Origin: Cohaesibacter haloalkalitolerans
GTDB taxonomy: Bacteria; Pseudomonadota; Alphaproteobacteria; Rhizobiales; Cohaesibacteraceae
NCBI RefSeq assembly: GCF_003574655.1
Contig: NZ_QNUM01000001.1
Location: forward strand, 1 to 64,000
DNA: 64,000 nt
Reading direction: 5' to 3'
The position numbers and the translations under genes were made by a program. Below, piece after piece: positions 1-64,000 of the stretch; within the stretch, counting starts at the first letter, position 1, and every line of letters begins with the position of its first letter. A model generated the notes under the pieces. That model saw nothing but the letters and a program-made list of their open reading frames with translations. It made no database searches and was not told where the DNA came from.

Positions 1-435
1 AAAAGACCAAAAGCCTTTTCTCAGAACTCAAAGCAAGCACCTAATCACTCGCCAAATTCCAAATTTTGAGGCGAACCGCCCCGCCGCCAGCAGCGCCGCC
101 GCTGTCGATGAACGGACTTATAGACCCCACCCCAATCAGAGTCAAACAATAAAATACATTTTTATGACAACGTTTGAGGATAAAATTTTATGCCTCTCAA
201 AAAGGCCAGATTTCTGCGGATTTTCTACTGTGTAAAAATTCAACAATTGCCCAGAGGATAAACAGGGGTGTGAATTTCTCCAACAAATATAGTGCCCACT
301 TTCTATTCTCCAACCTTTTGGCCGCCTAGTTTTTTATCAGTTTCGTGACGGGACAAGGTCAACTTCCTGCTAAAATCTCTCTTTTCCATGGGCTCGGCCA
401 CCCCTTGCAGCGTCATCCGCCCTCGCTCAAAAGAT
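1..435. other. Gene-free AT-rich left end
   Basis: I see no coding frame with a credible ribosome site or family resemblance here. The stretch is clearly more AT-rich than the genes that follow. It holds an imperfect inverted repeat at about 176-196 (GAGGATAAAA facing TTTTATGCCTC) and a GC-rich run of CCGCCG/CAGCAG type near 75-105. It may be the upstream or downstream region of a gene beyond the left edge. Confidence 0.5.
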
Positions 436-468
436 GAAAGCGGCCCTCCTGTCAGAAGGACCGCTTTC
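436..468 (-). terminator. Terminator after katG
   Basis: An eight-base perfect stem (GAAAGCGG at 436-443 with CCGCTTTC at 461-468) extends inward with one mismatch. It lies about 50 bases past the katG stop. Read on the minus strand it is followed by a T-rich stretch (ATCTTTT). The plus-strand side also has CTGTTTTC, so it could work in both directions. Confidence 0.65.
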
Positions 469-517
469 CTGTTTTCAAATCTATGCTGGCTCTCTCATTA
501 TAGAGAGGCCCCCGGCT

Positions 518-2893
<2,376 letters not shown>

Positions 2894-3826
2894 ATGATAA
2901 ACCTATCCATGAAGCAGTTGCGCTATTTCGATGCCCTCGCCCGTCACAAGCATTTCGGGCGGGCAGCTGAAGATTGCGCGGTTACGCAGCCTGCCCTCTC
3001 CGTACAGATCAAGGAACTGGAAGCACTGATCGGTGCGCCGCTGGTCGAGCGCGGCCCGCGCCAGATCCACTTGACAGCACTCGGCAGCGCATTTGCAGAA
3101 CGCGCCCAGCAGATTTTGCAATCGGTGAAGGAACTGGAGGATCTGGCCCGCAGCACGCACGGGCCGCTGGGCGGGCAGTTCCGCTTCGGCATCATCCCCA
3201 CGGTTGCCCCTTATGTCCTGTCCGACTTCATAAAGACCATGGGCGACCGTTTTGCCGGACTGGAGCTGCGCCCGAGAGAGGCCAAGACCCGGCGGCTGAT
3301 TGCCGACCTTCTCGATGCGCGCCTTGATGCCGCGATTGTCGCCTTGCCCATTTCCGAGCCATCGCTGGAAGAAGTACCTCTGTTCGAGGAAGAATTCGTG
3401 CTGCTGCGCCCCGAGGAGGATGCGCAAAGGCCGGTTCCCAATCCCGAGATGCTTCAGACGATGCGCCTGTTGTTACTGGAAGAAGGTCATTGTTTCAGGG
3501 ATCAGGCCATTTCCTATTGCAACAGCAATGCCGCCCTGCCGCGCAACCTGATGGAAGGCAGCTCGCTGACGACGCTGGTGCAGATGGTGGGAGCAGGTAT
3601 CGGCGTCACGCTGATCCCGGAAATGGCCGTTCGGGTGGAGATCCGCTCGGCGCCGGTATCCATCGCGCATCTGCCCGCGCCCGCGCCAACACGGACCATC
3701 GGCATGGTCTGGCGCCGCAGCAATCCGTTGCGACAGCAGTTCCTCGAGATCGCCGAGCTCTTCAAGGCGACAGCCACCGGCATCAGGAGTGCTCCGATCA
3801 ATGATGAAAAGACATCGTCTGGCTGA
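2894..3826 (+). CDS. oxyR: Peroxide-sensing LysR regulator OxyR
   Basis: LysR-type activator of 310 residues with an N-terminal winged helix-turn-helix (about residues 6-65, FGRAAEDCAVTQPALSVQIKELE) and a substrate-binding-like C-terminal domain. Two cysteines, C200 and C209, sit in GHCFRDQAISYC, which matches the redox pair of E. coli OxyR (GHCLRDQ...C). That pair forms a disulfide in response to hydrogen peroxide. The gene is divergent from katG, its expected target. The start is uncertain: Met1 (2894) and Met6 (2909) both lack a strong ribosome site. Confidence 0.93.
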   Translation: MINLSMKQLRYFDALARHKHFGRAAEDCAVTQPALSVQIKELEALIGAPLVERGPRQIHLTALGSAFAERAQQILQSVKELEDLARSTHGPLGGQFRFGIIPTVAPYVLSDFIKTMGDRFAGLELRPREAKTRRLIADLLDARLDAAIVALPISEPSLEEVPLFEEEFVLLRPEEDAQRPVPNPEMLQTMRLLLLEEGHCFRDQAISYCNSNAALPRNLMEGSSLTTLVQMVGAGIGVTLIPEMAVRVEIRSAPVSIAHLPAPAPTRTIGMVWRRSNPLRQQFLEIAELFKATATGIRSAPINDEKTSSG

Positions 3827-3859
3827 GCGTACCGGATGGGTGCGGCTGCGATTTGAGCG

Positions 3860-4585
3860 TCAGGACAGATTTTCCCTGAACAGGACAATGGCATCGGCCA
3901 TCGTTGCTTCCGCCCGCTCGGCGTCGCCCTGACGAATCGCGTCGACCAACTGACGATAGGTATCGATCGAAGCCTGCTGCATGTTGCCCGTGGCCTCGAT
4001 GCGCGCCCGGTCATGGCCAATCCGATAGACAGAGAAAAGGGCTGCCTGCACCATATCACCCAGCGATGACAGGAACCGGTTTCTGGAAAGATGCAGGATA
4101 GAGGTGTGAAACTCGATATTGGCAACGGCATAGGCGACATGATCGGTTGCAGCCGCCATTCGCCTGAACTGCCGGGTCAGTTGTTCGCAATCGGCTGGCG
4201 AGGCGCGCCTTGCCACCATCGCGGACGCCGCTGGTTCGAAGATGAGACGAATTTCATGCAGTTCATTGAGAAAGGGGCCCGGCTTGCGCAGGCTTGCATG
4301 CCAGCGCAACACATCCGGGTCAAACATGCTCCAGTCCGAGGAGGGGCGCACACGCGTCCCAACCTTGGCTTTTGACTGCAGCAGCCCCTTGCCCACCAGA
4401 GTTTTCTTCGCTTCCCGGATGACCGTGCGGGATACGCCGAACATTTCTTCCAGATCGGGATCCAGCGGGATCATCGTCTGTTCTGCGTAGTCCCCCGAAA
4501 CAATGGCCATTCCGAGCTGGTCAACGACCTTGGACGTATTGTTGAAGGCTTGTTGTGAGGTGCCTCCAGCGGACGTAAGGCTCAT
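3860..4585 (-). CDS. GntR/FadR-type regulator of the Ytf operon
   Basis: Transcription factor of about 241 residues. The N-terminal winged helix carries DLEEMFGVSRTVIREAKKTL, typical of GntR, and the all-helical C-terminal half looks like an FCD ligand-binding domain (HEIRLIFEPAASAMVARRA onward). The start codon overlaps the stop of the upstream permease gene as ATGA, so I place it at 4585 rather than at the longer open frame. As the last gene of the ytfQ-ytfR-ytfT-yjfF operon it probably senses the transported sugar or a product and controls the operon. A 13-base palindrome in front of ytfQ is a candidate operator. Confidence 0.88.
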   Translation of the reverse strand: MSLTSAGGTSQQAFNNTSKVVDQLGMAIVSGDYAEQTMIPLDPDLEEMFGVSRTVIREAKKTLVGKGLLQSKAKVGTRVRPSSDWSMFDPDVLRWHASLRKPGPFLNELHEIRLIFEPAASAMVARRASPADCEQLTRQFRRMAAATDHVAYAVANIEFHTSILHLSRNRFLSSLGDMVQAALFSVYRIGHDRARIEATGNMQQASIDTYRQLVDAIRQGDAERAEATMADAIVLFRENLS

Positions 4586-5574
4586 GATCGCATCGCGAAT
4601 TCTGTTGCTGGTTTTCTTCTCGCCGTTGTCGCCCAAGCCAGTACCTTTTGAAGCATGATGAAGGTGAACAACAGGATGCCAATCACGATCTTGGTCCACC
4701 AGCTCGACAGGGTGCCATCAAAGACAATGTAAGTCTGGATCAGTCCCATGATAAGGATACCGAAGAATGTTCCAGCCACGAATCCCGTGCCACCGCTGAG
4801 CAATGTGCCACCAATCACAACCGCAGCAATTGCATCCAGTTCCACGCCGACTGTCGACAATGAATAGCCTGCTGATGTGTAAAGCGAATAGACGATTCCT
4901 GCAAGTCCCGCCAGTCCGCCGGATGTCGCATAGATGAGGATTGTCGTGCGGGCTATGGGCACGCCCATCAGCTGGGCCGTCTGAACTCCGCCGCCCAGCG
5001 CATAGACATTCTTGCCGAACTTCGTGCGGTGTAACACCACCATGGCTGCGATGAAGACAAGCAGCATCACGCCACCGATCAGTCTGAACCTCCCGCCACC
5101 GGGCGCTTTCCAGTAGATCGACTGCAGCACGTCATAAAACTCATGCGTGACGGGGACCGAATCCGTCGAGAGCACATAAGCGAGCCCACGCATGAGGAAC
5201 ATGCCGGCCAGCGTGACAATGAAGGCCGGCATCTCCAGATAGTGAACGATTGCCCCTTCTGCCGCACCGAAAGCGATCGTGATGGTCAGCACCAGACCGA
5301 AGGCAACCAGCGGATGAATGGACGTGTCCCGCAGGATAACGGCAATGAACACACCGGTGAAGGCGATGACCGAACCGACCGAGAGGTCGATCCCGCCCGT
5401 CAGGATGACGAAGGTCATGCCGACGGCCGTGATGCCCAGAAAGGCGTTGTCCGTCAGAAGGTTCGCGACAACCCGGGTCGAGAACATGCTGGGGAACTCC
5501 CAGATACAGAGCAGATAGGCGAGGAAAAAGGTCGCCATGGTCAGGTAAAGCGGCAGCCTTGGCGATTTCATCAT
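4582..5574 (-). CDS. yjfF: Galactofuranose-type ABC permease YjfF
   Basis: Inner-membrane permease of 330 residues in the CUT2 (RbsC/AraH) family. It has eight to ten hydrophobic segments and the family motif GGIDLSVGSVIAF near residue 60. Order and similarity place it as the second permease of a YtfQRT-YjfF system, which in E. coli imports galactofuranose. It overlaps ytfT by four bases upstream and the GntR gene by four bases downstream, so translation is coupled. Substrate identity is inferred from the strong resemblance of the binding protein. Confidence 0.9.
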   Translation of the reverse strand: MMKSPRLPLYLTMATFFLAYLLCIWEFPSMFSTRVVANLLTDNAFLGITAVGMTFVILTGGIDLSVGSVIAFTGVFIAVILRDTSIHPLVAFGLVLTITIAFGAAEGAIVHYLEMPAFIVTLAGMFLMRGLAYVLSTDSVPVTHEFYDVLQSIYWKAPGGGRFRLIGGVMLLVFIAAMVVLHRTKFGKNVYALGGGVQTAQLMGVPIARTTILIYATSGGLAGLAGIVYSLYTSAGYSLSTVGVELDAIAAVVIGGTLLSGGTGFVAGTFFGILIMGLIQTYIVFDGTLSSWWTKIVIGILLFTFIMLQKVLAWATTARRKPATEFAMRS

Positions 5575-6641
5575 GACAGACTCTCCCTAGCGGTCTGATT
5601 GTTCTTGTGGGATTTCTCGGCGCTTTTCTCGGCTCGTTCCTCAGTGGGCGCATGCGGCGGTGTGGAGGCACGGAACAGGTAGATCGCGTGCTGTACCGTC
5701 GGCGACTGGATGAACAGGATGACGATAATCAGCAGCGCCTTGATCACCAGGTTGAATTCCGGAGGCATGCCGGACAGGAGAATGACGGAGTTGACCGACT
5801 GGATGATGAGCGCCCCGAGCAGCGAGGCGACAATCGAAAACCGCCCCCCGAGCAGCGAGTTGCCACCGATGACGACGGCGAGGATGGCGTCAAGCTCCAT
5901 CCACAGCCCGGCGTTGTTGGCGTCGGCCCCCTTGATGTCGGCGGCAACGACAACGCCCGCCAGCGCTGCGCAGAAGCCGGTGACCAGATAGACCGCCACC
6001 AGCAGCACGCGCGAGTTGATACCCGCCAGCCGTGAGGAGGTTTCATTGATACCGATAGCCTCGATGAGCATGCCCAGAGCGGTACGGCGCACCACATAGG
6101 TCACCAGACAGCCCATGATGATCCAGATCCAGACCGGGGTCGGCACGCCAAGGATCGTGCCAGCCCCCAGATGGATAAGGCCGGGGTTGATGAAGGTCAT
6201 GATCTTGCCTTCGGTGATCAGCTGGGCAATTCCGCGCCCGGCCACCATCAGAACAAGCGTGGCGACAATCGGCTGCACCCGAAAGATGGCAACCAGAATG
6301 CCGTTCCATGACCCGCATGCAAGCCCGGCGGCAAGGGCGGCCAATAGTGCGGGGACCCAGCCCCCTCCTGCGGTAACCACACTTGCAGCAACCGCCCCGG
6401 CGATGGCCATGACCGCGCCGACCGAAAGATCAATACCCTTGGTGGCGATGACCAGTGTCATGCCGGTGGCCAGCAGGGCGACCGGCGCACCACGGTTCAG
6501 CACATCAATGATGTTGCCGAACAGGCGACCATTCTGGAATTCAATGGAGAAGAATCCCGGAAAAACGATAAAGTTCAGCAGAATGACGACTGCCAGAATG
6601 ACCAGCTGCGGCGCAATGCGCCGGAGAGTATCGCTCATCAT
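5571..6641 (-). CDS. ytfT: Galactofuranose-type ABC permease YtfT
   Basis: First CUT2 permease of the operon, 356 residues, with multiple transmembrane segments and the conserved TKGIDLSVGAVMAIAG motif. It pairs with YjfF to form the membrane channel. The C-terminus carries an extra charged tail rich in Glu, Lys and Ala (about the last 30 residues), which is not part of the usual permease fold. The start overlaps the ytfR stop by four bases. Confidence 0.9.
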   Translation of the reverse strand: MMSDTLRRIAPQLVILAVVILLNFIVFPGFFSIEFQNGRLFGNIIDVLNRGAPVALLATGMTLVIATKGIDLSVGAVMAIAGAVAASVVTAGGGWVPALLAALAAGLACGSWNGILVAIFRVQPIVATLVLMVAGRGIAQLITEGKIMTFINPGLIHLGAGTILGVPTPVWIWIIMGCLVTYVVRRTALGMLIEAIGINETSSRLAGINSRVLLVAVYLVTGFCAALAGVVVAADIKGADANNAGLWMELDAILAVVIGGNSLLGGRFSIVASLLGALIIQSVNSVILLSGMPPEFNLVIKALLIIVILFIQSPTVQHAIYLFRASTPPHAPTEERAEKSAEKSHKNNQTARESLS

Positions 6642-8149
6642 TGTTGCGCCCCTCCCTCCTCTGCGATGGATCTGACGATCGCACCAATGGAAATTTCATC
6701 GCCGCGCAATTCCCTGACCTGACGGCGATCCCGCAGAACCACAATGCGACTCGAATAGGTGATCAGCTCTTCCAGCTCTGACGAGGCGACGATCAGCGCC
6801 ATGCCCTGGGCCCGGAGGGTCTGGATCAGTTCGATGATCTCGGCATGGGCACCAACATCGATGCCGCGGGTCGGTTCATCCAGAATGAGAATGTCCGGCT
6901 CGGTTGCCAGCCAGCGCGCAAGCAACGCCTTCTGCTGATTGCCACCCGAAAGCAACCGGATCGGCATGTCAAGGCTGGCGAGACGGATGTCGAGTTTCTT
7001 GACATAGTCTTCGGCGATCTTTTCTGCCTTGGCGCGGGTGATCGGACGCATCCAGCCGCGGCGGGCCTGCAGGGACAGGATGATATTCTCGCGCACCGAG
7101 AGGTCGCCGACGATGCCGTCCGTCTTGCGGTCTTCCGGGCAGAGTCCGAAGCCGAGATGGATGGCTGACCGGGGATTGTCGAGCTTGATCGGTTTGCCGT
7201 TGAGGCTGGCCGTACCCTGATCGGCGGGGGTCGAGCCGAAGATCACGCCCGCCGTTTCGCTGCGGCCCGAACCCAGCAGCCCGGCAAGGCCAATCACCTC
7301 ACCCTTGTGCAGAATCATGTCGAACGGTTCGATGGTGCCGCGACGGCCATAGCTCTTGAGTTCCAGAATGGTCTCGCCAATGACGGCCTTGCCACGTTCC
7401 TTCTTTGCTTCCTCAAGCTCGCGGCCCAACATCATGGTGACGATTTCGGTTTGCGTCACGTCTGCCAGAACCCGCGTGCCGACGATGCGACCGTTGCGCA
7501 GGATCGTTGCCCTGTCAGAGATTTCGAACACCTGATCGAGAAAATGCGTGATGAAGACAACCGCCAGACCGCGCTCGGTGAGCTTACGGACAACGGAGAA
7601 GAGAAGATCGATCTCCTCGCGGTCGAGACTGGCCGTCGGCTCGTCAAGGATCAGCACCTTGCCCGCCAGTTCCACGGCGCGCGCAATGGCGACGACCTGC
7701 TGGATGGCGATGGAATAGCTGGAAAGCAGCAGCGAGGGGTCGATATCAAGCCCGAAGCCCGACAGGATTTCCTTCGAGCGCTTGAGCATGACCCGGTTAT
7801 CGATCATGCCGTGGCGCATGGGCTGCCAGCCAAGGAAGAGATTCTCGGCAACCGTCATGTTGGAGAGCAGGTTGACTTCCTGATAGACCGTACCGATGCC
7901 AAGGGCGAGGCTGTCCTGCGGATCGCGCGGGTTGATCTCCTGACCGGCCAGTAGAATCGTGCCGGCGTCGCGTTTGTAGGCGCCTGTCAGACATTTGATG
8001 AGAGTGGATTTTCCCGCCCCGTTCTCACCCAGTAGGGCATGCACTTCACCGGGGTACAGAGAGAGGGAAACATCATCCAGCGCGATGGCGCCGGGGAAGA
8101 ATTTGGAAATACCGGTCGCCTGTAGGACCGGCTCGGGGGTCATGGACAT
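6638..8149 (-). CDS. ytfR: Sugar ABC transporter ATPase YtfR
   Basis: CUT2 ATPase of about 503 residues made of two fused nucleotide-binding domains. The first has an intact Walker A (GENGAGKS); the second has the degenerate version usual for this family (LLGSGRSE) and the signature LSGGNQQK. Walker B segments LILDEPTASLD and LILDEPTRGID are visible. I start it at 8149, where AGGA lies six bases upstream, and not at the longer open frame, which would run through the intercistronic hairpin. It energises YtfT/YjfF. Confidence 0.92.
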   Translation of the reverse strand: MSMTPEPVLQATGISKFFPGAIALDDVSLSLYPGEVHALLGENGAGKSTLIKCLTGAYKRDAGTILLAGQEINPRDPQDSLALGIGTVYQEVNLLSNMTVAENLFLGWQPMRHGMIDNRVMLKRSKEILSGFGLDIDPSLLLSSYSIAIQQVVAIARAVELAGKVLILDEPTASLDREEIDLLFSVVRKLTERGLAVVFITHFLDQVFEISDRATILRNGRIVGTRVLADVTQTEIVTMMLGRELEEAKKERGKAVIGETILELKSYGRRGTIEPFDMILHKGEVIGLAGLLGSGRSETAGVIFGSTPADQGTASLNGKPIKLDNPRSAIHLGFGLCPEDRKTDGIVGDLSVRENIILSLQARRGWMRPITRAKAEKIAEDYVKKLDIRLASLDMPIRLLSGGNQQKALLARWLATEPDILILDEPTRGIDVGAHAEIIELIQTLRAQGMALIVASSELEELITYSSRIVVLRDRRQVRELRGDEISIGAIVRSIAEEGGAQQ

Positions 8150-8201
8150 GGTTTGATCCTGAGGGCTACCAGAATTGGATGAAAAGCCGAGTGAACGTGA
8201 T

Positions 8202-8225
8202 GATGGGCAGCCAAGGCTGCCCATC
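8202..8225 (-). promoter_or_regulatory. Stem-loop between ytfQ and ytfR
   Basis: A perfect 11-base inverted repeat (GATGGGCAGCC and GGCTGCCCATC) with a two-base centre lies in the 93-base gap after the binding-protein stop. No T-run follows on the minus strand. Such hairpins often stabilise the upstream binding-protein mRNA or partly end transcription, giving more binding protein than membrane parts. Confidence 0.65.
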
Positions 8226-8242
8226 AAGACGAAAGTCAGAGA

Positions 8243-9196
8243 TCAGTAACCCAGGCTCTTTTTCATTTCATAGACGGCTTTGTTGTCGTCTTTCTGAGTA
8301 TAGAGCTTGGATTCGGTCTGTACCCATTTTTCTGGCAGGGTGCCATCTTTCCAGTAGGCGTCGAGGATGTCGAATGCCGGGCCAGCCATGTTCGGGGTCA
8401 ACTCAACGGTGGCGTTTGCTTCGCCGTTGGCAATGGCCAGATGCATGTCAGGAACAGCGTCGATGGCGACAACCAGAATGTCGGAGCCCGGTTTGGCGCC
8501 AGCTTCCTTGATGGCCTGGATAGCACCAACGGCCATGTCGTCGTTGTGGGCATAAAGAGCGCAGATGTTGGCAGCGCCTTCAGCCTTCAGGAAGCTTTCC
8601 ATGACCACTTTACCCTGAGCGCGGGTGAAGTCGCCGGTCTGGCTGCGAACGATCTTGAGGTTCGGAGCGTCGGCAATGGCCTTTTCAAAGCCCTTCTTGC
8701 GGTCGATGGCAGGAGAAGAGCCGGTGGTGCCCTGAAGCTCGACAATGCGGCAGTCCTTGCCTGCAACGGCTTCCTTGAGCCAGTTGCCAGCCACTTCACC
8801 TTCATAGACGGTGTCGGACGTAACGGCAGTCATGTAGAGGCTTGGGTCGGCGTCAACCTTGCGGTCGAGCAGAATGACGGGAATTTTGGCATCCTGAGCT
8901 TCTTCCAGAACAGCGTCCCAGCCGGTAGCAACCACCGGAGCCAGGAAGATGGCGTCAACGCCTTGTGCAATGAAGCCACGCAGAGCCTTGATCTGGTTTT
9001 CCTGTTTCTGCTGAGCATCAGCAAATTTCAGGGTCACGCCGCGTTCTTCGGCCTGCTGTTTGGTAACAGTGGTTTCAGCAGCGCGCCAACCGGATTCAGA
9101 ACCGATCTGCGAGAAGCCGACAGTTTTGCCAGCAGCCATAGCTGTCATTGGCGCCAGAACGAGTGCACTGGCGAGCAGAATGGAGCTTAGTTTCAT
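8243..9196 (-). CDS. ytfQ: Galactofuranose-binding protein YtfQ
   Basis: Periplasmic binding protein of about 317 residues with a clear signal peptide (MKLSSILLASALVLAPMTAMAA). The mature start, GKTVGFSQIGSESGWRAAET, and later stretches such as KQENQIKALRGFIAQGVDAIFLAP and ELTPNMAGPAFD closely follow E. coli YtfQ, which binds galactofuranose. I chose the Met at 9196 because GGGAGGA precedes it and it begins the signal peptide. First gene of the operon ytfQ-ytfR-ytfT-yjfF-gntR. No galactofuranose-processing enzyme is encoded beside it. Confidence 0.94.
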   Translation of the reverse strand: MKLSSILLASALVLAPMTAMAAGKTVGFSQIGSESGWRAAETTVTKQQAEERGVTLKFADAQQKQENQIKALRGFIAQGVDAIFLAPVVATGWDAVLEEAQDAKIPVILLDRKVDADPSLYMTAVTSDTVYEGEVAGNWLKEAVAGKDCRIVELQGTTGSSPAIDRKKGFEKAIADAPNLKIVRSQTGDFTRAQGKVVMESFLKAEGAANICALYAHNDDMAVGAIQAIKEAGAKPGSDILVVAIDAVPDMHLAIANGEANATVELTPNMAGPAFDILDAYWKDGTLPEKWVQTESKLYTQKDDNKAVYEMKKSLGY

Positions 9197-9232
9197 AGTT
9201 TCCTCCCTAACGAAAATATCTCCCAAAGCCAT

Positions 9233-9245
9233 TAAGTAATACTTA
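9233..9245. promoter_or_regulatory. Candidate GntR operator before ytfQ
   Basis: A 13-base palindrome, TAAGTAATACTTA, lies 37-49 bases upstream of the ytfQ start. Its size and AT-rich form suit a FadR-type GntR dimer, and the operon's last gene encodes one. The link is inferred. Confidence 0.45.
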
Positions 9246-9399
9246 TTGAAAAGCGTAAATGGATGATCCGGCTACTTTCATGGCCTATTTCACCACAGCG
9301 TGCCTACTAAGGTCTCAACAATCTAAAAGAGAATGAGGCAGAAGGCCAATGATACAAAAATTCATGGCTCGGCGGTCGCATCAAAGGACAACCAGCAAC

Positions 9400-9430
9400 G
9401 GGATCGCCTTTTGCCAAAATGGGCAATCCC
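9400..9430 (-). terminator. Hairpin after the DUF1868 gene
   Basis: Minus-strand stem GGGATTGCC/GGCGATCCC (nine pairs with one G-U) with a 13-base loop that itself holds a TTTTGGCAAAA palindrome. It sits 25 bases after the stop of the 9456-10187 gene. No T-tract follows, so it may be a Rho-assisted or weak terminator. Confidence 0.4.
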
Positions 9431-9455
9431 GACAAAATGCCGGTAAAATTGCCAG

Positions 9456-10187
9456 CTAGAGCCGCAAAATCCGGTCAAATTGATGCATATTTTCGAAACT
9501 GCAAAACTCGACAGCAGGAATGTCGATGGTAATCAACTCGTCCCTGTAACGGGCAAACAGCCTGTCGCTTTCCTCGCTGATCGAGCGGGCTGTCCCGGGA
9601 TCCGTGAAGGTCAGAGGGTAGGCCAATGTTATATGGAATATATAGGTATCGTGCGCATGATAGCGGATGGAGGTGATCCTCGACAGCTGATCCCGTATTT
9701 GTCTCAGCACCGTCTCGTCCGTTTCAGTTGCCCCGGCCACGGAGATCGAATGGAGTGCAAACAGATCCGTTGCGTCCACCTTCATCCCTTGCGGGAAGCT
9801 GTGTCCGGACAGGCTGTTGACGAAAATGTCCGTAACGACATCCCTGTCGGTCCCCGGCGGCACTGCAGCGGGCCAGCCCTCGGCAACGCTGGTGCAGCCG
9901 GGTGCCACGCCTTGAAACACAGTCATGTGCAGGCTTGCGGGCGGCAGAAACGTGAAATAGTGCCCGTAGGGGCCTGACCTGATCTCCTGTTGCAGCGCCC
10001 GCAACGCCCGATGCGCTCTTGATGTCGGGTCGATATGGCAAAGAAACGTGTTGCCCGGAAAGGGGAGACACACGCCCTGAGGCGTGAATTTGCCGCCACC
10101 GCCTTCGTCGGTGATCGCTGCCGGTCGCGGTGTTCGGCTGAGCTGGCCGGACATATAGAGCACCGGATCGGTATGCTTGATTGTCAT
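9456..10187 (-). CDS. DUF1868 protein, 2H phosphoesterase-like
   Basis: Protein of 243 residues without signal peptide or membrane segments. It carries two H-x-T motifs about 115 residues apart, HMTVF near residue 87 and HITLAY near residue 200, the hallmark of the 2H phosphoesterase/ligase fold. The N-terminal GKFTPQGVCLPFPGNTFLCHI stretch is typical of the DUF1868 family. The likely activity is on a cyclic or 2'-5' phosphodiester, but no substrate is known to me. It stands alone, divergent from yjbQ. Confidence 0.8.
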   Translation of the reverse strand: MTIKHTDPVLYMSGQLSRTPRPAAITDEGGGGKFTPQGVCLPFPGNTFLCHIDPTSRAHRALRALQQEIRSGPYGHYFTFLPPASLHMTVFQGVAPGCTSVAEGWPAAVPPGTDRDVVTDIFVNSLSGHSFPQGMKVDATDLFALHSISVAGATETDETVLRQIRDQLSRITSIRYHAHDTYIFHITLAYPLTFTDPGTARSISEESDRLFARYRDELITIDIPAVEFCSFENMHQFDRILRL

Positions 10188-10462
10188 CGTCTGATTGGTC
10201 CGTCATGCCAATAAAGAAAAACAAAGAGCCTTCAAAAAAAAGATCTTCCCTTTTCATAGCCCGCCCGCGTAAGCAAGGCCAGCCTTTCGATGCGGCTCCC
10301 CTGCCCGCCTTGATGATGTTGCCCTGCAGTCCACTCGATGGCAGATTGGCAAAGCGTGAGGTCAGGTCTTTTTGCTATTTCTCTCTATAGTATATAAGAA
10401 AGTGGCATTGCCGCTTTCAAAGCCCTTTGACGCCGATCACGCTCAACCTGTCGGGACCCATC

Positions 10463-10891
10463 ATGTTCACTGTTCTCCACGAAACCCTTTCCTTGCGAAC
10501 GTCAGGAAAGAGCATGCTCACCATAACCGGCGAGGTGTCCCGCTGGCTCAATGAGGCGGGTGCCGTCTCGGGGACGCTGACCGTCTTCTGCAAGCACACT
10601 TCGGCATCGCTGACCATTCAGGAGAATTTCGATCCGACCGTACAGCAGGACCTGTTGCAGTATCTTGACGATGCCGCGCCTGAAAGCCGCTATTACGAGC
10701 ATTCGCTGGAAGGCCCTGATGACATGCCCGCCCACATCAAGACCATGCTAACCTCGGTCAGTCTGACCATTCCTGTCAATGCCGGACGCATGGCTCTGGG
10801 CCAATGGCAGGGGATCTATCTGCTCGAACACAGGGCAAGGGCCCACCTGCGCGAGATCCATCTTTGCTTTACCGGCCTTGCGCGGGACTAG
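10463..10891 (+). CDS. yjbQ: YjbQ/UPF0047 family protein
   Basis: Small protein of about 142 residues of the UPF0047 family. Conserved features are CKHTSASLTIQENFDP near residues 42-57 and GQWQGIYLLEHR near the C-terminus. Family members show a weak thiamin-phosphate-synthase activity when overexpressed, but their normal role is unsettled. I start at the Met of MFTVLHETLSL, which matches the usual length; an in-frame ATG 12 codons earlier is open. Monocistronic by spacing; the next 291 bases hold no gene that I recognise. Confidence 0.85.
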   Translation: MFTVLHETLSLRTSGKSMLTITGEVSRWLNEAGAVSGTLTVFCKHTSASLTIQENFDPTVQQDLLQYLDDAAPESRYYEHSLEGPDDMPAHIKTMLTSVSLTIPVNAGRMALGQWQGIYLLEHRARAHLREIHLCFTGLARD

Positions 10892-11182
10892 GCGGCAACA
10901 TTGACGCAAGGTCGAAAGGTTGCTAAGTCACTCCGGTTTGTGCGAAACACCGCTTCGGTTCCTTGGGCCGGTGTCACTGGAAGTGCGAGCAGGAACGATC
11001 TGTTGCTGTCCGAAAGTCGTTGTTTGCACACTCCCCATGCCTTAGGCAATATGGGTCATGAACCGAGTCGATGCGTTGCGATTTGCCGGACGGATTTGCT
11101 TGATCGCTTGCGGGCCATGATGGCTGACATTGTTGCGGACTGTAAGACCCCGTCTCCGACGATGGATAAAGGGAAATGCTGA

Positions 11183-11965
11183 GTGAGCTATTCACCTGAC
11201 AATATACCGGAAACCATGCGGAAGGCGCCCTTGTCAAAGAGGGCGCGCAAAGCCGTCTACAAACAGATCGCCCGGCTGCGAGATACCATCTCGGATATGT
11301 CTCCGAACTGGTTGCGCCGTTTCTTCGCCCCGATCTATGACTATGCGGAAATGATCTTCGTCGATCACGGGATGTTCCGCACGCCTTATGCCAACCGGCA
11401 CAAGGTTTCCGAGCGAGCCTGGCGCTCGTCCCAGCCGTGGCCCCATCAGATCCGCTACTATGCTCAGGAACTCGGCATCCGCACGATCCTCAATCTGCGC
11501 GGCCCGAGAGACTGCGGCAGTGACAGGCTGGAACGCAAGGCCTGCGAAGACTATGGCATTGTCATGCGGGACGATCTGCAGGTGCGCTCACGCGGGGCAC
11601 CGTCCCGCACAACTATTCTCGGCCTGCGGGACTATTTCTCTTCGCTGCAATATCCCATCCTTCTGCATTGCAAGGCGGGAGCGGATCGGGCGAGCCTCAT
11701 CTCGGCGCTTTATCTGATCATCATGGAAGACGTGCCGGTGGAAAAGGCCCGCGAGCAGCTTTCGATGCGGTTTGGCCATTTCAAGCAGGCCAAGACGGGG
11801 ATTCTCGACCATTTCTTCGAGCAGTATCTCGCCTACAAGGCCGTCCATGACATCAGCTTCATGGAGTGGGTCGAAACCGTCTATGACGAAGACGGGCTTA
11901 TGAACTCCTTCCAGTCGGAACGCTGGACCAGCCTGCTCGTCGACAGGATTCTCAATCGCGAATAG
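11183..11965 (+). CDS. Cys-based tyrosine/dual-specificity phosphatase-like protein
   Basis: Protein of 260 residues with the active-site P-loop HCKAGADRAS, catalytic Cys at about residue 163. Preceding it, SSQPWPHQIRYYAQELGIRTILNLRG is typical of the DSP-like bacterial phosphatases, and an acidic residue in RDDLQVRS could be the general acid. The N-terminus (residues 1-50) is basic. It starts at GTG (11183), preceded by AAAGGGA at a normal distance. It faces the 11980-12627 gene, whose stop is 14 bases away. The substrate is unknown; relatives act on phosphotyrosine, phosphoinositides or nucleotides. Confidence 0.8.
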   Translation: MSYSPDNIPETMRKAPLSKRARKAVYKQIARLRDTISDMSPNWLRRFFAPIYDYAEMIFVDHGMFRTPYANRHKVSERAWRSSQPWPHQIRYYAQELGIRTILNLRGPRDCGSDRLERKACEDYGIVMRDDLQVRSRGAPSRTTILGLRDYFSSLQYPILLHCKAGADRASLISALYLIIMEDVPVEKAREQLSMRFGHFKQAKTGILDHFFEQYLAYKAVHDISFMEWVETVYDEDGLMNSFQSERWTSLLVDRILNRE

Positions 11966-11979
11966 AGCGAGGTCGAGCC

Positions 11980-12627
11980 CTATTGCTCGGCTTCCAGAGT
12001 CTGCCGCATGACGCGATAGTCTCTGCGCTCGTCTTTCAGGCTCTCGACCTTCCATCTGAGCTCATCAATCTGTTTTTCATAGTCGGCGATCCGAGCGTCT
12101 GCCTCGCTGATCTTCCGGTCTGCGGCGTCTTCATTGTTGCGGATGGCATCAACAGCTGACTGAAACAGCGCCTCGATCCGGTTGAGATAGGCGCCATCCA
12201 GCACCGAGCGGGTTGCCGGGAAGCGGGTGCGTACATTGGTGACAAACCGCTTGAGGCTGATGCTCTCCCACTCGTCCCCATCTTCCTTGAGGCGGGCATT
12301 CTCGATCACCCAGTTAACCGACTCCTCAATGTCCGGTACCATGATCGACATGCGCAGCAGGGTGAATTCCTCGTCCTGATCCAGCCCCTCATAAGCACTG
12401 CCGAACAGCTTCTCGGCAAAGCCGCGATCCTCGCCTTTCAAGCCGCAATAGCGAGTCACGAATGTTTCCATCTTCATGTCCGACAGACTTTTGACAAAGC
12501 GCGTGTGAACGGCATTGCTGATCTCGGCCGGAGCCGGATTTTTCTCTTCGAGGCAGGCTGCCGCAGAAACGGTCATGGATGCGAGGGCAATCAGAAATGG
12601 AAAAATGGCTCTTAAGATCAACTGCAT
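11980..12627 (-). CDS. Secreted coiled-coil protein of unknown function
   Basis: I do not recognise this family. From the Met at 12627 the protein has 215 residues with a signal peptide (MQLILRAIFPFLIALASMTVSAAAC), so it is probably periplasmic or, if the Cys is lipidated, membrane-anchored; the lipobox is not classical. The middle is mixed and acidic. The last 50 residues (ISEADARIADYEKQIDELRW onward) have the heptad pattern of a coiled coil. It is divergent from the PiT transporter gene, which may or may not imply a common control. Confidence 0.6.
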   Translation of the reverse strand: MQLILRAIFPFLIALASMTVSAAACLEEKNPAPAEISNAVHTRFVKSLSDMKMETFVTRYCGLKGEDRGFAEKLFGSAYEGLDQDEEFTLLRMSIMVPDIEESVNWVIENARLKEDGDEWESISLKRFVTNVRTRFPATRSVLDGAYLNRIEALFQSAVDAIRNNEDAADRKISEADARIADYEKQIDELRWKVESLKDERRDYRVMRQTLEAEQ

Positions 12628-12665
12628 GATGTAGATGGAGTCCAACGGCTGGTTTTCAACAGGAT

Positions 12666-12722
12666 GAGTGCACGGTGTGCACTCCTTTGCGGGCGTTCTT
12701 TCCCTTTTAATGCACGGGGTGC
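12666..12722. promoter_or_regulatory. Two GCAC-N3-GTGC dyads before pit
   Basis: GAGTGCACGGTGTGCACTC at 12666-12684 is a perfect inverted repeat. A second GCAC-N3-GTGC element lies at 12712-12722. Their centres are 42 bases apart, four helical turns, as expected for a cooperative operator pair. No PhoB-type box was found. They lie between the divergent 12627 and 12918 starts. Confidence 0.4.
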
Positions 12723-12737
12723 GCTTTGAGAAATTTA

Positions 12738-12767
12738 TTTGTCGATTTCTCTGGAAATATCGACAAA
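12738..12767 (+). promoter_or_regulatory. Leader hairpin upstream of pit
   Basis: TTTGTCGAT at 12738-12746 pairs perfectly with ATCGACAAA at 12759-12767 across a 12-base loop. It is in the presumed leader of the phosphate transporter mRNA, 150 bases before the start codon. Role unknown. Confidence 0.35.
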
Positions 12768-12917
12768 TTTCCGCCACTCCCTTCGTGGCTGACGCCACCA
12801 GCAGCCAACACAATAGCAGAAATTCATCTATGCAAAAGAGCGGACCTTTGCCTCCGAGGGCCTCATAGCCAGGGAGCAGCAACCGCCGGGGATGCAAAAA
12901 AGCTAAAGGCAGGCAAT

Positions 12918-14492
12918 ATGAAAGTTGGAGATTTTCTCAAGATCGAGAATGCAACTGATTTGAGCAGATCTGAAGTGGGGCGGCTGGGCACGGCCATTCT
13001 TTTCATGGTCGGTGTCATGATCTACGCTGGCACACAGTTTGCCCATGTAGAACAATCTTTCCTCCTGATCGCGGCCGCAGTGATCGGCGCTTACATGTCG
13101 CTGAACATCGGCGCCAACGACGTGGCCAACAACGTAGGTCCGGCGGTCGGCTCCTTCGCCATGACCCTGACCATGGCCATCATGATTGCAGCGGTCTTCG
13201 AGGCCGGTGGCGCCATCATCGCCGGTGGTGACGTGGTTCACACCGTCAAGAAGGGTATCATCGACCCGGCCAACATCGCCGATACCGATACCTTCATCTG
13301 GGTCATGATGGGCGCGCTTCTGGGCGCTGCAATCTGGCTCAATGCAGCGACCTGGCTTGGTGCGCCCGTGTCCACCACCCATTCGATTGTGGGTGGCGTG
13401 ATGGGCGCCGGTATCGCGAGTGCCGGCTGGGATATCGTCAACTGGGACTCGATGTTCAAGATCGCATCCAGCTGGGTCATTTCCCCGCTTTGCGGCGGCG
13501 TCATTGCCGCACTGACACTCTATATTCTCAAGAAGCTGATCTTCTTCAAGGAAGACCCGATTTCGGCGGCGCGCCGGGTGATGCCATACATGATTTCGGT
13601 CATGGCCTGGGCTTTCACCACCTACATCTGCCTCAAGGGGATCAACCAGGTCGTCAAGGTCAACTTCTCGACCGCCGTGTCCATCGGAACTGCCGCCGCC
13701 GTTGTCTGCTTCTTCATCGTGCGGCCGATCATTGCCCGGGCCACGGACCGGATAGGCGAAGACCGCGACGGCGTGAACAAGCTGTTCACCATCCCGCTGA
13801 TCTTCGCTGCCGCTCTGCTGAGTTTTGCCCATGGCGCCAACGATGTCGCCAACGCGGTTGGTCCGCTCGCCGGGATCGTCGAAGTGCTGACCGTCGATGG
13901 CGGCAACCACGCTCAGGTCAGCATCCCGCTTTGGGTGATGGTCATCGGTGCGCTCGGCATTTCCTTCGGTCTTGCCCTGTTTGGCCCCAAACTCATTCAC
14001 ACGGTGGGCTCTGAAATCACCGAACTCGACCGGTCTCGCGCCTTCTGCATCGCCCTTGCGGCAGCGATTACCGTGATCATCGCCAGCCAGCTCGGCATGC
14101 CGATCAGCTCGACCCATGTGGCACTGGGTGCCGTGTTCGGCGTCGGTTTCCTCAGGGAGTTTCTCGAACAGCGCATGAGCAAGGTGGTCGAGGACGTGCT
14201 CTCCAAACATGTGGGCAGCCCGTCGCTTGCCAAGGTGGAAATGGTTCTGGCCGAATTCCGCAACGCTCCGGCAGACGAAAAGAAACGCATGCTGGATGCC
14301 CTCAAGGCAATGGGGCCGGAAGCCGTGATCTCGGCCGCTCAGCGCAAGAAGCTGCGCAAGGCACTCAAACGCCAGCTGGTCAAGCGTTCGACACTGCTCA
14401 AGATCGCCTCGGCGTGGATCATCACGGTCCCCGTCTCCGGCGTGCTGGCTGCCCTGTTCTACTTCGCCCTCAGAGGCATGATGCTTCCTTAA
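12918..14492 (+). CDS. PiT-family inorganic phosphate transporter
   Basis: Inner-membrane phosphate permease of about 524 residues. Both copies of the PiT signature are visible: NIGANDVANNVGPAVGS near residue 67 and HGANDVANAVGPLAG near residue 308, together with PVSTTHSIVGG and PISSTHVALG in the second part of each repeat. About ten hydrophobic segments surround a soluble helical stretch (EFRNAPADEKKRMLDALKAM) before the last membrane helix. I start at MKVGDFLKIEN, preceded by AAAGGC; the longer open frame lacks family features. The next gene downstream encodes a second, unrelated phosphate transporter. Confidence 0.93.
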   Translation: MKVGDFLKIENATDLSRSEVGRLGTAILFMVGVMIYAGTQFAHVEQSFLLIAAAVIGAYMSLNIGANDVANNVGPAVGSFAMTLTMAIMIAAVFEAGGAIIAGGDVVHTVKKGIIDPANIADTDTFIWVMMGALLGAAIWLNAATWLGAPVSTTHSIVGGVMGAGIASAGWDIVNWDSMFKIASSWVISPLCGGVIAALTLYILKKLIFFKEDPISAARRVMPYMISVMAWAFTTYICLKGINQVVKVNFSTAVSIGTAAAVVCFFIVRPIIARATDRIGEDRDGVNKLFTIPLIFAAALLSFAHGANDVANAVGPLAGIVEVLTVDGGNHAQVSIPLWVMVIGALGISFGLALFGPKLIHTVGSEITELDRSRAFCIALAAAITVIIASQLGMPISSTHVALGAVFGVGFLREFLEQRMSKVVEDVLSKHVGSPSLAKVEMVLAEFRNAPADEKKRMLDALKAMGPEAVISAAQRKKLRKALKRQLVKRSTLLKIASAWIITVPVSGVLAALFYFALRGMMLP

Positions 14493-14591
14493 TGATTTGG
14501 GTGTACTCTGTGCGCTTATAGCCCGGTTCGCAGGCTGGCCATCGGGCCACCTGCCTGAACCGGGATAAAGGCGGACCGAGGTGACCCGTTC

Positions 14592-16430
14592 ATGAAGAAA
14601 ACGCTGCTGCCCATCATTCTGGTTCTCATGCTGGCCGCCTTCTGGGTCAGCATGGACTTTCAGGAAATCGCCGCCGGGGTGGCAGTCTTTCTGTTTGGCA
14701 TGCTGATGCTGGAGGACGGGTTCAAACTGTTCTCCGGCGGATTTCTCGAAAAGATACTGGCACGGATGACAGGGTCCACCCTGCGATCCATCAGCTTCGG
14801 CGTTCTGACCACGTCCCTGATGCAGTCGAGCTCCCTCGTCTCGGTCATCACCATTTCCTTCCTTTCTGCCGGTCTCATCTCGCTGGTCGCCGGGGTCGGC
14901 ATCATTTTCGGGGCCAATATCGGAACCACGACCGGGGCCTGGCTGATTGCCGGGTTCGGGCTCAAGGTCAAGATCTCCGCCTATGCGATGCCAATGCTGG
15001 CCATTGCCATCGTGCTTGTCTTCCAGCACAACAAATATCTGCGCGGGGCGGGCCATGTGCTGGCAGGGCTCGGATTTCTGTTTCTGGGTATCCATTTCAT
15101 GAAAGAGGGCTTTGATGCCTTCAAGGACCAGTTCGACCTCACGCGGTTCGCGCTGTCAGGGGTGCTGGGGCTCATCGTCTACACGCTCGTCGGCTCCGCT
15201 GCCACCGTCGTCATGCAATCGAGCCACGCAACGATGGTGCTCATTCTGACGGCGCTGGCCGCCGGTCAGATCTCCTATGCCAATGCTCTCGCCCTCGCCA
15301 TCGGGGCCAACATCGGCACCACCATCACCGCCATCATCGGCTCGCTGACCGCCAACTATCAGGGCAAGCGGCTGGCGCTGGCTCATCTGCTCTTCAATCT
15401 GGTCACGGCAAGTGTTGCGCTGGTATTCATCAACCAGTTGCGGCAGGTGGTCGATTTCATCAGCTTCGAGGTCGGCATTGCCAGCGATGACTATGCGCTG
15501 AAGCTGGCAGTGTTCCACACCATTTTCAACGTGCTGGGGGTGCTGATCATGGTGCCGCTGATGGGCCAGCTCATCGGTTTCCTCACCCGCCGAATCCCGG
15601 AACCCCGCACCGATGTCTCACAGCCCAAATATCTCAACGAGGCGGTGGATGCCTTCCCGGCGACCATTGAACTGGCCCTGCGCAAGGAAGTGCTGCATCT
15701 GCAGGACAATGCCGTCGAGCTGATCGCCCACGGGCTGAATATCCATCGCCACGAGCTATACGCCAGCGTTGATATCGCCCGGACCGTCCGGACCAGCCGG
15801 GCGACCTTCGAGATTGATATCGACGCCCGCTATGAGGCGCGCGTCAAGACGCTCTATTCAGCCATCGTCGACTTCACCTCGCGGGTCGGGGACAAGGATC
15901 TGCCGCATATGGAACTGGAACGAGCCTACCGCTTGCGCGATGCGGCAACTGCTATGGTGCGAGCGGTCAAGGCGATCAAGCATATGCGGCGCAATGCCAA
16001 CCTGTTCACCCACAAGCCGATGGGAACGGCGACAGATCTTTACAACGGGCTGCGCATCGAGATTGCTCGGATCCTTGTCGAGCTGCACAAACTGAACCAG
16101 ATGGAAGAGGCCGACCGCGACGGCGTCTGGCTGGAAGAGGAACTGGCGACCATCAAGAAGAACAAGAGCGCCACCACCCACATGGTTGAAGCCCATATCC
16201 GCGCTGGCGATCTGGAGATCCAGTCGGCGACCTCATTCCTCAACGATTCGGACTATGCCTACAAGGCCATGTCGGATCTGCTCAAGGCGGCAAGGGCGAT
16301 CTATGCCGAACCGGAAAGCACCGAAGAACAGGTCGAGCGGGTGCTGCAGTCCGATGATACCGGCCCGAGGCTTGGCGTGCAGCCCCTTGATGAGGATCAG
16401 ACAGACGAGCTTGAAGCGCATCCCGTCTAG
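14592..16430 (+). CDS. Na/Pi cotransporter family protein
   Basis: Protein of 612 residues with an N-terminal membrane half made of two Na/Pi-cotransporter repeats (QSSSLVSVITISFLSAGLI near residue 78 and QSSHATMVLILTALAAGQ near residue 210, both with the QSS motif) and a C-terminal PhoU-like helical half from about residue 340. It is probably a sodium-dependent phosphate carrier of the NptA/YjbB type; some members export phosphate. It begins 99 bases after the PiT gene with GAGGTGA before the ATG. The same-direction pair may form one operon. Confidence 0.88.
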   Translation: MKKTLLPIILVLMLAAFWVSMDFQEIAAGVAVFLFGMLMLEDGFKLFSGGFLEKILARMTGSTLRSISFGVLTTSLMQSSSLVSVITISFLSAGLISLVAGVGIIFGANIGTTTGAWLIAGFGLKVKISAYAMPMLAIAIVLVFQHNKYLRGAGHVLAGLGFLFLGIHFMKEGFDAFKDQFDLTRFALSGVLGLIVYTLVGSAATVVMQSSHATMVLILTALAAGQISYANALALAIGANIGTTITAIIGSLTANYQGKRLALAHLLFNLVTASVALVFINQLRQVVDFISFEVGIASDDYALKLAVFHTIFNVLGVLIMVPLMGQLIGFLTRRIPEPRTDVSQPKYLNEAVDAFPATIELALRKEVLHLQDNAVELIAHGLNIHRHELYASVDIARTVRTSRATFEIDIDARYEARVKTLYSAIVDFTSRVGDKDLPHMELERAYRLRDAATAMVRAVKAIKHMRRNANLFTHKPMGTATDLYNGLRIEIARILVELHKLNQMEEADRDGVWLEEELATIKKNKSATTHMVEAHIRAGDLEIQSATSFLNDSDYAYKAMSDLLKAARAIYAEPESTEEQVERVLQSDDTGPRLGVQPLDEDQTDELEAHPV

Positions 16431-16439
16431 GCAAGCAGC

Positions 16440-16465
16440 AAAAAGCCCCGCGCTTGGCACGGGGC
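16440..16465. terminator. Bidirectional terminator between Na/Pi and fghA genes
   Basis: GCCCCG (16445-16450) and CGGGGC (16460-16465) form a six-base stem with nine-base loop. The minus-strand side ends in TTTTT, so it serves fghA best; the plus-strand side has only TCTTGG. The genes converge here. Confidence 0.75.
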
Positions 16466-16506
16466 TCTTGGTGTCTTGTGGCAAGGCTGCCATCTGCCGG
16501 ATTTCG

Positions 16507-17337
16507 TCAGGCCTTCAGGGCGGCAGCGTGATGGGCGATATGCTCACCGATGAAGCTGGCGATGAAATAGTAGCTGTGATCATGACCCTTCTGCATGCGC
16601 AGAACCACCGGATGACCGACCCGGTTTGCCTCTTCGACAAACAGTTCAGGCTTCAGCTGTCCGGTCAGGAACTCGTCGGCGTCGCCCTGATCGATGAGAA
16701 TTGGCAGGCGTTCTTCGGCAGTGGCCAGCAGGGCGGTTGCGTCATGGGCCCTCCATGCGTCCAGATTGGCTCCGAGATAGGCAGAGAAGGCCTTTTCCCC
16801 CCATGGTACCCTGGTGGGTGCGACGATGGGCGAGAAGGCCGAGACAGCCTTGTAGACACCCGGATGACGCAGCGCCAGCGTCAGTGCACCATGACCTCCC
16901 ATGGAGTGCCCCATGATGGAGCGTTTGTCACTGGCGGGAAAATTGGCCTCAATCAAGGCTGGCAGCTCCTTCGTGACATAGTCTTCCATGCGGAAATGGC
17001 TTGCCCATGGTTCCTCGGTCGCATTGAGGTAGAAGCCGGCGCCCTGTCCCAGATCATAGGCCTCGTCATTGGCCACATCGCCGCCGCGCGGGCTGGTATC
17101 GGGCGCGACCAGAATCACCCCATGCTCGGCAGCATAGCGCTGGGCGCCAGCCTTGGTGATGAAATTCTGCTCGGTACAGGTCAGCCCGGACAGCCAGTAG
17201 ATAACCGGCAGACGCGCGCCATCCTCATGCTCGGGCACAAAGACCGCAAACGACATGTCGCACGAAAGGGTCTGAGAGCTATGGCGATACACGCGCTGCG
17301 TACCACCGAAACTGGCGTGTTGTTCGATGCATTCCAT
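16507..17337 (-). CDS. fghA: S-formylglutathione hydrolase
   Basis: Esterase-D-type alpha/beta hydrolase of about 276 residues that releases formate and glutathione from S-formylglutathione, the second step of glutathione-dependent formaldehyde oxidation. The nucleophile elbow GHSMGGHGALT, the stretch YWLSGLTCTEQNF and the C-terminal HDHSYYFIASFI (catalytic His) are typical. Start at 17337 with AGGAG eight bases before. It follows the class III alcohol dehydrogenase gene by 71 bases in the same direction. Confidence 0.95.
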   Translation of the reverse strand: MECIEQHASFGGTQRVYRHSSQTLSCDMSFAVFVPEHEDGARLPVIYWLSGLTCTEQNFITKAGAQRYAAEHGVILVAPDTSPRGGDVANDEAYDLGQGAGFYLNATEEPWASHFRMEDYVTKELPALIEANFPASDKRSIMGHSMGGHGALTLALRHPGVYKAVSAFSPIVAPTRVPWGEKAFSAYLGANLDAWRAHDATALLATAEERLPILIDQGDADEFLTGQLKPELFVEEANRVGHPVVLRMQKGHDHSYYFIASFIGEHIAHHAAALKA

Positions 17338-17408
17338 GCTTTCACACTCCTGTTCTTGAAGCAAAGACGCGGCAGAAACCGCCGCGCCGGAAGGGTTTGC
17401 ACGCGGGA

Positions 17409-18587
<1,179 letters not shown>

Positions 18588-18761
18588 TCAAGCCAGAAGC
18601 AGGAGCGCAATGATGTGTCCTGATCTGGATTGCAAGACCCTTCAGACAGTCCATCCTGTGGCCTGTCTGGACCAGCGAGACCGCATCCGGTTTCTATAAT
18701 TGTTTACAAGACCGACGCCTGCGCGCCGGGCTTTCTTCAGCGCACCATGACGGCACGCGAT

Positions 18762-19028
18762 CTATTTGAGATAATTCCGAACAAGATGGAGCAACTCCTG
18801 CGTCTTCTTGCCGCCGGGGTCATCGGGGAAGATGAACTCCTCCCGGATGTGACCTTCCATCACTTCCACCATAAGCCCGTTGACCGCACCGCGAACCGCA
18901 GCGATCTGCTGCAGGATCGGTGTGCAGTCCATACCGGACTCGATGGCCCGTTCCAGCGCTTCGCATTGGCCTTTAATCCGGCGCACACGGGTCAACGCAC
19001 GTTTCTTGTCCTCGGGACTTTTGGGCAT
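18762..19028 (-). CDS. frmR: Formaldehyde-sensing repressor FrmR
   Basis: Small all-helical DNA-binding protein (88 residues) of the CsoR/RcnR/FrmR family. The start MPKSPEDKKRALTRVRRIKG places Pro at position 2 and Cys at position 35, exactly the pair that formaldehyde crosslinks in E. coli FrmR. ILQQIAAVRGAVNGLM is the family core. I prefer the start at 19028 over one three codons earlier because it yields the Pro2 N-terminus and has AAGG upstream. It should repress its own promoter and, through read-through, frmA and fghA. Confidence 0.94.
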   Translation of the reverse strand: MPKSPEDKKRALTRVRRIKGQCEALERAIESGMDCTPILQQIAAVRGAVNGLMVEVMEGHIREEFIFPDDPGGKKTQELLHLVRNYLK

Positions 19029-19044
19029 CCTGTTCACCTTATCC

Positions 19045-19084
19045 TATACTGGGGTATAGTATACTGAGATACGTAAATATACAA
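19045..19084 (-). promoter_or_regulatory. frmR promoter and FrmR operator
   Basis: TATACTGGGGTATAGTATA at 19045-19063 has TATACT/AGTATA arms around a G-tract, the form of CsoR/RcnR/FrmR operators. On the minus strand a -35-like TTGTAT (19079-19084) and a -10-like TACTAT (19056-19061) are separated by 17 bases, so the operator covers the -10 and start-point region. The frmR start codon is 17 bases further. Confidence 0.7.
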
Positions 19085-19142
19085 GCCCTCGGACCTTGGC
19101 AAGACGGAAATTTCCTCTCGGGGAAAAGTCTGCGGCAAAATC

Positions 19143-19178
19143 AAAAAAACGGGCGGATCCGTTGAAGGATCCACCCGT
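19143..19178 (-). terminator. Terminator after the TRAP operon
   Basis: A 12-pair stem (19149-19160 with 19167-19178; one G-U pair on the minus-strand RNA) with six-base loop is followed on the minus strand by seven T residues. It lies 27 bases past the dctM stop. Strong intrinsic terminator. Confidence 0.9.
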
Positions 19179-19204
19179 TGTCTTTTATCTGTCCTCAAGG
19201 GATA

Positions 19205-20509
19205 TCAGAGCATACCGGCATAGTGCGGGAGCCAGAGCACCAACTGCGGGAAGAAGGTCAGCAGCAGCAACAGCACAATCAGCAACCCGAGGAACAACCA
19301 GGCCTCACGGATCATTTCACCGAGCGGAATACCGTTGAGGGCCTTGATGATGAACAGCAGGATGCCATATGGCGGGGTCACCAGACCGATCATCATGTTG
19401 AACACCAGCACGATGCCAAGGTGATGCAGATCGATACCGAGGGCCAGAGCTGTCGGGATGAACAGCGGGGTCACCACCAGCATGATCGTCGAGCAATCGA
19501 GAACGCAGCCGAGCACGAGGAACAGGGCGTTAAGGATCAGCAGAAACTGGACGCGGTTGAGATCCATCGCATCAAAGAAGGCGAAGACCTGCTGCGGAAC
19601 CTGCTCCACCGTGACGATATAGTTGAAGATATAGGCGCCGCACAGGACGATCGTGACAACGGCAGTCGTCTTGACGGTTTCCTTGACTACGGCAATGAAG
19701 GACCAGAAGCCGAGAACCCGATAGGCAAAGGCAGCCAGCAACAGGGCGTAGAAGGCGGAAACGGCAGCCGCTTCGGTCGGCGTGAAGGCACCCGAGTAGA
19801 TACCACCCAGAAGGATGACCGGCATCAACAGGGCAGGCAGTGCACGAATGAGGATCAGCGGAAACGCCTTGAGCGGAATGGCCTCTTCAACCGGGAAACC
19901 ACGCATCTTGGCCATGATGTAAACCGCAATACCCAGCGTGGTGCAAACCATGAGAGCCGGGATCACACCACCAAGGAACAGCACGCCCACCGACGTGGAG
20001 GAGATGAGGGCGTAGAAGATAACCGGGATGGACGGCGGAAAGATCGGCCCGACCACGGCAGACACCGCAGTGATCGCTCCGGCAAAACCGCGCGGATAAC
20101 GGTCTTCCTTGATCATCATGTCCGTCAGGACCTTGCCAACGCCGGCAACGTCAGAGATGGCCGAGCCACTCATGCCGGAGAAGATAAGGGAGGTCATGAT
20201 GTTGACCTGGGCCAGACCGCCAGGCACGCGCCCGACCAACGCCAGGGCAAAGGTGAGGATCCGGTCGGATACCTTGCCGGCATTCATGATATTGGCGGCG
20301 AAAATGAACAGGGGTACAGCCAGCGCAACGAAGTTGCCGAACACACCGTTCAGCACGTTCTCGGCGGCGAGCCCGACATCCTGCCCGGAGAAAAACAGAT
20401 AGAAGATACTCGCGACAATCATCGAGATGCCCATGGGCAGCCCGGTAACCGTGATGCCAATCATGATGATCAGCATCAGACTGAGAGCGTGATCTGCGAA
20501 GAAGGTCAT
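19205..20509 (-). CDS. TRAP transporter large permease (DctM)
   Basis: Inner-membrane protein of 434 residues with about 12 transmembrane segments, the large subunit of a tripartite ATP-independent periplasmic importer driven by an ion gradient. Typical segments include SGMSGSAISDVAGVGKVL near residue 112 and FPPSIPVIFYALIS near residue 155. It ends the operon dctP-dctQ-dctM and starts 15 bases after the dctQ stop. Substrate is probably a carboxylate or sugar acid, to be judged from the adjacent catabolic operon. Confidence 0.94.
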   Translation of the reverse strand: MTFFADHALSLMLIIMIGITVTGLPMGISMIVASIFYLFFSGQDVGLAAENVLNGVFGNFVALAVPLFIFAANIMNAGKVSDRILTFALALVGRVPGGLAQVNIMTSLIFSGMSGSAISDVAGVGKVLTDMMIKEDRYPRGFAGAITAVSAVVGPIFPPSIPVIFYALISSTSVGVLFLGGVIPALMVCTTLGIAVYIMAKMRGFPVEEAIPLKAFPLILIRALPALLMPVILLGGIYSGAFTPTEAAAVSAFYALLLAAFAYRVLGFWSFIAVVKETVKTTAVVTIVLCGAYIFNYIVTVEQVPQQVFAFFDAMDLNRVQFLLILNALFLVLGCVLDCSTIMLVVTPLFIPTALALGIDLHHLGIVLVFNMMIGLVTPPYGILLFIIKALNGIPLGEMIREAWLFLGLLIVLLLLLTFFPQLVLWLPHYAGML

Positions 20510-20524
20510 TCTAACCCAACCCTT

Positions 20525-21031
20525 TTAGATGAATTTTTCCCACTTCTTGCCCAACAGGCCATACAAACGGTAGGCCGCCTGAACGATGAACCCGAGAATG
20601 AACAGCATGTAGCAGCCGTAGATCCAGTACATGGGCAAACGCAGGACAGAGCTTTTCTTGCGCGTGAGGAATTGAAGATAATCCCAGGTCGCCGGCACCA
20701 GCAGCACGAATGCAACAAACAGTGCCACCATGGAAATGATGCAGAAGATCCGGCGGGTGTTGGGTCTGACGACGTCATAGACCACATCGAAGGAAACGTG
20801 GGACTGGACTGGCGTCATGAAAGCTGCGGCCCAGAATACGGTCCAAATGAATGCGATCATCGTGATTTCTTCTGTCCACAACAGGGGCGCATTCATCACG
20901 TAGCGATAGAAGATCTGTACGATGAATCCGCCAAAGGCGAACAGGAAGAGCAGGACGCCGATCGCGTCGGCCGCCTTTTTCAAAAGGCGACCGGTTGCGA
21001 GCAGCATATCCTTTGAAAGGATACCAGCCAT
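20525..21031 (-). CDS. TRAP transporter small permease (DctQ)
   Basis: Small membrane subunit of 168 residues with four hydrophobic segments. The region NAPLLWTEEITMIAFIWTVFWAAA with its W-x-E-E motif is typical of DctQ. It pairs with DctM. It lies 15 bases after the binding-protein gene in the same direction. Confidence 0.92.
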   Translation of the reverse strand: MAGILSKDMLLATGRLLKKAADAIGVLLFLFAFGGFIVQIFYRYVMNAPLLWTEEITMIAFIWTVFWAAAFMTPVQSHVSFDVVYDVVRPNTRRIFCIISMVALFVAFVLLVPATWDYLQFLTRKKSSVLRLPMYWIYGCYMLFILGFIVQAAYRLYGLLGKKWEKFI

Positions 21032-21046
21032 GGCAGCAAATGCTCC

Positions 21047-22036
21047 TTATTCGGCCATTGCGTTGATCTTCTCAACCCAGCCTTCCGGCCAGTTCTTGGA
21101 ACGATCAGAATTGAAGTAGAAGTCCTGCACGTGCTTGCGGAATGCAGCAACGTCAGGCTTCGTGACCTTCAGGCCCTTTTCCTTGAAGAAGTCGATGAGG
21201 CGAGCTTCTTCCTTGTAGCGGTTCTCGTTGTTCCAGTCGCAAGAAGCCTGGGCGGCTTCGGTCATGGCAGTCTTTTCGCTATCGCTAAGCTTTTCCCAGG
21301 TCTTGTTGTTGACTGCAATGTTCAGACCATCAACCAGGTGATCGGTCAGGGTGATCTGCTTGGTCACTTCGTAGAACTTTGCAGCTTCAACCGTAGGCAG
21401 AGGGTTGTCCTGAGCGTCGATGGTACCGGTCTGCAGACCAAGATAGACTTCGCCGAACGGCAGCGGTGTCGGGCTGGCGCCCAGTGCCTGACCGAGGAAG
21501 AGCCATGCATCGGAACCAGGCATACGCAGTTTGACACCTTTGAGATCGTCAGGGGTGTTGACTTCCTTCTCGGCGCGCAGGTTCAGCTCACGGGTACCCA
21601 GATAGCAGGTATCGAGCAGCTGGACATCCATGTCGCTGGAGACGGCTTCTTTCAGCTCGACGCCCAGATCGGAGTTGAGGAAGGTGCGATAGTGCTTGGC
21701 ATTCTGGAACAGGTAGCCAGCGGTCAGAACGCTATACTGCGGAAGGTTGTCAGCGATCAGCTGGAATGACAGATAGGTCATTTCGGCGTTGCCGCGCTGC
21801 AGGGCATCAAGGTCTGCGCCTTGTGCAAACAGGGTGCCGGAATCATAGAGCTGAACGTCGAAACGGCCAGGAACCTTCTTTTCCAGTTCTTCCTTGAAGA
21901 CCTGCATTGCCTTGGTATGCAGGTCCGAAGGAACCGAGGCAGTGGTGTATTTGATGGTGAGCTTGTCTTGAGCCGCTGCAGGAACAGCAAGGAATGTGCA
22001 GCAGAGGAGAGCGGCTGCGATACCACGAGACATCAT
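21047..22036 (-). CDS. TRAP transporter substrate-binding protein (DctP)
   Basis: Periplasmic binding protein of about 329 residues with a signal peptide (MMSRGIAAALLCCTFLAVPAAA). It contains the DctP core with the conserved arginine region LRMPGSDAWLFLGQALGASPTPLPFGEVYLGLQTGTIDAQ, in which Arg binds the substrate carboxylate. Start at 22036 with GGGAGGA upstream. The gene is divergent from an NAL-family aldolase gene, suggesting uptake of a sugar acid or keto acid handled by that operon. Confidence 0.93.
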   Translation of the reverse strand: MMSRGIAAALLCCTFLAVPAAAQDKLTIKYTTASVPSDLHTKAMQVFKEELEKKVPGRFDVQLYDSGTLFAQGADLDALQRGNAEMTYLSFQLIADNLPQYSVLTAGYLFQNAKHYRTFLNSDLGVELKEAVSSDMDVQLLDTCYLGTRELNLRAEKEVNTPDDLKGVKLRMPGSDAWLFLGQALGASPTPLPFGEVYLGLQTGTIDAQDNPLPTVEAAKFYEVTKQITLTDHLVDGLNIAVNNKTWEKLSDSEKTAMTEAAQASCDWNNENRYKEEARLIDFFKEKGLKVTKPDVAAFRKHVQDFYFNSDRSKNWPEGWVEKINAMAE

Positions 22037-22178
22037 GTTTGTCCTCCCGAACATAGATTGATCATGCACCAGAACCCTCCAGCTCCGGTGTATTGGATTA
22101 GCTCCAAGGGGCAGATTACCCCGTGAAAAATTGTTTGACCAGTTGATATTAACACTTATTGTATCAGTTATCAAATTG

Positions 22179-22186
22179 AGTATACT
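22179..22186. promoter_or_regulatory. Candidate operator between dctP and aldolase genes
   Basis: AGTATACT is a perfect palindrome inside the 186-base divergent region 22037-22222. TTGATA (22143-22148) and TATCAA (22169-22174) form a wider inverted pair nearby. The FCD-type GntR encoded at 23146 is the obvious candidate binder, but this is only position-based. Confidence 0.35.
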
Positions 22187-22222
22187 ACATTCGATCAAAA
22201 TGTTGATGGGAGGCATCACCTA

Positions 22223-23119
22223 ATGTTGGAAACTTCCGACCTCAAAGGTGTCGTCGGTGCGGCCATTACGCCGTTCACCGAAGATCATGAAATCGAAATC
22301 GCACAGCTAAAAAGGCACTGTGATGCCCTGCTCGAAGCAGGCTGTGCATACACGTCCGTATTCGGAACCACGGGTGAAGGTCCTTCGCTCTCGGTTCGGC
22401 AGAAACTGGACGCTCTGCGCGCCATGGCCGACATGGGCATGGACATGTCCCGGCAGATTCCGGGCATCATGACCTCGTCTCTGGACGATGCTGTCGCCAT
22501 GTATACCGAGGCGCACAAACTGGGTTGCCGTGCGGCCCTTATCATTCCGCCTTTCTATTACCGTAGCGTTGGTGTGGAAGGGGTTGCAGACTATTATGAA
22601 GCCCTTGTTGAAAAAGCCGGCAATCCGGGTCTCGACATCGTGCTCTACAACTTCCCGCACTTCAGCGGCATTCCTTTCAGCGTCGAACAGGTCAAGGCCG
22701 TTCAAAAGCGCATCGGTTCGCTGGTTGTCGGCATCAAGGATTCCACCGGCTATCTGCCCGGCGGGCTTGAACTGATCAAGGCATTCCCCGAGCTCTCCAT
22801 CTTTACCGGCAGCGATGCCATTCTGCGCGACATGGTCGATGCCGGTGGAGCCGGGATGATCGGCGGCATGACGAACCCGTTTGCAAAGGACTGCGTGCAG
22901 TTGTATCGTGGCGGTGTTTCGGAAGGCTTCGTGAAACGCGCCACCCTGCGCATCGAAACGGTCGATGGCAATGGCGGTTTGAATGTGCTCAAGGCTCTGA
23001 TGGCCAAAGTCTATGACAATCCTGCTTTTGCACGCACCATGCCCCCTATGGAGCCTCTGTCTTCCGAGAAGTTGGCTGCAATTGAAGCTGCCTTGGCGGA
23101 AGCTGAAAAGGCTCTCTGA
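22223..23119 (+). CDS. DHDPS/N-acetylneuraminate-lyase family aldolase
   Basis: Class I aldolase of 298 residues. The Schiff-base lysine is in VVGIKDSTG (about K172), the Tyr of VLYNFP and the FGTTGEGPSL motif are present. This family includes dihydrodipicolinate synthase, sialic-acid lyase and 2-keto-3-deoxy sugar-acid aldolases. Its position at the head of a carbohydrate operon opposite a TRAP importer favours a keto-deoxy sugar acid over lysine synthesis. GGGAGG precedes the ATG. Exact substrate not determinable here. Confidence 0.87.
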   Translation: MLETSDLKGVVGAAITPFTEDHEIEIAQLKRHCDALLEAGCAYTSVFGTTGEGPSLSVRQKLDALRAMADMGMDMSRQIPGIMTSSLDDAVAMYTEAHKLGCRAALIIPPFYYRSVGVEGVADYYEALVEKAGNPGLDIVLYNFPHFSGIPFSVEQVKAVQKRIGSLVVGIKDSTGYLPGGLELIKAFPELSIFTGSDAILRDMVDAGGAGMIGGMTNPFAKDCVQLYRGGVSEGFVKRATLRIETVDGNGGLNVLKALMAKVYDNPAFARTMPPMEPLSSEKLAAIEAALAEAEKAL

Positions 23120-23145
23120 AGGTGTCAAGGTGAAAGGGAAGTAAA

Positions 23146-23826
23146 GTGATGGCAGGTCGCGCAATGACGAAACCCGCAGATAGCTCTCGCAGCGTCAAGG
23201 AAACGGCGTACGAGCTGTTTCAGGCTGCCCTTTTCGAAGGGGCCCTGAAGTCAGGTCAACTCGTCAGCCAGAGGGACCTCGTCAATTTGCTGAACCTGTC
23301 CATCGGGGCCCTGCGTGAACTTCTGCCGCGTCTGGAATCGGAAGGTCTGATCACGGTCGTTCCCCAGCGCGGCATACAGATCACGGCGATTGACCTGCCG
23401 ATGATCCGCGACGCCTTCCAGATGCGGGCTGCACTGGAACGCGAAGCGGTCATTCACGCGGTCAAGAACATGCCGGACAGTGTTCTGGAAGAACAGCGCC
23501 AGCGCCATCTCGATATTGTAGCCGCCGTGGAAAGCGGCCTGACGGAAGAAATCCTCAAGCGTGGCCAGCAGATCGACACGGATTTCCACAATGTGCTGAT
23601 CCGTCTGACCAACAATGAAATCCTCATTCAGGCCTACAATATCAACGCCATCCGCATCAAGCTGATCCGCCATGATCGCATCAGCCTGACGGAACTCCTG
23701 CTCCCCCACACCTTCACCGACCACCTGGCTATCATCGACGCCATCGCCAAGCGCGACACCATTGCGGCAATCGAGGCGATGGATATCCATATCTCTCATG
23801 CTCGACAGAGGGCAACGGAGCTTTAG
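23146..23826 (+). CDS. GntR family regulator with FCD domain
   Basis: Regulator of 226 residues: winged helix (LVSQRDLVNLLNLSIGALRELLPRLESEGLI) then an FCD ligand-binding domain with the usual His/Asp metal-binding positions (for example DTDFHNVL and HTFTDHLAIIDAI). A GTG at 23146 and an ATG at 23149 are adjacent; AAAGGGA upstream fits either. It sits between the aldolase and rhamnosidase genes, so it likely controls this operon and perhaps the divergent TRAP genes. Confidence 0.86.
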   Translation: MMAGRAMTKPADSSRSVKETAYELFQAALFEGALKSGQLVSQRDLVNLLNLSIGALRELLPRLESEGLITVVPQRGIQITAIDLPMIRDAFQMRAALEREAVIHAVKNMPDSVLEEQRQRHLDIVAAVESGLTEEILKRGQQIDTDFHNVLIRLTNNEILIQAYNINAIRIKLIRHDRISLTELLLPHTFTDHLAIIDAIAKRDTIAAIEAMDIHISHARQRATEL

Positions 23827-26517
23827 GTGACACTATCGAATATCGGGCAAGTCGGGGCGATCCTTGCGAAAGGCCTGAAATGCCAGCATCTTGCGCGCGT
23901 TCAGGGGCTGAATGATCGCAGGCCCTTCTTTAGCTGGGCGCTGGAGGAAAGCAGCTTTGCAACACGCAATGCCTGCCAGAGCGCATGGCGTCTGGTCATC
24001 GGCTCGACCAGAGCCTCGGTGCTGGACGGACAGGGATCGATCTGGGATTCGGGCAAGCGCTCTGGAAACGGCAATTTCACCTATCTTGACGAAGACCTGA
24101 CACTACCGCGTGACAGTCACCTGTGGTGGAGTATTCAGGTCTGGGACGGGGAAGACAAGCCTTCGCAGATGGCCGAACCGGGCGAGATATTCACAGGTCT
24201 TGCGGCCGACGCCTTCAAGGCGAGCTGGATCGGGCGTTATTTCGTGCTGCCCGCAGGCCGCGATGTGCCTCAGGACAATCTCTACGACAACCGTTTTCAG
24301 GCCCGGCCAGCCGATTATCTGCGCCGCGAGATCAGGCTCGACGAGGCACCCGTCCGTGCGACCGCCTATCTTTCCGCCCTCGGGCTTTATGAATTCTACA
24401 TCAACGGCAAGCGCATCGGAAACGATGTCATGGCGCCGGGCTGGACCGACTACCACACCCGCGTGGAATACCAGACCCATGATGTGACCGAGCATCTGGC
24501 CGCAGGCGACATCTGTCTTGGTGCCATTATCGGCGAGGGCTGGTATTCGGGCCGCATCGGCCACAACCAGCGCCGCGCCGGCAACCATTATGGCGGTCGT
24601 CCGGCTTTCCTGTGCCAGCTGCATCTGGAATATGCCGACGGACGCATCGAGACCATTCTCTCGGACGGCAACTGGATGACCCGGCAGGGACCGATCTGCT
24701 ATTCCGATTTCCTCGCCGGAGAAATGGTGGATGCCCGCCTCTCCCTCGGCGACTGGTGCCAGTGCGGCATCGACACAACCTATTGGCAGCCGGTGGAAGA
24801 AATCATTCCCGAGCCAGGCCTGCCGCAGATTGATGCCTCCCGCTGCCAGCCGGCGCGCGAAGTGGCACGCCTTGCGCCCGAATCGGTGTTCATTCAGGAC
24901 GCTCAAACCACCATCTACGACTTCGGCCAGAATCTCTCCGGCTATGTGGAAATGACGGTGAGGGCCAGCAAAGGCACGCGCTTCCTGTTGCGTCATGGTG
25001 AAATGCTGGACGCGGATGGCAGGCTCTATACCGAAAACCTGCGCTATGCGGTGTCGGAAGACATCTATATCGCCAGCGGCGAAGGCAAGGAAGTTTTCCA
25101 CCCGCGTTTCACCTTCCACGGCTTCCAGTTTGTTGAGCTGACCATTGAAGGGGAAACCGAGGCCGAGCCGGATCTGATGGCCATCGCCATCCAGACCGAT
25201 ACCCCGGTCACCGGCCAGATGAAGACCGGTCACCCCATGGTCAACCAGTTGCTGTCGAACATCTTCTGGAGCCAGCGGGACAATTTCCTTTCCGTGCCCA
25301 CCGACTGTCCACAGCGGGACGAACGCTATGGCTGGGCGGCGGACGCTCAGGTCTTCTGGCGCACGGCAGGCTATTTCATGGATATCTCGGCCTTCCTGAC
25401 CAAATGGATGGAAGACCTGATCGACGGCCAATCCGACGAGGGCGTTTTCCCCGATGTGGCGCCGACCAAGCCGCTCAACCCCTATCGCCTGACGCCGCAA
25501 CCGGGCGCTCCGGCATGGGGGGATGCGCCGATCATCATGGGCTGGATGCATTATCAGCGCTATGGTGACAAGGATCTGCTCGACCGCTGCTGGCACCCGT
25601 TTGTTGACTGGATGACCTATATCGAGCGGCACAACCCCGACGGCATCCGGCGCAGGGAAGTGCACAACAATTACGGCGACTGGCTCAGCATCGGACCGGC
25701 AACGGACCGCGACCTGGTCAACACCGCCTACTGGATCTATATCGCCGATCTGATGATCGATATCGCCAGCGCTCTAGGCAAGGAGCCCTTGCCATGGCGC
25801 ACTCTTGCCGACCGGCTGCGCAAGGCCTTTATCAAGGCCTTTGTGATGGAAGACGGCAAATTGAAGGGCGATACCCAGACAGCCTATCTGCTGGCGCTCG
25901 ATTTCAACATCCTGCCTGAAGATCTGCGCGGGGCCGCGGCGCGGCGGCTTGTCGACCTGATCGAAGCGGCAGGAGGGCATCTGCAGACTGGCTTTCTGGG
26001 GGTTCGCCACCTCTGCCCGGTGCTCAGCGACATCGGCGCGGAGGAGCTTGCCGTATCCCTGCTGCTCAAGGACACCTACCCCAGTTGGGGCTTTTCCATC
26101 AAGCATGGCGCCACCTCTATCTGGGAGCGCTGGGACGGCTGGACCGAGGAGAAGGGGTTCCAGAGCAAGGCCATGAACAGCTTCAACCACTATGCCTATG
26201 GCTCGGTGGGAGAATGGATCTGGTCACGGCTGGCGGGTATCGACTGGGACGTGGAGGCGCCGGGCTACCGCGCCCTCGTCATGCGGCCGATATTCGACAA
26301 GCGCATCGGCTTTGTGGAAGCCATTTACGACGCCCACACCGGGCGCATCGAGAGCCATTGGCATTTCAGGGAGAGTGATGTTGAATGGGCCATCGCCTTG
26401 CCACCGGGGGTTAGCGCCTCGGTAAGGCTTCCCGAGGCCATGACATCGGATCGCGGCAGCCAGTTTACGCTGGAGCCCGGTCATCATGTGATCAGGGCCT
26501 ATCCGATCACAGCATAA
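23827..26517 (+). CDS. GH78 alpha-L-rhamnosidase
   Basis: Large hydrolase of 896 residues with the bacterial rhamnosidase architecture: N-terminal beta domains (YEFYINGKRIGNDVMAPGWTDY, NYGGRPAFLCQL region), an alpha/alpha-barrel catalytic domain containing DCPQRDERYGWAADAQ and WGDAPIIMGW, and a C-terminal beta domain. It should release terminal L-rhamnose from glycosides. No signal peptide is visible, so it is probably cytoplasmic and acts on imported oligosaccharides or glycosides. The GTG start follows the GntR stop directly. It is cotranscribed with a sugar kinase and an isomerase. Confidence 0.92.
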   Translation: MTLSNIGQVGAILAKGLKCQHLARVQGLNDRRPFFSWALEESSFATRNACQSAWRLVIGSTRASVLDGQGSIWDSGKRSGNGNFTYLDEDLTLPRDSHLWWSIQVWDGEDKPSQMAEPGEIFTGLAADAFKASWIGRYFVLPAGRDVPQDNLYDNRFQARPADYLRREIRLDEAPVRATAYLSALGLYEFYINGKRIGNDVMAPGWTDYHTRVEYQTHDVTEHLAAGDICLGAIIGEGWYSGRIGHNQRRAGNHYGGRPAFLCQLHLEYADGRIETILSDGNWMTRQGPICYSDFLAGEMVDARLSLGDWCQCGIDTTYWQPVEEIIPEPGLPQIDASRCQPAREVARLAPESVFIQDAQTTIYDFGQNLSGYVEMTVRASKGTRFLLRHGEMLDADGRLYTENLRYAVSEDIYIASGEGKEVFHPRFTFHGFQFVELTIEGETEAEPDLMAIAIQTDTPVTGQMKTGHPMVNQLLSNIFWSQRDNFLSVPTDCPQRDERYGWAADAQVFWRTAGYFMDISAFLTKWMEDLIDGQSDEGVFPDVAPTKPLNPYRLTPQPGAPAWGDAPIIMGWMHYQRYGDKDLLDRCWHPFVDWMTYIERHNPDGIRRREVHNNYGDWLSIGPATDRDLVNTAYWIYIADLMIDIASALGKEPLPWRTLADRLRKAFIKAFVMEDGKLKGDTQTAYLLALDFNILPEDLRGAAARRLVDLIEAAGGHLQTGFLGVRHLCPVLSDIGAEELAVSLLLKDTYPSWGFSIKHGATSIWERWDGWTEEKGFQSKAMNSFNHYAYGSVGEWIWSRLAGIDWDVEAPGYRALVMRPIFDKRIGFVEAIYDAHTGRIESHWHFRESDVEWAIALPPGVSASVRLPEAMTSDRGSQFTLEPGHHVIRAYPITA

Positions 26518-26575
26518 ACCAGCAAGAACGATCCCGTCCGGGCCGGTTGGCAAGGCGGGATCCGGGAGGAAAAAC

Positions 26576-28156
26576 ATGTATTACATCGGCATTGATGTCG
26601 GGTCTGCCAGCACGCGGACCGGGGTCTATGACGCAGGCGGCACCCGCCTTGCCTTTGCGACCCGCGCCATCAAACAGTTTCACCCCAAGGCCAATTTCGT
26701 CGAGCAGTCATCTGCCGACATCTGGGGAATGATCTGCGAGGCTACGAAAGAGGCCGTTCAAAAGGCCGGGATCGACCCCGCCCAGATCCGCTCCATCGGC
26801 TTTGATGCCACCTGCTCTCTGGTTGCCGTTGCAGAGGACGGATCGTCCATTTCGGTGTCTGAAGGCGGTTCCGCCGAGCAGGACATCATCATGTGGATGG
26901 ACCATCGCGCGGACGCGGAAACGGCAGCCATCAACGCCACCGGCCACGATGCCCTGAAATATGTCGGCGGCGAAGTTTCCATCGAGATGGAACTGCCCAA
27001 GATCCTGTGGCTGAAAAAGAATTATCCCGATCGCTATGCCGCCGTCTGGCGCTTCTTCGACCTTGCCGACTATCTGGTCTGGCGCTGCACCGAGGGCGAC
27101 ACGGCAAGCACCTGTACCCTCACCTGCAAATGGAACTATCTGGCCCATGAAGGGCGCTTTCCGACCGACATGCTCGACGCCGTCGGCCTCACTGACTTGA
27201 CGGCCAAGGTTCCGGCCAAGGTTCTGCCGCTTGGCGATTCCGCCGGTGTTCTTGGCAAGGTTGCAGCGTCCCAGCTCGGTCTGCCGGAAGGCATCACCAT
27301 CGCCGCCGGCATCATCGATGCCCACGCCGGTGGGCTGGCGCTGATCGGAGCGGAGCCGGACGGTGGACTGGCGCTCATTTCAGGCACCTCCAACTGCCAT
27401 ATGATCGTCAATCAGAATCCTGTCATGGTTCCCGGCGTCTGGGGCCCCTATTTCGGCGCCATGCTGCCCGGCTTCTGGCTGGGAGAAGGCGGCCAGAGCG
27501 CAGCCGGATCGCTGGTCGAATGGACCATCCACCAGTGCGAGGCCTGGCCTCAGCTGCAGGAAGAGGCCAAGGCGGCGGGCAAGCATCCGATTGCCCTGCT
27601 CAATGAGTGGGTTGCCGATCTGGAATCCCGTGAGGCCAATCCGACTGCGGCCCTGCATGTGCTGGGTGACCATCATGGCAACCGCTCTCCGCGCGCCAAT
27701 CCCCATGCTCGTGGCGTGGTCTCCGGCCTGACGCTGGAAACCGGACGCGACCAGCTGGCCCGGCTCTATCTGGCCACCCTGCAGGCCGTTGCCTATGGCA
27801 CGCGCCACATCATCGAGGAAATGAGCAAGGCGGGCCATTCCATCAAGACTCTCTATGTCTGTGGTGGCGCAACCAAAAACCCGCTCTGGCTGAGAGAATA
27901 TGCCAACATCACCGGTCGCGATATCCAGATGGCCAGTGAGGAGGATGTTGTCACCCTTGGCGCGGCGATCCTCGGCGCTGTGGCTTCAGGCGACTTCGCA
28001 AGCATTCCGGCCGCCAGTGCCGCTCTCGTCCAGCCGGGCGCCAGCGTCAAGGCCGATCCATCAACCGCTGCCTTCCATGCAGCAAAATATCAAGTCTATC
28101 TCAATCTCTATGACAACCGCGAACATCACAATGCGCTGATGGCTGCGGTCCTCTGA
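26576..28156 (+). CDS. FGGY-family carbohydrate kinase
   Basis: Kinase of 526 residues, close to the ribulokinase-like branch of the FGGY family. Motifs in order: phosphate-1 loop GIDVGSASTRTGVYD at the N-terminus, MWMDHRAD near residue 105, GIIDAHAGG near residue 245 (catalytic Asp), ISGTSN near residue 270 and the adenosine-site stretch YVCGGATKNPLW. It likely phosphorylates a ketopentose or deoxyketohexose produced by the next gene's isomerase. GGGAGG precedes the ATG. Confidence 0.9.
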   Translation: MYYIGIDVGSASTRTGVYDAGGTRLAFATRAIKQFHPKANFVEQSSADIWGMICEATKEAVQKAGIDPAQIRSIGFDATCSLVAVAEDGSSISVSEGGSAEQDIIMWMDHRADAETAAINATGHDALKYVGGEVSIEMELPKILWLKKNYPDRYAAVWRFFDLADYLVWRCTEGDTASTCTLTCKWNYLAHEGRFPTDMLDAVGLTDLTAKVPAKVLPLGDSAGVLGKVAASQLGLPEGITIAAGIIDAHAGGLALIGAEPDGGLALISGTSNCHMIVNQNPVMVPGVWGPYFGAMLPGFWLGEGGQSAAGSLVEWTIHQCEAWPQLQEEAKAAGKHPIALLNEWVADLESREANPTAALHVLGDHHGNRSPRANPHARGVVSGLTLETGRDQLARLYLATLQAVAYGTRHIIEEMSKAGHSIKTLYVCGGATKNPLWLREYANITGRDIQMASEEDVVTLGAAILGAVASGDFASIPAASAALVQPGASVKADPSTAAFHAAKYQVYLNLYDNREHHNALMAAVL

Positions 28157-28180
28157 TTTGCAATATTCGGGAGTTGAACC

Positions 28181-29821
28181 ATGTTGAAATTGCCTGAACC
28201 GGCCGAGCTGATCACAGCTGGCGACAAGGAAATCCTGGTCGTCACCAACGCCGACCTGCGCGAAAGCGCCAACGTGCCTTGCTGGCCCGTTTACCAGAGC
28301 TTCTCCGAAGCGCTGGAAAAGGAGCTCAATGCCCAGGGCTACAAGATGAAGCGGGCCCATCCTTATCATGAAGACCGCAAGCACGGCTTCATCTCTTCCC
28401 AGAAGGAAGGCTCCGAGCTGTTCTCCCGCATCGATCCGGACGCTCCGCTGATCGTGCTGCTGACCGCCTGGCAGTATTCCCACCATATCGCGCCATCGCT
28501 TGCCAAGCATCGCGGCCCGATTCTGCTGATGGCAAACTTTGATGGCACCTGGCCGGGGCTCGTCGGCATGCTCTGCATGGCTGGCACCCTGACCTCTCTG
28601 GGTGTTTCCTATTCCCGCCTGTGGTCGGAAAAATGCGAAGACGAGTTCTTCAAACAGGGCCTGGCCACATGGCTAAAAGACGGCAAGCTTGAGCAGGACA
28701 CCAGCTATCTCAGCGACGTGACTGCCGATCATCCGCTGATGAAAAGCGATGCCGGGCAGGATGGCGTCAAGGTTGGCGAATATATCCTCAAGCACAAGGC
28801 CATTCTCGGCCTGCATGACACCTTCTGCATGGGCATGATGAACGGCTTCTTCCCGGTCAAGGCTCTCACCGACATCGGCATGCCGCTTGAGTCTCTTTCC
28901 CAGTCGGCCCTGCTGGTCGAAATGGCAAAGGTTCCTGCCGAGCTGCGCGAAGACTGCCTCAAATTCTATGAAGACCGCGGCATGCAGTTCCAGTGGGGCA
29001 GCGACAACGCAACCGAGCTGACCCGCGAACAGGTGCTCGAACAGTGCGCCATGATGATTGCCATGGCCCGCATCACCACCCGCTTCGGCCTCACCGCCGT
29101 TGGCGTGCAGTATCAGCAGGGCCTCAAGGACTGCTGCGCCGCTTCCGACTTTGCCGAAGGCGCCATCGGTTCCACCGAACGCTTCCCGATCCCGGACGAA
29201 GACGGCTCCATCATCGCCGAAGGCAAGCCGATTCCGTGCATCAACGAAGTGGACATGGGCACCGCCATTCCGCAGGCCATGCTGTTCCGTCTGCTCGACG
29301 CCATGGGGCTTCCATCCGAAACCACCCTGCATGACGTCCGCTGGGGCAGCGAATTTGAAGGCACCTTCTACTGGGACTTCGAGATTTCCGGTTCCGTTCC
29401 GTTCGAACACCTCAAGGGTGGCATCAAGGGAGCCAAGGGCTTCCGTCAGCCAGCCATGTTCTTCCCCAAGGGTGGTTCGACCATTTCCGGCCAGTGCAAG
29501 GCAGGCACCTTCATCTGGGCGCGCGCCCACTATGAAGGCACCGAAGTGATCATGCACATCGGTACCGGCATGGGACATGAACTTCCGGAAGCCGAATTTA
29601 CCCGTCGTCTTCTGGCCACCAACAAGGAATGGCCGCTGATGAACGCCACTCTCGATGGCATGGGCCGCGATGATCTGATGGCCGGACACCAGTCCAACCA
29701 CATCACCATCGCCTATGTACCGGAAGACAAGCTGGCCTATGTGCTGAAGGCCTTCGTGGCCCAGGCTCTGACCCAGGGCATCAAGGTGAAGATTGCCGGT
29801 ACGGCAAAAGACATGCTCTAG
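28181..29821 (+). CDS. L-fucose/L-arabinose isomerase-like protein
   Basis: Protein of 546 residues that resembles the fucose/arabinose isomerase superfamily, including the central INEVDMGTAIPQAML segment, where Glu and Asp would bind the metal, and a late His-containing NHITIAY. The N-terminal half looks like the fucose isomerase substrate domain. It probably interconverts an aldose and ketose for the upstream FGGY kinase, with L-rhamnose, L-fucose or a related sugar as candidates; the rhamnosidase in the operon favours a deoxy sugar. It is not a classical RhaA. Last gene before a strong terminator. Confidence 0.72.
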   Translation: MLKLPEPAELITAGDKEILVVTNADLRESANVPCWPVYQSFSEALEKELNAQGYKMKRAHPYHEDRKHGFISSQKEGSELFSRIDPDAPLIVLLTAWQYSHHIAPSLAKHRGPILLMANFDGTWPGLVGMLCMAGTLTSLGVSYSRLWSEKCEDEFFKQGLATWLKDGKLEQDTSYLSDVTADHPLMKSDAGQDGVKVGEYILKHKAILGLHDTFCMGMMNGFFPVKALTDIGMPLESLSQSALLVEMAKVPAELREDCLKFYEDRGMQFQWGSDNATELTREQVLEQCAMMIAMARITTRFGLTAVGVQYQQGLKDCCAASDFAEGAIGSTERFPIPDEDGSIIAEGKPIPCINEVDMGTAIPQAMLFRLLDAMGLPSETTLHDVRWGSEFEGTFYWDFEISGSVPFEHLKGGIKGAKGFRQPAMFFPKGGSTISGQCKAGTFIWARAHYEGTEVIMHIGTGMGHELPEAEFTRRLLATNKEWPLMNATLDGMGRDDLMAGHQSNHITIAYVPEDKLAYVLKAFVAQALTQGIKVKIAGTAKDML

Positions 29822-29843
29822 GCTCTCTTAAGTTAAAGAGACG

Positions 29844-29874
29844 AAGGGGATGCGGCACACCGCATCCCCTTTTT
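29844..29874 (+). terminator. Terminator of the rhamnosidase operon
   Basis: A perfect 12-base stem (29844-29855 with 29860-29871), four-base loop CACA, then a T-run. It is 22 bases after the isomerase stop. It also lies between convergent operons and may act on both. Confidence 0.93.
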
Positions 29875-29898
29875 ATTTCCTATCAGATCGTCGCCGTA

Positions 29899-31068
29899 TC
29901 AGGCCTTGTCCTTGAGGGACACCCAAACGCCACCCTTTGCCGAAGATTCAAGGCTTGCGGTGACAAAGGCCAGACCGTTGACACCATCATTGGCATTCGG
30001 CACGAGAGCTGCCGCCTCGTTCTTCTCGATGGCATCCGCCGCATCGCGGTAGATATTGGCAAAGGCTTCCAGATAGCCTTCCGGGTGGGCGGCTGGGATA
30101 CGGCTACCTGCCACGGCTGCCGGGGTATTCTCCACCCCGTTACGGCGCAGCAGGCGACGCGGTTCGCCAAGCGGCGTATACCACAGCTCTTCGGGCTTTT
30201 CCTGCCACCATTCAAGGCCGCCCTTGGCGCCATAGATACGCAGCGAGAGATTGTTGCCATTGCCAGCAACCACCTGACTGGCCCAGATCGAGCCGCGGGC
30301 CCCGTTGGCATAGCGCAGCAGCACACAGGCATCATCGTCAACCTTGCGGCCCGGCACCAGCGCCGTCAGCTCGGCCAGAATCTCGGTTGGCTCGACGCCA
30401 GCCACGAAGGCAGCCAGATTGTAGGAATGGGTGCCGATATCACCGATGGCTCCGCCCTGCCCGGCCTTCTTGGGGTCATTGCGCCAGTTGGCCCCTGCGG
30501 CTTCCGGGTCTTCATCCGGCGCGGCGAGCCAGTCCTGGGCATATTCCACCTGCACCCGGCGCAGCTCGCCGATGGCACCGTTGGCCACCATTTCGCGCGC
30601 CTGGCGCACCATCGGATAGCCGGTGTAGGTGTGAGTGAGGAACAGGGTCTTGCCGGTCTTCCTGACGGTCTCGGCCAGAATCTTCGCGTCTTCAAGCGAC
30701 GTCGTCATCGGCTTTTCGCAAATCACGTGGAAGCCAGCTTCCAGAGCTGCCTTGGCCACCGGGAAATGCAGGAAGTTCGGCGTCACGATGGCGATCACGT
30801 CAGGCCGGTCTTGCCGTCCCGCTTCCGCCTTGATCATTTCCTCGTAATTGTCATAGGCACGTTCCGGCGCAATGCCGATGGCGACGGCAAAGGCCTTGCC
30901 GCGTTCGGGATCATTGTCCAGCGCTCCGGCGACCAGCTCGTAACGGTCATCAATGCGCGATGCGATCCGGTGAACCCCGCCGATGAAGGCGGTAACGCCA
31001 CCACCCACCATGCCCAGCTTGAGCTTGCGGTGGCTTACGATCTTCATGTTGGTATCGTTGAGGGCCAT
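29899..31068 (-). CDS. Gfo/Idh/MocA family oxidoreductase
   Basis: NAD(P)-dependent dehydrogenase of about 389 residues. The N-terminal Rossmann motif GMVGGGVTAFIGG, the EKPMTTS segment near residue 105 and the later DIGTHSYNLAAF (catalytic-region Asp/His) are clear. Such enzymes oxidise or reduce hydroxyls of sugars and inositols. I start at MALNDTNMKI, with AAGGA upstream and four bases after the preceding stop. It is the distal gene of the CUT2 sugar operon. Confidence 0.9.
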   Translation of the reverse strand: MALNDTNMKIVSHRKLKLGMVGGGVTAFIGGVHRIASRIDDRYELVAGALDNDPERGKAFAVAIGIAPERAYDNYEEMIKAEAGRQDRPDVIAIVTPNFLHFPVAKAALEAGFHVICEKPMTTSLEDAKILAETVRKTGKTLFLTHTYTGYPMVRQAREMVANGAIGELRRVQVEYAQDWLAAPDEDPEAAGANWRNDPKKAGQGGAIGDIGTHSYNLAAFVAGVEPTEILAELTALVPGRKVDDDACVLLRYANGARGSIWASQVVAGNGNNLSLRIYGAKGGLEWWQEKPEELWYTPLGEPRRLLRRNGVENTPAAVAGSRIPAAHPEGYLEAFANIYRDAADAIEKNEAAALVPNANDGVNGLAFVTASLESSAKGGVWVSLKDKA

Positions 31069-31072
31069 GGGA

Positions 31073-32131
31073 TCAGTCCTTTTCAAGGCCAAGCAGACGG
31101 CGGTTTGTGGCTTGATCCACGCCGGAGCTGGCAAAATCGTCAAATGCGTGTTCGGTCACGCGGATGATATGATCGGCAATGAAGGTTGCCCCTTCGCGGG
31201 CGCCGTCCTCAGGATGCTTGAGAGCGCATTCCCATTCAAGAACCGCCCAGCCGGGGAAGTCATACTGGGCCATTTTCGAAAAGATGGCCTTGAAGTCGAC
31301 GGAACCGTCGCCCAGCGAACGGAAACGGCCCGGACGATCTACCCAAGACTGGTAGCCGCCGTATACACCGGAGCGGCCGCTGTATTGCAGTTCGGCATCT
31401 TTCACATGGAAGGCCTTGATGCGATCATGATAGATGTCGATGAAGGCCAGATAGTCCAGCGCCTGTAGCACGAAATGAGACGGATCATAGAGAATGTTGG
31501 CGCGGCTGTGGCCGCCCAGCTCCTCAAGGAAACGCTCGAAGGTCACCCCGTCGTGCAGATCCTCGCCCGGATGCAGTTCATAGGCGACATCGACGCCGAT
31601 CTCCTCGTGATAGTCCAGAATCGGCTTCCAGCGTCTGGCCAGTTCGGAGAAGGCTTCTTCCACCAGACCGCCCGGGCGCTGTGGCCATGGATAAACGTAG
31701 GGCCATGCGAGGGCACCGGAAAAGCTGACGTGGGTCGCAAGACCGAGATTCTTCGAGATGAGACCGACCTTCTTGACATGGTCGACGGCCCAATCCTGCC
31801 GTGCCTTGGGGTTGCCACGGACAGCGGCGGGGGCAAAGGCATCGAACAGCGCGTCATAGGCCGGATGCACGGCGACCAGCTGGCCTTGAATGTGGGTCGA
31901 CAGTTCGGTGATCTGCACGCCGATTTCAGCCAGCTTGCCCTTCAATTCGTCGCAATAGTCGGTGGAAGTGGCCGCCAGATCCAGATCAAACAGATTGTCG
32001 CCGGTCGGGATCTGCAAACCCTTGTAGCCCAGATCCGCAGCCCAGTGGGCAATGGCGAAAAGATCGTTGAACGGGGGCTTGTCTCCGACGAACTGAGCCA
32101 GAAACAGCCCGGGGCCTTTCAGTGTTTTCAT
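31073..32131 (-). CDS. TIM-barrel sugar isomerase/epimerase (AP-endonuclease-2 family)
   Basis: Protein of about 352 residues in the xylose-isomerase-like TIM-barrel superfamily. Putative metal ligands are visible in YELHPGEDLHDG (Glu, His), LYDPSHFVLQ (Asp, His), FHVKDAE (His, Asp) and WECALKHP (Glu). Often paired with a Gfo/Idh enzyme in sugar operons, as here; the pair may act on keto sugars or glycosides. Start at 32131 with AAGGAG nine bases before. It begins just after the LacI gene. Confidence 0.85.
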   Translation of the reverse strand: MKTLKGPGLFLAQFVGDKPPFNDLFAIAHWAADLGYKGLQIPTGDNLFDLDLAATSTDYCDELKGKLAEIGVQITELSTHIQGQLVAVHPAYDALFDAFAPAAVRGNPKARQDWAVDHVKKVGLISKNLGLATHVSFSGALAWPYVYPWPQRPGGLVEEAFSELARRWKPILDYHEEIGVDVAYELHPGEDLHDGVTFERFLEELGGHSRANILYDPSHFVLQALDYLAFIDIYHDRIKAFHVKDAELQYSGRSGVYGGYQSWVDRPGRFRSLGDGSVDFKAIFSKMAQYDFPGWAVLEWECALKHPEDGAREGATFIADHIIRVTEHAFDDFASSGVDQATNRRLLGLEKD

Positions 32132-32135
32132 AGGG

Positions 32136-33194
32136 TCAATCTCCTTGTTGCGTCCCCGATCTTGCGTCGTCGAAAGGCGCAACCGAATTTCGGGTAATGA
32201 GCTCGGTTGAAAATTGCTGATCCTCAAGCACTTCATTCCGGGCCAGCGGGTCTGCGGCTTGGGAGGAGAGCTTGCGGATCATCATCGCCATGGCAGCGCG
32301 TCCGATTTCGCGCCGTGGCTGGTAAACCGTTGTGAGGGGTGGATAGAAGATGGAGGCAATCAGTGTGTCGTCGAAACCGACAAGAGACACGTCTTCCGGA
32401 ATCGAAAGTCCCTTTTCTCTCAGGGCACTGGCGGCACCGATGGCCATCTGGTCACTGGACGCAAAGATGGCACTGAACTGCCCCCCATCCGCCAGCAGCC
32501 GAGCCGTCTGGTCATAGCCCGCGTTGAGGCTGAAATCTCCCGGCATGATCAGGCTTTCGTCCACGGGCAATCCCGCCTTCTGGAGAGCCTGTCGATAGCC
32601 TTTCAGACGGGCCTTGCCAAGATACTCATTGAGCGGGCCGGTCAGGTGCACGATGCGCTTGTGTCCCTTGGCAATCAGATGGGCAACGGCCCCTTCGGCG
32701 GCGGCCACATTGTCCACCCGCACGGTCGGAGCCTTGAGACCATCGATTTCCTCAAGGGCCACGACAATCGGCGGCAACCGGTCCGTCTGTTCGAGCAGCT
32801 TCTGCGGAAAGCTGCCGATCATCAGGATGAGGCCATCAGCATGACACTCGCGCACAGCCTCGATATAGTGGGTGATGCGTTCGTCGTCTTCCCGCGCATC
32901 GCCCATCAGAACCTTGTAGCCAGCCGCAAATGCCGCCTCTTCAACCCCCTTGTAGATATCAAGATAGAAGGGGTTGGAGATATCACGCACCAGAAGAATG
33001 ACGGTATTGCTCTTGCGCGAGCGAAACATGCTCGCCTGGCGATTGGGAACAAATCCGGTCTTCTCTACCGCATCCATCACCTTCTTGAGGGTCGCCTCAC
33101 GCACCTTGTCCGGCTGGGCAAGGGCGCGGGAAACCGTGGCCGTAGAAACGCCTGCGGCCTTGGCAACATCGCGGATATTGGGCTGGTCAACCAT
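32136..33194 (-). CDS. LacI family repressor of the CUT2 sugar operon
   Basis: Regulator of 352 residues: LacI helix-turn-helix NIRDVAKAAGVSTATVSRAL at the N-terminus with the hinge following, then a periplasmic-binding-like ligand domain (ILLVRDISNPFYLDIYKGVEEAA). It lies inside the operon between the permease and isomerase genes, with four-to-six-base gaps. Two operators in front of the binding-protein gene have the central CG typical of LacI sites and are the likely targets. Confidence 0.92.
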   Translation of the reverse strand: MVDQPNIRDVAKAAGVSTATVSRALAQPDKVREATLKKVMDAVEKTGFVPNRQASMFRSRKSNTVILLVRDISNPFYLDIYKGVEEAAFAAGYKVLMGDAREDDERITHYIEAVRECHADGLILMIGSFPQKLLEQTDRLPPIVVALEEIDGLKAPTVRVDNVAAAEGAVAHLIAKGHKRIVHLTGPLNEYLGKARLKGYRQALQKAGLPVDESLIMPGDFSLNAGYDQTARLLADGGQFSAIFASSDQMAIGAASALREKGLSIPEDVSLVGFDDTLIASIFYPPLTTVYQPRREIGRAAMAMMIRKLSSQAADPLARNEVLEDQQFSTELITRNSVAPFDDARSGTQQGD

Positions 33195-33199
33195 GGTGA

Positions 33200-34195
33200 T
33201 TAGATCCGTGCACTTTTCTGACGTCCATAGAACATGAGCAGCAGAAGCAGGGTGCCGCCAAAGATCAGCTGGCGGCCCCAGAATTCAAGATGCAGCGTTG
33301 TCAGAACGCTCTGCAGCAGAATCAAGGCAATTGCTCCCGCAACCGTCCCAATATAACCACCAGATCCACCCGCAAGGGAAGTGCCGCCGATGACAACCGC
33401 GATAATTGACGGCAACATATACTGGTCACCTACACTAATGAATGAGTTGCCTGTGTAACCGATAACAAAAACCCCGGTAAGACCGGCAAGTGCGCCGGAA
33501 AGACCGAACACGATGGTACGGATGGCCTTCACCGGCAACCCGACCAGACGGGCGGCCTGCGGGTTGGCTCCGACAGCATAGATGGACAGGCCGAACGCCG
33601 TGGCGCGCAGCATGAAGACCATGCCGATGATCAGCACCAGCCAGATGAACAGGATGCCCGGAATGCCGAAGACAACCGGCTGATTGATGAAGTTCATCAG
33701 GGCCGGGGCAGCATTGCCCGAAGGAATGCCACGCGAGAAGACCACAAGGCCGCCCTGAATGACCGAGGTCATGCCAAGGGTCATGACAAGGGGCGGAATG
33801 CGGATCAGGTTGACGCCCAGTCCGTTGACCATGCCGATGAGGAAGGTGACACCGCTGGCGACAATGACCGCCGGAATGATGCCGCCGTTGCTGCCGTCCA
33901 TGACGTTGCCGGCGATGACAGCGCCAAGCGAGATCATGGCACCGACTGACAGATCGATGCCTTCGCCACCGGCCAGCACCACCAGATTCTGGCCAGCTGC
34001 AGCAAAGCCCAACAGGGCCGCAACCGTCAGCAGCTTGATGATCTGGTCGCCACGGGCAAAGCCGGGAGAGACCGCTTCACCGATACCCAGCAGGATGATG
34101 ATGGCGAACAGGGCGAGCACCACGGGTTCGCGCAGGATCGCGGCAAGACGCAGACGGGCGTTTTCAGAGTTCATGTTGCTTGAAGTTTCAGACAT
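33200..34195 (-). CDS. CUT2 sugar ABC permease 2
   Basis: Inner-membrane permease of 331 residues with about ten hydrophobic segments and the CUT2 motif GGEGIDLSVGAMISL. It forms the channel with the 34206-35174 permease. Its start is ten bases after that gene's stop. The sugar is not identified. Confidence 0.92.
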   Translation of the reverse strand: MSETSSNMNSENARLRLAAILREPVVLALFAIIILLGIGEAVSPGFARGDQIIKLLTVAALLGFAAAGQNLVVLAGGEGIDLSVGAMISLGAVIAGNVMDGSNGGIIPAVIVASGVTFLIGMVNGLGVNLIRIPPLVMTLGMTSVIQGGLVVFSRGIPSGNAAPALMNFINQPVVFGIPGILFIWLVLIIGMVFMLRATAFGLSIYAVGANPQAARLVGLPVKAIRTIVFGLSGALAGLTGVFVIGYTGNSFISVGDQYMLPSIIAVVIGGTSLAGGSGGYIGTVAGAIALILLQSVLTTLHLEFWGRQLIFGGTLLLLLMFYGRQKSARI

Positions 34196-34205
34196 TTCAA
34201 TCTCC

Positions 34206-35174
34206 TCACTTGCGCGCCACGAGAACGCCGCCAGCCAGCGCGGCCAGAACGATCAGCCCCTGCACCAGCGTCTGATATTCGAAGGGCAGTCCGGCAAAGA
34301 AGATCACGTTGCCGATCATGCCGAGCAGCAGAGCCCCGAAGATGGAGCCAACAGCGCCACCGACGCCGCCTGACAGCATGGTGCCGCCCAGAACCACGGC
34401 CGAGATCGAGCCCATAGCAAGGCTCTGACCGAGCAGCGGGTCACCACTGGCCGTCTCACCCGTCAGGCACAGGGCCGCGAACCCGGCAAACAGGCCGCAG
34501 AGGGCAAAGGACAACAGCCGGGTGAAACTCATGTCGATACCGCTCTGGAACGCCCCGGCGCGGTTACCGCCGACAGCCTTCAAATGGCTTTCAAAGGGCC
34601 GACGCTTCATGATGAGCACAAAGACAAAACCAGCCACCAGGATCCAGAGTACCGTCGGAACGCCCAGAATGGTGCCGCCATAGGTCATCCAGTAGACATC
34701 GGGCACGGCAAGGCCCGCCTGCGGCAGGATCCACAGGGCCAGCGCCGAGAAGATGATGCCGGTGCCGAAGGTTGCGACCATCGGCTGCAGGCGTAGATAG
34801 CTGATCAGCAGGCCGTTGAAGGCGCCACAAAGCACCGCAACGACGAGACCTGCCACAAGGCCAATCGGCACGCTGGCGCTGTCGCCACCAGCCATGGCAA
34901 TCACGCTTACGGTGACCACGTTGACCAGCGCCGCAATGGAACCGACAGACAGATCGATGTCCCCGCCCATGATGACGAAGGTCTGGCCGATCGCCACCAG
35001 AATGAGCGGCAGAAAGGTGGTCAGGTTGGAATGCAGCACCATGCCGTCAAAGAAAGATGGCTGCAGATACCAGTTGATGAGGATCAGGACCACAAGAAAG
35101 CCAAAGGCTACGAACCAGGCAGGCTTCTTGAGCGAGCCCGAAGCCGGTTTGGCTGCGGAAAGGGTGTTTTTCAT
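34206..35174 (-). CDS. CUT2 sugar ABC permease 1
   Basis: Permease of 322 residues with the motif GGDIDLSVGSIAALVN and multiple hydrophobic helices. The ATG shares one base with the ATPase stop (TGATG), so the two are translationally coupled. It works with the second permease and the double ATPase. Confidence 0.92.
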   Translation of the reverse strand: MKNTLSAAKPASGSLKKPAWFVAFGFLVVLILINWYLQPSFFDGMVLHSNLTTFLPLILVAIGQTFVIMGGDIDLSVGSIAALVNVVTVSVIAMAGGDSASVPIGLVAGLVVAVLCGAFNGLLISYLRLQPMVATFGTGIIFSALALWILPQAGLAVPDVYWMTYGGTILGVPTVLWILVAGFVFVLIMKRRPFESHLKAVGGNRAGAFQSGIDMSFTRLLSFALCGLFAGFAALCLTGETASGDPLLGQSLAMGSISAVVLGGTMLSGGVGGAVGSIFGALLLGMIGNVIFFAGLPFEYQTLVQGLIVLAALAGGVLVARK

Positions 35175-36670
35175 CAGGCCTCTCCATAGGCTGCGCGGGT
35201 CAGATGGAAACTGTCCATCTCGGCGCCGGAAAGTTCGGTGACAATTGCCCCGTCGTTGAACACGGCAATTCGGTCGCAGTTGTCGAGCAGTTCGGATTCC
35301 TCGCTGGAATAGAGCAGAACGGCAACGCCGGAATCGGCCAGACCGCGAATGAGGGCGAACAGGTCGGCCTTGGCCGCAAGGTCGATGCCCTTGGTCGGGT
35401 CATCGAGCAGGATCAGCTGCGGATTGGTGGCCAACCAGCGGGCAATGAAGATCTTCTGCTGATTGCCGCCCGAAAGGGTGCCGATGGCATCGGTCATGCG
35501 GGCATATTTGGTCTTGAAGGCAGAAGCGACCCCGGCCAGTTGCGGCTGCAACTCCTTGGCACGCACCAGCTTGCGGCGTTCGCTGACCAGAATGGCGGCC
35601 GCCAGATTCTCAAAGATCGAGCGACCGGGAAGCGCAGCATCCGGGCCCCGGTCACCGGAGACATAGGCAATCTTGCGATGCACAGCATCGGCCGGTTTGC
35701 GAATGGACACGGGTTCGTTGTTCAACAACACCTCACCCGATGTGATCGGCAGGGCGCCGAACAGACTGCGCAACAGGGTCGATTGCCCCTGCCCCTGCAG
35801 GCCACCAAGACCGACGATCTCGCCGGGCGCCACGGAAAGAGAGACATTGTCAAGCTGAGCACTGCCAACCGCATCGAGCTTGAGCAGTGGCGCCTTGTCG
35901 TCCTCATCCCGGAGCTGTCGTTTGGGGGCCTTCTTCACATCCCCCACCATCATGTGCACCACATGTTCTGGTGTCGTGTCGGCAATGGTGGTTTCGGCCA
36001 CAACAGCACCGTTTCGCATGATGGTCGCGTGATCGCAGATCTCGAACACTTCATCAAGGCGATGGGAAATAAAAATGGTGGAGACGCCTTCCTCGCGCTT
36101 CTTGCGCAGAATGTCAAAGAAGACTTTCACCTGTCGGCCATCGAGCGCAGCGGTTGCCTCATCCATGATGACGATGCGCGGCTCTTTGGCATAAACTTTC
36201 AGGATTTCAACGATCTGGCGTTGACCGGGGGTCAGATCCGCCACCAATGCATCGGGGCGGATATCGTCGCCAACCGCCTCCTTGAACATCTCCAGCAGCT
36301 TGAGCGTCTCGGCGCGCATCCTGTCGCGATCGATGAAGCCCAGACCATTGCGCGGTTCGCGCCTCAGAAAGATGTTGGCCTCAACTGACATTTTCGGGAT
36401 CAGGCTCAACTCCTGATAAAACAGGGCAATACCCATCTGTTCGGCATCGCGCGGACTGCGGAAGGACACTTCCTTGCCGTCGATGAGAACGGTCCCGGAG
36501 GTGGGCGCATAGGCCCCGGCGACAATCTTGGACAGGGTGCTCTTGCCGCATCCATTGGCACCAAGCAGTGCGTGGATTTCCCCACGTTCAACCGTCAGGC
36601 GACCATCGGTCAACGCATGAACCTTGTCGAACCGCTTGGTGAGATCGCGCACCGTAATTGCTGGAGACAT
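35174..36670 (-). CDS. CUT2 sugar ABC ATPase
   Basis: ATPase of about 498 residues with two nucleotide-binding domains. Walker A of the first is LLGANGCGKST; the second has LGGLQGQGQST, somewhat degenerate, and the signature LSGGNQQK. Walker B segments VIMDEATAALDG and ILLDDPTKGIDL are present; the latter has Asp in place of the catalytic Glu, a common CUT2 oddity. The start at 36670 has GAGGA five bases upstream. Confidence 0.92.
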   Translation of the reverse strand: MSPAITVRDLTKRFDKVHALTDGRLTVERGEIHALLGANGCGKSTLSKIVAGAYAPTSGTVLIDGKEVSFRSPRDAEQMGIALFYQELSLIPKMSVEANIFLRREPRNGLGFIDRDRMRAETLKLLEMFKEAVGDDIRPDALVADLTPGQRQIVEILKVYAKEPRIVIMDEATAALDGRQVKVFFDILRKKREEGVSTIFISHRLDEVFEICDHATIMRNGAVVAETTIADTTPEHVVHMMVGDVKKAPKRQLRDEDDKAPLLKLDAVGSAQLDNVSLSVAPGEIVGLGGLQGQGQSTLLRSLFGALPITSGEVLLNNEPVSIRKPADAVHRKIAYVSGDRGPDAALPGRSIFENLAAAILVSERRKLVRAKELQPQLAGVASAFKTKYARMTDAIGTLSGGNQQKIFIARWLATNPQLILLDDPTKGIDLAAKADLFALIRGLADSGVAVLLYSSEESELLDNCDRIAVFNDGAIVTELSGAEMDSFHLTRAAYGEA

Positions 36671-36705
36671 GACAATCCTCGGATTTTGCAAAGTCTGGAC
36701 GCCCG

Positions 36706-36726
36706 CCCGCGATCAAGAATCGCGGG
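36706..36726 (-). promoter_or_regulatory. Stem-loop between binding-protein and ATPase genes
   Basis: CCCGCGAT and ATCGCGGG form a perfect eight-base stem with a five-base loop, 46 bases after the binding-protein stop. An outer GCCCGCC/GGCGGGC pairing may extend the structure. It probably protects the binding-protein message. Confidence 0.6.
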
Positions 36727-36772
36727 ACGTTGAAATCCCTCATTGACGGGAGCAGGCGGGCGCCTGGTTCAT

Positions 36773-37798
36773 TTATTTGAAGAAAGCTTCGGCTTCTTCC
36801 GGCGTGACAACGTCGCTCACGGACCAGTAGCCGGGCTTGTCTTTGGCTTCAGCGAGCTTTTCATCGAGGTTGTTGTTGTCGATGAACGGGATCGGAATGT
36901 AGATCGCGTTGCCATAGACACCTTCAAAGATGCCGTCCTTGAATTCCTTGCCCTGCATTTTCATCACGGCAACGTTGAGCGCGGAAGCCATAACGCCGGG
37001 AGGATTGACTGAAGCGGCAGAGTTCAGACCCTGTTCCTTCCAGGTCACCATGAAGTCCTTGCGGATTTCGCCGGTGGCGGCAATGCTGTCAGCCTTGTTG
37101 GCAGCCATGATGGAGCGCCATGCACCGGCAGCCATACCATCCTGCACCCATACGCCCTGAATGTCAGGATAGGTTGCGAGCAGGTTCTGCATGGCCTGCT
37201 GGCCCTGAGCCTGATCCCAGTTGGCGTTGGCTTCGTTCAGTACCTTGATGTCCGGATGAGCGGCGAAGGCTTCCTTGTAGCCTGCAACGCGCATTTCGTT
37301 GGCCGGGTTGCCTGCCACACCATTGATGGTGACCACATTGCCCTTGCCCTTGAGGGTTTCAGCCAGCCATTTGGCAGACTGGAAGGCCCACTGCTTCTGG
37401 TCGATGCCGACATAGATGGCATCCTTGGAAGAAACCTCTGCGTCTGTTGCAATGACCATGATGCCGCGTGCCTTGGCCTGTGCGAACACAGGATTGAACG
37501 CTGACGGGCTATTCGGATCGATGATGATCGCATCAACACCCTGGTTGATGAAATTGCGCACCTGGCCGACCTGACCCTGCGCGTCCACGTTGCCACTCTG
37601 GACAACGACTTCAACGTCTACGCCCTTGGCTTTCCATGCCTCGGCTGCGGCCTGTGCCTCTTCAATCATCTGGGTGCGCCATTCGCTGCCAACCCAGCCA
37701 TTGGACAGTCCGATCTTGAAGCTTTCTGCATTCGCTACGGACGCAGAGACCCCTGCCGCAACCAACATGGTTGCAGCCAAAAACCATTTCTTCATCAT
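36773..37798 (-). CDS. CUT2 sugar-binding protein
   Basis: Periplasmic binding protein of about 341 residues with signal peptide MMKKWFLAATMLVAAGVSASVANA. The mature start SFKIGLSNGWVGSEWRTQMI and the repeats QGVDAIIIDPNSP and VWVQDGMAAGAW are of the ribose/xylose-binding type. GGAGGA lies seven bases before the start I chose. First gene of a seven-gene operon (binding protein, ATPase, two permeases, LacI, isomerase, Gfo/Idh). Confidence 0.92.
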   Translation of the reverse strand: MMKKWFLAATMLVAAGVSASVANAESFKIGLSNGWVGSEWRTQMIEEAQAAAEAWKAKGVDVEVVVQSGNVDAQGQVGQVRNFINQGVDAIIIDPNSPSAFNPVFAQAKARGIMVIATDAEVSSKDAIYVGIDQKQWAFQSAKWLAETLKGKGNVVTINGVAGNPANEMRVAGYKEAFAAHPDIKVLNEANANWDQAQGQQAMQNLLATYPDIQGVWVQDGMAAGAWRSIMAANKADSIAATGEIRKDFMVTWKEQGLNSAASVNPPGVMASALNVAVMKMQGKEFKDGIFEGVYGNAIYIPIPFIDNNNLDEKLAEAKDKPGYWSVSDVVTPEEAEAFFK

Positions 37799-37823
37799 AT
37801 CGATTTCCTCCAACCAAACATAA

Positions 37824-37839
37824 ATGTAACCGATTACAT
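37824..37839. promoter_or_regulatory. LacI-type operator, proximal
   Basis: ATGTAACCGATTACAT with six-base arms around a central CG; flanking bases extend the arms to 11 each (37819-37844). It lies 26 bases upstream of the binding-protein start, between promoter and ribosome site. Confidence 0.75.
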
Positions 37840-37889
37840 TTATGTTTCCATTTCCAAGGCACACGAGCCATGGTTGGGATATATTCATA

Positions 37890-37905
37890 ATGTAATCGGT
37901 TACAT
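37890..37905. promoter_or_regulatory. LacI-type operator, distal
   Basis: ATGTAATCGGTTACAT is the exact reverse complement of the proximal 16-base operator. The centres are 66 bases apart, which would allow a short repression loop. The operon's own LacI protein is the likely binder. Confidence 0.75.
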
Positions 37906-38030
37906 TTGTCAATGCCTCAATCAAAGTCGCCGCTTTTGGGAAAAATGGCCGTGATTTCAATCCTATCCCTCTTTCGGGTGAAAGATCGAGCCAGAGCGGG
38001 ATTGAAAATGTGATCCGGGACGAGGAGACC

Positions 38031-38714
38031 TCAGGAGAGGCTCTCGATTTCCTTGTGATAGAGACGCAGCGCCCGCATGTGGAAGGACGCCTGTTCAGGC
38101 GCAAGCTGATAGTCCTTGCCCACCGGGCAGGCACGACGGGCAAGGCAGCCGTTTGTCATGCAGTCCTCCGAATCCGGGCCTGCCAGATGGTCGGCGCAGA
38201 GCTTGATTTCCAGCCCCCTGTTTGAGAAGGCACCAACCGGACAAGCTCCAAGACACGGCGTGTCAACGCAGCTTTTACAGGGATGTTGCGTCTTTTCATG
38301 CTCGGGCAATTCCAGACGCTCTGCGAACAGAAGCGCTCCGCGGGTGGCGTGCCAGAGGCCATAGACAGGATGGATCTCGATGCGCAGGGGAGACTTGAAG
38401 CAAGTCCCGGTTCGCTTGTCCCATCGCTGGAAGGGATAATAGGGCCGGTCAAACGGAAAGACCGGATGCGCGCCGAACTGCCCGGCGATAACCTTAAGCC
38501 TGCGCTCGGTCCACTCATCCAGCGGGTGAGGGCAATCGGCCCGTTCCTTCTGGAATTCCTGCCACATGCGCGGACCAACGCTGCCAACGACAAGCAGGGT
38601 GGCCACTGCCTGCCCATCGGGTAACAGGGGGACATCATCAGCCGCCTCGGGATAAAAACCCCCACGCAGAAAAAAGCCGCACTGCTCCAGTGCATTTTCG
38701 AGCGCTGATTTCAT
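38031..38714 (-). CDS. Ferredoxin-like iron-sulfur protein
   Basis: Protein of 227 residues whose C-terminal third carries two clusters of cysteines: PCKSCVDTPCLGACPVGAF (about residues 143-162) and a second set with CADHLAG, DCMTNGCLARRACPVG (about 173-199). Together they fit two 4Fe-4S clusters, as in the epoxyqueuosine reductase QueG, but the cobalamin-binding part of QueG is not evident. The N-terminal part is unassigned. The electron partner is unknown. Located alone, with a 232-base gap to the sugar operon. Confidence 0.7.
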   Translation of the reverse strand: MKSALENALEQCGFFLRGGFYPEAADDVPLLPDGQAVATLLVVGSVGPRMWQEFQKERADCPHPLDEWTERRLKVIAGQFGAHPVFPFDRPYYPFQRWDKRTGTCFKSPLRIEIHPVYGLWHATRGALLFAERLELPEHEKTQHPCKSCVDTPCLGACPVGAFSNRGLEIKLCADHLAGPDSEDCMTNGCLARRACPVGKDYQLAPEQASFHMRALRLYHKEIESLS

Positions 38715-39125
38715 TTTCTTCTCCGTGGCCCTGATTGGCGCTGAAACAAACCCGGCGCCATGCCTTGTTCATTCCGCCGATGCCTTTGGCGCCGCTACCC
38801 TAATCCCCTCTGTCATCGAATCGCAAGACGCAACGGCAGGAAAGCACCCGTGACCGTCCCAAGCGACGTGCTTTTTTCATCCATTGATCGGTCTTGAACG
38901 ATTGAAATTTTCCCATATGCTCGTCATTCGGGATATGATGATTTCTCCAGACAGATCCGGTCGCCCCTCACATGAAGATCACAGAGGTTACGCAAGGGCC
39001 GAACACCCATCCGTCCGCACCGACCTTGCGCCATTCCAGCTCCGGCCGCCCCAATGGTTTACGCCGGAATTGACCCGCCAACATTCGTTCCAGAGGCTCC
39101 ACCGGGATCACATGAGGACAGTTCG
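38715..39125. other. Intergenic region between ferredoxin and aldo/keto reductase genes
   Basis: No credible gene. An open frame near 38884-39129 has no ribosome site or recognisable composition. The AT-rich stretch at about 38880-38950 is the likeliest promoter area for one or both divergent neighbours. Confidence 0.4.
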
Positions 39126-40184
39126 ATGAAATATAATTATCTGGGCCGGTCAGGCCTCAAGGTATCGGCCCTGCAACTGGGCACAATGACCTTTGGTGGT
39201 GAAGGCTTCTTTGCCAAGGCAGGCAGCACCGGGCTTGAGGGCGCTCGCCGCCAGATTGCCATGGTGCTCGACGCCGGGGTCAACATGCTGGACACCTCCA
39301 ACATCTATTCGGATGGTCTTTCGGAGGAAATCATCGGCGCGGCAATCGAGGGTCGGCGCAACGAGCTGTTGCTGGCAACCAAGGTGCGCTTCCCGACTGG
39401 CACAGGCCCCAATGACCGGGGCCTGTCGCGCCACCACATCATAGAGGCCTGCGAAGCGAGCCTCAAGCGGCTGAACACCGATCACATCGACCTCTACTGG
39501 TGTCACGAATGGGACGGCCAGACACCGGTTGAAGAAACCCTGCGGGCCATGGATGATCTGATGCAGGCTGGCAAGATCCGGTATCTCGGCGTTTCCAACT
39601 TTTCCGGCTGGCACATCATGAAATATCTCGGAGCCGCCGAGCGGGATCGTCTGGTGCGTCCCATCGCCCAGCAGATCCATTACACGCTACAGGCACGGGA
39701 AGCCGAGCAGGAACTGTTGCCCGTGGGGATCGATCAGGGTCTCGGCGCTGTGATCTGGTCGCCGCTCGCCTGTGGCCTGTTGACCGGCAAATACCGTCGC
39801 GGCCATCCGGACCCGGAAGGCACCCGCCGTGTCCTTGGCTGGACGGAACCACCGGTTTATGACATCGAGGCGCTCTATGATATTGTGGAAGTCCTGCTTG
39901 AGGTTGCCAATGCCTATGAGGGGGCGACGCCTGCACAGGTGGCTCTTGCCTGGCTGATAAGTCGGCCCGGCGTTGCCAGCGCCATTGTCGGCGCACGGTC
40001 CGATGAACAGTTGGCGGACAATCTCAAGGCCGTCGATCTCACGCTCGATGCCGAGGCTTTGGACAAGCTTGAAAAGGTCAGTCGCAAGCCGCTCGCCTAT
40101 CCCTATTGGCACCAGCGGGTCACAGCTCCGGACCGCCTGTCGGAAGCCGATCTGTCACTGATCTCACCGCATCTTGACGACTAG
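39126..40184 (+). CDS. Aldo/keto reductase
   Basis: NADPH-type oxidoreductase of 352 residues with a TIM-barrel fold. The catalytic tetrad is visible: Asp in NMLDTSNIYSDG with Tyr following, Lys in LLATKVRF and His in YWCHEWDG. Close to the YghZ/Tas-like group. I start at MKYNYLGRSGLKV, with AGGA seven bases before; the longer open frame has no family resemblance. Substrate unknown. Followed by a strong terminator. Confidence 0.9.
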   Translation: MKYNYLGRSGLKVSALQLGTMTFGGEGFFAKAGSTGLEGARRQIAMVLDAGVNMLDTSNIYSDGLSEEIIGAAIEGRRNELLLATKVRFPTGTGPNDRGLSRHHIIEACEASLKRLNTDHIDLYWCHEWDGQTPVEETLRAMDDLMQAGKIRYLGVSNFSGWHIMKYLGAAERDRLVRPIAQQIHYTLQAREAEQELLPVGIDQGLGAVIWSPLACGLLTGKYRRGHPDPEGTRRVLGWTEPPVYDIEALYDIVEVLLEVANAYEGATPAQVALAWLISRPGVASAIVGARSDEQLADNLKAVDLTLDAEALDKLEKVSRKPLAYPYWHQRVTAPDRLSEADLSLISPHLDD

Positions 40185-40226
40185 GACTTCGGCTGTGTTC
40201 GTCACTGGCCACACCAAAAAACAGCA

Positions 40227-40257
40227 AAGCCCCTCGGGTTCTCCCGAGGGGCTTTTT
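40227..40257. terminator. Bidirectional terminator between reductase and GNAT genes
   Basis: Perfect 12-base stem (40227-40238 with 40243-40254) and four-base loop, followed by TTT on the plus strand; the minus strand ends in TTTGCTGTTTTTT. It separates two convergent genes. Confidence 0.9.
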
Positions 40258-40287
40258 GTATTCCAGTCTCGCCAGACAGTGTTGGCA

Positions 40288-40809
40288 TCAGTCGATGCCG
40301 ACGATCCTGCTGCGCCGCTCCATCATGATGGTGTCGCGCCATGTGCCCTTGAGCGGGCCAAAGCTCATGCGGCCGACCTTTTCCCGCGTCCCGACGGTTC
40401 TGAAGCCGCAGGCCCGGTGGAGGGCAAGGCTCGCTTCGTTTTCGGGAAAGATCTGGGCAATGAGGCTCCAGTAGCCCCGCTCCTCGGACAGCCGGATCAG
40501 CGCTTCGAGTGTAGCTCGTCCCACTCCCTGTCCCTTGCTGGCCGGTGCGATATAGATCGATACCTCTCCGACACCGCGGTAGACACACCGGTCTGAAACC
40601 ATCGCAACACCGGCCCATCCGGCCAGTTGCCCATCCACCTCAGCAACAAGGGCAAATCCCTTGTCTTCCAGATAGGTCCGGGCGAATTTCTGCCAGTCGT
40701 AAGGGTCGGATCGGAATGAGGCATGTCCTGTTGCCAGCCCGGCAGCATCAATGGCAGAAAGAGCAGTGGCATCCTCCGCGCGTGTTGCCCTGAAACGGAT
40801 ACCCATCAT
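40288..40809 (-). CDS. GNAT acetyltransferase, phosphinothricin-acetyltransferase-like
   Basis: N-acetyltransferase of about 173 residues. The acetyl-CoA loop is VSIYIAPASKGQGVGRATLE and the C-terminal NEASLALHRACGFRTVG is typical of the PAT/ArsN-like group. Its start overlaps the permease stop by four bases (ATGA). Being third in an ArsR - permease - GNAT operon it resembles ArsN, which acetylates organoarsenicals or glutamate analogues; that role is inferred from context. Confidence 0.78.
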   Translation of the reverse strand: MMGIRFRATRAEDATALSAIDAAGLATGHASFRSDPYDWQKFARTYLEDKGFALVAEVDGQLAGWAGVAMVSDRCVYRGVGEVSIYIAPASKGQGVGRATLEALIRLSEERGYWSLIAQIFPENEASLALHRACGFRTVGTREKVGRMSFGPLKGTWRDTIMMERRSRIVGID

Positions 40810-41864
40810 GACAGCCACCCCTGAAACAACAGTCCGGCGAGGAAGGAGCCCGAAAGGGCCAGACCGATATAGAGCAGGAACACCGGCGGGCGGACCAACG
40901 CCCAGACGGCAATCGCGGCGGGCAGAGAACTGGCGCCCCCGGCAACAAGAAAGGCCAGCGCGGCTCCCCCGGCCATGCCCTGTTCCATCAGGCCATGAAC
41001 CAGCGGCAGTGCTGCATAGCCGTTGAGATAGGCCGGGACGCCCACCAGCGCTGACATGCCGATAACGCCAATGCCATCACCGCCAAGGGTCCGGGCGACC
41101 AACTCACCGGGAACATAGGCGATCATCAGGCTTTCAAGAACAAAGGCCAGCGTCAGCCACTTGAGCAGGAAGACTGTCGTCTCGACGAACCGCCGCCTGA
41201 ACATCTGTTTTCGGTCGCTATCCTGCCAGAAGGCCCAGGCCACCGGCTCAGCCTCAGGCCCCTTTTTCCGACTGCTGCAACACCCGCCGCAACCACTTGT
41301 CTTGCGCAATGGAGACGACAACAGACCGGCTCTCTCGGCGGCAAAGGTCACCCCGCCGCCCAGCAGGCCCAGCCCGATGGCCGCCAGCGTCTTGGCAATG
41401 GCGAATTGCCAGCCCATCACGCCTGCTGTCAGCATGAACATCGACGGATCCATCACCGGCGAGGCGAGCCAGAAGGCCATGACGGCGGAAACGGGAACCC
41501 CTGCCCCGAGCAACGCCGCGACCAGAGGGATCACGCCGCAGGAGCAGAAAGGCGACAATGCCCCCACCAGCGCGGCCATGACGATCATGACGGCGGGTGA
41601 TCCGGCAAAGGCCCTTGCGATCAGGGCATCGGCACCCGAGGCTGTGGCATAGGCGCTGAGCAGAATGGACAGGATGAGGAATGGCCCGGTCTCTGTGAGG
41701 GAGGAGGCCACCAGGTTCAGCGTTGCCCGGCCCTGATCCGGAACCCAGATCAGCAAGGCAAGAATGATCGCGGCAGACAACAGCCAGACCAGCTGTCGTT
41801 TGGCGGCGGCACCCAGATTGCCCAAAAGGCTGTCCGGGGAGGTGGAAGCATAGGAGTCAAACAA
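40806..41864 (-). CDS. ArsP-like permease (PF03773 family)
   Basis: Inner-membrane protein of 352 residues with eight or more membrane segments in two halves. The signature LSPFCSCGVIPLVAALLGAG near residue 106 carries the Cys pair used by ArsP to export trivalent organoarsenicals, and a central cytoplasmic loop is rich in cysteine (SGCGGCCSSRKKG). Related SO_0444-type members have been linked to Cu/Zn efflux. Together with an ArsR regulator it is probably a metal(loid) efflux pump; the metal is not certain. Confidence 0.78.
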   Translation of the reverse strand: MFDSYASTSPDSLLGNLGAAAKRQLVWLLSAAIILALLIWVPDQGRATLNLVASSLTETGPFLILSILLSAYATASGADALIARAFAGSPAVMIVMAALVGALSPFCSCGVIPLVAALLGAGVPVSAVMAFWLASPVMDPSMFMLTAGVMGWQFAIAKTLAAIGLGLLGGGVTFAAERAGLLSSPLRKTSGCGGCCSSRKKGPEAEPVAWAFWQDSDRKQMFRRRFVETTVFLLKWLTLAFVLESLMIAYVPGELVARTLGGDGIGVIGMSALVGVPAYLNGYAALPLVHGLMEQGMAGGAALAFLVAGGASSLPAAIAVWALVRPPVFLLYIGLALSGSFLAGLLFQGWLS

Positions 41865-41890
41865 AACTATATCTCCGGTTTTATAGTTTT
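41863..41890. promoter_or_regulatory. ArsR-type operator between arsR and arsP-like gene
   Basis: AAAACTATA (41863-41871) and TATAGTTTT (41882-41890) form a perfect nine-base inverted repeat across ten bases. It contains CCGGTTTTATAGTT, also found before arsR. It lies immediately upstream of the permease start and overlaps its first bases. Confidence 0.6.
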
Positions 41891-41913
41891 TTAAAAGCCA
41901 AAGAAAAGAGGCC

Positions 41914-42234
41914 TCAGATGGCCTCTTCCCTGTTTTCCAGCGTCACGCCAGTGCAGCATTCCGACGTCAGAAAGCCGATCGTCTGGCGGACCGCATCGAA
42001 ATCGACACGGCTCCTGACCTCACGACCATCACGCTCCTGAACGATCAGCCCTGCGCTGACGAGCGTCTTCAAATGATGTGCCAGGGTCGATGCAGGCAAC
42101 CCCGTGGCGACAATCAGCTCTCCCACGATCAGTCCGTCGTCCCCTGCGCGGACGAGCAGACGGAAGATGCAAAGCCTTGCATCGTGACCAAGGGCAGAAA
42201 GAGCCGAGGCATAGGACTCGAGTGTATGCTTCAT
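41914..42234 (-). CDS. ArsR/SmtB family metalloregulator
   Basis: Winged-helix repressor of 106 residues: recognition-helix region TGLPASTLAHHLKTLVSAGLI. Likely metal(loid) ligands are the C-terminal ECC pair in FLTSECCTGV; the typical N-terminal CxC of arsenic ArsR is absent, so the ligand set differs from E. coli ArsR. It heads an operon with the ArsP-like permease and the GNAT gene and probably derepresses them on metal(loid) binding. Confidence 0.85.
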   Translation of the reverse strand: MKHTLESYASALSALGHDARLCIFRLLVRAGDDGLIVGELIVATGLPASTLAHHLKTLVSAGLIVQERDGREVRSRVDFDAVRQTIGFLTSECCTGVTLENREEAI

Positions 42235-42240
42235 AAACGC

Positions 42241-42261
42241 AATATAACCGGTTTTATAGTT
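42241..42261. promoter_or_regulatory. ArsR-type operator upstream of arsR
   Basis: Sequence around AATATAACCGGTTTTATAGTT, just seven bases upstream of the arsR start. It shares the 14-base CCGGTTTTATAGTT (42248-42261) with the operator at 41863-41890, in the same orientation. Confidence 0.55.
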
Positions 42262-42367
42262 CTATCAAGAAAAAAGTTGGGGAGCCGGATTCGGCAGCCG
42301 CCAACCTGCGCTGCAGGGCATGGTGAAAACCCAATGCAATCAAGGGGAAACGTCTAAGGAACGAAAG

Positions 42368-43216
42368 CTAGTTGAAGCTGTCGAACTCTTCCTTGATGCT
42401 GTCGACAATTTCCGCCCGCTGCTGGGCGGACTTGCCTGCATGAGCCGCATAGGTCAGGGCGAGCAGGCGAACCGCGCTGCTCACGGCGGTGAGGGAAGCC
42501 CCAAGAGCAAAGCTTGTCACATGGCAGGGCAGCACCACCTTGGAGACGCGCTGCATCTCGAAAAGCGACGTCCGGTCGGTGATGGTCACTACATTGAGGC
42601 GGCTGGTCTTGGCGTAACTCAGGATCGATTTGAGCAGTGGAGGATGCGGGGGCAAAGTTATCAACAGCAACACGTCCTTCGGGCCGGTCATCGCCAGATC
42701 TTCCGCCCACGACCCCTGATTGATACCCAGCAGCATGACACTGTGGCGCAGCCGCGAAAACAGCAGGCGCACATAACGGGCAATTCCTTCTTCTGCCCCC
42801 AGCCCCAGCACCCAGACGCGCGGAGCCTTGTCGATCAGTTCGGCGGCTTCCCTTATCTTGTCGGAGCGCATTTCCTCGAAAGTGCGCGTCAGATTCTTCA
42901 GTTCCAGCTCCAGATGCGCTCCAATGGCCCGGCCCATGGCCATCTGATCGGAGTTGGTCACTGACAATTCATAGGGTTCGGACTGGTTGCGCTCCTCGCG
43001 GGCCTGAAGCTTCACTTCGTTGAAGTCGGCATAGCCCAGATGCTGGAAGAAGCGGGCCGCCGTTGCCTTGGAAACTCCTGCCATTTCAGCAATTTCGGTC
43101 GCCGAATGCGTGAGAATATCGTCCTGACGATCAAGGATCAGCTGCGCGAGCTTCTTCTCCCCCGCCGTCAGCTTGGCGTATCTCTCCTGAATTCTCAGCA
43201 CAAGGCGCGATGCCAT
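42368..43216 (-). CDS. RpiR/MurR family regulator
   Basis: Regulator of about 282 residues: N-terminal RpiR helix-turn-helix (HSATEIAEMAGVSKATAARFFQHLGYADFNEVKLQ) and a C-terminal SIS sugar-isomerase domain (VWVLGLGAEEGIARYVRLLFSRL). I start it at MASRLVLRIQ, which has CGGAGGAG upstream. It is divergent from the folate-ligase-like/ABC operon and probably represses it. A TGAAAC-N4-GTTTCA palindrome lies between them. RpiR regulators usually sense phosphorylated sugars, so the ligand for this one is an open question. Confidence 0.9.
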   Translation of the reverse strand: MASRLVLRIQERYAKLTAGEKKLAQLILDRQDDILTHSATEIAEMAGVSKATAARFFQHLGYADFNEVKLQAREERNQSEPYELSVTNSDQMAMGRAIGAHLELELKNLTRTFEEMRSDKIREAAELIDKAPRVWVLGLGAEEGIARYVRLLFSRLRHSVMLLGINQGSWAEDLAMTGPKDVLLLITLPPHPPLLKSILSYAKTSRLNVVTITDRTSLFEMQRVSKVVLPCHVTSFALGASLTAVSSAVRLLALTYAAHAGKSAQQRAEIVDSIKEEFDSFN

Positions 43217-43274
43217 CAACTCCTCCGATTCTTTGCAGTAGCATAAAAAAACACTAGCAGCCCTCTTGCAATAA

Positions 43275-43302
43275 TGAAACAACAGTTTCATGATTATGAA
43301 AC
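43275..43302. promoter_or_regulatory. Candidate RpiR operator
   Basis: TGAAACAACAGTTTCA (43275-43290) is a perfect inverted repeat and a third half-site TGAAAC follows at 43297-43302. It is 20-47 bases upstream of the operon's first start codon, where it would block transcription. Only position and symmetry support it. Confidence 0.6.
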
Positions 43303-43321
43303 AGAGAAACGAGAGGACAGC

Positions 43322-44059
43322 ATGAGTCATTCACGGCTGATACGCAAGGGCATATGGCAGCGACTGAAAGATGTCGCCCGGGCCGACGTGCGCTTTCATC
43401 TCGATTTCTCCGAAGTCATTCCCGATTTTGACGGCTCCGATGTGGCCACCGGTCGCGTGTTGGCGCTGGATGCCTTCAAGGACTGCCAGCTTGCCTTCGT
43501 GACACCGGACAATTCCCTCACGCTGCTGCGCCAGAAGATGATCGAGGCGGGCATTCCTCTGGTCATGTCCACCTACAACATCCGTCGCGGCTTCCTCTAT
43601 CTGGAGCCGGGTGTCGTGCCCAGGGGGGCCGAACTCTTTGCCTCATGGCTGGAGGGGATGGAGCATTTTGCAAAACCGGTGTCGCTGGAAGAGATCGCAC
43701 GCAAGGGGCGGTTCGACTTTGCCGCGACCGGCGCATCTGCCGTTTCCTCCCGGGGCATCCGCTTTGGCAAGGGACATGTCTATTTCGATCTCGAATGGGG
43801 CATGTTCACGGATCTGGGTCTCATGGAGGAAAAAACGCCGGTTGTTTCCATCGTGCATGATGTGCAGGTGACCGACGAGAATGTCATCGCCAGCGACCTC
43901 GACATTGCCATCGACATGATCGCGACCCCGGAAAAGCTGATCCGGGTCGAACGAACCGAACGACGCCCACGCGGCATTCGCTGGGATCTTTTGAGCAAAG
44001 ACCAAATTCTGGACATCCCGCCTCTGGCCGAGCTGGCCCGGATCAGGGGCGTTTTATAG
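43322..44059 (+). CDS. 5-formyltetrahydrofolate cyclo-ligase-like protein, copy 1 (COG0212 type)
   Basis: Protein of about 245 residues in the 5-formyl-THF cyclo-ligase (MTHFS) superfamily. The N-terminal basic stretch RLIRKGIWQRLKDVA and the phosphate-loop-like GIRFGKGHVYFDLEW are visible. The latter resembles the GKGxGxxDxE version of the COG0212 subgroup and not the RGGGYYDR of true MTHFS, so it is probably not the housekeeping enzyme. Published comparative genomics ties COG0212 to thiamin metabolism. First gene of the ABC operon; a second copy ends it. Start has GAGAGGA upstream. Confidence 0.85.
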   Translation: MSHSRLIRKGIWQRLKDVARADVRFHLDFSEVIPDFDGSDVATGRVLALDAFKDCQLAFVTPDNSLTLLRQKMIEAGIPLVMSTYNIRRGFLYLEPGVVPRGAELFASWLEGMEHFAKPVSLEEIARKGRFDFAATGASAVSSRGIRFGKGHVYFDLEWGMFTDLGLMEEKTPVVSIVHDVQVTDENVIASDLDIAIDMIATPEKLIRVERTERRPRGIRWDLLSKDQILDIPPLAELARIRGVL

Positions 44060-44098
44060 CAACAACCACACTTCCCGAGACAAATGGAGACACTGAAC

Positions 44099-45073
44099 AT
44101 GAGACTTGCTCTGGACAGACGCCGATTTCTTTCCCTGATGGCAGCATCTGCCGCCCTGCCAACCATGGGCCGCTTTGCAAGCGCTGCATCGCCCTTTGCC
44201 TTTCAGGCTTCCTGGATCAACGATGCCGAATTCACCGGCTATTTCGTTGCCATGGACAAGGGCTACTATGCCGAGGAAGGTCTTGACCTTTCCTATGCAT
44301 CCGGCGGCCCGGACGTCATTCCGGAAAGCACCATTATTGCAGGCAAGGCCGACCTCACGCTGACCACGCCGGACACCACCATCAAGGCGATCACCGAGCA
44401 AGGCGCACCGTTCAAGATCATCGGCACCCAGTATCAGAAGAACCCGATCGGTATCGTTTCTCTGGCCTCCAACCCGATCAAGACTCCTGAAGACCTCATC
44501 GGCAAGACCCTTGCCGTGCCGCCGGTCAACGTGATTTCCGTTGAAGCCATGCTGAAGATCTCCGGCGTCGATCGCTCCAAGATCAACATTGTGCCCTATG
44601 CCTATGATCCGACCCCGCTGATCAAGGGCGAAATCGACGCATCCCTCGACTTCACCACCAACGTGCCGTTCACCATCAAGCAGGCTGGCGCCGACGCGAC
44701 CTCCTTCCTGCTCTATGATTTCGGCTTCACCATCTTCAACGACACCGTTGTTGTCACCGAAGAGACCCTGAAGACCAAACGCAAGGAACTGGTTTCCTTC
44801 CTCAGGGCTTCCCGCAAAGGCTGGGAAGAGAACTTCAAGGATCCGGCCGCCTATCCGCCGAAATTTGCTGACAGCTGGTTCAAGGGCACCGGTCGTTCCA
44901 TCGACAACGAGCTCTATTTCAACAACGCCCAGAAGCCGCTGATCGAAGCCGCCGGCGGCATTTTCTCGATGAGCGAAGAAGCCATCGAAGCCAACATCAA
45001 GGCGCTTGCCGAAGTGGGCATTTCCGCCAAACGCGAACATTTCGACACCACGCTGCTGGAAGAAATTGCATGA
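44099..45073 (+). CDS. NMT1/THI5-like ABC substrate-binding protein
   Basis: Binding protein of about 324 residues with a Tat-like signal: LDRRRFLSLMAASAALP has the twin arginines of the S-R-R-x-F-L pattern. The mature part has the NMT1/ThiY fold markers (FTGYFVAMDKGYYAEEGLDLSYASGG and the IGTQYQKNPIGIVSL segment). ThiY-type proteins bind pyrimidine or formylaminopyrimidine precursors of thiamin; other members bind nitrate, sulfonates or aromatic acids. ATGs at 44084 and 44099 are both in frame; GGAG at nine bases favours 44099. The stop overlaps the ATPase ATG. Confidence 0.86.
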   Translation: MRLALDRRRFLSLMAASAALPTMGRFASAASPFAFQASWINDAEFTGYFVAMDKGYYAEEGLDLSYASGGPDVIPESTIIAGKADLTLTTPDTTIKAITEQGAPFKIIGTQYQKNPIGIVSLASNPIKTPEDLIGKTLAVPPVNVISVEAMLKISGVDRSKINIVPYAYDPTPLIKGEIDASLDFTTNVPFTIKQAGADATSFLLYDFGFTIFNDTVVVTEETLKTKRKELVSFLRASRKGWEENFKDPAAYPPKFADSWFKGTGRSIDNELYFNNAQKPLIEAAGGIFSMSEEAIEANIKALAEVGISAKREHFDTTLLEEIA

Positions 45074-45840
45074 GTGCCGAACACGGTATCACCATCAATC
45101 ACGTGTCGCGATCCTTCAAGGGTCGCGGCGCGGTCGTTCAGGCCCTGAGCGATGTGTCCCTCGCCTGTCCGGAAGGCTCGTTCACGGCCCTGATCGGGCC
45201 GTCGGGCTGTGGCAAGTCGACCATCCTGCGGCTGGCGCTGGGGCTTGATGCTCCGGACACCGGCGATGTGATGATCAGCGGCATGACCCCATTCAAGGCG
45301 GCCAGAAGCGGCAAGACGGGTGTTGCCTTCCAGGATGCGGCACTGATGCCATGGCGCACCGTGGAAGACAATATCATGCTGCCCCTTGACGTGCTCGGGC
45401 ACAAGCGGGCCGACTATCTGGCCGAGGTGGCCAAGCTGGTCGATCTGGTGGGGCTCAACGGTTTCGAAAAGGCACTGCCCGGCGAGCTGTCCGGTGGCAT
45501 GCGCCAGCGCGCGGCCATCGCCCGTGCTCTCATCACCCGCCCGGAAATTCTCTTTCTGGATGAACCCTTTGGCGCGCTCGACCAGATCCTGCGCCGCCAG
45601 ATGAACATCGAGCTGCAACGCATCTGGATGGAAAGCCGGGCAACAACCCTGCTGGTCACCCATGGCATCGACGAGGCCATTTTCCTTGCCGACCGTGTGG
45701 TGGTCATGCAGAGCAAGCCGGGGCGGATCAGCCGCGTCATCGATGTGCCGTTCGACCGGCCACGCAAGCCCGCCCTGTTTTCCGATCCTCGCTTCCATGC
45801 CCTTGAGAAGGAAATCGCGGAGGCGCTGGATGGCCAGTAA
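45070..45840 (+). CDS. ABC transporter ATPase, NitT/TauT/ThiZ-type
   Basis: ATPase of 256 residues. Walker A GPSGCGKST, Q-loop in VAFQDAALMPWRT, signature LSGGMRQRAAIARAL, Walker B LFLDEPFGALD and the switch VTHGIDEA are all intact. It is the usual partner of NMT1-type binding proteins. It starts within ATGA of the upstream stop and overlaps the permease start by 11 bases. Confidence 0.93.
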   Translation: MSAEHGITINHVSRSFKGRGAVVQALSDVSLACPEGSFTALIGPSGCGKSTILRLALGLDAPDTGDVMISGMTPFKAARSGKTGVAFQDAALMPWRTVEDNIMLPLDVLGHKRADYLAEVAKLVDLVGLNGFEKALPGELSGGMRQRAAIARALITRPEILFLDEPFGALDQILRRQMNIELQRIWMESRATTLLVTHGIDEAIFLADRVVVMQSKPGRISRVIDVPFDRPRKPALFSDPRFHALEKEIAEALDGQ

Positions 45841-47440
45841 CAGGACCGCTCCAGAGAGGTCCGACGCCCTCTCCCCGATCCGCAAGCTGCTGCACTCGTC
45901 CACCTTGCGCAACTGGCTCTTGCTGTTGATCATCTGGGAGATCATCGGTCAGTTGCGACTGGTTGCCGATGGTGCCCTGCCTGCGCCATCCGCCATTCTG
46001 GCGCGGCTGTGGGTCGACTGGTCCGACTATCCGCCGCATATTCTGGCGACACTGGAAGGGGCAAGCGCCGGCTTTCTCATCGGCAATGCCCTGGCGATTG
46101 CCGCAGGGGTGCTGTTCGCCATCTTCCCGATCACCCAGCGGCTGGCACGCGGGGTCAATGTGGCGTTGTTCGCCCTGCCGCCGATTGCCGTTTCGCCAAT
46201 CCTTGTCATCACCTTCTCGGGCATGACGCCCCGTATCATTCTGGCGGCCATCGCCTGCTATTTCGTCACCATGAGCGCCACCGTAACCGGCATCCAGCAG
46301 ACCGACCGACGCATTGTCGATGTGGTCCGGGCCTATGGCGGTCGCCAGTGGAAGACGCTTGTTCACGCGCAAATGCGCAGCGCCATCCCATCCATATTGG
46401 CGGGCCTCAGGATTGCGGCCCCCAATGCGGTTCTTGGCTCCATTCTAGCGGAGTTCGGCGGCGGCGGTCGGTATGGACTGGGGGTCTATCTGATCGGTTC
46501 GCTTGGCCGGGGCGAGCCCGACCGACTGTGGGGAATCGGTCTATCAGCAACTGTGATTGCGGGGCTCGCCTATCTCCTCTTCTCCCTGCTGGCAACCCGC
46601 CTCACAGGAGCATCCAAGGCCGTTACCGTGCCAGCCAGTCCGCCAGCAACCAAGGCCGAGAAAAATCCGCTGGTCGAAGCAGCTCTGATCACGGTGTCCT
46701 TTGCCTTGCCGTTCCTGTTATGGGGGCTGTTGCTCTCCATCATGGGCACTCCGGCGATGATCGCCAAGACGCCGCTTGGCGTGTTTGACTATCTGTTCAT
46801 GATGCCCAACAGCCCGGCAAGCCTTGGCAAGCTGGCGATGGCCCTCAGCGAAACCCTGCCGATGACGATGATCGGCATGGCCATGGGGCTGTTCTTTGCC
46901 TTTGCGCTGGCGCTTTGTTCGGTGCTTTATCCGGCCATCATTCGCGGCTTCATGCCCGTGGCGCTGGTCACCCAGACCATGCCACTGGTCGCCTTGACGC
47001 CGCTGTTGGTGCTGATCCTCGGGCGCGGCCCCTCGGTCATCCTGTGGATCACCGTGTCGGTCACCTTCTTTCCGGCCTTCGTCACCATGGCACAAGGCCT
47101 GTCCATGGTGTCGCGCGCCGCCATCGAGGTGCCCAAGGCCTATGGTGCCGGACCGGTCAAGCAGCTCTGGCTGGTCTCCATTCCAGCCTCCCTGCCCTAT
47201 CTGTTTGCCGCAACCCGGCTTGCGGTTCCCCGGGCGCTGCTGGGTGTGATGATTGCCGAGTGGCTCGCCACCGGCAAGGGCCTTGGCAATCTGCTCAACC
47301 AGTCCCGCGGCTACCTCGACTATGGCATGATCTGGTCGGTCGCAGTGGTTTCGGTGCTGATATCCGTTCTCTTCTATCAAATCGTGGTCGCCATCGAACA
47401 TCGCGTGCTTACCAAGCGCGGCATGGCACCTGCACAATAA
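45830..47440 (+). CDS. Fused two-domain ABC permease of the NMT1-type importer
   Basis: Membrane protein of about 536 residues formed by two permease domains of the BPD_transp_1 (SsuC/TauC/ThiX) type in tandem. Each half has about six hydrophobic segments and its own cytoplasmic EAA-like loop: VVRAYGGRQWKTLVHAQMRSAIPSIL-like near residue 162 and VPKAYGAGPVKQLWLVSIPASLPYL-like near residue 440. Most such permeases have one domain and act as homodimers, so this one would span as a single chain. Start 45830 lies in the ATPase end; longer open frames are spurious. Confidence 0.88.
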   Translation: MASNRTAPERSDALSPIRKLLHSSTLRNWLLLLIIWEIIGQLRLVADGALPAPSAILARLWVDWSDYPPHILATLEGASAGFLIGNALAIAAGVLFAIFPITQRLARGVNVALFALPPIAVSPILVITFSGMTPRIILAAIACYFVTMSATVTGIQQTDRRIVDVVRAYGGRQWKTLVHAQMRSAIPSILAGLRIAAPNAVLGSILAEFGGGGRYGLGVYLIGSLGRGEPDRLWGIGLSATVIAGLAYLLFSLLATRLTGASKAVTVPASPPATKAEKNPLVEAALITVSFALPFLLWGLLLSIMGTPAMIAKTPLGVFDYLFMMPNSPASLGKLAMALSETLPMTMIGMAMGLFFAFALALCSVLYPAIIRGFMPVALVTQTMPLVALTPLLVLILGRGPSVILWITVSVTFFPAFVTMAQGLSMVSRAAIEVPKAYGAGPVKQLWLVSIPASLPYLFAATRLAVPRALLGVMIAEWLATGKGLGNLLNQSRGYLDYGMIWSVAVVSVLISVLFYQIVVAIEHRVLTKRGMAPAQ

Positions 47441-47459
47441 GACATCACGGAGTTTCCCC

Positions 47460-48200
47460 ATGGATATTGTTGATCACAAGATCAAAGTCCGCGAGCGCGT
47501 TTGGCGCGAGTTGCGCAAGGTCGCTGTTCCCGACAGCCGCTTCCACTTCGATTTTGGCGAATTCATCGCCGATTTCGAAGGCGGCGAAGCAGCAGTTCAG
47601 CGGCTGGTTGACCATGAATACTACCAGAAATCGAACTATATCTTCATCACGCCGGACAACTGCCTCGACCGCCTGCGCCTCAAGGCGCTGGAAGACGGCA
47701 AGACGGTGCTGATGACGACCTATTCGATCAAGCGCGGCTTCTGGCTGCTCGATCCGAAGACGATTGCTCCGGAGCTCTATCTCTATGCCTCGACACTGGA
47801 CGGCATGGAACGGGTTGGCCGACCGGTCAGCCTCAAGGAGCTCGCCGAGATGCCAAAGGTCGACTATATGGTCACCGGCACGGGCGCCATCAACACCAAG
47901 GGCATCCGCTTCGGCAAGGGCCATGGCTTCTTCGACAGCGAATGGGGCATGCTCTACCAGATCGGTCGGATCTCCACCGAAACCCCGTCGGCAGCCGTGG
48001 TGCATGATTGCCAGCTGCTGGAAGAGGAACTGACGCCGGATGTCTATGACACGGTTGCCGACGCCATCTTCACACCGACCCGGACCATTCTGGTCGATGG
48101 GCCACACAAGCCGACCTGCGGTATTCTGTGGGACCGTCTCGATCCGGTGATGTTCGAGACCATTCCGCCGCTGCAGGAACTCAAAGCCATGGGCCTGTGA
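47460..48200 (+). CDS. 5-formyltetrahydrofolate cyclo-ligase-like protein, copy 2 (COG0212 type)
   Basis: Protein of 246 residues, paralogue of the 43322 gene with the same overall layout (IKVRERVWRELRKVAVPDSRFHFDFGEFI at the start and GIRFGKGHGFFDSEWGML in the loop). Similarity between the copies is clear throughout but they are not near-identical, so the duplication is old or they diverged in role. It closes the operon, 20 bases after the permease, with CGGAG upstream. Neither copy has a signal peptide, so both act in the cytoplasm on what the importer delivers or on its products. Confidence 0.85.
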   Translation: MDIVDHKIKVRERVWRELRKVAVPDSRFHFDFGEFIADFEGGEAAVQRLVDHEYYQKSNYIFITPDNCLDRLRLKALEDGKTVLMTTYSIKRGFWLLDPKTIAPELYLYASTLDGMERVGRPVSLKELAEMPKVDYMVTGTGAINTKGIRFGKGHGFFDSEWGMLYQIGRISTETPSAAVVHDCQLLEEELTPDVYDTVADAIFTPTRTILVDGPHKPTCGILWDRLDPVMFETIPPLQELKAMGL

Positions 48201-48320
48201 GCTGACCAAAGGCGCATCTGGCCAAATACCTCGTATTGCGGCAGAGCCGTGTTTAAGCGCTCTATCCAGCCTTATATCCGTTTCGTGAAGGGTCCCCGCA
48301 GGTCTCCTGACACCGAAGGA

Positions 48321-48360
48321 AAGGCCCGTGTGACCCCTCTCGCACGGGCCTTTTCCTGTT
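48321..48360 (+). terminator. Terminator of the RpiR-controlled operon
   Basis: Ten-base stem AAGGCCCGTG (48321-48330) with CACGGGCCTT (48343-48352), 12-base loop, followed by TTCCTGTTTTC. It is 120 bases past the last stop. The convergent LysR gene ends 50 bases further. Confidence 0.85.
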
Positions 48361-48409
48361 TTCGAGCCAGCCCATCGCGTATCCTGATCCTGAGGCCTTG
48401 CGAGCAGCC

Positions 48410-49339
48410 TCACACCTCGCCCTTGCCCATGAGGGGAATGATCGAGCCATCGACCGCACACTCTGCCACCCGCTCGCGCAGCATCTCGGTCAGGCGCAGA
48501 ACCATCGGGTCAGGATCATCATCGCGATGGCGAATTACCCCGAATGCCACCCAGCGGGTGGGCGACAGGGGACGGGTGGTAATCAGCCGGTCATCCATGG
48601 CCAGCACGCTCAGCCGATCAATGATGGTCACTCCGGCACCGTTGGCAACAAGATACTGGGCCATCTGCGAAGACCCGGCCAGCACTTCGTGCTCGATCCG
48701 CACGTCATGGGCATCGAACAGGGCGTCGGTCTGGCGCCGCAGCAACATGCCCGGAAATTGCTGCACCAGCGGCACGGTCGCCAGATCCTGAAGGGTCACC
48801 ACCTCCTTCCGGGCAAAGGGATGGTCGGTGGGCATCAGCACCTCCAGCACCGTCCGGCCGATCGGCGTGCTCTCCGCAGCCCAGTGGGTGATAGGGACGT
48901 TGCCGAACCCCAGGTCATACTCCCGCCCGTTGATCCAGCTTTCGATATCCCGGTGCGACCGGATGTCGAGAGACAGTTTGACGTCGGGATTCTCGCGCGT
49001 GAACCGGGCGACGACGGGCGCCACCACCGACAGCGCGGCGCGCGGCATGGTCACCATCCGCAGCCGCTTGAGCCGATGGGCGCGGATTTCCTCGGCAATC
49101 CGCGGGATCTCGCTAAGACCGGCCAGAATCCGTCGAGCCTCGCGGTTGAAGGCTTGCCCCTCCTCGGTGAGATAGAGCCGCTGCTTTTCGCGCCGGAACA
49201 GCGAAATATGCAACTCGCTTTCCAGCAGCATGATCAGGCGACTGACCGCAGGCTGGCTCAGGTTCATCACCCGCGCCGCGCCGCTGACTGTTCCTTCCTG
49301 AACGACGGCGTTGAACGCTTGCAGCTCCTTGATATTCAT
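48410..49339 (-). CDS. LysR family regulator
   Basis: Regulator of 309 residues with an N-terminal winged helix (GTVSGAARVMNLSQPAVSRLIMLLESEL) and a periplasmic-binding-like effector domain. It is divergent from the alpha/beta hydrolase - carrier - M20 operon, 118 bases away, the normal arrangement for a LysR activator. It lacks OxyR-type cysteines. The effector is unknown; a substrate of the divergent operon is most likely. Confidence 0.9.
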   Translation of the reverse strand: MNIKELQAFNAVVQEGTVSGAARVMNLSQPAVSRLIMLLESELHISLFRREKQRLYLTEEGQAFNREARRILAGLSEIPRIAEEIRAHRLKRLRMVTMPRAALSVVAPVVARFTRENPDVKLSLDIRSHRDIESWINGREYDLGFGNVPITHWAAESTPIGRTVLEVLMPTDHPFARKEVVTLQDLATVPLVQQFPGMLLRRQTDALFDAHDVRIEHEVLAGSSQMAQYLVANGAGVTIIDRLSVLAMDDRLITTRPLSPTRWVAFGVIRHRDDDPDPMVLRLTEMLRERVAECAVDGSIIPLMGKGEV

Positions 49340-49457
49340 GACGCAACCGATACTTCATCAGCAAATTTTATAATCTTATCGACACCATGCATTATGCATA
49401 TGAACTGCCCGTCTTTACAGTGAAATCATCAAGACACTCAAAGAAACGAGGTACAGC
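49340..49457. promoter_or_regulatory. Divergent LysR control region
   Basis: AT-rich gap containing ATGCATTATGCAT (49387-49399) and a TATAAT sequence near 49367. The first is a repeated palindromic hexamer and a candidate LysR site, though the standard T-N11-A pattern is not unique enough to fix it. Confidence 0.4.
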
Positions 49458-50324
49458 ATGTCCTCACAAGAGCCATCGCCCTGGTCGGCTCCGCTGATGG
49501 AACTGGTCCGGTCCCTGCCAGCGCGGCAGAGCGTGGAGGTCAACGGGCTGCCGATATCCTACCGCTCCATGGGCGAAGGCAGGCCAATTCTCTTTTTGCA
49601 TGGCCTTCTGGGCAGTGCAGACAGCTGGCTGTTTCAGTTGCACGACCTGTCATCCCGCTACCAAATCATTTCGTGGGACGCGCCAGGCTATGGGCAATCC
49701 GCCGAAGTCGAACCGGACATCGAGGTGTTTGCCGAGCAGTTGCGCGGCTTCATCGCGAAACTGGCGCTGCCATCCCTGACCGTTGTCGGCCATTCCATGG
49801 GTGGAACGCTGGCGGCCCGGGTTGCCGCCGACCCTGAGCCGCGGATCGGGCGGGTGATCCTCTCCTGCACGCACCCGGGTTATGGCGAGCCTTTGGATAC
49901 GCCCCCAACCGCCAAACTTGTCGACCGGATCCGCGCACTCAAGGAAGAAGGAGGCGAGGCCTACGGCCGGGAACGGGCCACCAACATGGTCGCCCATCCG
50001 GTGGATCCCTTCGCCCTGGAAACGGCAGCCTATGTCGCCTCAGGCACCAAGGCCGACGGCCTGTTCTCGGCAACGCGGATGCTGCAATTTGCCGATCTGC
50101 GCTCCTTCTACGAGAAGATCACGATCCCGATGCTGGTGCTTTTCGCCCAGAAGGATCCTGTCGTCCGGCCCGAACTTTCCGCCGAACTCAGGGCTCTGAC
50201 ACCACAGGCAACACAAAAGACATTGCCCAACGTGGGCCATGCGCCCTATCTGGAGGACAAGGAAAACTATGAACAGGTCATCACATCTTTCATCGAACAT
50301 TCCTCCAGTCATTCCGAGCCATGA
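49458..50324 (+). CDS. Alpha/beta-fold hydrolase
   Basis: Hydrolase of 288 residues. The oxyanion motif HGLLGSADSW, nucleophile elbow VVGHSMGGTLA and late NVGHAPYLEDKE (His) give the catalytic triad, with Asp probably in AQKDPVV. No signal peptide. Esterases, lactonases and C-C hydrolases share this pattern, so the substrate is not decidable. First gene of an operon with a DcuC-type carrier and an M20 peptidase. Confidence 0.85.
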   Translation: MSSQEPSPWSAPLMELVRSLPARQSVEVNGLPISYRSMGEGRPILFLHGLLGSADSWLFQLHDLSSRYQIISWDAPGYGQSAEVEPDIEVFAEQLRGFIAKLALPSLTVVGHSMGGTLAARVAADPEPRIGRVILSCTHPGYGEPLDTPPTAKLVDRIRALKEEGGEAYGRERATNMVAHPVDPFALETAAYVASGTKADGLFSATRMLQFADLRSFYEKITIPMLVLFAQKDPVVRPELSAELRALTPQATQKTLPNVGHAPYLEDKENYEQVITSFIEHSSSHSEP

Positions 50325-50379
50325 ACGCCCGGATCCATCAGTCACACCTAGACCTGCTTAAAATCTGGGAGGAAAAAGT

Positions 50380-51756
50380 ATGTTAGGTTTTCTCATCGGC
50401 CTTGTTGTCACGATTGTCGTGGCATGGCTCATCATCAAGAAATACCAGTCACACACCGTGCTGCTGCTGGCCGGCCTGCTGCTTCTTGCGCTGACGCTCG
50501 TTGTCGCACCCGAAAGCTCGATTCTGTTCAAGAAGGCCAAGTCGACGGGTCTGTCGCTGTTTGACATCTTCGACTATGTCCGCGGCTCGCTGGCCTATCG
50601 TGCGGCAGGGCTTGGCATGATCATCATGGCGGCCGGTGGCTTTGCCAAATACATGGACCATATCGGGGCCACGGATGCCATGGTCGATGTCGCCATTCGC
50701 CCGCTCAAGCTGCTGAACGCGCCTTACGTGGTGCTGGCGCTTGGCTATGCCGTCGGGCAGGTGCTCAACATCTTCATCCCCAGCGCCGCCGGCCTTGCCA
50801 TGTTGCTGCTGGTCACCTTCTACCCGACCCTTGTCCGGCTGGGCGTCAGCCGCGCAGCAGCGGCTGCCATGATAGGCACCACCGCCGTGCTTGACCTTGG
50901 TCCGGCGTCCGGTGCGTCCAACCTTGCAGCCAAGACCGCCGAGCTTGATGTCGCGGTCTATTTTGCCCAGCATCAGCTGCCGGTAGGCATTGCCGCCATC
51001 ATCGTCATCTCCATCCTGACCTATGTCAGCGCCCGCTATTTCGACAAGAAGGAAGGGCATGTGGTCGAAGCCGAGGCACACGATGTGGATCCGGCCAAGG
51101 CTGATGGCAAGAAGTCCGCACCAGCCTTCTATGCGCTGCTGCCGATGCTGCCGCTAGCGTTGATCCTCGTCTTCTCCAAGCTGCTCATCAGTTCGGTCAA
51201 GCTTGACGTTGTCACCGCCATGCTGATCGGTGCGCTCGTGGGTCTGGTCTGCGAAACCATCCGCCATCGCAATGGCAAGGCTGTCACCAAGGGCTTCATG
51301 GCCTTCTTTGACGGCATGGGCCAGATGTTTGCCCGCATCGTTTCCCTGATCGTCTGTGCCGAGGTATTTGCCGCCGGTCTGACGACCATCGGAATGGTCG
51401 ACTTCCTGATCAACGCGGCCCAAGGGTCTGGTTTCGGTGTCACGGCCATGACCATCGTCATGTGCGCCATGGTCACGGTCATCGCAGTCATCACCGGCTC
51501 CGGCAATGCGGCCTTCTTCTCCTTCGGCCATCTTGCACCCAATATTGCTTCAAGCTTCGGAGCTGCCTCGGTCTCCATGCTGCTGCCGATGCAGCTGACC
51601 GCCGGTCTTGCCCGGTCCATGTCGCCGGTTGCCGGTGTCATCATCGCCGTCAGCGATGCCGGCCAATGCTCCCCTATCGACATCGTCCGTCGCACCGCCC
51701 TGCCTGTTGCAGGCGGCATCCTGACGGTCGTTCTGTTCGGGATCATCTTTGCCTGA
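50380..51756 (+). CDS. DcuC-type C4-dicarboxylate/anaerobic carrier family protein
   Basis: Inner-membrane protein of 458 residues with about 12 hydrophobic segments. Conserved stretches include MIIMAAGGFAKYMDHIGATDAM, SAAGLAMLLLVTFYPTLVRLGVS, TGSGNAAFFSFGHLAPNIA and QLTAGLARSMSPVAGVIIAVS, typical of the DcuC family. DcuC moves succinate and fumarate, but in operons with hydrolases such carriers can import acyl-amino acids or peptides. GGGAGG precedes the ATG. Cotranscribed with an M20 peptidase. Confidence 0.82.
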   Translation: MLGFLIGLVVTIVVAWLIIKKYQSHTVLLLAGLLLLALTLVVAPESSILFKKAKSTGLSLFDIFDYVRGSLAYRAAGLGMIIMAAGGFAKYMDHIGATDAMVDVAIRPLKLLNAPYVVLALGYAVGQVLNIFIPSAAGLAMLLLVTFYPTLVRLGVSRAAAAAMIGTTAVLDLGPASGASNLAAKTAELDVAVYFAQHQLPVGIAAIIVISILTYVSARYFDKKEGHVVEAEAHDVDPAKADGKKSAPAFYALLPMLPLALILVFSKLLISSVKLDVVTAMLIGALVGLVCETIRHRNGKAVTKGFMAFFDGMGQMFARIVSLIVCAEVFAAGLTTIGMVDFLINAAQGSGFGVTAMTIVMCAMVTVIAVITGSGNAAFFSFGHLAPNIASSFGAASVSMLLPMQLTAGLARSMSPVAGVIIAVSDAGQCSPIDIVRRTALPVAGGILTVVLFGIIFA

Positions 51757-51840
51757 CGACTGGTCAAAGACGCTTTGGGGCAGTAGAGTGACGGTCCTCA
51801 CCGGAGCCCTACTCCCCCGACCCTTTCTCAAACGATCAAA

Positions 51841-51859
51841 GGCGGCACCTGATGCCGCC
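51841..51859 (+). promoter_or_regulatory. Hairpin before the M20 gene
   Basis: GGCGGCA and TGCCGCC pair across CCTGA, ending 17 bases before the chosen start. No T-run follows. It may tune expression of the M20 gene relative to the carrier. Confidence 0.45.
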
Positions 51860-51876
51860 CACAAAGAGGCATGACG

Positions 51877-53010
51877 ATGAACCCTGCTGAGCTGGACCTT
51901 GAAGACTTTCTCAAAGATCTCGAATTTCTGGTCAATATCGATAGTGGCAGTGCGGACCTTGATGGCGTCAGTGCCGTGGCCGCCTTTTTCGAAGAGGAAT
52001 TCACCAAGCTCGGCTGGCAGGTCATCCGGCGCGACGTCGGCTCCAACGTTGGCCCGTGCCTTGAAATCCTGAGCCCTGGCAACAGGAACGACCACGACAT
52101 CCTGCTACTCGGCCACATGGATACCGTCTTTCCGAAGGGAACCGCTGCCGAGCGACCATTTCATATCGAAGGCAATCGGGCCTATGGCCCCGGTGTCATG
52201 GACATGAAATCAGGCGATCTCTTTGCCCTCTATCTGGCTCGGCTGTTTCACCGGACGGGAGAGGCCACGCCGTCCATCTGCCTTGCTCTCAACAGTCACG
52301 AGGAAATCGGCTCCGAACAGTCCCGCGGCTGGATTGAGGATCTGGCCCGGCGCAGTCACCATGCCTTCATTCTCGAACCGGGCCGCGCCAATGGCGATCT
52401 GGTCTTCGAACGCAAGGGCACCGGTCGCTATTGCCTCAATTTTCATGGCAAGGCAGCCCATTCCGGAGTTGATCCGCAGAACGGAGCGAGCGCCATCAAT
52501 GAGCTTGCCCACTGGGTGACCGAACTGCACAAGCTGACGGATTTCGAGACCGGCCTGACGCTCAATGTCGGTCTCATCTCGGGCGGGACATCGGTCAATG
52601 CCATTGCAGAATCCGCCGAGGCCGAGGTTGATCTGCGCTTCGTCTCGCAAGATCAGGCCGAGCTGGTCGAGGTCCGCATCCGCGAAATGGCCCAGCATCC
52701 GTTTACCCCGAATGTCACCGTCTCCGTGACCGGCGGCGTTTCCCGCCCGCCGATGAATGCCTCCGATGACGCGCTGGTACTCTGTCGCAAGGTCGATGCC
52801 ATCGCTGCGGAGCTGGGCGTCAGGATCGGCTGGCAGAAAACCGGTGGTGGATCCGATGGCAACTTCACCGCCGATGTCGGCATCCCGACCATTGACGGCA
52901 TGGGGCCGGTAGGTGGTCGGGCACACAGCCGGGAGGAATATCTCGAGGTTGACAGCATCTGCGAACGCTTCGCCCTGCTTGCAGGCATCGTGCGGGCCCT
53001 GAAGGCCTGA
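51877..53010 (+). CDS. M20 family peptidase, glutamate-carboxypeptidase-like
   Basis: Metallohydrolase of about 377 residues. Ligands for two zinc ions are visible: His and Asp in GHMDTVF, Asp in GPGVMDMKSG, the catalytic Glu in NSHEEIGSEQS, Asp/Glu in LEPGR and His near the C-terminus (GRAHSREE). The lid domain insertion follows near residues 180-290. Resembles carboxypeptidase G2 and related aminoacyl hydrolases. Start at 51877 because GAGG is seven bases upstream. The substrate could be an N-acyl or peptidyl amino acid taken up by the DcuC-type carrier. Confidence 0.87.
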   Translation: MNPAELDLEDFLKDLEFLVNIDSGSADLDGVSAVAAFFEEEFTKLGWQVIRRDVGSNVGPCLEILSPGNRNDHDILLLGHMDTVFPKGTAAERPFHIEGNRAYGPGVMDMKSGDLFALYLARLFHRTGEATPSICLALNSHEEIGSEQSRGWIEDLARRSHHAFILEPGRANGDLVFERKGTGRYCLNFHGKAAHSGVDPQNGASAINELAHWVTELHKLTDFETGLTLNVGLISGGTSVNAIAESAEAEVDLRFVSQDQAELVEVRIREMAQHPFTPNVTVSVTGGVSRPPMNASDDALVLCRKVDAIAAELGVRIGWQKTGGGSDGNFTADVGIPTIDGMGPVGGRAHSREEYLEVDSICERFALLAGIVRALKA

Positions 53011-53140
53011 CGGTCGGGCTTCACACGGATCCCCCCTTGCTCTTAGCCCCTCACTTTGGCAGAAACAGCAGACCGTACCTGATCTTCGCTGGCGGCCTTG
53101 TCCATTTGCCTGAAAGGCGGCTCATTCGCCCACAAGCATG

Positions 53141-53449
53141 TCAGAAAAGCGGTTTGGGCGGCTTGCGACAGGGGCCGAGGATCAGCGGCGCTGTCTGGAC
53201 AGTATAGCGGTCGCCGGGCAAAAGATTGCCGGTGTAGCGGATTTCCATGCCCTCATAGGGCGACAGATCCACGGTTCTGCCGTGGGCCCGGACCTTGATA
53301 TGATATCCCCTTTGGCTGATGAATTTGCCTTGCAGCACGCAGCCCTCGATCACGCGCTTGACCGGTGCCGAGGCTTTGGTTGCTTCTATCGGCAGGCACA
53401 GACCGGCGCCTGTTGCCAGCAGGACTGCAATCAACGACAATCTGGACAC
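53141..53449 (-). CDS. Small exported protein of unknown function
   Basis: Not recognised. It has 102 residues with an N-terminal signal peptide (MSRLSLIAVLLATGAGLCLP); the mature part is basic with an RGYHIKVRAHGR stretch and two cysteines. A GTG start preceded by GGAGGGGG supports translation. Probably periplasmic. The neighbours give no functional hint. Confidence 0.6.
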   Translation of the reverse strand: MSRLSLIAVLLATGAGLCLPIEATKASAPVKRVIEGCVLQGKFISQRGYHIKVRAHGRTVDLSPYEGMEIRYTGNLLPGDRYTVQTAPLILGPCRKPPKPLF

Positions 53450-53795
53450 AGTTTCCCCCTCCCCGCATCAGAAATTCCCCCCAAATCTTGCCGAAAAACG
53501 GTTCGGATTGCCATCATCTCTTTGCATGAATGTGTTGGAATTTAACGCGCATAGCTAATTGCAAGTCCAATGCAAAATCGCATATCTCAATTAAAGTATT
53601 GAAATTATGTCATATTTTTGAAAATTTAGACCTCAAGATCCCTGCACCATTGCGCATACCGGGACGCTAAATGCCTCGACATGCACTAAGCGCATGACTG
53701 TCTTGAGGTATCAGTTCTTTTCAGATAGCTCAGAGAGGAGCATAGTCAGGGCATAAGAAAGAAACAAACAAGCCAGACAGTTGAAAGGAAATAAA
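53450..53795. promoter_or_regulatory. Structured AT-rich region before the 44-residue gene
   Basis: The first 180 bases are AT-rich and likely hold a promoter, but no single -35/-10 pair stands out. Bases 53631-53708 are bounded by CCTCAAGA and TCTTGAGG, a perfect eight-base inverted repeat, with an inner CATGC/GCATG hairpin (53680-53696) and a GCGCAT direct repeat. The segment could be a folded leader or a small RNA. Confidence 0.4.
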
Positions 53796-53930
53796 ATGAA
53801 CTTCTTTAACCGCGCATTCGAAAAAGTTGTATCTGCTCGTGAAGAACAGGCTCAGCGTTTTGTAGACGAATACATCTCCGCACACGGCATTGACGCAATG
53901 CTTGGTTCGATCTCCGATCCTCGTGACTAA
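53796..53930 (+). CDS. Small protein of 44 residues
   Basis: A short frame beginning MNFFNRAFEKVVSAREEQ and ending at TAA (53928-53930), with AAAGGA seven bases before the ATG. The sequence is amphipathic and charged with no membrane segment, like short rhizobial proteins that begin MNxFxRxFxxLVxARxxQAxR. A terminator about 125 bases downstream makes it a self-contained unit. Function unknown; it may be an RNA- or regulator-associated peptide, but that is a guess. Confidence 0.75.
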   Translation: MNFFNRAFEKVVSAREEQAQRFVDEYISAHGIDAMLGSISDPRD

Positions 53931-54054
53931 TAGCCACGAGGCTTCTCGAAGCCAGATGAAGAAATAATACTGAAAAGTATTTGCTCATTGCTTCAGAGAA
54001 GCGTCCGGGCGGGAAGAGACAACCGCCTTCGAAAAAATTGATAAAAAGCATACA

Positions 54055-54076
54055 AGTGGGTTCAGCCCGCTTTTTT
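54055..54076 (+). terminator. Terminator after the 44-residue gene
   Basis: AGTGGG and CCCGCT (one G-U pair) close a five-base loop and are followed by six T residues. Typical intrinsic terminator in the plus direction. Confidence 0.8.
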
Positions 54077-54412
54077 AGTGTCCGTATTTCTGCGCGGACA
54101 GCATCTGGTGCATGACAGCCTGCCCTTCACCTGTCACGCCCAATGGCTCGGATGAGACAGATCTCCGGCTGTGCCCCAAAACGCCGTGCGCCTTCCGATT
54201 TCTCCCCGCTACCGTCGCTCCCTGCTGCGCAATCCCCCCAACCTGACACGCAACCATTGTTCATAGTCATGAATTTTCAAAATCATGGCGTGTAACAAAG
54301 AAATATTTACATCCCGATAACGCTGTTACAAATATTTCGTCCGGATCAATGGAATAGTAAGTATTGAAAGTTATTGATATAAATCAAACCCATGTTTCCG
54401 GAACCTATCTGA
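54077..54412. other. Intergenic region before the MHYT-GGDEF-EAL gene
   Basis: No supported gene; a minus-strand frame of 60 codons at 54075-54257 has no ribosome site I trust. GAAATATTT (54300-54308) and AAATATTTC (54330-54338) form an inverted pair, with TGTAAC (54291) and GTTACA (54325) interleaved, in the AT-rich promoter side of the downstream gene. Confidence 0.4.
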
Positions 54413-56533
54413 ATGTTGACAGTTCTGAGCTGTATCTACACCGAACATGATCTTCTGCTCGTCGCTCTCGCAGCTCTGCTTTGTATCATCGGTTCCCTTG
54501 TCACCTTGCGCCTTGTGCGCCATGCCGTCGAATCCGAGTTGGGCCACCATTTTGGCTGGTTCTTTCTGGCAGCGGTCTCAGGTGGCGGCAGTGTCTGGGC
54601 GACGCATTTTGTTGCCATGCTGGCCTACAAGCCCAAGGCGGCGGTCTCCTTTGATCCAGCTCTGACCATCCTTTCGCTGGTGATCGCTATCGCCGGACTG
54701 CTTGGCAGCTTCTGCCTTTCCGGCTTCCGGCAAAGCCCCATCCGGACTGTGATCGGCGGCGCCTTTGTCGGCCTGACCTTTGCGACCATGCATTATACCG
54801 GCATGTTTGCCTATCGCATCGTGGGGCTTCTCACCTGGGACATGGGCCTCATCTGGGCCTCGATCCTCATCTCTGTCGCCCTGTCGATGTTCTTCAGCAC
54901 CCTCATCTGGAAACCGGCCATCAGAAAGTTGCGCTTTCTGTCGGCCGTCATGACCATGGTTCTGAGCATCGTCGGATTGCACTTTACCGGCATGGCCGCC
55001 TTCACGGTCACGCCGATGACCACGTCGTTTCCGGATATTGACGCCAGTGCCATGATCTCGCTGGCAATGGCCATTGCGCTTGTCACGCTGATCATACTTG
55101 GCGCTGGCCTGACCAGCCATTTCATCGATTCACGGGTGCGCTCACATTCCAGGGAGGAATTGCATCACCTGACCAGCCACGATGTCCTGACCGGCATTCC
55201 CAACCGGGAAGGTTTCAAGCGCTACGTAAACAGCGCCATTGAAAGCGCAGAGCATTATGGGGTCAAGGTCGCAATCCTTGGCATCGACCTAAACCGCTTC
55301 AAGGAAATCAACGACCGGCTGGGCCATACGGCGGGCGACTTCACGTTGCACACGCTGGCAGGCCGGATGAAAACCATTCTCCGGGAGGATGAGTTTGTTG
55401 CGCGCATTGGCGGCGATGAATTTGCAGCAGTGAAATTCTTCCGCGAAAAAAGCACCATCGCCTCCTTCGCCGAACGCCTCGCCTTCGAGATTGCCCAGCC
55501 CATCGATATCGATGGGGTCAGGAATGAGGTCGGCGCCAGCTTGGGAGCGGCAATCTGGCCAGACGACGGAGAAACCTCGAGCGAGCTGGTCAACAATGCC
55601 AATCTGGCGATGTATCACGCCAAATGCTCCTTCATGAGCAAGCTCTGCTTTTACGATGCCGAAATCGGCGCAGACATGCGCAAGAAACGCAAGATGGCAG
55701 ACGACCTCCGTCGGGCGCTGGATAATGACGAGCTGCAGCTGCACTATCAGGTGCAGAAATCCATGGGGCCGGAACGGGACATCCATGGCTTCGAAGCGCT
55801 GTTGCGCTGGACCCATCCTGACCTTGGCCCCATCTCGCCTGCGGTTTTCATTCCGGTAGCGGAAGAAAACGGCCTGATCTCGGCGCTTGGCCTTTGGGTG
55901 CTGAAGCGCGCCTGTGTGGATGCAGCAAGCTGGGATCCGCCCTATCGGGTGGCGGTCAACGTTTCTGCCGTGCAATTCATGGATCCCCATCTGCCTCAAT
56001 ATGTCGAGGATGTACTTGCCCTGACAGGCCTCAACCCGAGCCGCCTCGAGCTGGAGCTCACGGAAACGGCCCTTGTCAAGGACACGGCCAGATCCCTCGA
56101 TATCATGCTGCAGGTCAAGGCTCTTGGTGTTGGCATTGCGCTGGATGATTTCGGCACGGGCTATTCGTCCCTGGAGATTCTCCGAACCTTTCCCTTTGAC
56201 AAGATCAAGCTGGACAAGAGCTTCGTTGACGACATCAACAAGGACAGGTCGTCTCTTGCCATCGTGCGAGCGGTTCTGGCACTGGGCAAAAGCCTTTCGA
56301 TCCCGGTGCTGGCAGAAGGCATCGAAACCGAAGAACAGATGGCCATTCTGCGCGATGAGGGCTGCGACGAGGGTCAGGGCTATCTGCTTGGTCGGCCTTC
56401 CTCATTGGAGAGCCTGCTGGATACGGGCAGCCTCGACAAGCTGGTCGCATCGGAAAGGGCAACCACCGCCGGGACCAGACATCCGGTCACGACTGACGAC
56501 GCTCTTGCCCCGCTTCTGGCAAGAGCCGGGTAG
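54413..56533 (+). CDS. MHYT-GGDEF-EAL cyclic-di-GMP protein
   Basis: Membrane signalling protein of 706 residues. Seven hydrophobic helices at residues 10-235 hold three MHYT-type motifs: THFVAML (64-70), MHYTGM (126-131) and LHFTGM (189-194), which are proposed to bind a metal and sense oxygen, CO or NO. The GGDEF domain (about 250-415) has an intact GGDEF at 333-337 but an RxxE in place of the usual RxxD inhibitory site. The EAL domain (425-680) has EALLRW at 461-466, NVSAVQF, ELTETAL, DDFGTGYSSLE and EGIETEEQ. Both synthesis and breakdown of cyclic-di-GMP look possible. Confidence 0.92.
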   Translation: MLTVLSCIYTEHDLLLVALAALLCIIGSLVTLRLVRHAVESELGHHFGWFFLAAVSGGGSVWATHFVAMLAYKPKAAVSFDPALTILSLVIAIAGLLGSFCLSGFRQSPIRTVIGGAFVGLTFATMHYTGMFAYRIVGLLTWDMGLIWASILISVALSMFFSTLIWKPAIRKLRFLSAVMTMVLSIVGLHFTGMAAFTVTPMTTSFPDIDASAMISLAMAIALVTLIILGAGLTSHFIDSRVRSHSREELHHLTSHDVLTGIPNREGFKRYVNSAIESAEHYGVKVAILGIDLNRFKEINDRLGHTAGDFTLHTLAGRMKTILREDEFVARIGGDEFAAVKFFREKSTIASFAERLAFEIAQPIDIDGVRNEVGASLGAAIWPDDGETSSELVNNANLAMYHAKCSFMSKLCFYDAEIGADMRKKRKMADDLRRALDNDELQLHYQVQKSMGPERDIHGFEALLRWTHPDLGPISPAVFIPVAEENGLISALGLWVLKRACVDAASWDPPYRVAVNVSAVQFMDPHLPQYVEDVLALTGLNPSRLELELTETALVKDTARSLDIMLQVKALGVGIALDDFGTGYSSLEILRTFPFDKIKLDKSFVDDINKDRSSLAIVRAVLALGKSLSIPVLAEGIETEEQMAILRDEGCDEGQGYLLGRPSSLESLLDTGSLDKLVASERATTAGTRHPVTTDDALAPLLARAG

Positions 56534-56591
56534 CCATCCGTGCAACTGGCGCAGCCTCCCCGGAGTATCCTCCCCCCTTTCAACAAGAAAA

Positions 56592-56623
56592 GGCCGACCG
56601 GAAGGGAGCCCTTCCGGCCGGCC
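56592..56623. terminator. Bidirectional terminator before the M20D gene end
   Basis: A 14-pair stem with one A/G mismatch (56592-56605 with 56610-56623) and four-base loop. The minus-strand side runs into TTTTCTTGTT, so it ends the amidohydrolase operon; the plus side has a weak T-run after the cyclic-di-GMP gene. Confidence 0.85.
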
Positions 56624-56671
56624 TCATATTTCGCAGCGGGCACCTCTCCGAGATGCCTGCTTTGGCAAAGG

Positions 56672-57838
56672 CTAAAGCGGCAACCTGTCCCGCACCAACT
56701 GGGCCCAGTAGGAGCAGCCCCATTTGATCACCTCGTCGTTGAAATCGAACTTGGGGTGATGCAGCTGGGCCGAAGGGCCATTGCCGACATGGATCATCGC
56801 ACCCGGCACGGCATTGAGCATGAAGGCGAAGTCCTCGCCGCCTAGGGTTGGCGGCATGTCGATGCGGACCGCGTCATCGCCGGAGACCGAGCGGGCAGCC
56901 TTGGCCGCATGCTCGGTTGCCTCGTCATGGTTGACCATCACCGGATAGAGACGGCGGTAGTCCAACTCCCCGACGCAATTGTTGCCTTCGGCAATCTGCG
57001 CCACGATCTTGCCAAGGCGTGCCTCGACATGGTCACGGACAGCCTCGTTGAGGGTGCGGACGGTGCCCTTGATGTTGATCTCTTCGGGGATGACGTTGTA
57101 GGTGTCGTTGCTGGTGATGCCACAAAGGGAAACCACATGGGAGTCCAACGGGTTGACGGTGCGGGCGCTCATGCCGTTGATCGCCTGGATGATGGCCGCA
57201 ACCGCCGGGAACGGGTCGATGGCATTATGCGGCTGGGCCGCATGACCACCCCGACCGGTCACCTTGATGTCGAACATGTCAACGGCGGCCATGCTTGGGC
57301 CCTTGCCGGTCACGAAATGGCCAACCGGTACATCGGGAATGTTGTGCATGCCATAGACTTCATCGCAGGGCCAACGCTCGAACAGGCCGTCATCGATCAT
57401 CGCCTGAGCCCCGGCGCCGCCTTCTTCGGCGGGCTGGAAGATCACCAGCACCGTGCCGTCAAAGGCACGGCTCTCGACAAGATGCCTTGCAGCACCCAGC
57501 AGCATGGTGGTGTGGCCATCATGGCCGCAGGCATGCATCTTGCCCGGAACCTTCGAGGCGTGCGGCAGGCCGGTGGCTTCGACGATCGGCAGGGCATCCA
57601 TATCGGCACGCAGACCGATGGTACGGCCCGACGTATTGCTCTGGCCATGGATGACACCGACAACACCGGTCTTGCCCAGCCCCTCGACCACCTCGTCGAC
57701 GCCAGCGGCGCGCAGCGCTTCGGCCACTTTCTTCGAGGTCCGTTCCAGATCGTAAAGCAGTTCGGGATTCTCGTGCAAATCCCGCCGGAAAGCGGTCAGA
57801 TCTTCGATTTCACGCGAGACCCAATTATCTACGGCCAT
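56672..57838 (-). CDS. M20D amidohydrolase (hippurate-hydrolase-like)
   Basis: Metal-dependent amidohydrolase of 388 residues. Motifs RRDLHENPEL, GLRADMDALP, HACGHDGHTTMLLGAA, QPAEEGGAGA and GGEDFAFM give the M20D pattern, with Cys in CGHDGH as a metal ligand. Family members cleave N-acyl, N-carbamoyl or indole-amino-acid conjugates. Last gene of the importer operon, 18 bases after the ATC-hydrolase-family gene. The substrate would be an amide released by, or parallel to, the upstream enzymes. Confidence 0.9.
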   Translation of the reverse strand: MAVDNWVSREIEDLTAFRRDLHENPELLYDLERTSKKVAEALRAAGVDEVVEGLGKTGVVGVIHGQSNTSGRTIGLRADMDALPIVEATGLPHASKVPGKMHACGHDGHTTMLLGAARHLVESRAFDGTVLVIFQPAEEGGAGAQAMIDDGLFERWPCDEVYGMHNIPDVPVGHFVTGKGPSMAAVDMFDIKVTGRGGHAAQPHNAIDPFPAVAAIIQAINGMSARTVNPLDSHVVSLCGITSNDTYNVIPEEINIKGTVRTLNEAVRDHVEARLGKIVAQIAEGNNCVGELDYRRLYPVMVNHDEATEHAAKAARSVSGDDAVRIDMPPTLGGEDFAFMLNAVPGAMIHVGNGPSAQLHHPKFDFNDEVIKWGCSYWAQLVRDRLPL

Positions 57839-57856
57839 ATCCTGTTCTTCCTTCTC

Positions 57857-58318
57857 TCACTTCATCTTGTATCTGAAATCACAATGGGAGGCGCCCTTCA
57901 TGATGGTCTGGGTGCGCTCCAGTTGGATGTCCGGGTTATAGCCGACACAGAAGTCGCCGTCACGGTTGCAAGACAAAAGATGGCCAATATCACCAAGCCC
58001 CATTTCCTTATACATTTCAGCGTAGCGGCACCGGGTGACATTGAAGTCCATCTGGTCCGGCTCGGTGACCAGCGTTTCGATCTGAAGAGCGTCTTCCTTG
58101 GTCCAGTTGGGAAGGATGTCGGCAAAGTCGGACAGGGTCGGGGCGTGGTCGAGCCCTTCTGCCATGGCCTTGCCCTGCTCGATGGCCGAGCGGGAGCAGG
58201 TTTCACCGATCACGGCTTCGGCTTCGGCGCGGCCGCTGCGTTCGGTGATCACATCCAGCACATGCTTCAAGATCATTGCCTCGATGCGGCGGCGTTCCAG
58301 AATAGGGATATCGTTCAT
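57857..58318 (-). CDS. L-2-amino-thiazoline-4-carboxylate hydrolase family protein
   Basis: Protein of 153 residues resembling the ATC hydrolase family (PF14196). Cysteines in ETCSRSAIEQG, VTRCRYAEMY, LSCNRDGDFC and ASHCDFRY are spaced as expected. In Pseudomonas the named enzyme opens a cyclic cysteine derivative to a carbamoyl-cysteine, which an amidohydrolase then cleaves; many relatives probably have other heterocyclic substrates. It sits between a flavoenzyme gene and an M20D amidohydrolase gene, consistent with such a two-step route. Confidence 0.8.
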   Translation of the reverse strand: MNDIPILERRRIEAMILKHVLDVITERSGRAEAEAVIGETCSRSAIEQGKAMAEGLDHAPTLSDFADILPNWTKEDALQIETLVTEPDQMDFNVTRCRYAEMYKEMGLGDIGHLLSCNRDGDFCVGYNPDIQLERTQTIMKGASHCDFRYKMK

Positions 58319-58330
58319 GGTCAGGTCCTG

Positions 58331-59641
58331 TCAGCTTTTGTATTCCCGGTGGTCCTTGAATTTATACCAGGCAAGATAGTAAGGGGCGATAGCGCGGCCG
58401 ATGGCGTGGAACGGCAACGGGTGCGGCGTGGTGGTCGGCAAGGCCAGCGAAGCGAGGTCTTCGCCGTTCGTGGCGCGGGCCATCTCACGGCCAAGCGAAT
58501 AACCGAGCGCGACACCACGGCCGTTGCACCCGATCCAGGTCCAGCCGTTCGGGCCAAGGCTGTGAACGCGCGGGAAGCGATCCCAGTTCATGGAGAGATA
58601 GCCTTCCCAGACATGGGTCATTTTGGGTGGCGCAAGCTGTGGGAAGCTGTCGGCCAAATTGTTTGCGGCCTTGCGGGCCATGCGGGCGGCAAGGTCGCCA
58701 AAGCCCATGATGGCGCCACCGGTGATCAGCCGGTTATCGCGGTCATAATGGAAAAAGCGCAGGTCGCCACGGGTATCGGACACGGCCTGACGACCCGGCA
58801 GGATCGTGGCGCGCAGCTCATCACTCAACGGTTCGGTCGACATCTGCCAGGAAGAAACCGGCACGATGGAATGGGCAAGACGGCGGTTGAGCTTTGGTAC
58901 CACTTCGCCGGTGTAGGCGTTGGTTGCCAGGATCAGAGCCCGGGCCTTGACCGAGCCCCGGTCAGTCTTGACGACCCACTGGGTGCCATCATGAGCGTAG
59001 GATACAACCGGCGTGGCCTCATGGATGGTCGCCCCTGCCCGTTCCACGGCAAGGGCCAGACCACGGGCCAGACCAAGCGGGTTGATGTGACCACCGGACG
59101 GGGTAAGCATGCCACCATACCAATGATCCGTGCCGAGCAGTTCGGTGGTCGCCTTGCGATCGAGATAGCGGGCATCAAGGCCAAACCGCTGCCATGCCTC
59201 GACGCGCTTCTGGCTCAGCTTCGTGCGCCCCGGCGTGTGGGCCGGCTGGAACCAGCCAGTCTGTTCGGCATCGGCATGGGAGACGATGTCTTCTTCCCGA
59301 ATCGCGTCAAACAGGACATTGGCGGAAGCGCCGATCATCTGGGCAAAGAGGCGCCCGGTCTCGCCATAGCGCTGCACCCACATGTCCGGTTCGGCAGCGG
59401 TAAGGGTTGGAATAACCTGACCATTGTTGCGCCCGGAAGCGCCCCAGCCGATCGCCTTGCCTTCCAGCAAAACCACCTCACGTCCGGCCTTGGCCAGATG
59501 CAGAGCGGCGCCCAGTCCGGTGAAGCCGCCGCCAATCACCACCGTATCGGTTTCAATCGCCTCGGTGAGCGGAGCGGCCTCGGTACGGGCCGGTGCGGTG
59601 ACGGCCCAGATGGAGGGAGGAAATGTGACTGGATTGCTCAT
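58331..59641 (-). CDS. DAO-type FAD-dependent oxidoreductase
   Basis: Flavoenzyme of about 436 residues. The FAD motif TVVIGGGFTGLGAALHLAKAG is near residue 34 and WGASGRNNGQ and WIGCNGRGVALGYS are typical of the D-amino-acid-oxidase superfamily, in particular the gamma-glutamylputrescine oxidase-like group. It should oxidise a secondary amine or amino acid. I start at MSNPVTFPPSIWAV; the longer open frame has no family features. It follows the importer genes after 145 bases and starts the catabolic part of the operon. Confidence 0.88.
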   Translation of the reverse strand: MSNPVTFPPSIWAVTAPARTEAAPLTEAIETDTVVIGGGFTGLGAALHLAKAGREVVLLEGKAIGWGASGRNNGQVIPTLTAAEPDMWVQRYGETGRLFAQMIGASANVLFDAIREEDIVSHADAEQTGWFQPAHTPGRTKLSQKRVEAWQRFGLDARYLDRKATTELLGTDHWYGGMLTPSGGHINPLGLARGLALAVERAGATIHEATPVVSYAHDGTQWVVKTDRGSVKARALILATNAYTGEVVPKLNRRLAHSIVPVSSWQMSTEPLSDELRATILPGRQAVSDTRGDLRFFHYDRDNRLITGGAIMGFGDLAARMARKAANNLADSFPQLAPPKMTHVWEGYLSMNWDRFPRVHSLGPNGWTWIGCNGRGVALGYSLGREMARATNGEDLASLALPTTTPHPLPFHAIGRAIAPYYLAWYKFKDHREYKS

Positions 59642-59742
59642 GTCTTTTCTTTCACTGTTTAGACTGATCAAACGGCGTCGATTATCTGTTGAATCCAAGA
59701 AGTCAGAGGGTTTGACCCCTCTGCGGAGGTGCAAGAAGAAGG

Positions 59743-59769
59743 AAAATCCCGGCATGGGAGACACGCCGG
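59743..59769 (-). terminator. Weak hairpin between livF and oxidoreductase genes
   Basis: CCGGC (59749-59753) and GCCGG (59765-59769) form a five-base stem with TTTT on the minus-strand side. It may reduce read-through from the importer to the catabolic genes. Confidence 0.4.
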
Positions 59770-59786
59770 AATGATTGCTCAGGCCC

Positions 59787-60503
59787 TCAGGCCTGTTCGT
59801 GAACATGACCGCCAAGGTAGGCATCGGCGACGCGCTTGTCACTCATCAGTGCATGGGCATCGCCCTCGATGACGATCTTGCCGTGCTCGATGACATAGGC
59901 CCGGTCGGAGATGCGCAGGGCCGCCTTGACATTCTGCTCGACGAGCAGAACGGCATAGCCTTCCTCGCGGATCTTGGTAACCAGCTCGCAGATGAAGCCA
60001 ACCAGACGCGGCGCAAGGCCGAGGGATGGTTCATCGAGCAACAGGACCTTTGGCTTGCGCATCAGGGCGCGGCCGATACAGAGCATCTGCTGCTCGCCCC
60101 CGGACATGGAGCCTGCCTGCTGCTTGAGGCGTTCCTTGAGCACCGGAAACAGGGTCAGCACGTGATCCAGTTCCTGCCGACCAAGCGGCCCGGCCCCGAG
60201 AATGAGATTCTCCAGCACGGTCATGGTGGAGAAGATCTGCCGCCCTTCCGGCGCCTGCATGACACCGCGATCGACGATTTCGTGGCTCTTGAGCTTGGAG
60301 ATGTCCTGCCCATCGAGCAGAATCTCGCCACCGGTGGCATGATAGATGCCCGAGATGCAGCGCATCAGCGAGGTCTTGCCGACCCCGTTGGCGCCCAGAA
60401 CGGAGACAATGCCCTTTTCAGGAACGCCCACGGTGATGTCATGCAGGATTTCCTGAATGCCGATCTTGAGGGACAGGTTGTTGATTTCGAGAATATTGCT
60501 CAT
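59787..60503 (-). CDS. livF: Branched-chain-type ABC ATPase LivF
   Basis: ATPase of 238 residues: Walker A GANGVGKTS, signature MSGGEQQMLCIGRAL, Walker B LLLDEPSLGLAP, switch LVEQNV. This is the LivF type. The ATG shares one base with the livG stop. Together with LivG it powers LivH/LivM; the substrate is probably not leucine, given the catabolic genes that follow. Confidence 0.93.
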   Translation of the reverse strand: MSNILEINNLSLKIGIQEILHDITVGVPEKGIVSVLGANGVGKTSLMRCISGIYHATGGEILLDGQDISKLKSHEIVDRGVMQAPEGRQIFSTMTVLENLILGAGPLGRQELDHVLTLFPVLKERLKQQAGSMSGGEQQMLCIGRALMRKPKVLLLDEPSLGLAPRLVGFICELVTKIREEGYAVLLVEQNVKAALRISDRAYVIEHGKIVIEGDAHALMSDKRVADAYLGGHVHEQA

Positions 60504-61258
60504 CAGTCGTCGCCTCCCAGATAGGCTTCCAGAACGGCAGGGTCCTGACGCACCTTGGCAGGCACGTCATCGGCGATTTTCCTGCCCGAGGCAAGCACGA
60601 CAAGGCGCTGGCAAATGCCCATCACCAGCCCCATGTCATGCTCGACCAGCATGATCGTGAGGCCCGTCTTGTTGAGATCGGTGATGAACTGGGCCAGCTC
60701 CGCAGTCTCGGAATCGTTCATGCCCGCGGCCGGTTCATCAAGGATCAGCAGATCCGGTTTCATGGCCAGCGCCCGCGCGATTTCGAGATATTTGCGCTTG
60801 CCGTAGGACAGGTTGGCCGCCAGATCGTCAGCGTGCTCCTTGAGGCCGACCTTTTCCAACATCTCCCAGCTGCGCTCGGAAATTTCCCTGGCCTTGGCCC
60901 GCCCTCCCCAGAGTGCGGAGAAGGGGCTGACCCCGATCATGCCCAGTGCGCCGACGGAGATATTGTCGAACACGGTCATGTTGGGGAAGACACGCAGGTT
61001 CTGGAAGGTGCGGGACATGCCCCGGTGCGCGATCTTGTGCACCGGCAGGCCCGTGATGCTCTCGCCCTTGAAGCGGACATCGCCCGAAGACGGTGGCGTG
61101 AAGCCGGAGATCAGGTTGAACAGGGTGGTCTTGCCAGCCCCGTTCGGCCCGATCAGGCCGAACAGTTCGCCTTCTGAAACCTTGGTGGAGACATCATCGA
61201 CAGCCCTCAGGCCACCGAAGACGCGGGTCAGGGAATCAAGTTCAAGTATGGTCGTCAT
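60503..61258 (-). CDS. livG: Branched-chain-type ABC ATPase LivG
   Basis: ATPase of 251 residues with Walker A GPNGAGKTTLFNLISG, signature LSYGKRKYLEIARAL (typical LivG variant), Walker B LILDEPAAGMN and switch LVEHDM. Overlaps the permease stop by four bases (ATGA). Confidence 0.93.
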   Translation of the reverse strand: MTTILELDSLTRVFGGLRAVDDVSTKVSEGELFGLIGPNGAGKTTLFNLISGFTPPSSGDVRFKGESITGLPVHKIAHRGMSRTFQNLRVFPNMTVFDNISVGALGMIGVSPFSALWGGRAKAREISERSWEMLEKVGLKEHADDLAANLSYGKRKYLEIARALAMKPDLLILDEPAAGMNDSETAELAQFITDLNKTGLTIMLVEHDMGLVMGICQRLVVLASGRKIADDVPAKVRQDPAVLEAYLGGDD

Positions 61259-62253
61259 TTCCAGCCGATCCCCTTCTCAGAATTGTCTTCCGACCAGGCC
61301 GAGCCGAGAATCCTGCGCGCAAAATTGAGCGCATTGACCTCGCCGAACAGGCCCTTGGGCAGGAACAGGATCGCGCCGAACATCAGAAGGCCTACGATGA
61401 TGTTGCGAATGTCGCCGAAGTAACGCAGCACTTCCGGCAGCAGGATCAGCAACAGGGCACCGATCAGCACGCCCGGCAGAGAGCCGAGCCCTCCCACAAC
61501 GACCATCGTCAGGATGAGGATCGACTGGGAGAAGTTGAAGTCGTTGGGCGAAATGTAGCCGGTGGTGTAGGCCCAGAGCGCCCCGGCGATGCCTGCGAAG
61601 AAGGCAGAAATCACGAAGGCCTGGATCTTCATCACGGTGACGTTGATGCCCATGGCAGCCGTGCACTGGTCGTCTTCACGCAGTGACCGCAGGGCATTGC
61701 CATAATAGGAATGGCTGAGACGGTTGAGAATGAGGATCGAGACGGCCGCAACAACGGCAACCACATAATAGATCCCCAGTTCACTGTTGATGGCATAGCC
61801 GAACAGATCGATGCCGTCGAACAGCATCACCCCGTTGGGACCATTGGTGACGTCGACCCAGTTCTGGAAGACCAGAAACAGCATCTGGCCGATGCCAAGC
61901 GTTGCGACGGCGAAGTAGATCGACATCAGACGCATGGTTGGCAGCGCCACCAGGAAGGCGACAAAAGCAGCCCCGATGCCCGCCAGCGGCAGACCGTAGG
62001 TGAAGCCGATGCCATATTTGGAGCCGAGCAGCGCGGCCACATAGGCACCAACGCCATAAAGGGAGGCATGACCCAGATGCAACAGGCCCGCCACACCAGT
62101 GACCAGATGCAGGGAGGCGGCCAGCAGCATGAAGACGAAGGCCAGTGTGGCGATCTGGTAATAGTAGCCCTTGCCGAGGCCTTCGAGCGCGAACGGAACC
62201 ACGGCGAAGACGATAACCAGCAGCAGCAGCTTGATGAACAATGGTTTAGACAC
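61255..62253 (-). CDS. livM: Branched-chain-type ABC permease LivM
   Basis: Membrane protein of 332 residues with about nine hydrophobic segments and the LivM cytoplasmic loop (SLREDDQCTAAMGINVTVMKI). The GTG start lies inside the livH end, overlapping by eight bases. It pairs with LivH. Confidence 0.9.
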   Translation of the reverse strand: MSKPLFIKLLLLVIVFAVVPFALEGLGKGYYYQIATLAFVFMLLAASLHLVTGVAGLLHLGHASLYGVGAYVAALLGSKYGIGFTYGLPLAGIGAAFVAFLVALPTMRLMSIYFAVATLGIGQMLFLVFQNWVDVTNGPNGVMLFDGIDLFGYAINSELGIYYVVAVVAAVSILILNRLSHSYYGNALRSLREDDQCTAAMGINVTVMKIQAFVISAFFAGIAGALWAYTTGYISPNDFNFSQSILILTMVVVGGLGSLPGVLIGALLLILLPEVLRYFGDIRNIIVGLLMFGAILFLPKGLFGEVNALNFARRILGSAWSEDNSEKGIGWK

Positions 62254-63160
62254 GTTCCCTCCTTGCTCCGAAGAGGCCTTGCGGGAAGAAGATCAGCGTA
62301 GCGAGCAGGAAGGCATAGGCAACCATGTCAGACCATACCGATGGCATGAAGCTGGTGGAAATGCTCTCGGCAAGACCGAGGATCATGGCAGAGACGACCG
62401 CGCCCGGAATGGAGCTGAGACCACCCATGACCATGGCAACAAAGGCCTTGATGCCCGGCGTGAAGCCCATGGCGGGGAAGATGGCGCCATAATAGAGCCC
62501 GACGAGAATCCCGGCGAGTGCCCCCATGCCCGAGCCGATGATAAAGGTGAAGATGATCGTCCGGTCAGTGTTGATGCCGCAGTATTTGGCACCCAGCGCA
62601 TTGTTCGATACGGCACGGATGGACATGCCGATCGGGCTTTTCTTGAGCAGCCACTGCAGACCGCCCAGCATGATCAGCGTGATGGCCAGAATGATCAGGT
62701 CGCCATTGACGATAGTGATCGGGCCGATCTCGATCGGCTTGTTGATCAGGTAGGCCAGATCAATGGACTGGAACTGCGAGCCGAAGATCAGCTCCATGGC
62801 TTCGCGGGCGATGATCGACATGGCCAGAGACGACATCAGGGTCGCTTCGCGCATGGCGCGGGATTTCAGCGAGGCCTCATCGGAGAATCTGCGGAACGGA
62901 CGGAAGGCAAGGCGTTCAAGTCCGAAACCGGCAAACGCACCCGCAGCCAGAGCAATGAACAGAACCACCAGAAGCGGCGGCGCAAAAGCCGTGATGGCCA
63001 TCAGACCGGCAAAGGCGCCAATCGTGTAAACCTCGCCATGGGCAAAGTTCACCACATTGAGCACACCGAAGATAAGCGTGAAGCCGATCGCCATCAGCGC
63101 ATAAATCATACCCAGCGAAACGCCAATGGCGAGCTGTTGCAAAATATAAGGATCGAACAC
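62246..63160 (-). CDS. livH: Branched-chain-type ABC permease LivH
   Basis: Membrane protein of 304 residues. QQLAIGVSLGMIYALMAIGFTLIFGVLNVVNFAHGE is the family start signature and a cytoplasmic loop carries SIRAVSNNALGAKYCGI. Its start is 68 bases after the binding-protein stop. It pairs with LivM. Confidence 0.92.
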   Translation of the reverse strand: MFDPYILQQLAIGVSLGMIYALMAIGFTLIFGVLNVVNFAHGEVYTIGAFAGLMAITAFAPPLLVVLFIALAAGAFAGFGLERLAFRPFRRFSDEASLKSRAMREATLMSSLAMSIIAREAMELIFGSQFQSIDLAYLINKPIEIGPITIVNGDLIILAITLIMLGGLQWLLKKSPIGMSIRAVSNNALGAKYCGINTDRTIIFTFIIGSGMGALAGILVGLYYGAIFPAMGFTPGIKAFVAMVMGGLSSIPGAVVSAMILGLAESISTSFMPSVWSDMVAYAFLLATLIFFPQGLFGARRERV

Positions 63161-63187
63161 GAAGGTCCCCCTTTTCTCTTATTGCCA

Positions 63188-63215
63188 CCCGCCCGAAGAC
63201 CGAGCTCCGGGCGGG
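63188..63215 (-). promoter_or_regulatory. Stem-loop between binding-protein and livH genes
   Basis: CCCGCCCG and CGGGCGGG form a perfect eight-base stem with a 12-base loop, just past the binding-protein stop. No strong T-run follows on the minus strand. It is the third such hairpin after a binding-protein gene in the window. Confidence 0.6.
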
Positions 63216-63228
63216 ATGGGGGATTGGG

Positions 63229-64000
63229 TTACTTCACTTCAACGAAAACGCCATCCTTGACGGTGGCCTTGGTGAGTTCCTTGAGAGGCTCGCCATTTTC
63301 ATCGAAGGAGGTGTTGCCGGTGACACCCGGGAAGTCCTTGGTCGCAGCCACGGCATCGCGCAGGCTCTGACGGGTTACATCCGGATAGGCCTTGACGACA
63401 GCAGCCAGCATGATGTTGACAGCATCATAGGCCTGCGCAGGGAACTGACCCGGCGCATTGTCGTGGGTCTTTTTCCATTCGGTCACGAATTCCGTCACAT
63501 TGGCATCGGCACGGGTCGGCAGGAAGGTTGCAGTCAGCTTGAGACCTTCGGCAGCAGCACCGGCCAGCTCGATCAGCTTGTCGTTATAGGCGGCAGAGGT
63601 GGAGTAGACAGGGATACCGGCATTGAGCTGGGCAACCTGTTTGAGGAACTGGGCACCGTCTTCATAGAAGAAACCGGTGTAGATGGCTTCCGGCTTCTGT
63701 TCTTCGATCTTGGTGATGATGGAACGGAAATCAGCCAGACCACGGTTGAAGAATTCGGTGTAGACGACTTCGCCGCCCATTTCCTTGAAAGGATCGACAA
63801 AGCCCTTGACCACGGACTGACCCCAGTCGGTCTGCTCGGCAATCACGGCGACTTTCTTGATGCCCTGATCGATCATCCACTTGGCGTTCACGCCACCTTC
63901 CTGATTCTGGGTGGTGATGTTGCGGAACTGCCATTCGGAGATCTTGGCGAAATCCGGGTGGGATGCGGTCTGGGACAGCTGAACCATGCCGGAGCGCTTG
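63229..64000 (-). CDS. Branched-chain-type ABC substrate-binding protein (partial)
   Basis: C-terminal 257 residues of a LivJ/K-like periplasmic binding protein. KKVAVIAEQTDWGQSVVKGFVDPFKEMGG and the QFPAQAYDAVNIMLAAV region are typical of the family. The frame stays open to the right edge, so the signal peptide and N-terminal lobe lie outside the window. It heads the livHMGF operon. Confidence 0.9.
   Translation of the reverse strand, partial: KRSGMVQLSQTASHPDFAKISEWQFRNITTQNQEGGVNAKWMIDQGIKKVAVIAEQTDWGQSVVKGFVDPFKEMGGEVVYTEFFNRGLADFRSIITKIEEQKPEAIYTGFFYEDGAQFLKQVAQLNAGIPVYSTSAAYNDKLIELAGAAAEGLKLTATFLPTRADANVTEFVTEWKKTHDNAPGQFPAQAYDAVNIMLAAVVKAYPDVTRQSLRDAVAATKDFPGVTGNTSFDENGEPLKELTKATVKDGVFVEVK

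Follow-up and report, generated by a model that had tools for sequence, protein, structure and literature searches.

A five-gene operon of Cohaesibacter haloalkalitolerans, divergent from a MurR/RpiR-family regulator gene, may be an RpiR-controlled system for salvage of a nucleobase-like, perhaps purine-type, compound on which its two COG0212-type paralogues both act; this is the reading that we tentatively prefer. The operon lies in the window, by which we mean the whole 64,000-nucleotide stretch of DNA that was analysed, and comprises the following features.

42368..43216, minus strand: MurR/RpiR-family regulator, divergent, with HTH_6 and SIS domains (Pfam); start at MASRLV, as suggested by the open reading frame
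43275..43290, no strand assigned: palindrome TGAAAC-AACA-GTTTCA, presumed operator to which RpiR would bind, judging from sequence
43322..44059, plus strand: COG0212-type copy 1, 245 aa (PF01812, 35.8 bits; cut-off 27)
44099..45073, plus strand: NMT1/THI5-like binding protein (PF09084, 154.2 bits; cut-off 20.5)
45070..45840, plus strand: ABC transporter ATPase (PF00005, ABC_tran, 107.4 bits)
45830..47440, plus strand: fused two-domain ABC permease, 536 aa (PF00528, BPD_transp_1, two stretches in a single chain)
47460..48200, plus strand: COG0212-type copy 2, 246 aa (PF01812, 45.3 bits; cut-off 27)

The order is therefore the divergent RpiR gene followed by copy 1, binding protein, ATPase, fused permease, and copy 2, and open reading frames and Pfam matches placed every part where the original prediction had put it. 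The starts of the regulator, copy 1, binding protein, and permease were refined by eye from the sequence, as was the RR-containing leader assigned to the binding protein. The most likely start of copy 1 is the ATG at 43322; an alternative ATG at 43274 falls inside the palindrome.

Plants, archaea, and bacteria all have COG0212 proteins, which are commonly annotated as folate enzymes; we know of no reaction that has been assigned to them. The two copies in the window are 40% identical and carry the loops GKGHVYFDLEW (copy 1) and GKGHGFFDSEW (copy 2), so both have the predicted GKGxxxxDxEW signature. In a midpoint-rooted tree with flagged long branches, 13 MTHFS rows, including the host genome's own MTHFS, were split from 70 COG0212 rows with support of 100/100, and copy 1 and copy 2 fell into clades of 28 and 23 rows, respectively, each with support of 99/96. 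The MTHFS model scored copy 2 at 21.7 bits against a cut-off of 84.9 and did not match copy 1. The claim that the copies are COG0212-type proteins rather than housekeeping MTHFS is thus upheld, and because both split from MTHFS, a phylogeny joining them to the housekeeping enzyme, which would have counted against the original prediction, did not emerge. An AF2 model of copy 2, the copy that was modelled, had a pLDDT of 90.9, and its top Foldseek matches were MTHFS (2jcb, 6.4e-10; 3hy4, 1.8e-7). Pentatricopeptide matches of copy 2 were rejected as a repeat artefact. Compared to MTHFS (EC 6.3.3.2), the window copies share the fold and the glycine loop, with the MTHFS ATP loop kept, but separate in the tree, score under the family cut-offs, and have a conserved N-terminal stretch around RFHxDF. 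This fold and loop are what one would expect if the operon imported a folate or pterin and supplied extra 5-formyl-THF cyclo-ligases; the failed MTHFS models, the tree, and the presence of a normal MTHFS gene elsewhere in the host genome nevertheless make that explanation very improbable, and according to PMC3223725 the plant COG0212 protein cannot substitute for 5-FCL. Their loop, their predicted fold, and their split from MTHFS place the copies with the COG0212 5-FCL paralogues (Pribat et al. 2011; plant At1g76730 and archaeal homologues), whose function PMC4120688 calls unknown. They differ from other such paralogues in belonging to subgroup A, which has nucleobase neighbours in some lineages, in having a palindrome and importer of their own, and in being two old paralogues that share one operon.

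The cassette recurs across Rhizobiales, where the original prediction had proposed a neighbourhood search, and by synteny also in Burkholderiales and Salinicola, giving three proteobacterial groups. In one scan of 79 subgroup-A loci, taken from the best 80 of 162 relatives and including many close kin, two copies accompanied by RpiR, the binding protein, and the permease were present at 48 loci, and one detected copy with the binding protein and permease at 19; because these loci share it, the arrangement is not a chance one. A phylum-wide search returned 3 of 398 genomes. The palindrome, sought in the window and in the collected loci, occupies the gap between RpiR and copy 1 as TGAAAC-N4-GTTTCA and is the sole such palindrome within the window, and GAAAC-N4-GTTTC was present in 47/70 gaps between RpiR and COG0212 genes. 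Sugar phosphates are frequent ligands sensed by RpiR/SIS regulators, a point that speaks against the nucleobase reading.

The nearest solved chains to the binding protein were 4nmy and the ThiY structure 3ix1. A sulfonate ligand, which would have told against the original prediction, finds no support, and a sulfonate importer was rejected because the SsuA_fam score of 34.8 bits was far below the cut-off of 163.5. Pribat and colleagues reportedly tied COG0212 to thiamin in 2011. The original prediction was salvage of a thiamin-, pyrimidine-, or pterin-like compound; in its thiamin version, the imported ligands would be thiamin pyrimidines (HMP or formylaminopyrimidine) and COG0212 would act in thiamin repair. 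Uptake and cytoplasmic processing of an N-heterocycle still fits, and ThiY among the closest structures and the COG0212–thiamin link in PMC3223725 and PMC4120688 speak for the thiamin version. That version is weakened, however, because separate operons led by TPP riboswitches exist in this genome, one of them encoding a better ThiY, and because thiamin markers were found near Salinicola loci only; we now consider it unlikely. The host carries two TPP riboswitches, on contigs 17 and 19 (for the contig 19 unit, the Pfam check covered its first gene), and a separate riboswitch-led ThiM-ThiE-ThiD-NMT1-ATPase-permease operon. The binding protein of this thiamin operon matched 3ix1 at 3.9e-37, compared to 1.3e-15 for the window protein, and these two proteins share 25% identity where they align; the suggested ThiY orthology is therefore not borne out. 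In 10 of 10 binding proteins aligned by eye, moreover, the N and H of the ThiY motif W-x-x-N-x-x-H are replaced by D and F. No Rfam matches were obtained in the window, where a TPP riboswitch had been suggested, or at 17 further loci scanned, and no TPP riboswitch preceded a subgroup-A gene in the window or at 28 other subgroup-A loci scanned; the matches found at other loci lead TenA (L064), ThiC (L058), and a thi operon (L107) rather than copy 2.

Thiamin genes were also scarce around the cassette. Within at most ~10 kb on each side of 102 subgroup-A loci, a set that contains many close kin and some genomes fetched more than once (e.g. L080, L081, and L056), markers for ThiD, ThiO, ThiG, ThiE, ThiF, ThiY, and ThiM were found at 0 loci, and 97 loci had none of these, ThiC, or TenA. 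ThiC was near four loci and TenA near one, all in Salinicola. At these five loci, which favour a thiamin role, ThiC was convergent beside copy 2 at three and ~7 kb off at one, and TenA was beside copy 2 at one, but on the opposite strand in every case. No thi genes were seen within the window operon. Thus, although the ThiXYZ importer of formylaminopyrimidine/HMP likewise combines an NMT1/THI5-like binding protein with an ABC importer, the window differs in having no TPP riboswitch, in belonging to a cassette with adjacent thi genes in Salinicola only, and in its fused permease, the host's own ThiX-like permease being single-domain.

We favour a nucleobase over thiamin because some neighbours of subgroup-A genes in several other lineages are nucleobase genes. 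Of 13 betaproteobacterial loci, 11 have a PF00962 deaminase gene 3' of copy 2 and in the same orientation, these 11 being related to each other. NCBIfam names the protein 'adenosine deaminase', above two cut-offs, and its nearest solved chains were 3ou8/3pan/3pao/3pbm (3.4e-114) and 3rys (4.9e-104), with the next at 1.5e-35; from these structures, we take it to be a probable adenine deaminase. Coupling to adenine deaminase within the window's own family found no support, as this deaminase type was present in 0/7 genomes with the operon and 6/9 genomes without it (16 genomes; Fisher p 0.011, kinship uncorrected). The other nucleobase links occur at one to three loci each, as raw counts without a genome-wide background. 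At L093, a phosphoribosyltransferase (NF004689, above cut-off; three of four solved matches named adenine transferases) and an NCS1 permease are 3' of copy 1, and at Chloroflexota locus L191 an NCS1 permease is 3' of the subgroup-A gene. The latter has a CytX match of 77.9 bits, under the cut-off of 309.85, which also lends something to the thiamin explanation, as does a ThiD-like gene adjoining the archaeal core COG0212 gene at two of the 12 loci fetched. According to PMC5874261, plant COG0212 is co-expressed with PLUTO, a transporter of nucleobases and also of HMP, and the NCS1 neighbours could therefore be HMP carriers. Nucleoside hydrolase genes were found at L192 and, together with a PfkB/ADP-ribosylglycohydrolase fusion, at L055 and L080; the L055 and L192 proteins matched models for pyrimidine or mixed nucleosidases without reaching the cut-offs. 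Genes for ECF-type importers, which are also among the archaeal neighbours, are 5' of the COG0212 gene at L199–L203 and L190, with EcfT confirmed by Pfam at L199. Purine or nucleoside enzymes or permeases thus stand beside COG0212 genes in some relatives but are absent at the window, and no purine markers were found next to the standard operon in Rhizobiales. As a partial control, 31 'B' loci, which include three non-alphaproteobacterial loci (L105, L151, and L152) and broken or split subgroup-A genes read in pieces (L029, L075, L086, and L153), had no such markers except a weak nucleoside hydrolase at a single broken subgroup-A locus that had been fetched twice.

Subgroup B genes lie in operons with biuret hydrolase, AtzE, and AtzH, the last at 19 of 21 loci (L108 and L130–L149), and often with formamidase or AtzD; in Roseinatronobacter, the subgroup-A and subgroup-B cassettes adjoin. 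By analogy, the window operon might take up a urea- or triazine-like nitrogen compound. These biuret/cyanuric acid operons (AtzD/E/H, BiuH) resemble the window in placing a COG0212 gene beside an ABC importer, there of BMP type, but subgroup, transporter class, and enzymes all differ, and AtzH, BiuH, AtzD, and formamidase markers were found at 0/102 subgroup-A loci; we hold this explanation to be quite improbable. The transporters next to COG0212 genes belong to four classes or more (NMT1, BMP, NCS1, and ECF-type), and transport coupling is therefore as constant as any enzyme link. The importer could accordingly serve an NMT1-type ligand of some unrelated kind, in which case the COG0212 proteins would be accessories that sense the ligand or are coupled to its transport and have no cyclo-ligase chemistry, but with the MTHFS ATP loop retained and enzyme neighbours in several lineages we judge this improbable.

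In the nucleobase salvage that we prefer, the NMT1-family binding protein, ATPase, and fused permease would, from their families, import a nucleobase-like compound, and both COG0212 paralogues would then act on it in the cytoplasm; the fold and retained loop suggest MTHFS-like chemistry, in which ATP probably activates a formamide or amide oxygen. The product may enter purine salvage or degradation, a fate suggested by the genes for a deaminase, a phosphoribosyltransferase, and nucleoside hydrolases that some relatives carry nearby. A more specific proposal, to which we assign a low probability, is that the copies are ATP-dependent formamidopyrimidine cyclo-ligases that re-close ring-opened purines. 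The ThiY-like importer would bring in the formamidopyrimidine, copy 1 or copy 2 would phosphorylate the formyl oxygen of FapyAde, FapyGua, or N-methyl forms, and the neighbouring amine would close the imidazole ring to give adenine or guanine, the same chemistry as that of MTHFS (N5-formyl and N10) and PurM (formylglycinamidine). More widely, COG0212 enzymes would generally act on N-formylated amines derived from N-heterocycles, each handling its own (thiamin pyrimidine, purine, or triazine).

To our knowledge, no organism has a ring-closing route for repair and salvage of damaged purine bases, and the ring-closing proposal, if true, would constitute one. The operon is a testable lead on COG0212, an enzyme family without an assigned function: one importer, one palindrome, and two old paralogues in a compact operon provide an assay handle, and the ligand of the binding protein, once found, may yield the substrate of the COG0212 family.

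The arrangement described in the original prediction, an RpiR regulator divergent from two COG0212-type genes (copy 1 and copy 2) that flank an importer, was borne out, as was the GKGxxxxDxEW loop claimed for both copies (GKGHVYFDLEW in copy 1 and GKGHGFFDSEW in copy 2).

42368-43216, minus strand: RpiR regulator
43275-43290, gap between RpiR and copy 1: palindrome TGAAAC-AACA-GTTTCA
43322-44059, divergent from RpiR: copy 1
44099-45073, divergent from RpiR: NMT1-type binding protein
45070-45840, divergent from RpiR: ATPase
45830-47440, divergent from RpiR: permease with two BPD_transp_1 stretches
47460-48200, divergent from RpiR: copy 2

Because the first ATG of copy 1 (43274) lies inside the palindrome, translation more probably starts at the ATG at 43322, yielding a 245-residue protein of the length seen in many homologues. 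Copy 1 and copy 2 share 40% identity, and one more PF01812 gene in the genome (contig 23, 99.9 bits) is taken to be the normal 5-formyl-THF cyclo-ligase (MTHFS). A LysR regulator (minus strand) and an alpha/beta hydrolase (plus strand) lie 3' of the operon at 48410-50324; no close homologues of either adjoined the cassette in the compared loci.

We placed the copies in an 83-row maximum-likelihood tree (13 MTHFS, the genome's own included, and 70 COG0212), which was rooted at the midpoint and drew a long-branch warning from the tool. The MTHFS rows were split from the COG0212 rows with support of 100/100, and both copies fell apart from MTHFS; they are thus COG0212-type proteins, as predicted, rather than housekeeping MTHFS. 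Neither copy passes the MTHFS models. Subgroup A, the COG0212 clade that includes both copies, held 55 rows (100/100), consisting of a copy 1 clade (28 rows, 99/96), a copy 2 clade that includes Chloroflexota (23 rows, 99/96), and four archaeal or Chloroflexi rows. Given these separate clades, copy 1 and copy 2 are old paralogues and not a recent duplication. The predicted structure of copy 2 (pLDDT 90.9) was closest to solved MTHFS (2jcb, 6.4e-10; human 3hy6, 6.6e-8, and 3hy4, 1.8e-7), and the profile alignment with MTHFS spans the glycine loop as well as the HDCQ and D-A-I segments after it. A Chloroflexi contig (L078:3016-8637) carries a tandem pair of subgroup-A genes, a 317-aa protein lacking Pfam matches, and an ECF-like dual-ATPase protein.

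A contig scan found 162 relatives, and among the best 80 of their loci a subgroup-A gene was scored at 79. Both copies, RpiR, the binding protein, and the permease were present at 48 of these 79 loci; one detected copy, the binding protein, and the permease at 19 (16 with RpiR); and 12 were without an operon-type binding protein. The complete gene order recurs across Rhizobiales, where a search had been proposed, and is also kept in Burkholderiales, Salinicola, and the Rhodobacterales loci L038 and L045; other Rhodobacterales (L084, L085, L094-L096, L098-L101) have RpiR, copy 1, and the importer, with no copy 2 in the stretch. Distribution within Cohaesibacter is patchy, with both copies in 7/18 genomes and no match in 11/18, one of the latter being only 64% complete. 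A subgroup-A gene (match over 300 bits) was found in 26/397 genomes of the order and any match in 49/397, and an even draw across the phylum gave matches in 3/398 genomes, the window's own included. No paper found in the open-licence literature names the two-paralogue operon, and a term search for 'ligase' gave no match in PMC5806882, PMC7948467, and PMC6219798.

A search for GAAAC-N(2 to 8)-GTTTC found GAAAC-N4-GTTTC in 47 of 70 gaps between RpiR and a divergent COG0212 gene, drawn from loci that are not independent; the spacer was exactly 4 bases in all 47 and variable in sequence. The TGAAA...TTTCA form, the one for which a random background was computed, was present in 42/70 gaps versus a mean of 0.9 (maximum 6, 200 draws) in equal-length stretches of the same loci. 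Across 2.84 Mb of loci, with about 2.7 sites expected by chance, 57 GAAAC-N4-GTTTC sites were near both RpiR and COG0212 genes and 15 were not. Eight of these 15 were full TGAAAC...GTTTCA sites, which adjoin operon genes or split parts of the operon (L075, L077, L099, L102, L123) or, in L186-L188, sit at subgroup-A genes where the stretch is short or lacks annotation. The only GAAAC-N4-GTTTC site in the window is 43275-43290, and we infer that RpiR binds this putative operator.

Pribat et al. 2011, by its title, links COG0212 to thiamin, and its abstract reportedly describes a minority of COG0212 genes as clustered with genes of thiamin metabolism or transport; some importers in those clusters may resemble that of the operon. 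In other papers, the plant COG0212 protein is listed as non-5-FCL and in thiamine salvage (PMC3223725), its biochemical function is called unknown (PMC4120688), and it is linked by co-expression to PLUTO, a nucleobase and HMP carrier (PMC5874261). Contigs 17 and 19 carry the genome's two TPP riboswitches. The contig 17 riboswitch leads genes for hydroxyethylthiazole kinase, thiamin phosphate synthase, and phosphomethylpyrimidine kinase, followed by those for an NMT1 binding protein, its ATPase, and a one-domain permease; this unit is an ordinary ThiXYZ-type salvage operon, whereas the window's permease is two-domain. ThiY orthology, a check suggested for the window's binding protein (1.3e-15 to ThiY 3ix1; 3.3e-16 to 4nmy), gained no support; the contig 17 protein is the better ThiY match (3.9e-37 to 3ix1), and the window protein is 25% identical to it over the aligned part. 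By eye, the ThiY motif W-x-x-N-x-x-H reads W-[IV]-N-D-A-E-F in 10/10 aligned operon binding proteins. Scans of the window and of 28 further subgroup-A loci (9 + 8 + 4 + 7; L083 and L097 end close to the gene) likewise showed no case of the suggested TPP riboswitch lying 5' of a subgroup-A gene.

Among 102 subgroup-A loci, ThiD, ThiO, ThiG, ThiE, ThiF, ThiY, and ThiM markers were near none, ThiC was near four, and TenA was near one, all five in Salinicola. ThiC directly follows copy 2 convergently at L058 (9731-12955), L060, and L063 and lies about 7 kb away at L061; TenA takes its place at L064. Of these five loci, L058 and L064 were scanned for TPP riboswitches, which lead ThiC at the former and TenA at the latter, on the strand opposite copy 2. 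The placement has the look of a single event confined to one genus and could be chance, yet it counts toward a thiamin role. A separate riboswitch-led unit houses the better ThiY, and we consider a thiamin function for the operon weakened and less likely than a nucleobase role.

Other company within the COG0212 family counts against a nucleobase role. A 450-aa ThiD-like gene adjoins archaeal core COG0212 genes at 2/12 fetched loci (L208:8062-10155, L209:7740-9803), and any COG0212 match occurs in 146/240 Thermoproteota genomes. Subgroup B, about 30% identical to copy 2, adjoins a BMP importer, biuret hydrolase, AtzE, AtzH (19/21 loci; L108, L130-L149), and often formamidase or AtzD, and recurs in Rhizobiales biuret/cyanuric-acid operons with BiuH (L108, L130-L147; e.g. 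L143:7604-16519, L142:7226-17001), whereas the window operon pairs subgroup A with an NMT1-type importer. The two COG0212 types, and likewise the two importer types, stand side by side on a Roseinatronobacter plasmid (L103:5991-13060), where a subgroup-B gene and BMP importer adjoin an RpiR-copy 1-NMT1 cassette. In Roseicitreum (L107:477-8681), a TPP-riboswitch thi operon is divergent from a LysR-COG0212(B)-BMP importer unit, an arrangement that is one possible source of COG0212's thiamin association.

Several relatives place nucleobase genes beside the copies. A PF00962-type deaminase lies 3' of copy 2, on the same strand, at 11/13 betaproteobacterial loci (assigned by Pfam at L072, by NCBIfam at L072 and L057, and by sequence match at the other nine), with a 24-base gap at L066, L068, L069, L072, and L073. 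The L072 and L057 proteins exceed two NCBIfam 'adenosine deaminase' cut-offs, and the solved chains nearest the former are 3ou8/3pan/3pao/3pbm (3.4e-114), which we take to be Pa0148, versus 1.5e-35 and weaker for the next adenosine deaminases; according to the title of Goble 2011 (cited in PMC6281700), Pa0148 deaminates adenine. In a gammaproteobacterial MAG (L093), a phosphoribosyltransferase and an NCS1 permease follow copy 1, itself beside RpiR. An NCS1 permease follows a subgroup-A gene at L191 (Chloroflexota), and a nucleoside hydrolase adjoins one at L192; at both L055 and L080, subgroup-A genes occur with a nucleoside hydrolase and with a PfkB/ADP-ribosylglycohydrolase fusion. The L055 and L192 hydrolases match RihA, RihC, and UriH models below cut-off, so these matches do not tell purine specificity. 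Small, CbiQ-sized, and dual-ATPase-sized proteins precede the COG0212 gene at five Thermoproteota loci (L199-L203) and at Chloroflexota L190; Pfam confirms CbiQ at L199 (70 bits), where the small protein matches QueT below cut-off (24.5 vs 33.7 bits), and those of L200, L190, L201, and L202 had no Pfam match or MASE1 below cut-off. These neighbours agree in class, but represent few independent events and have no genome-wide background. In Rhizobiales, the standard operon had no purine marker beside it. Within the window's family, 16 genomes were compared (15 of 18 Cohaesibacter and one more); a Pa0148-like deaminase (over 320 bits) was present in 0/7 with the operon and 6/9 without it (Fisher p 0.011, kinship uncorrected), and thus the association with the deaminase does not hold generally.

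The MTHFS reaction proceeds by phosphorylation of an N-formyl oxygen, after which a neighbouring amine closes the ring, and PurM performs like chemistry on formylglycinamidine. By direct analogy, the copies might turn a formamidopyrimidine into a purine by ring closure. Such an activity would suit a binding protein that distantly resembles ThiY, whose structure 3ix1 is labelled as binding formylaminopyrimidine, and would also agree with the deaminase and with the adenine-type phosphoribosyltransferase; we regard this specific reaction as improbable. A broader nucleobase role is a credible, if tentative, reading that falls somewhat short of even odds: the importer would take up a nucleobase-like compound, RpiR would work via the palindrome, and copy 1 and copy 2 would use ATP to process the imported ligand.
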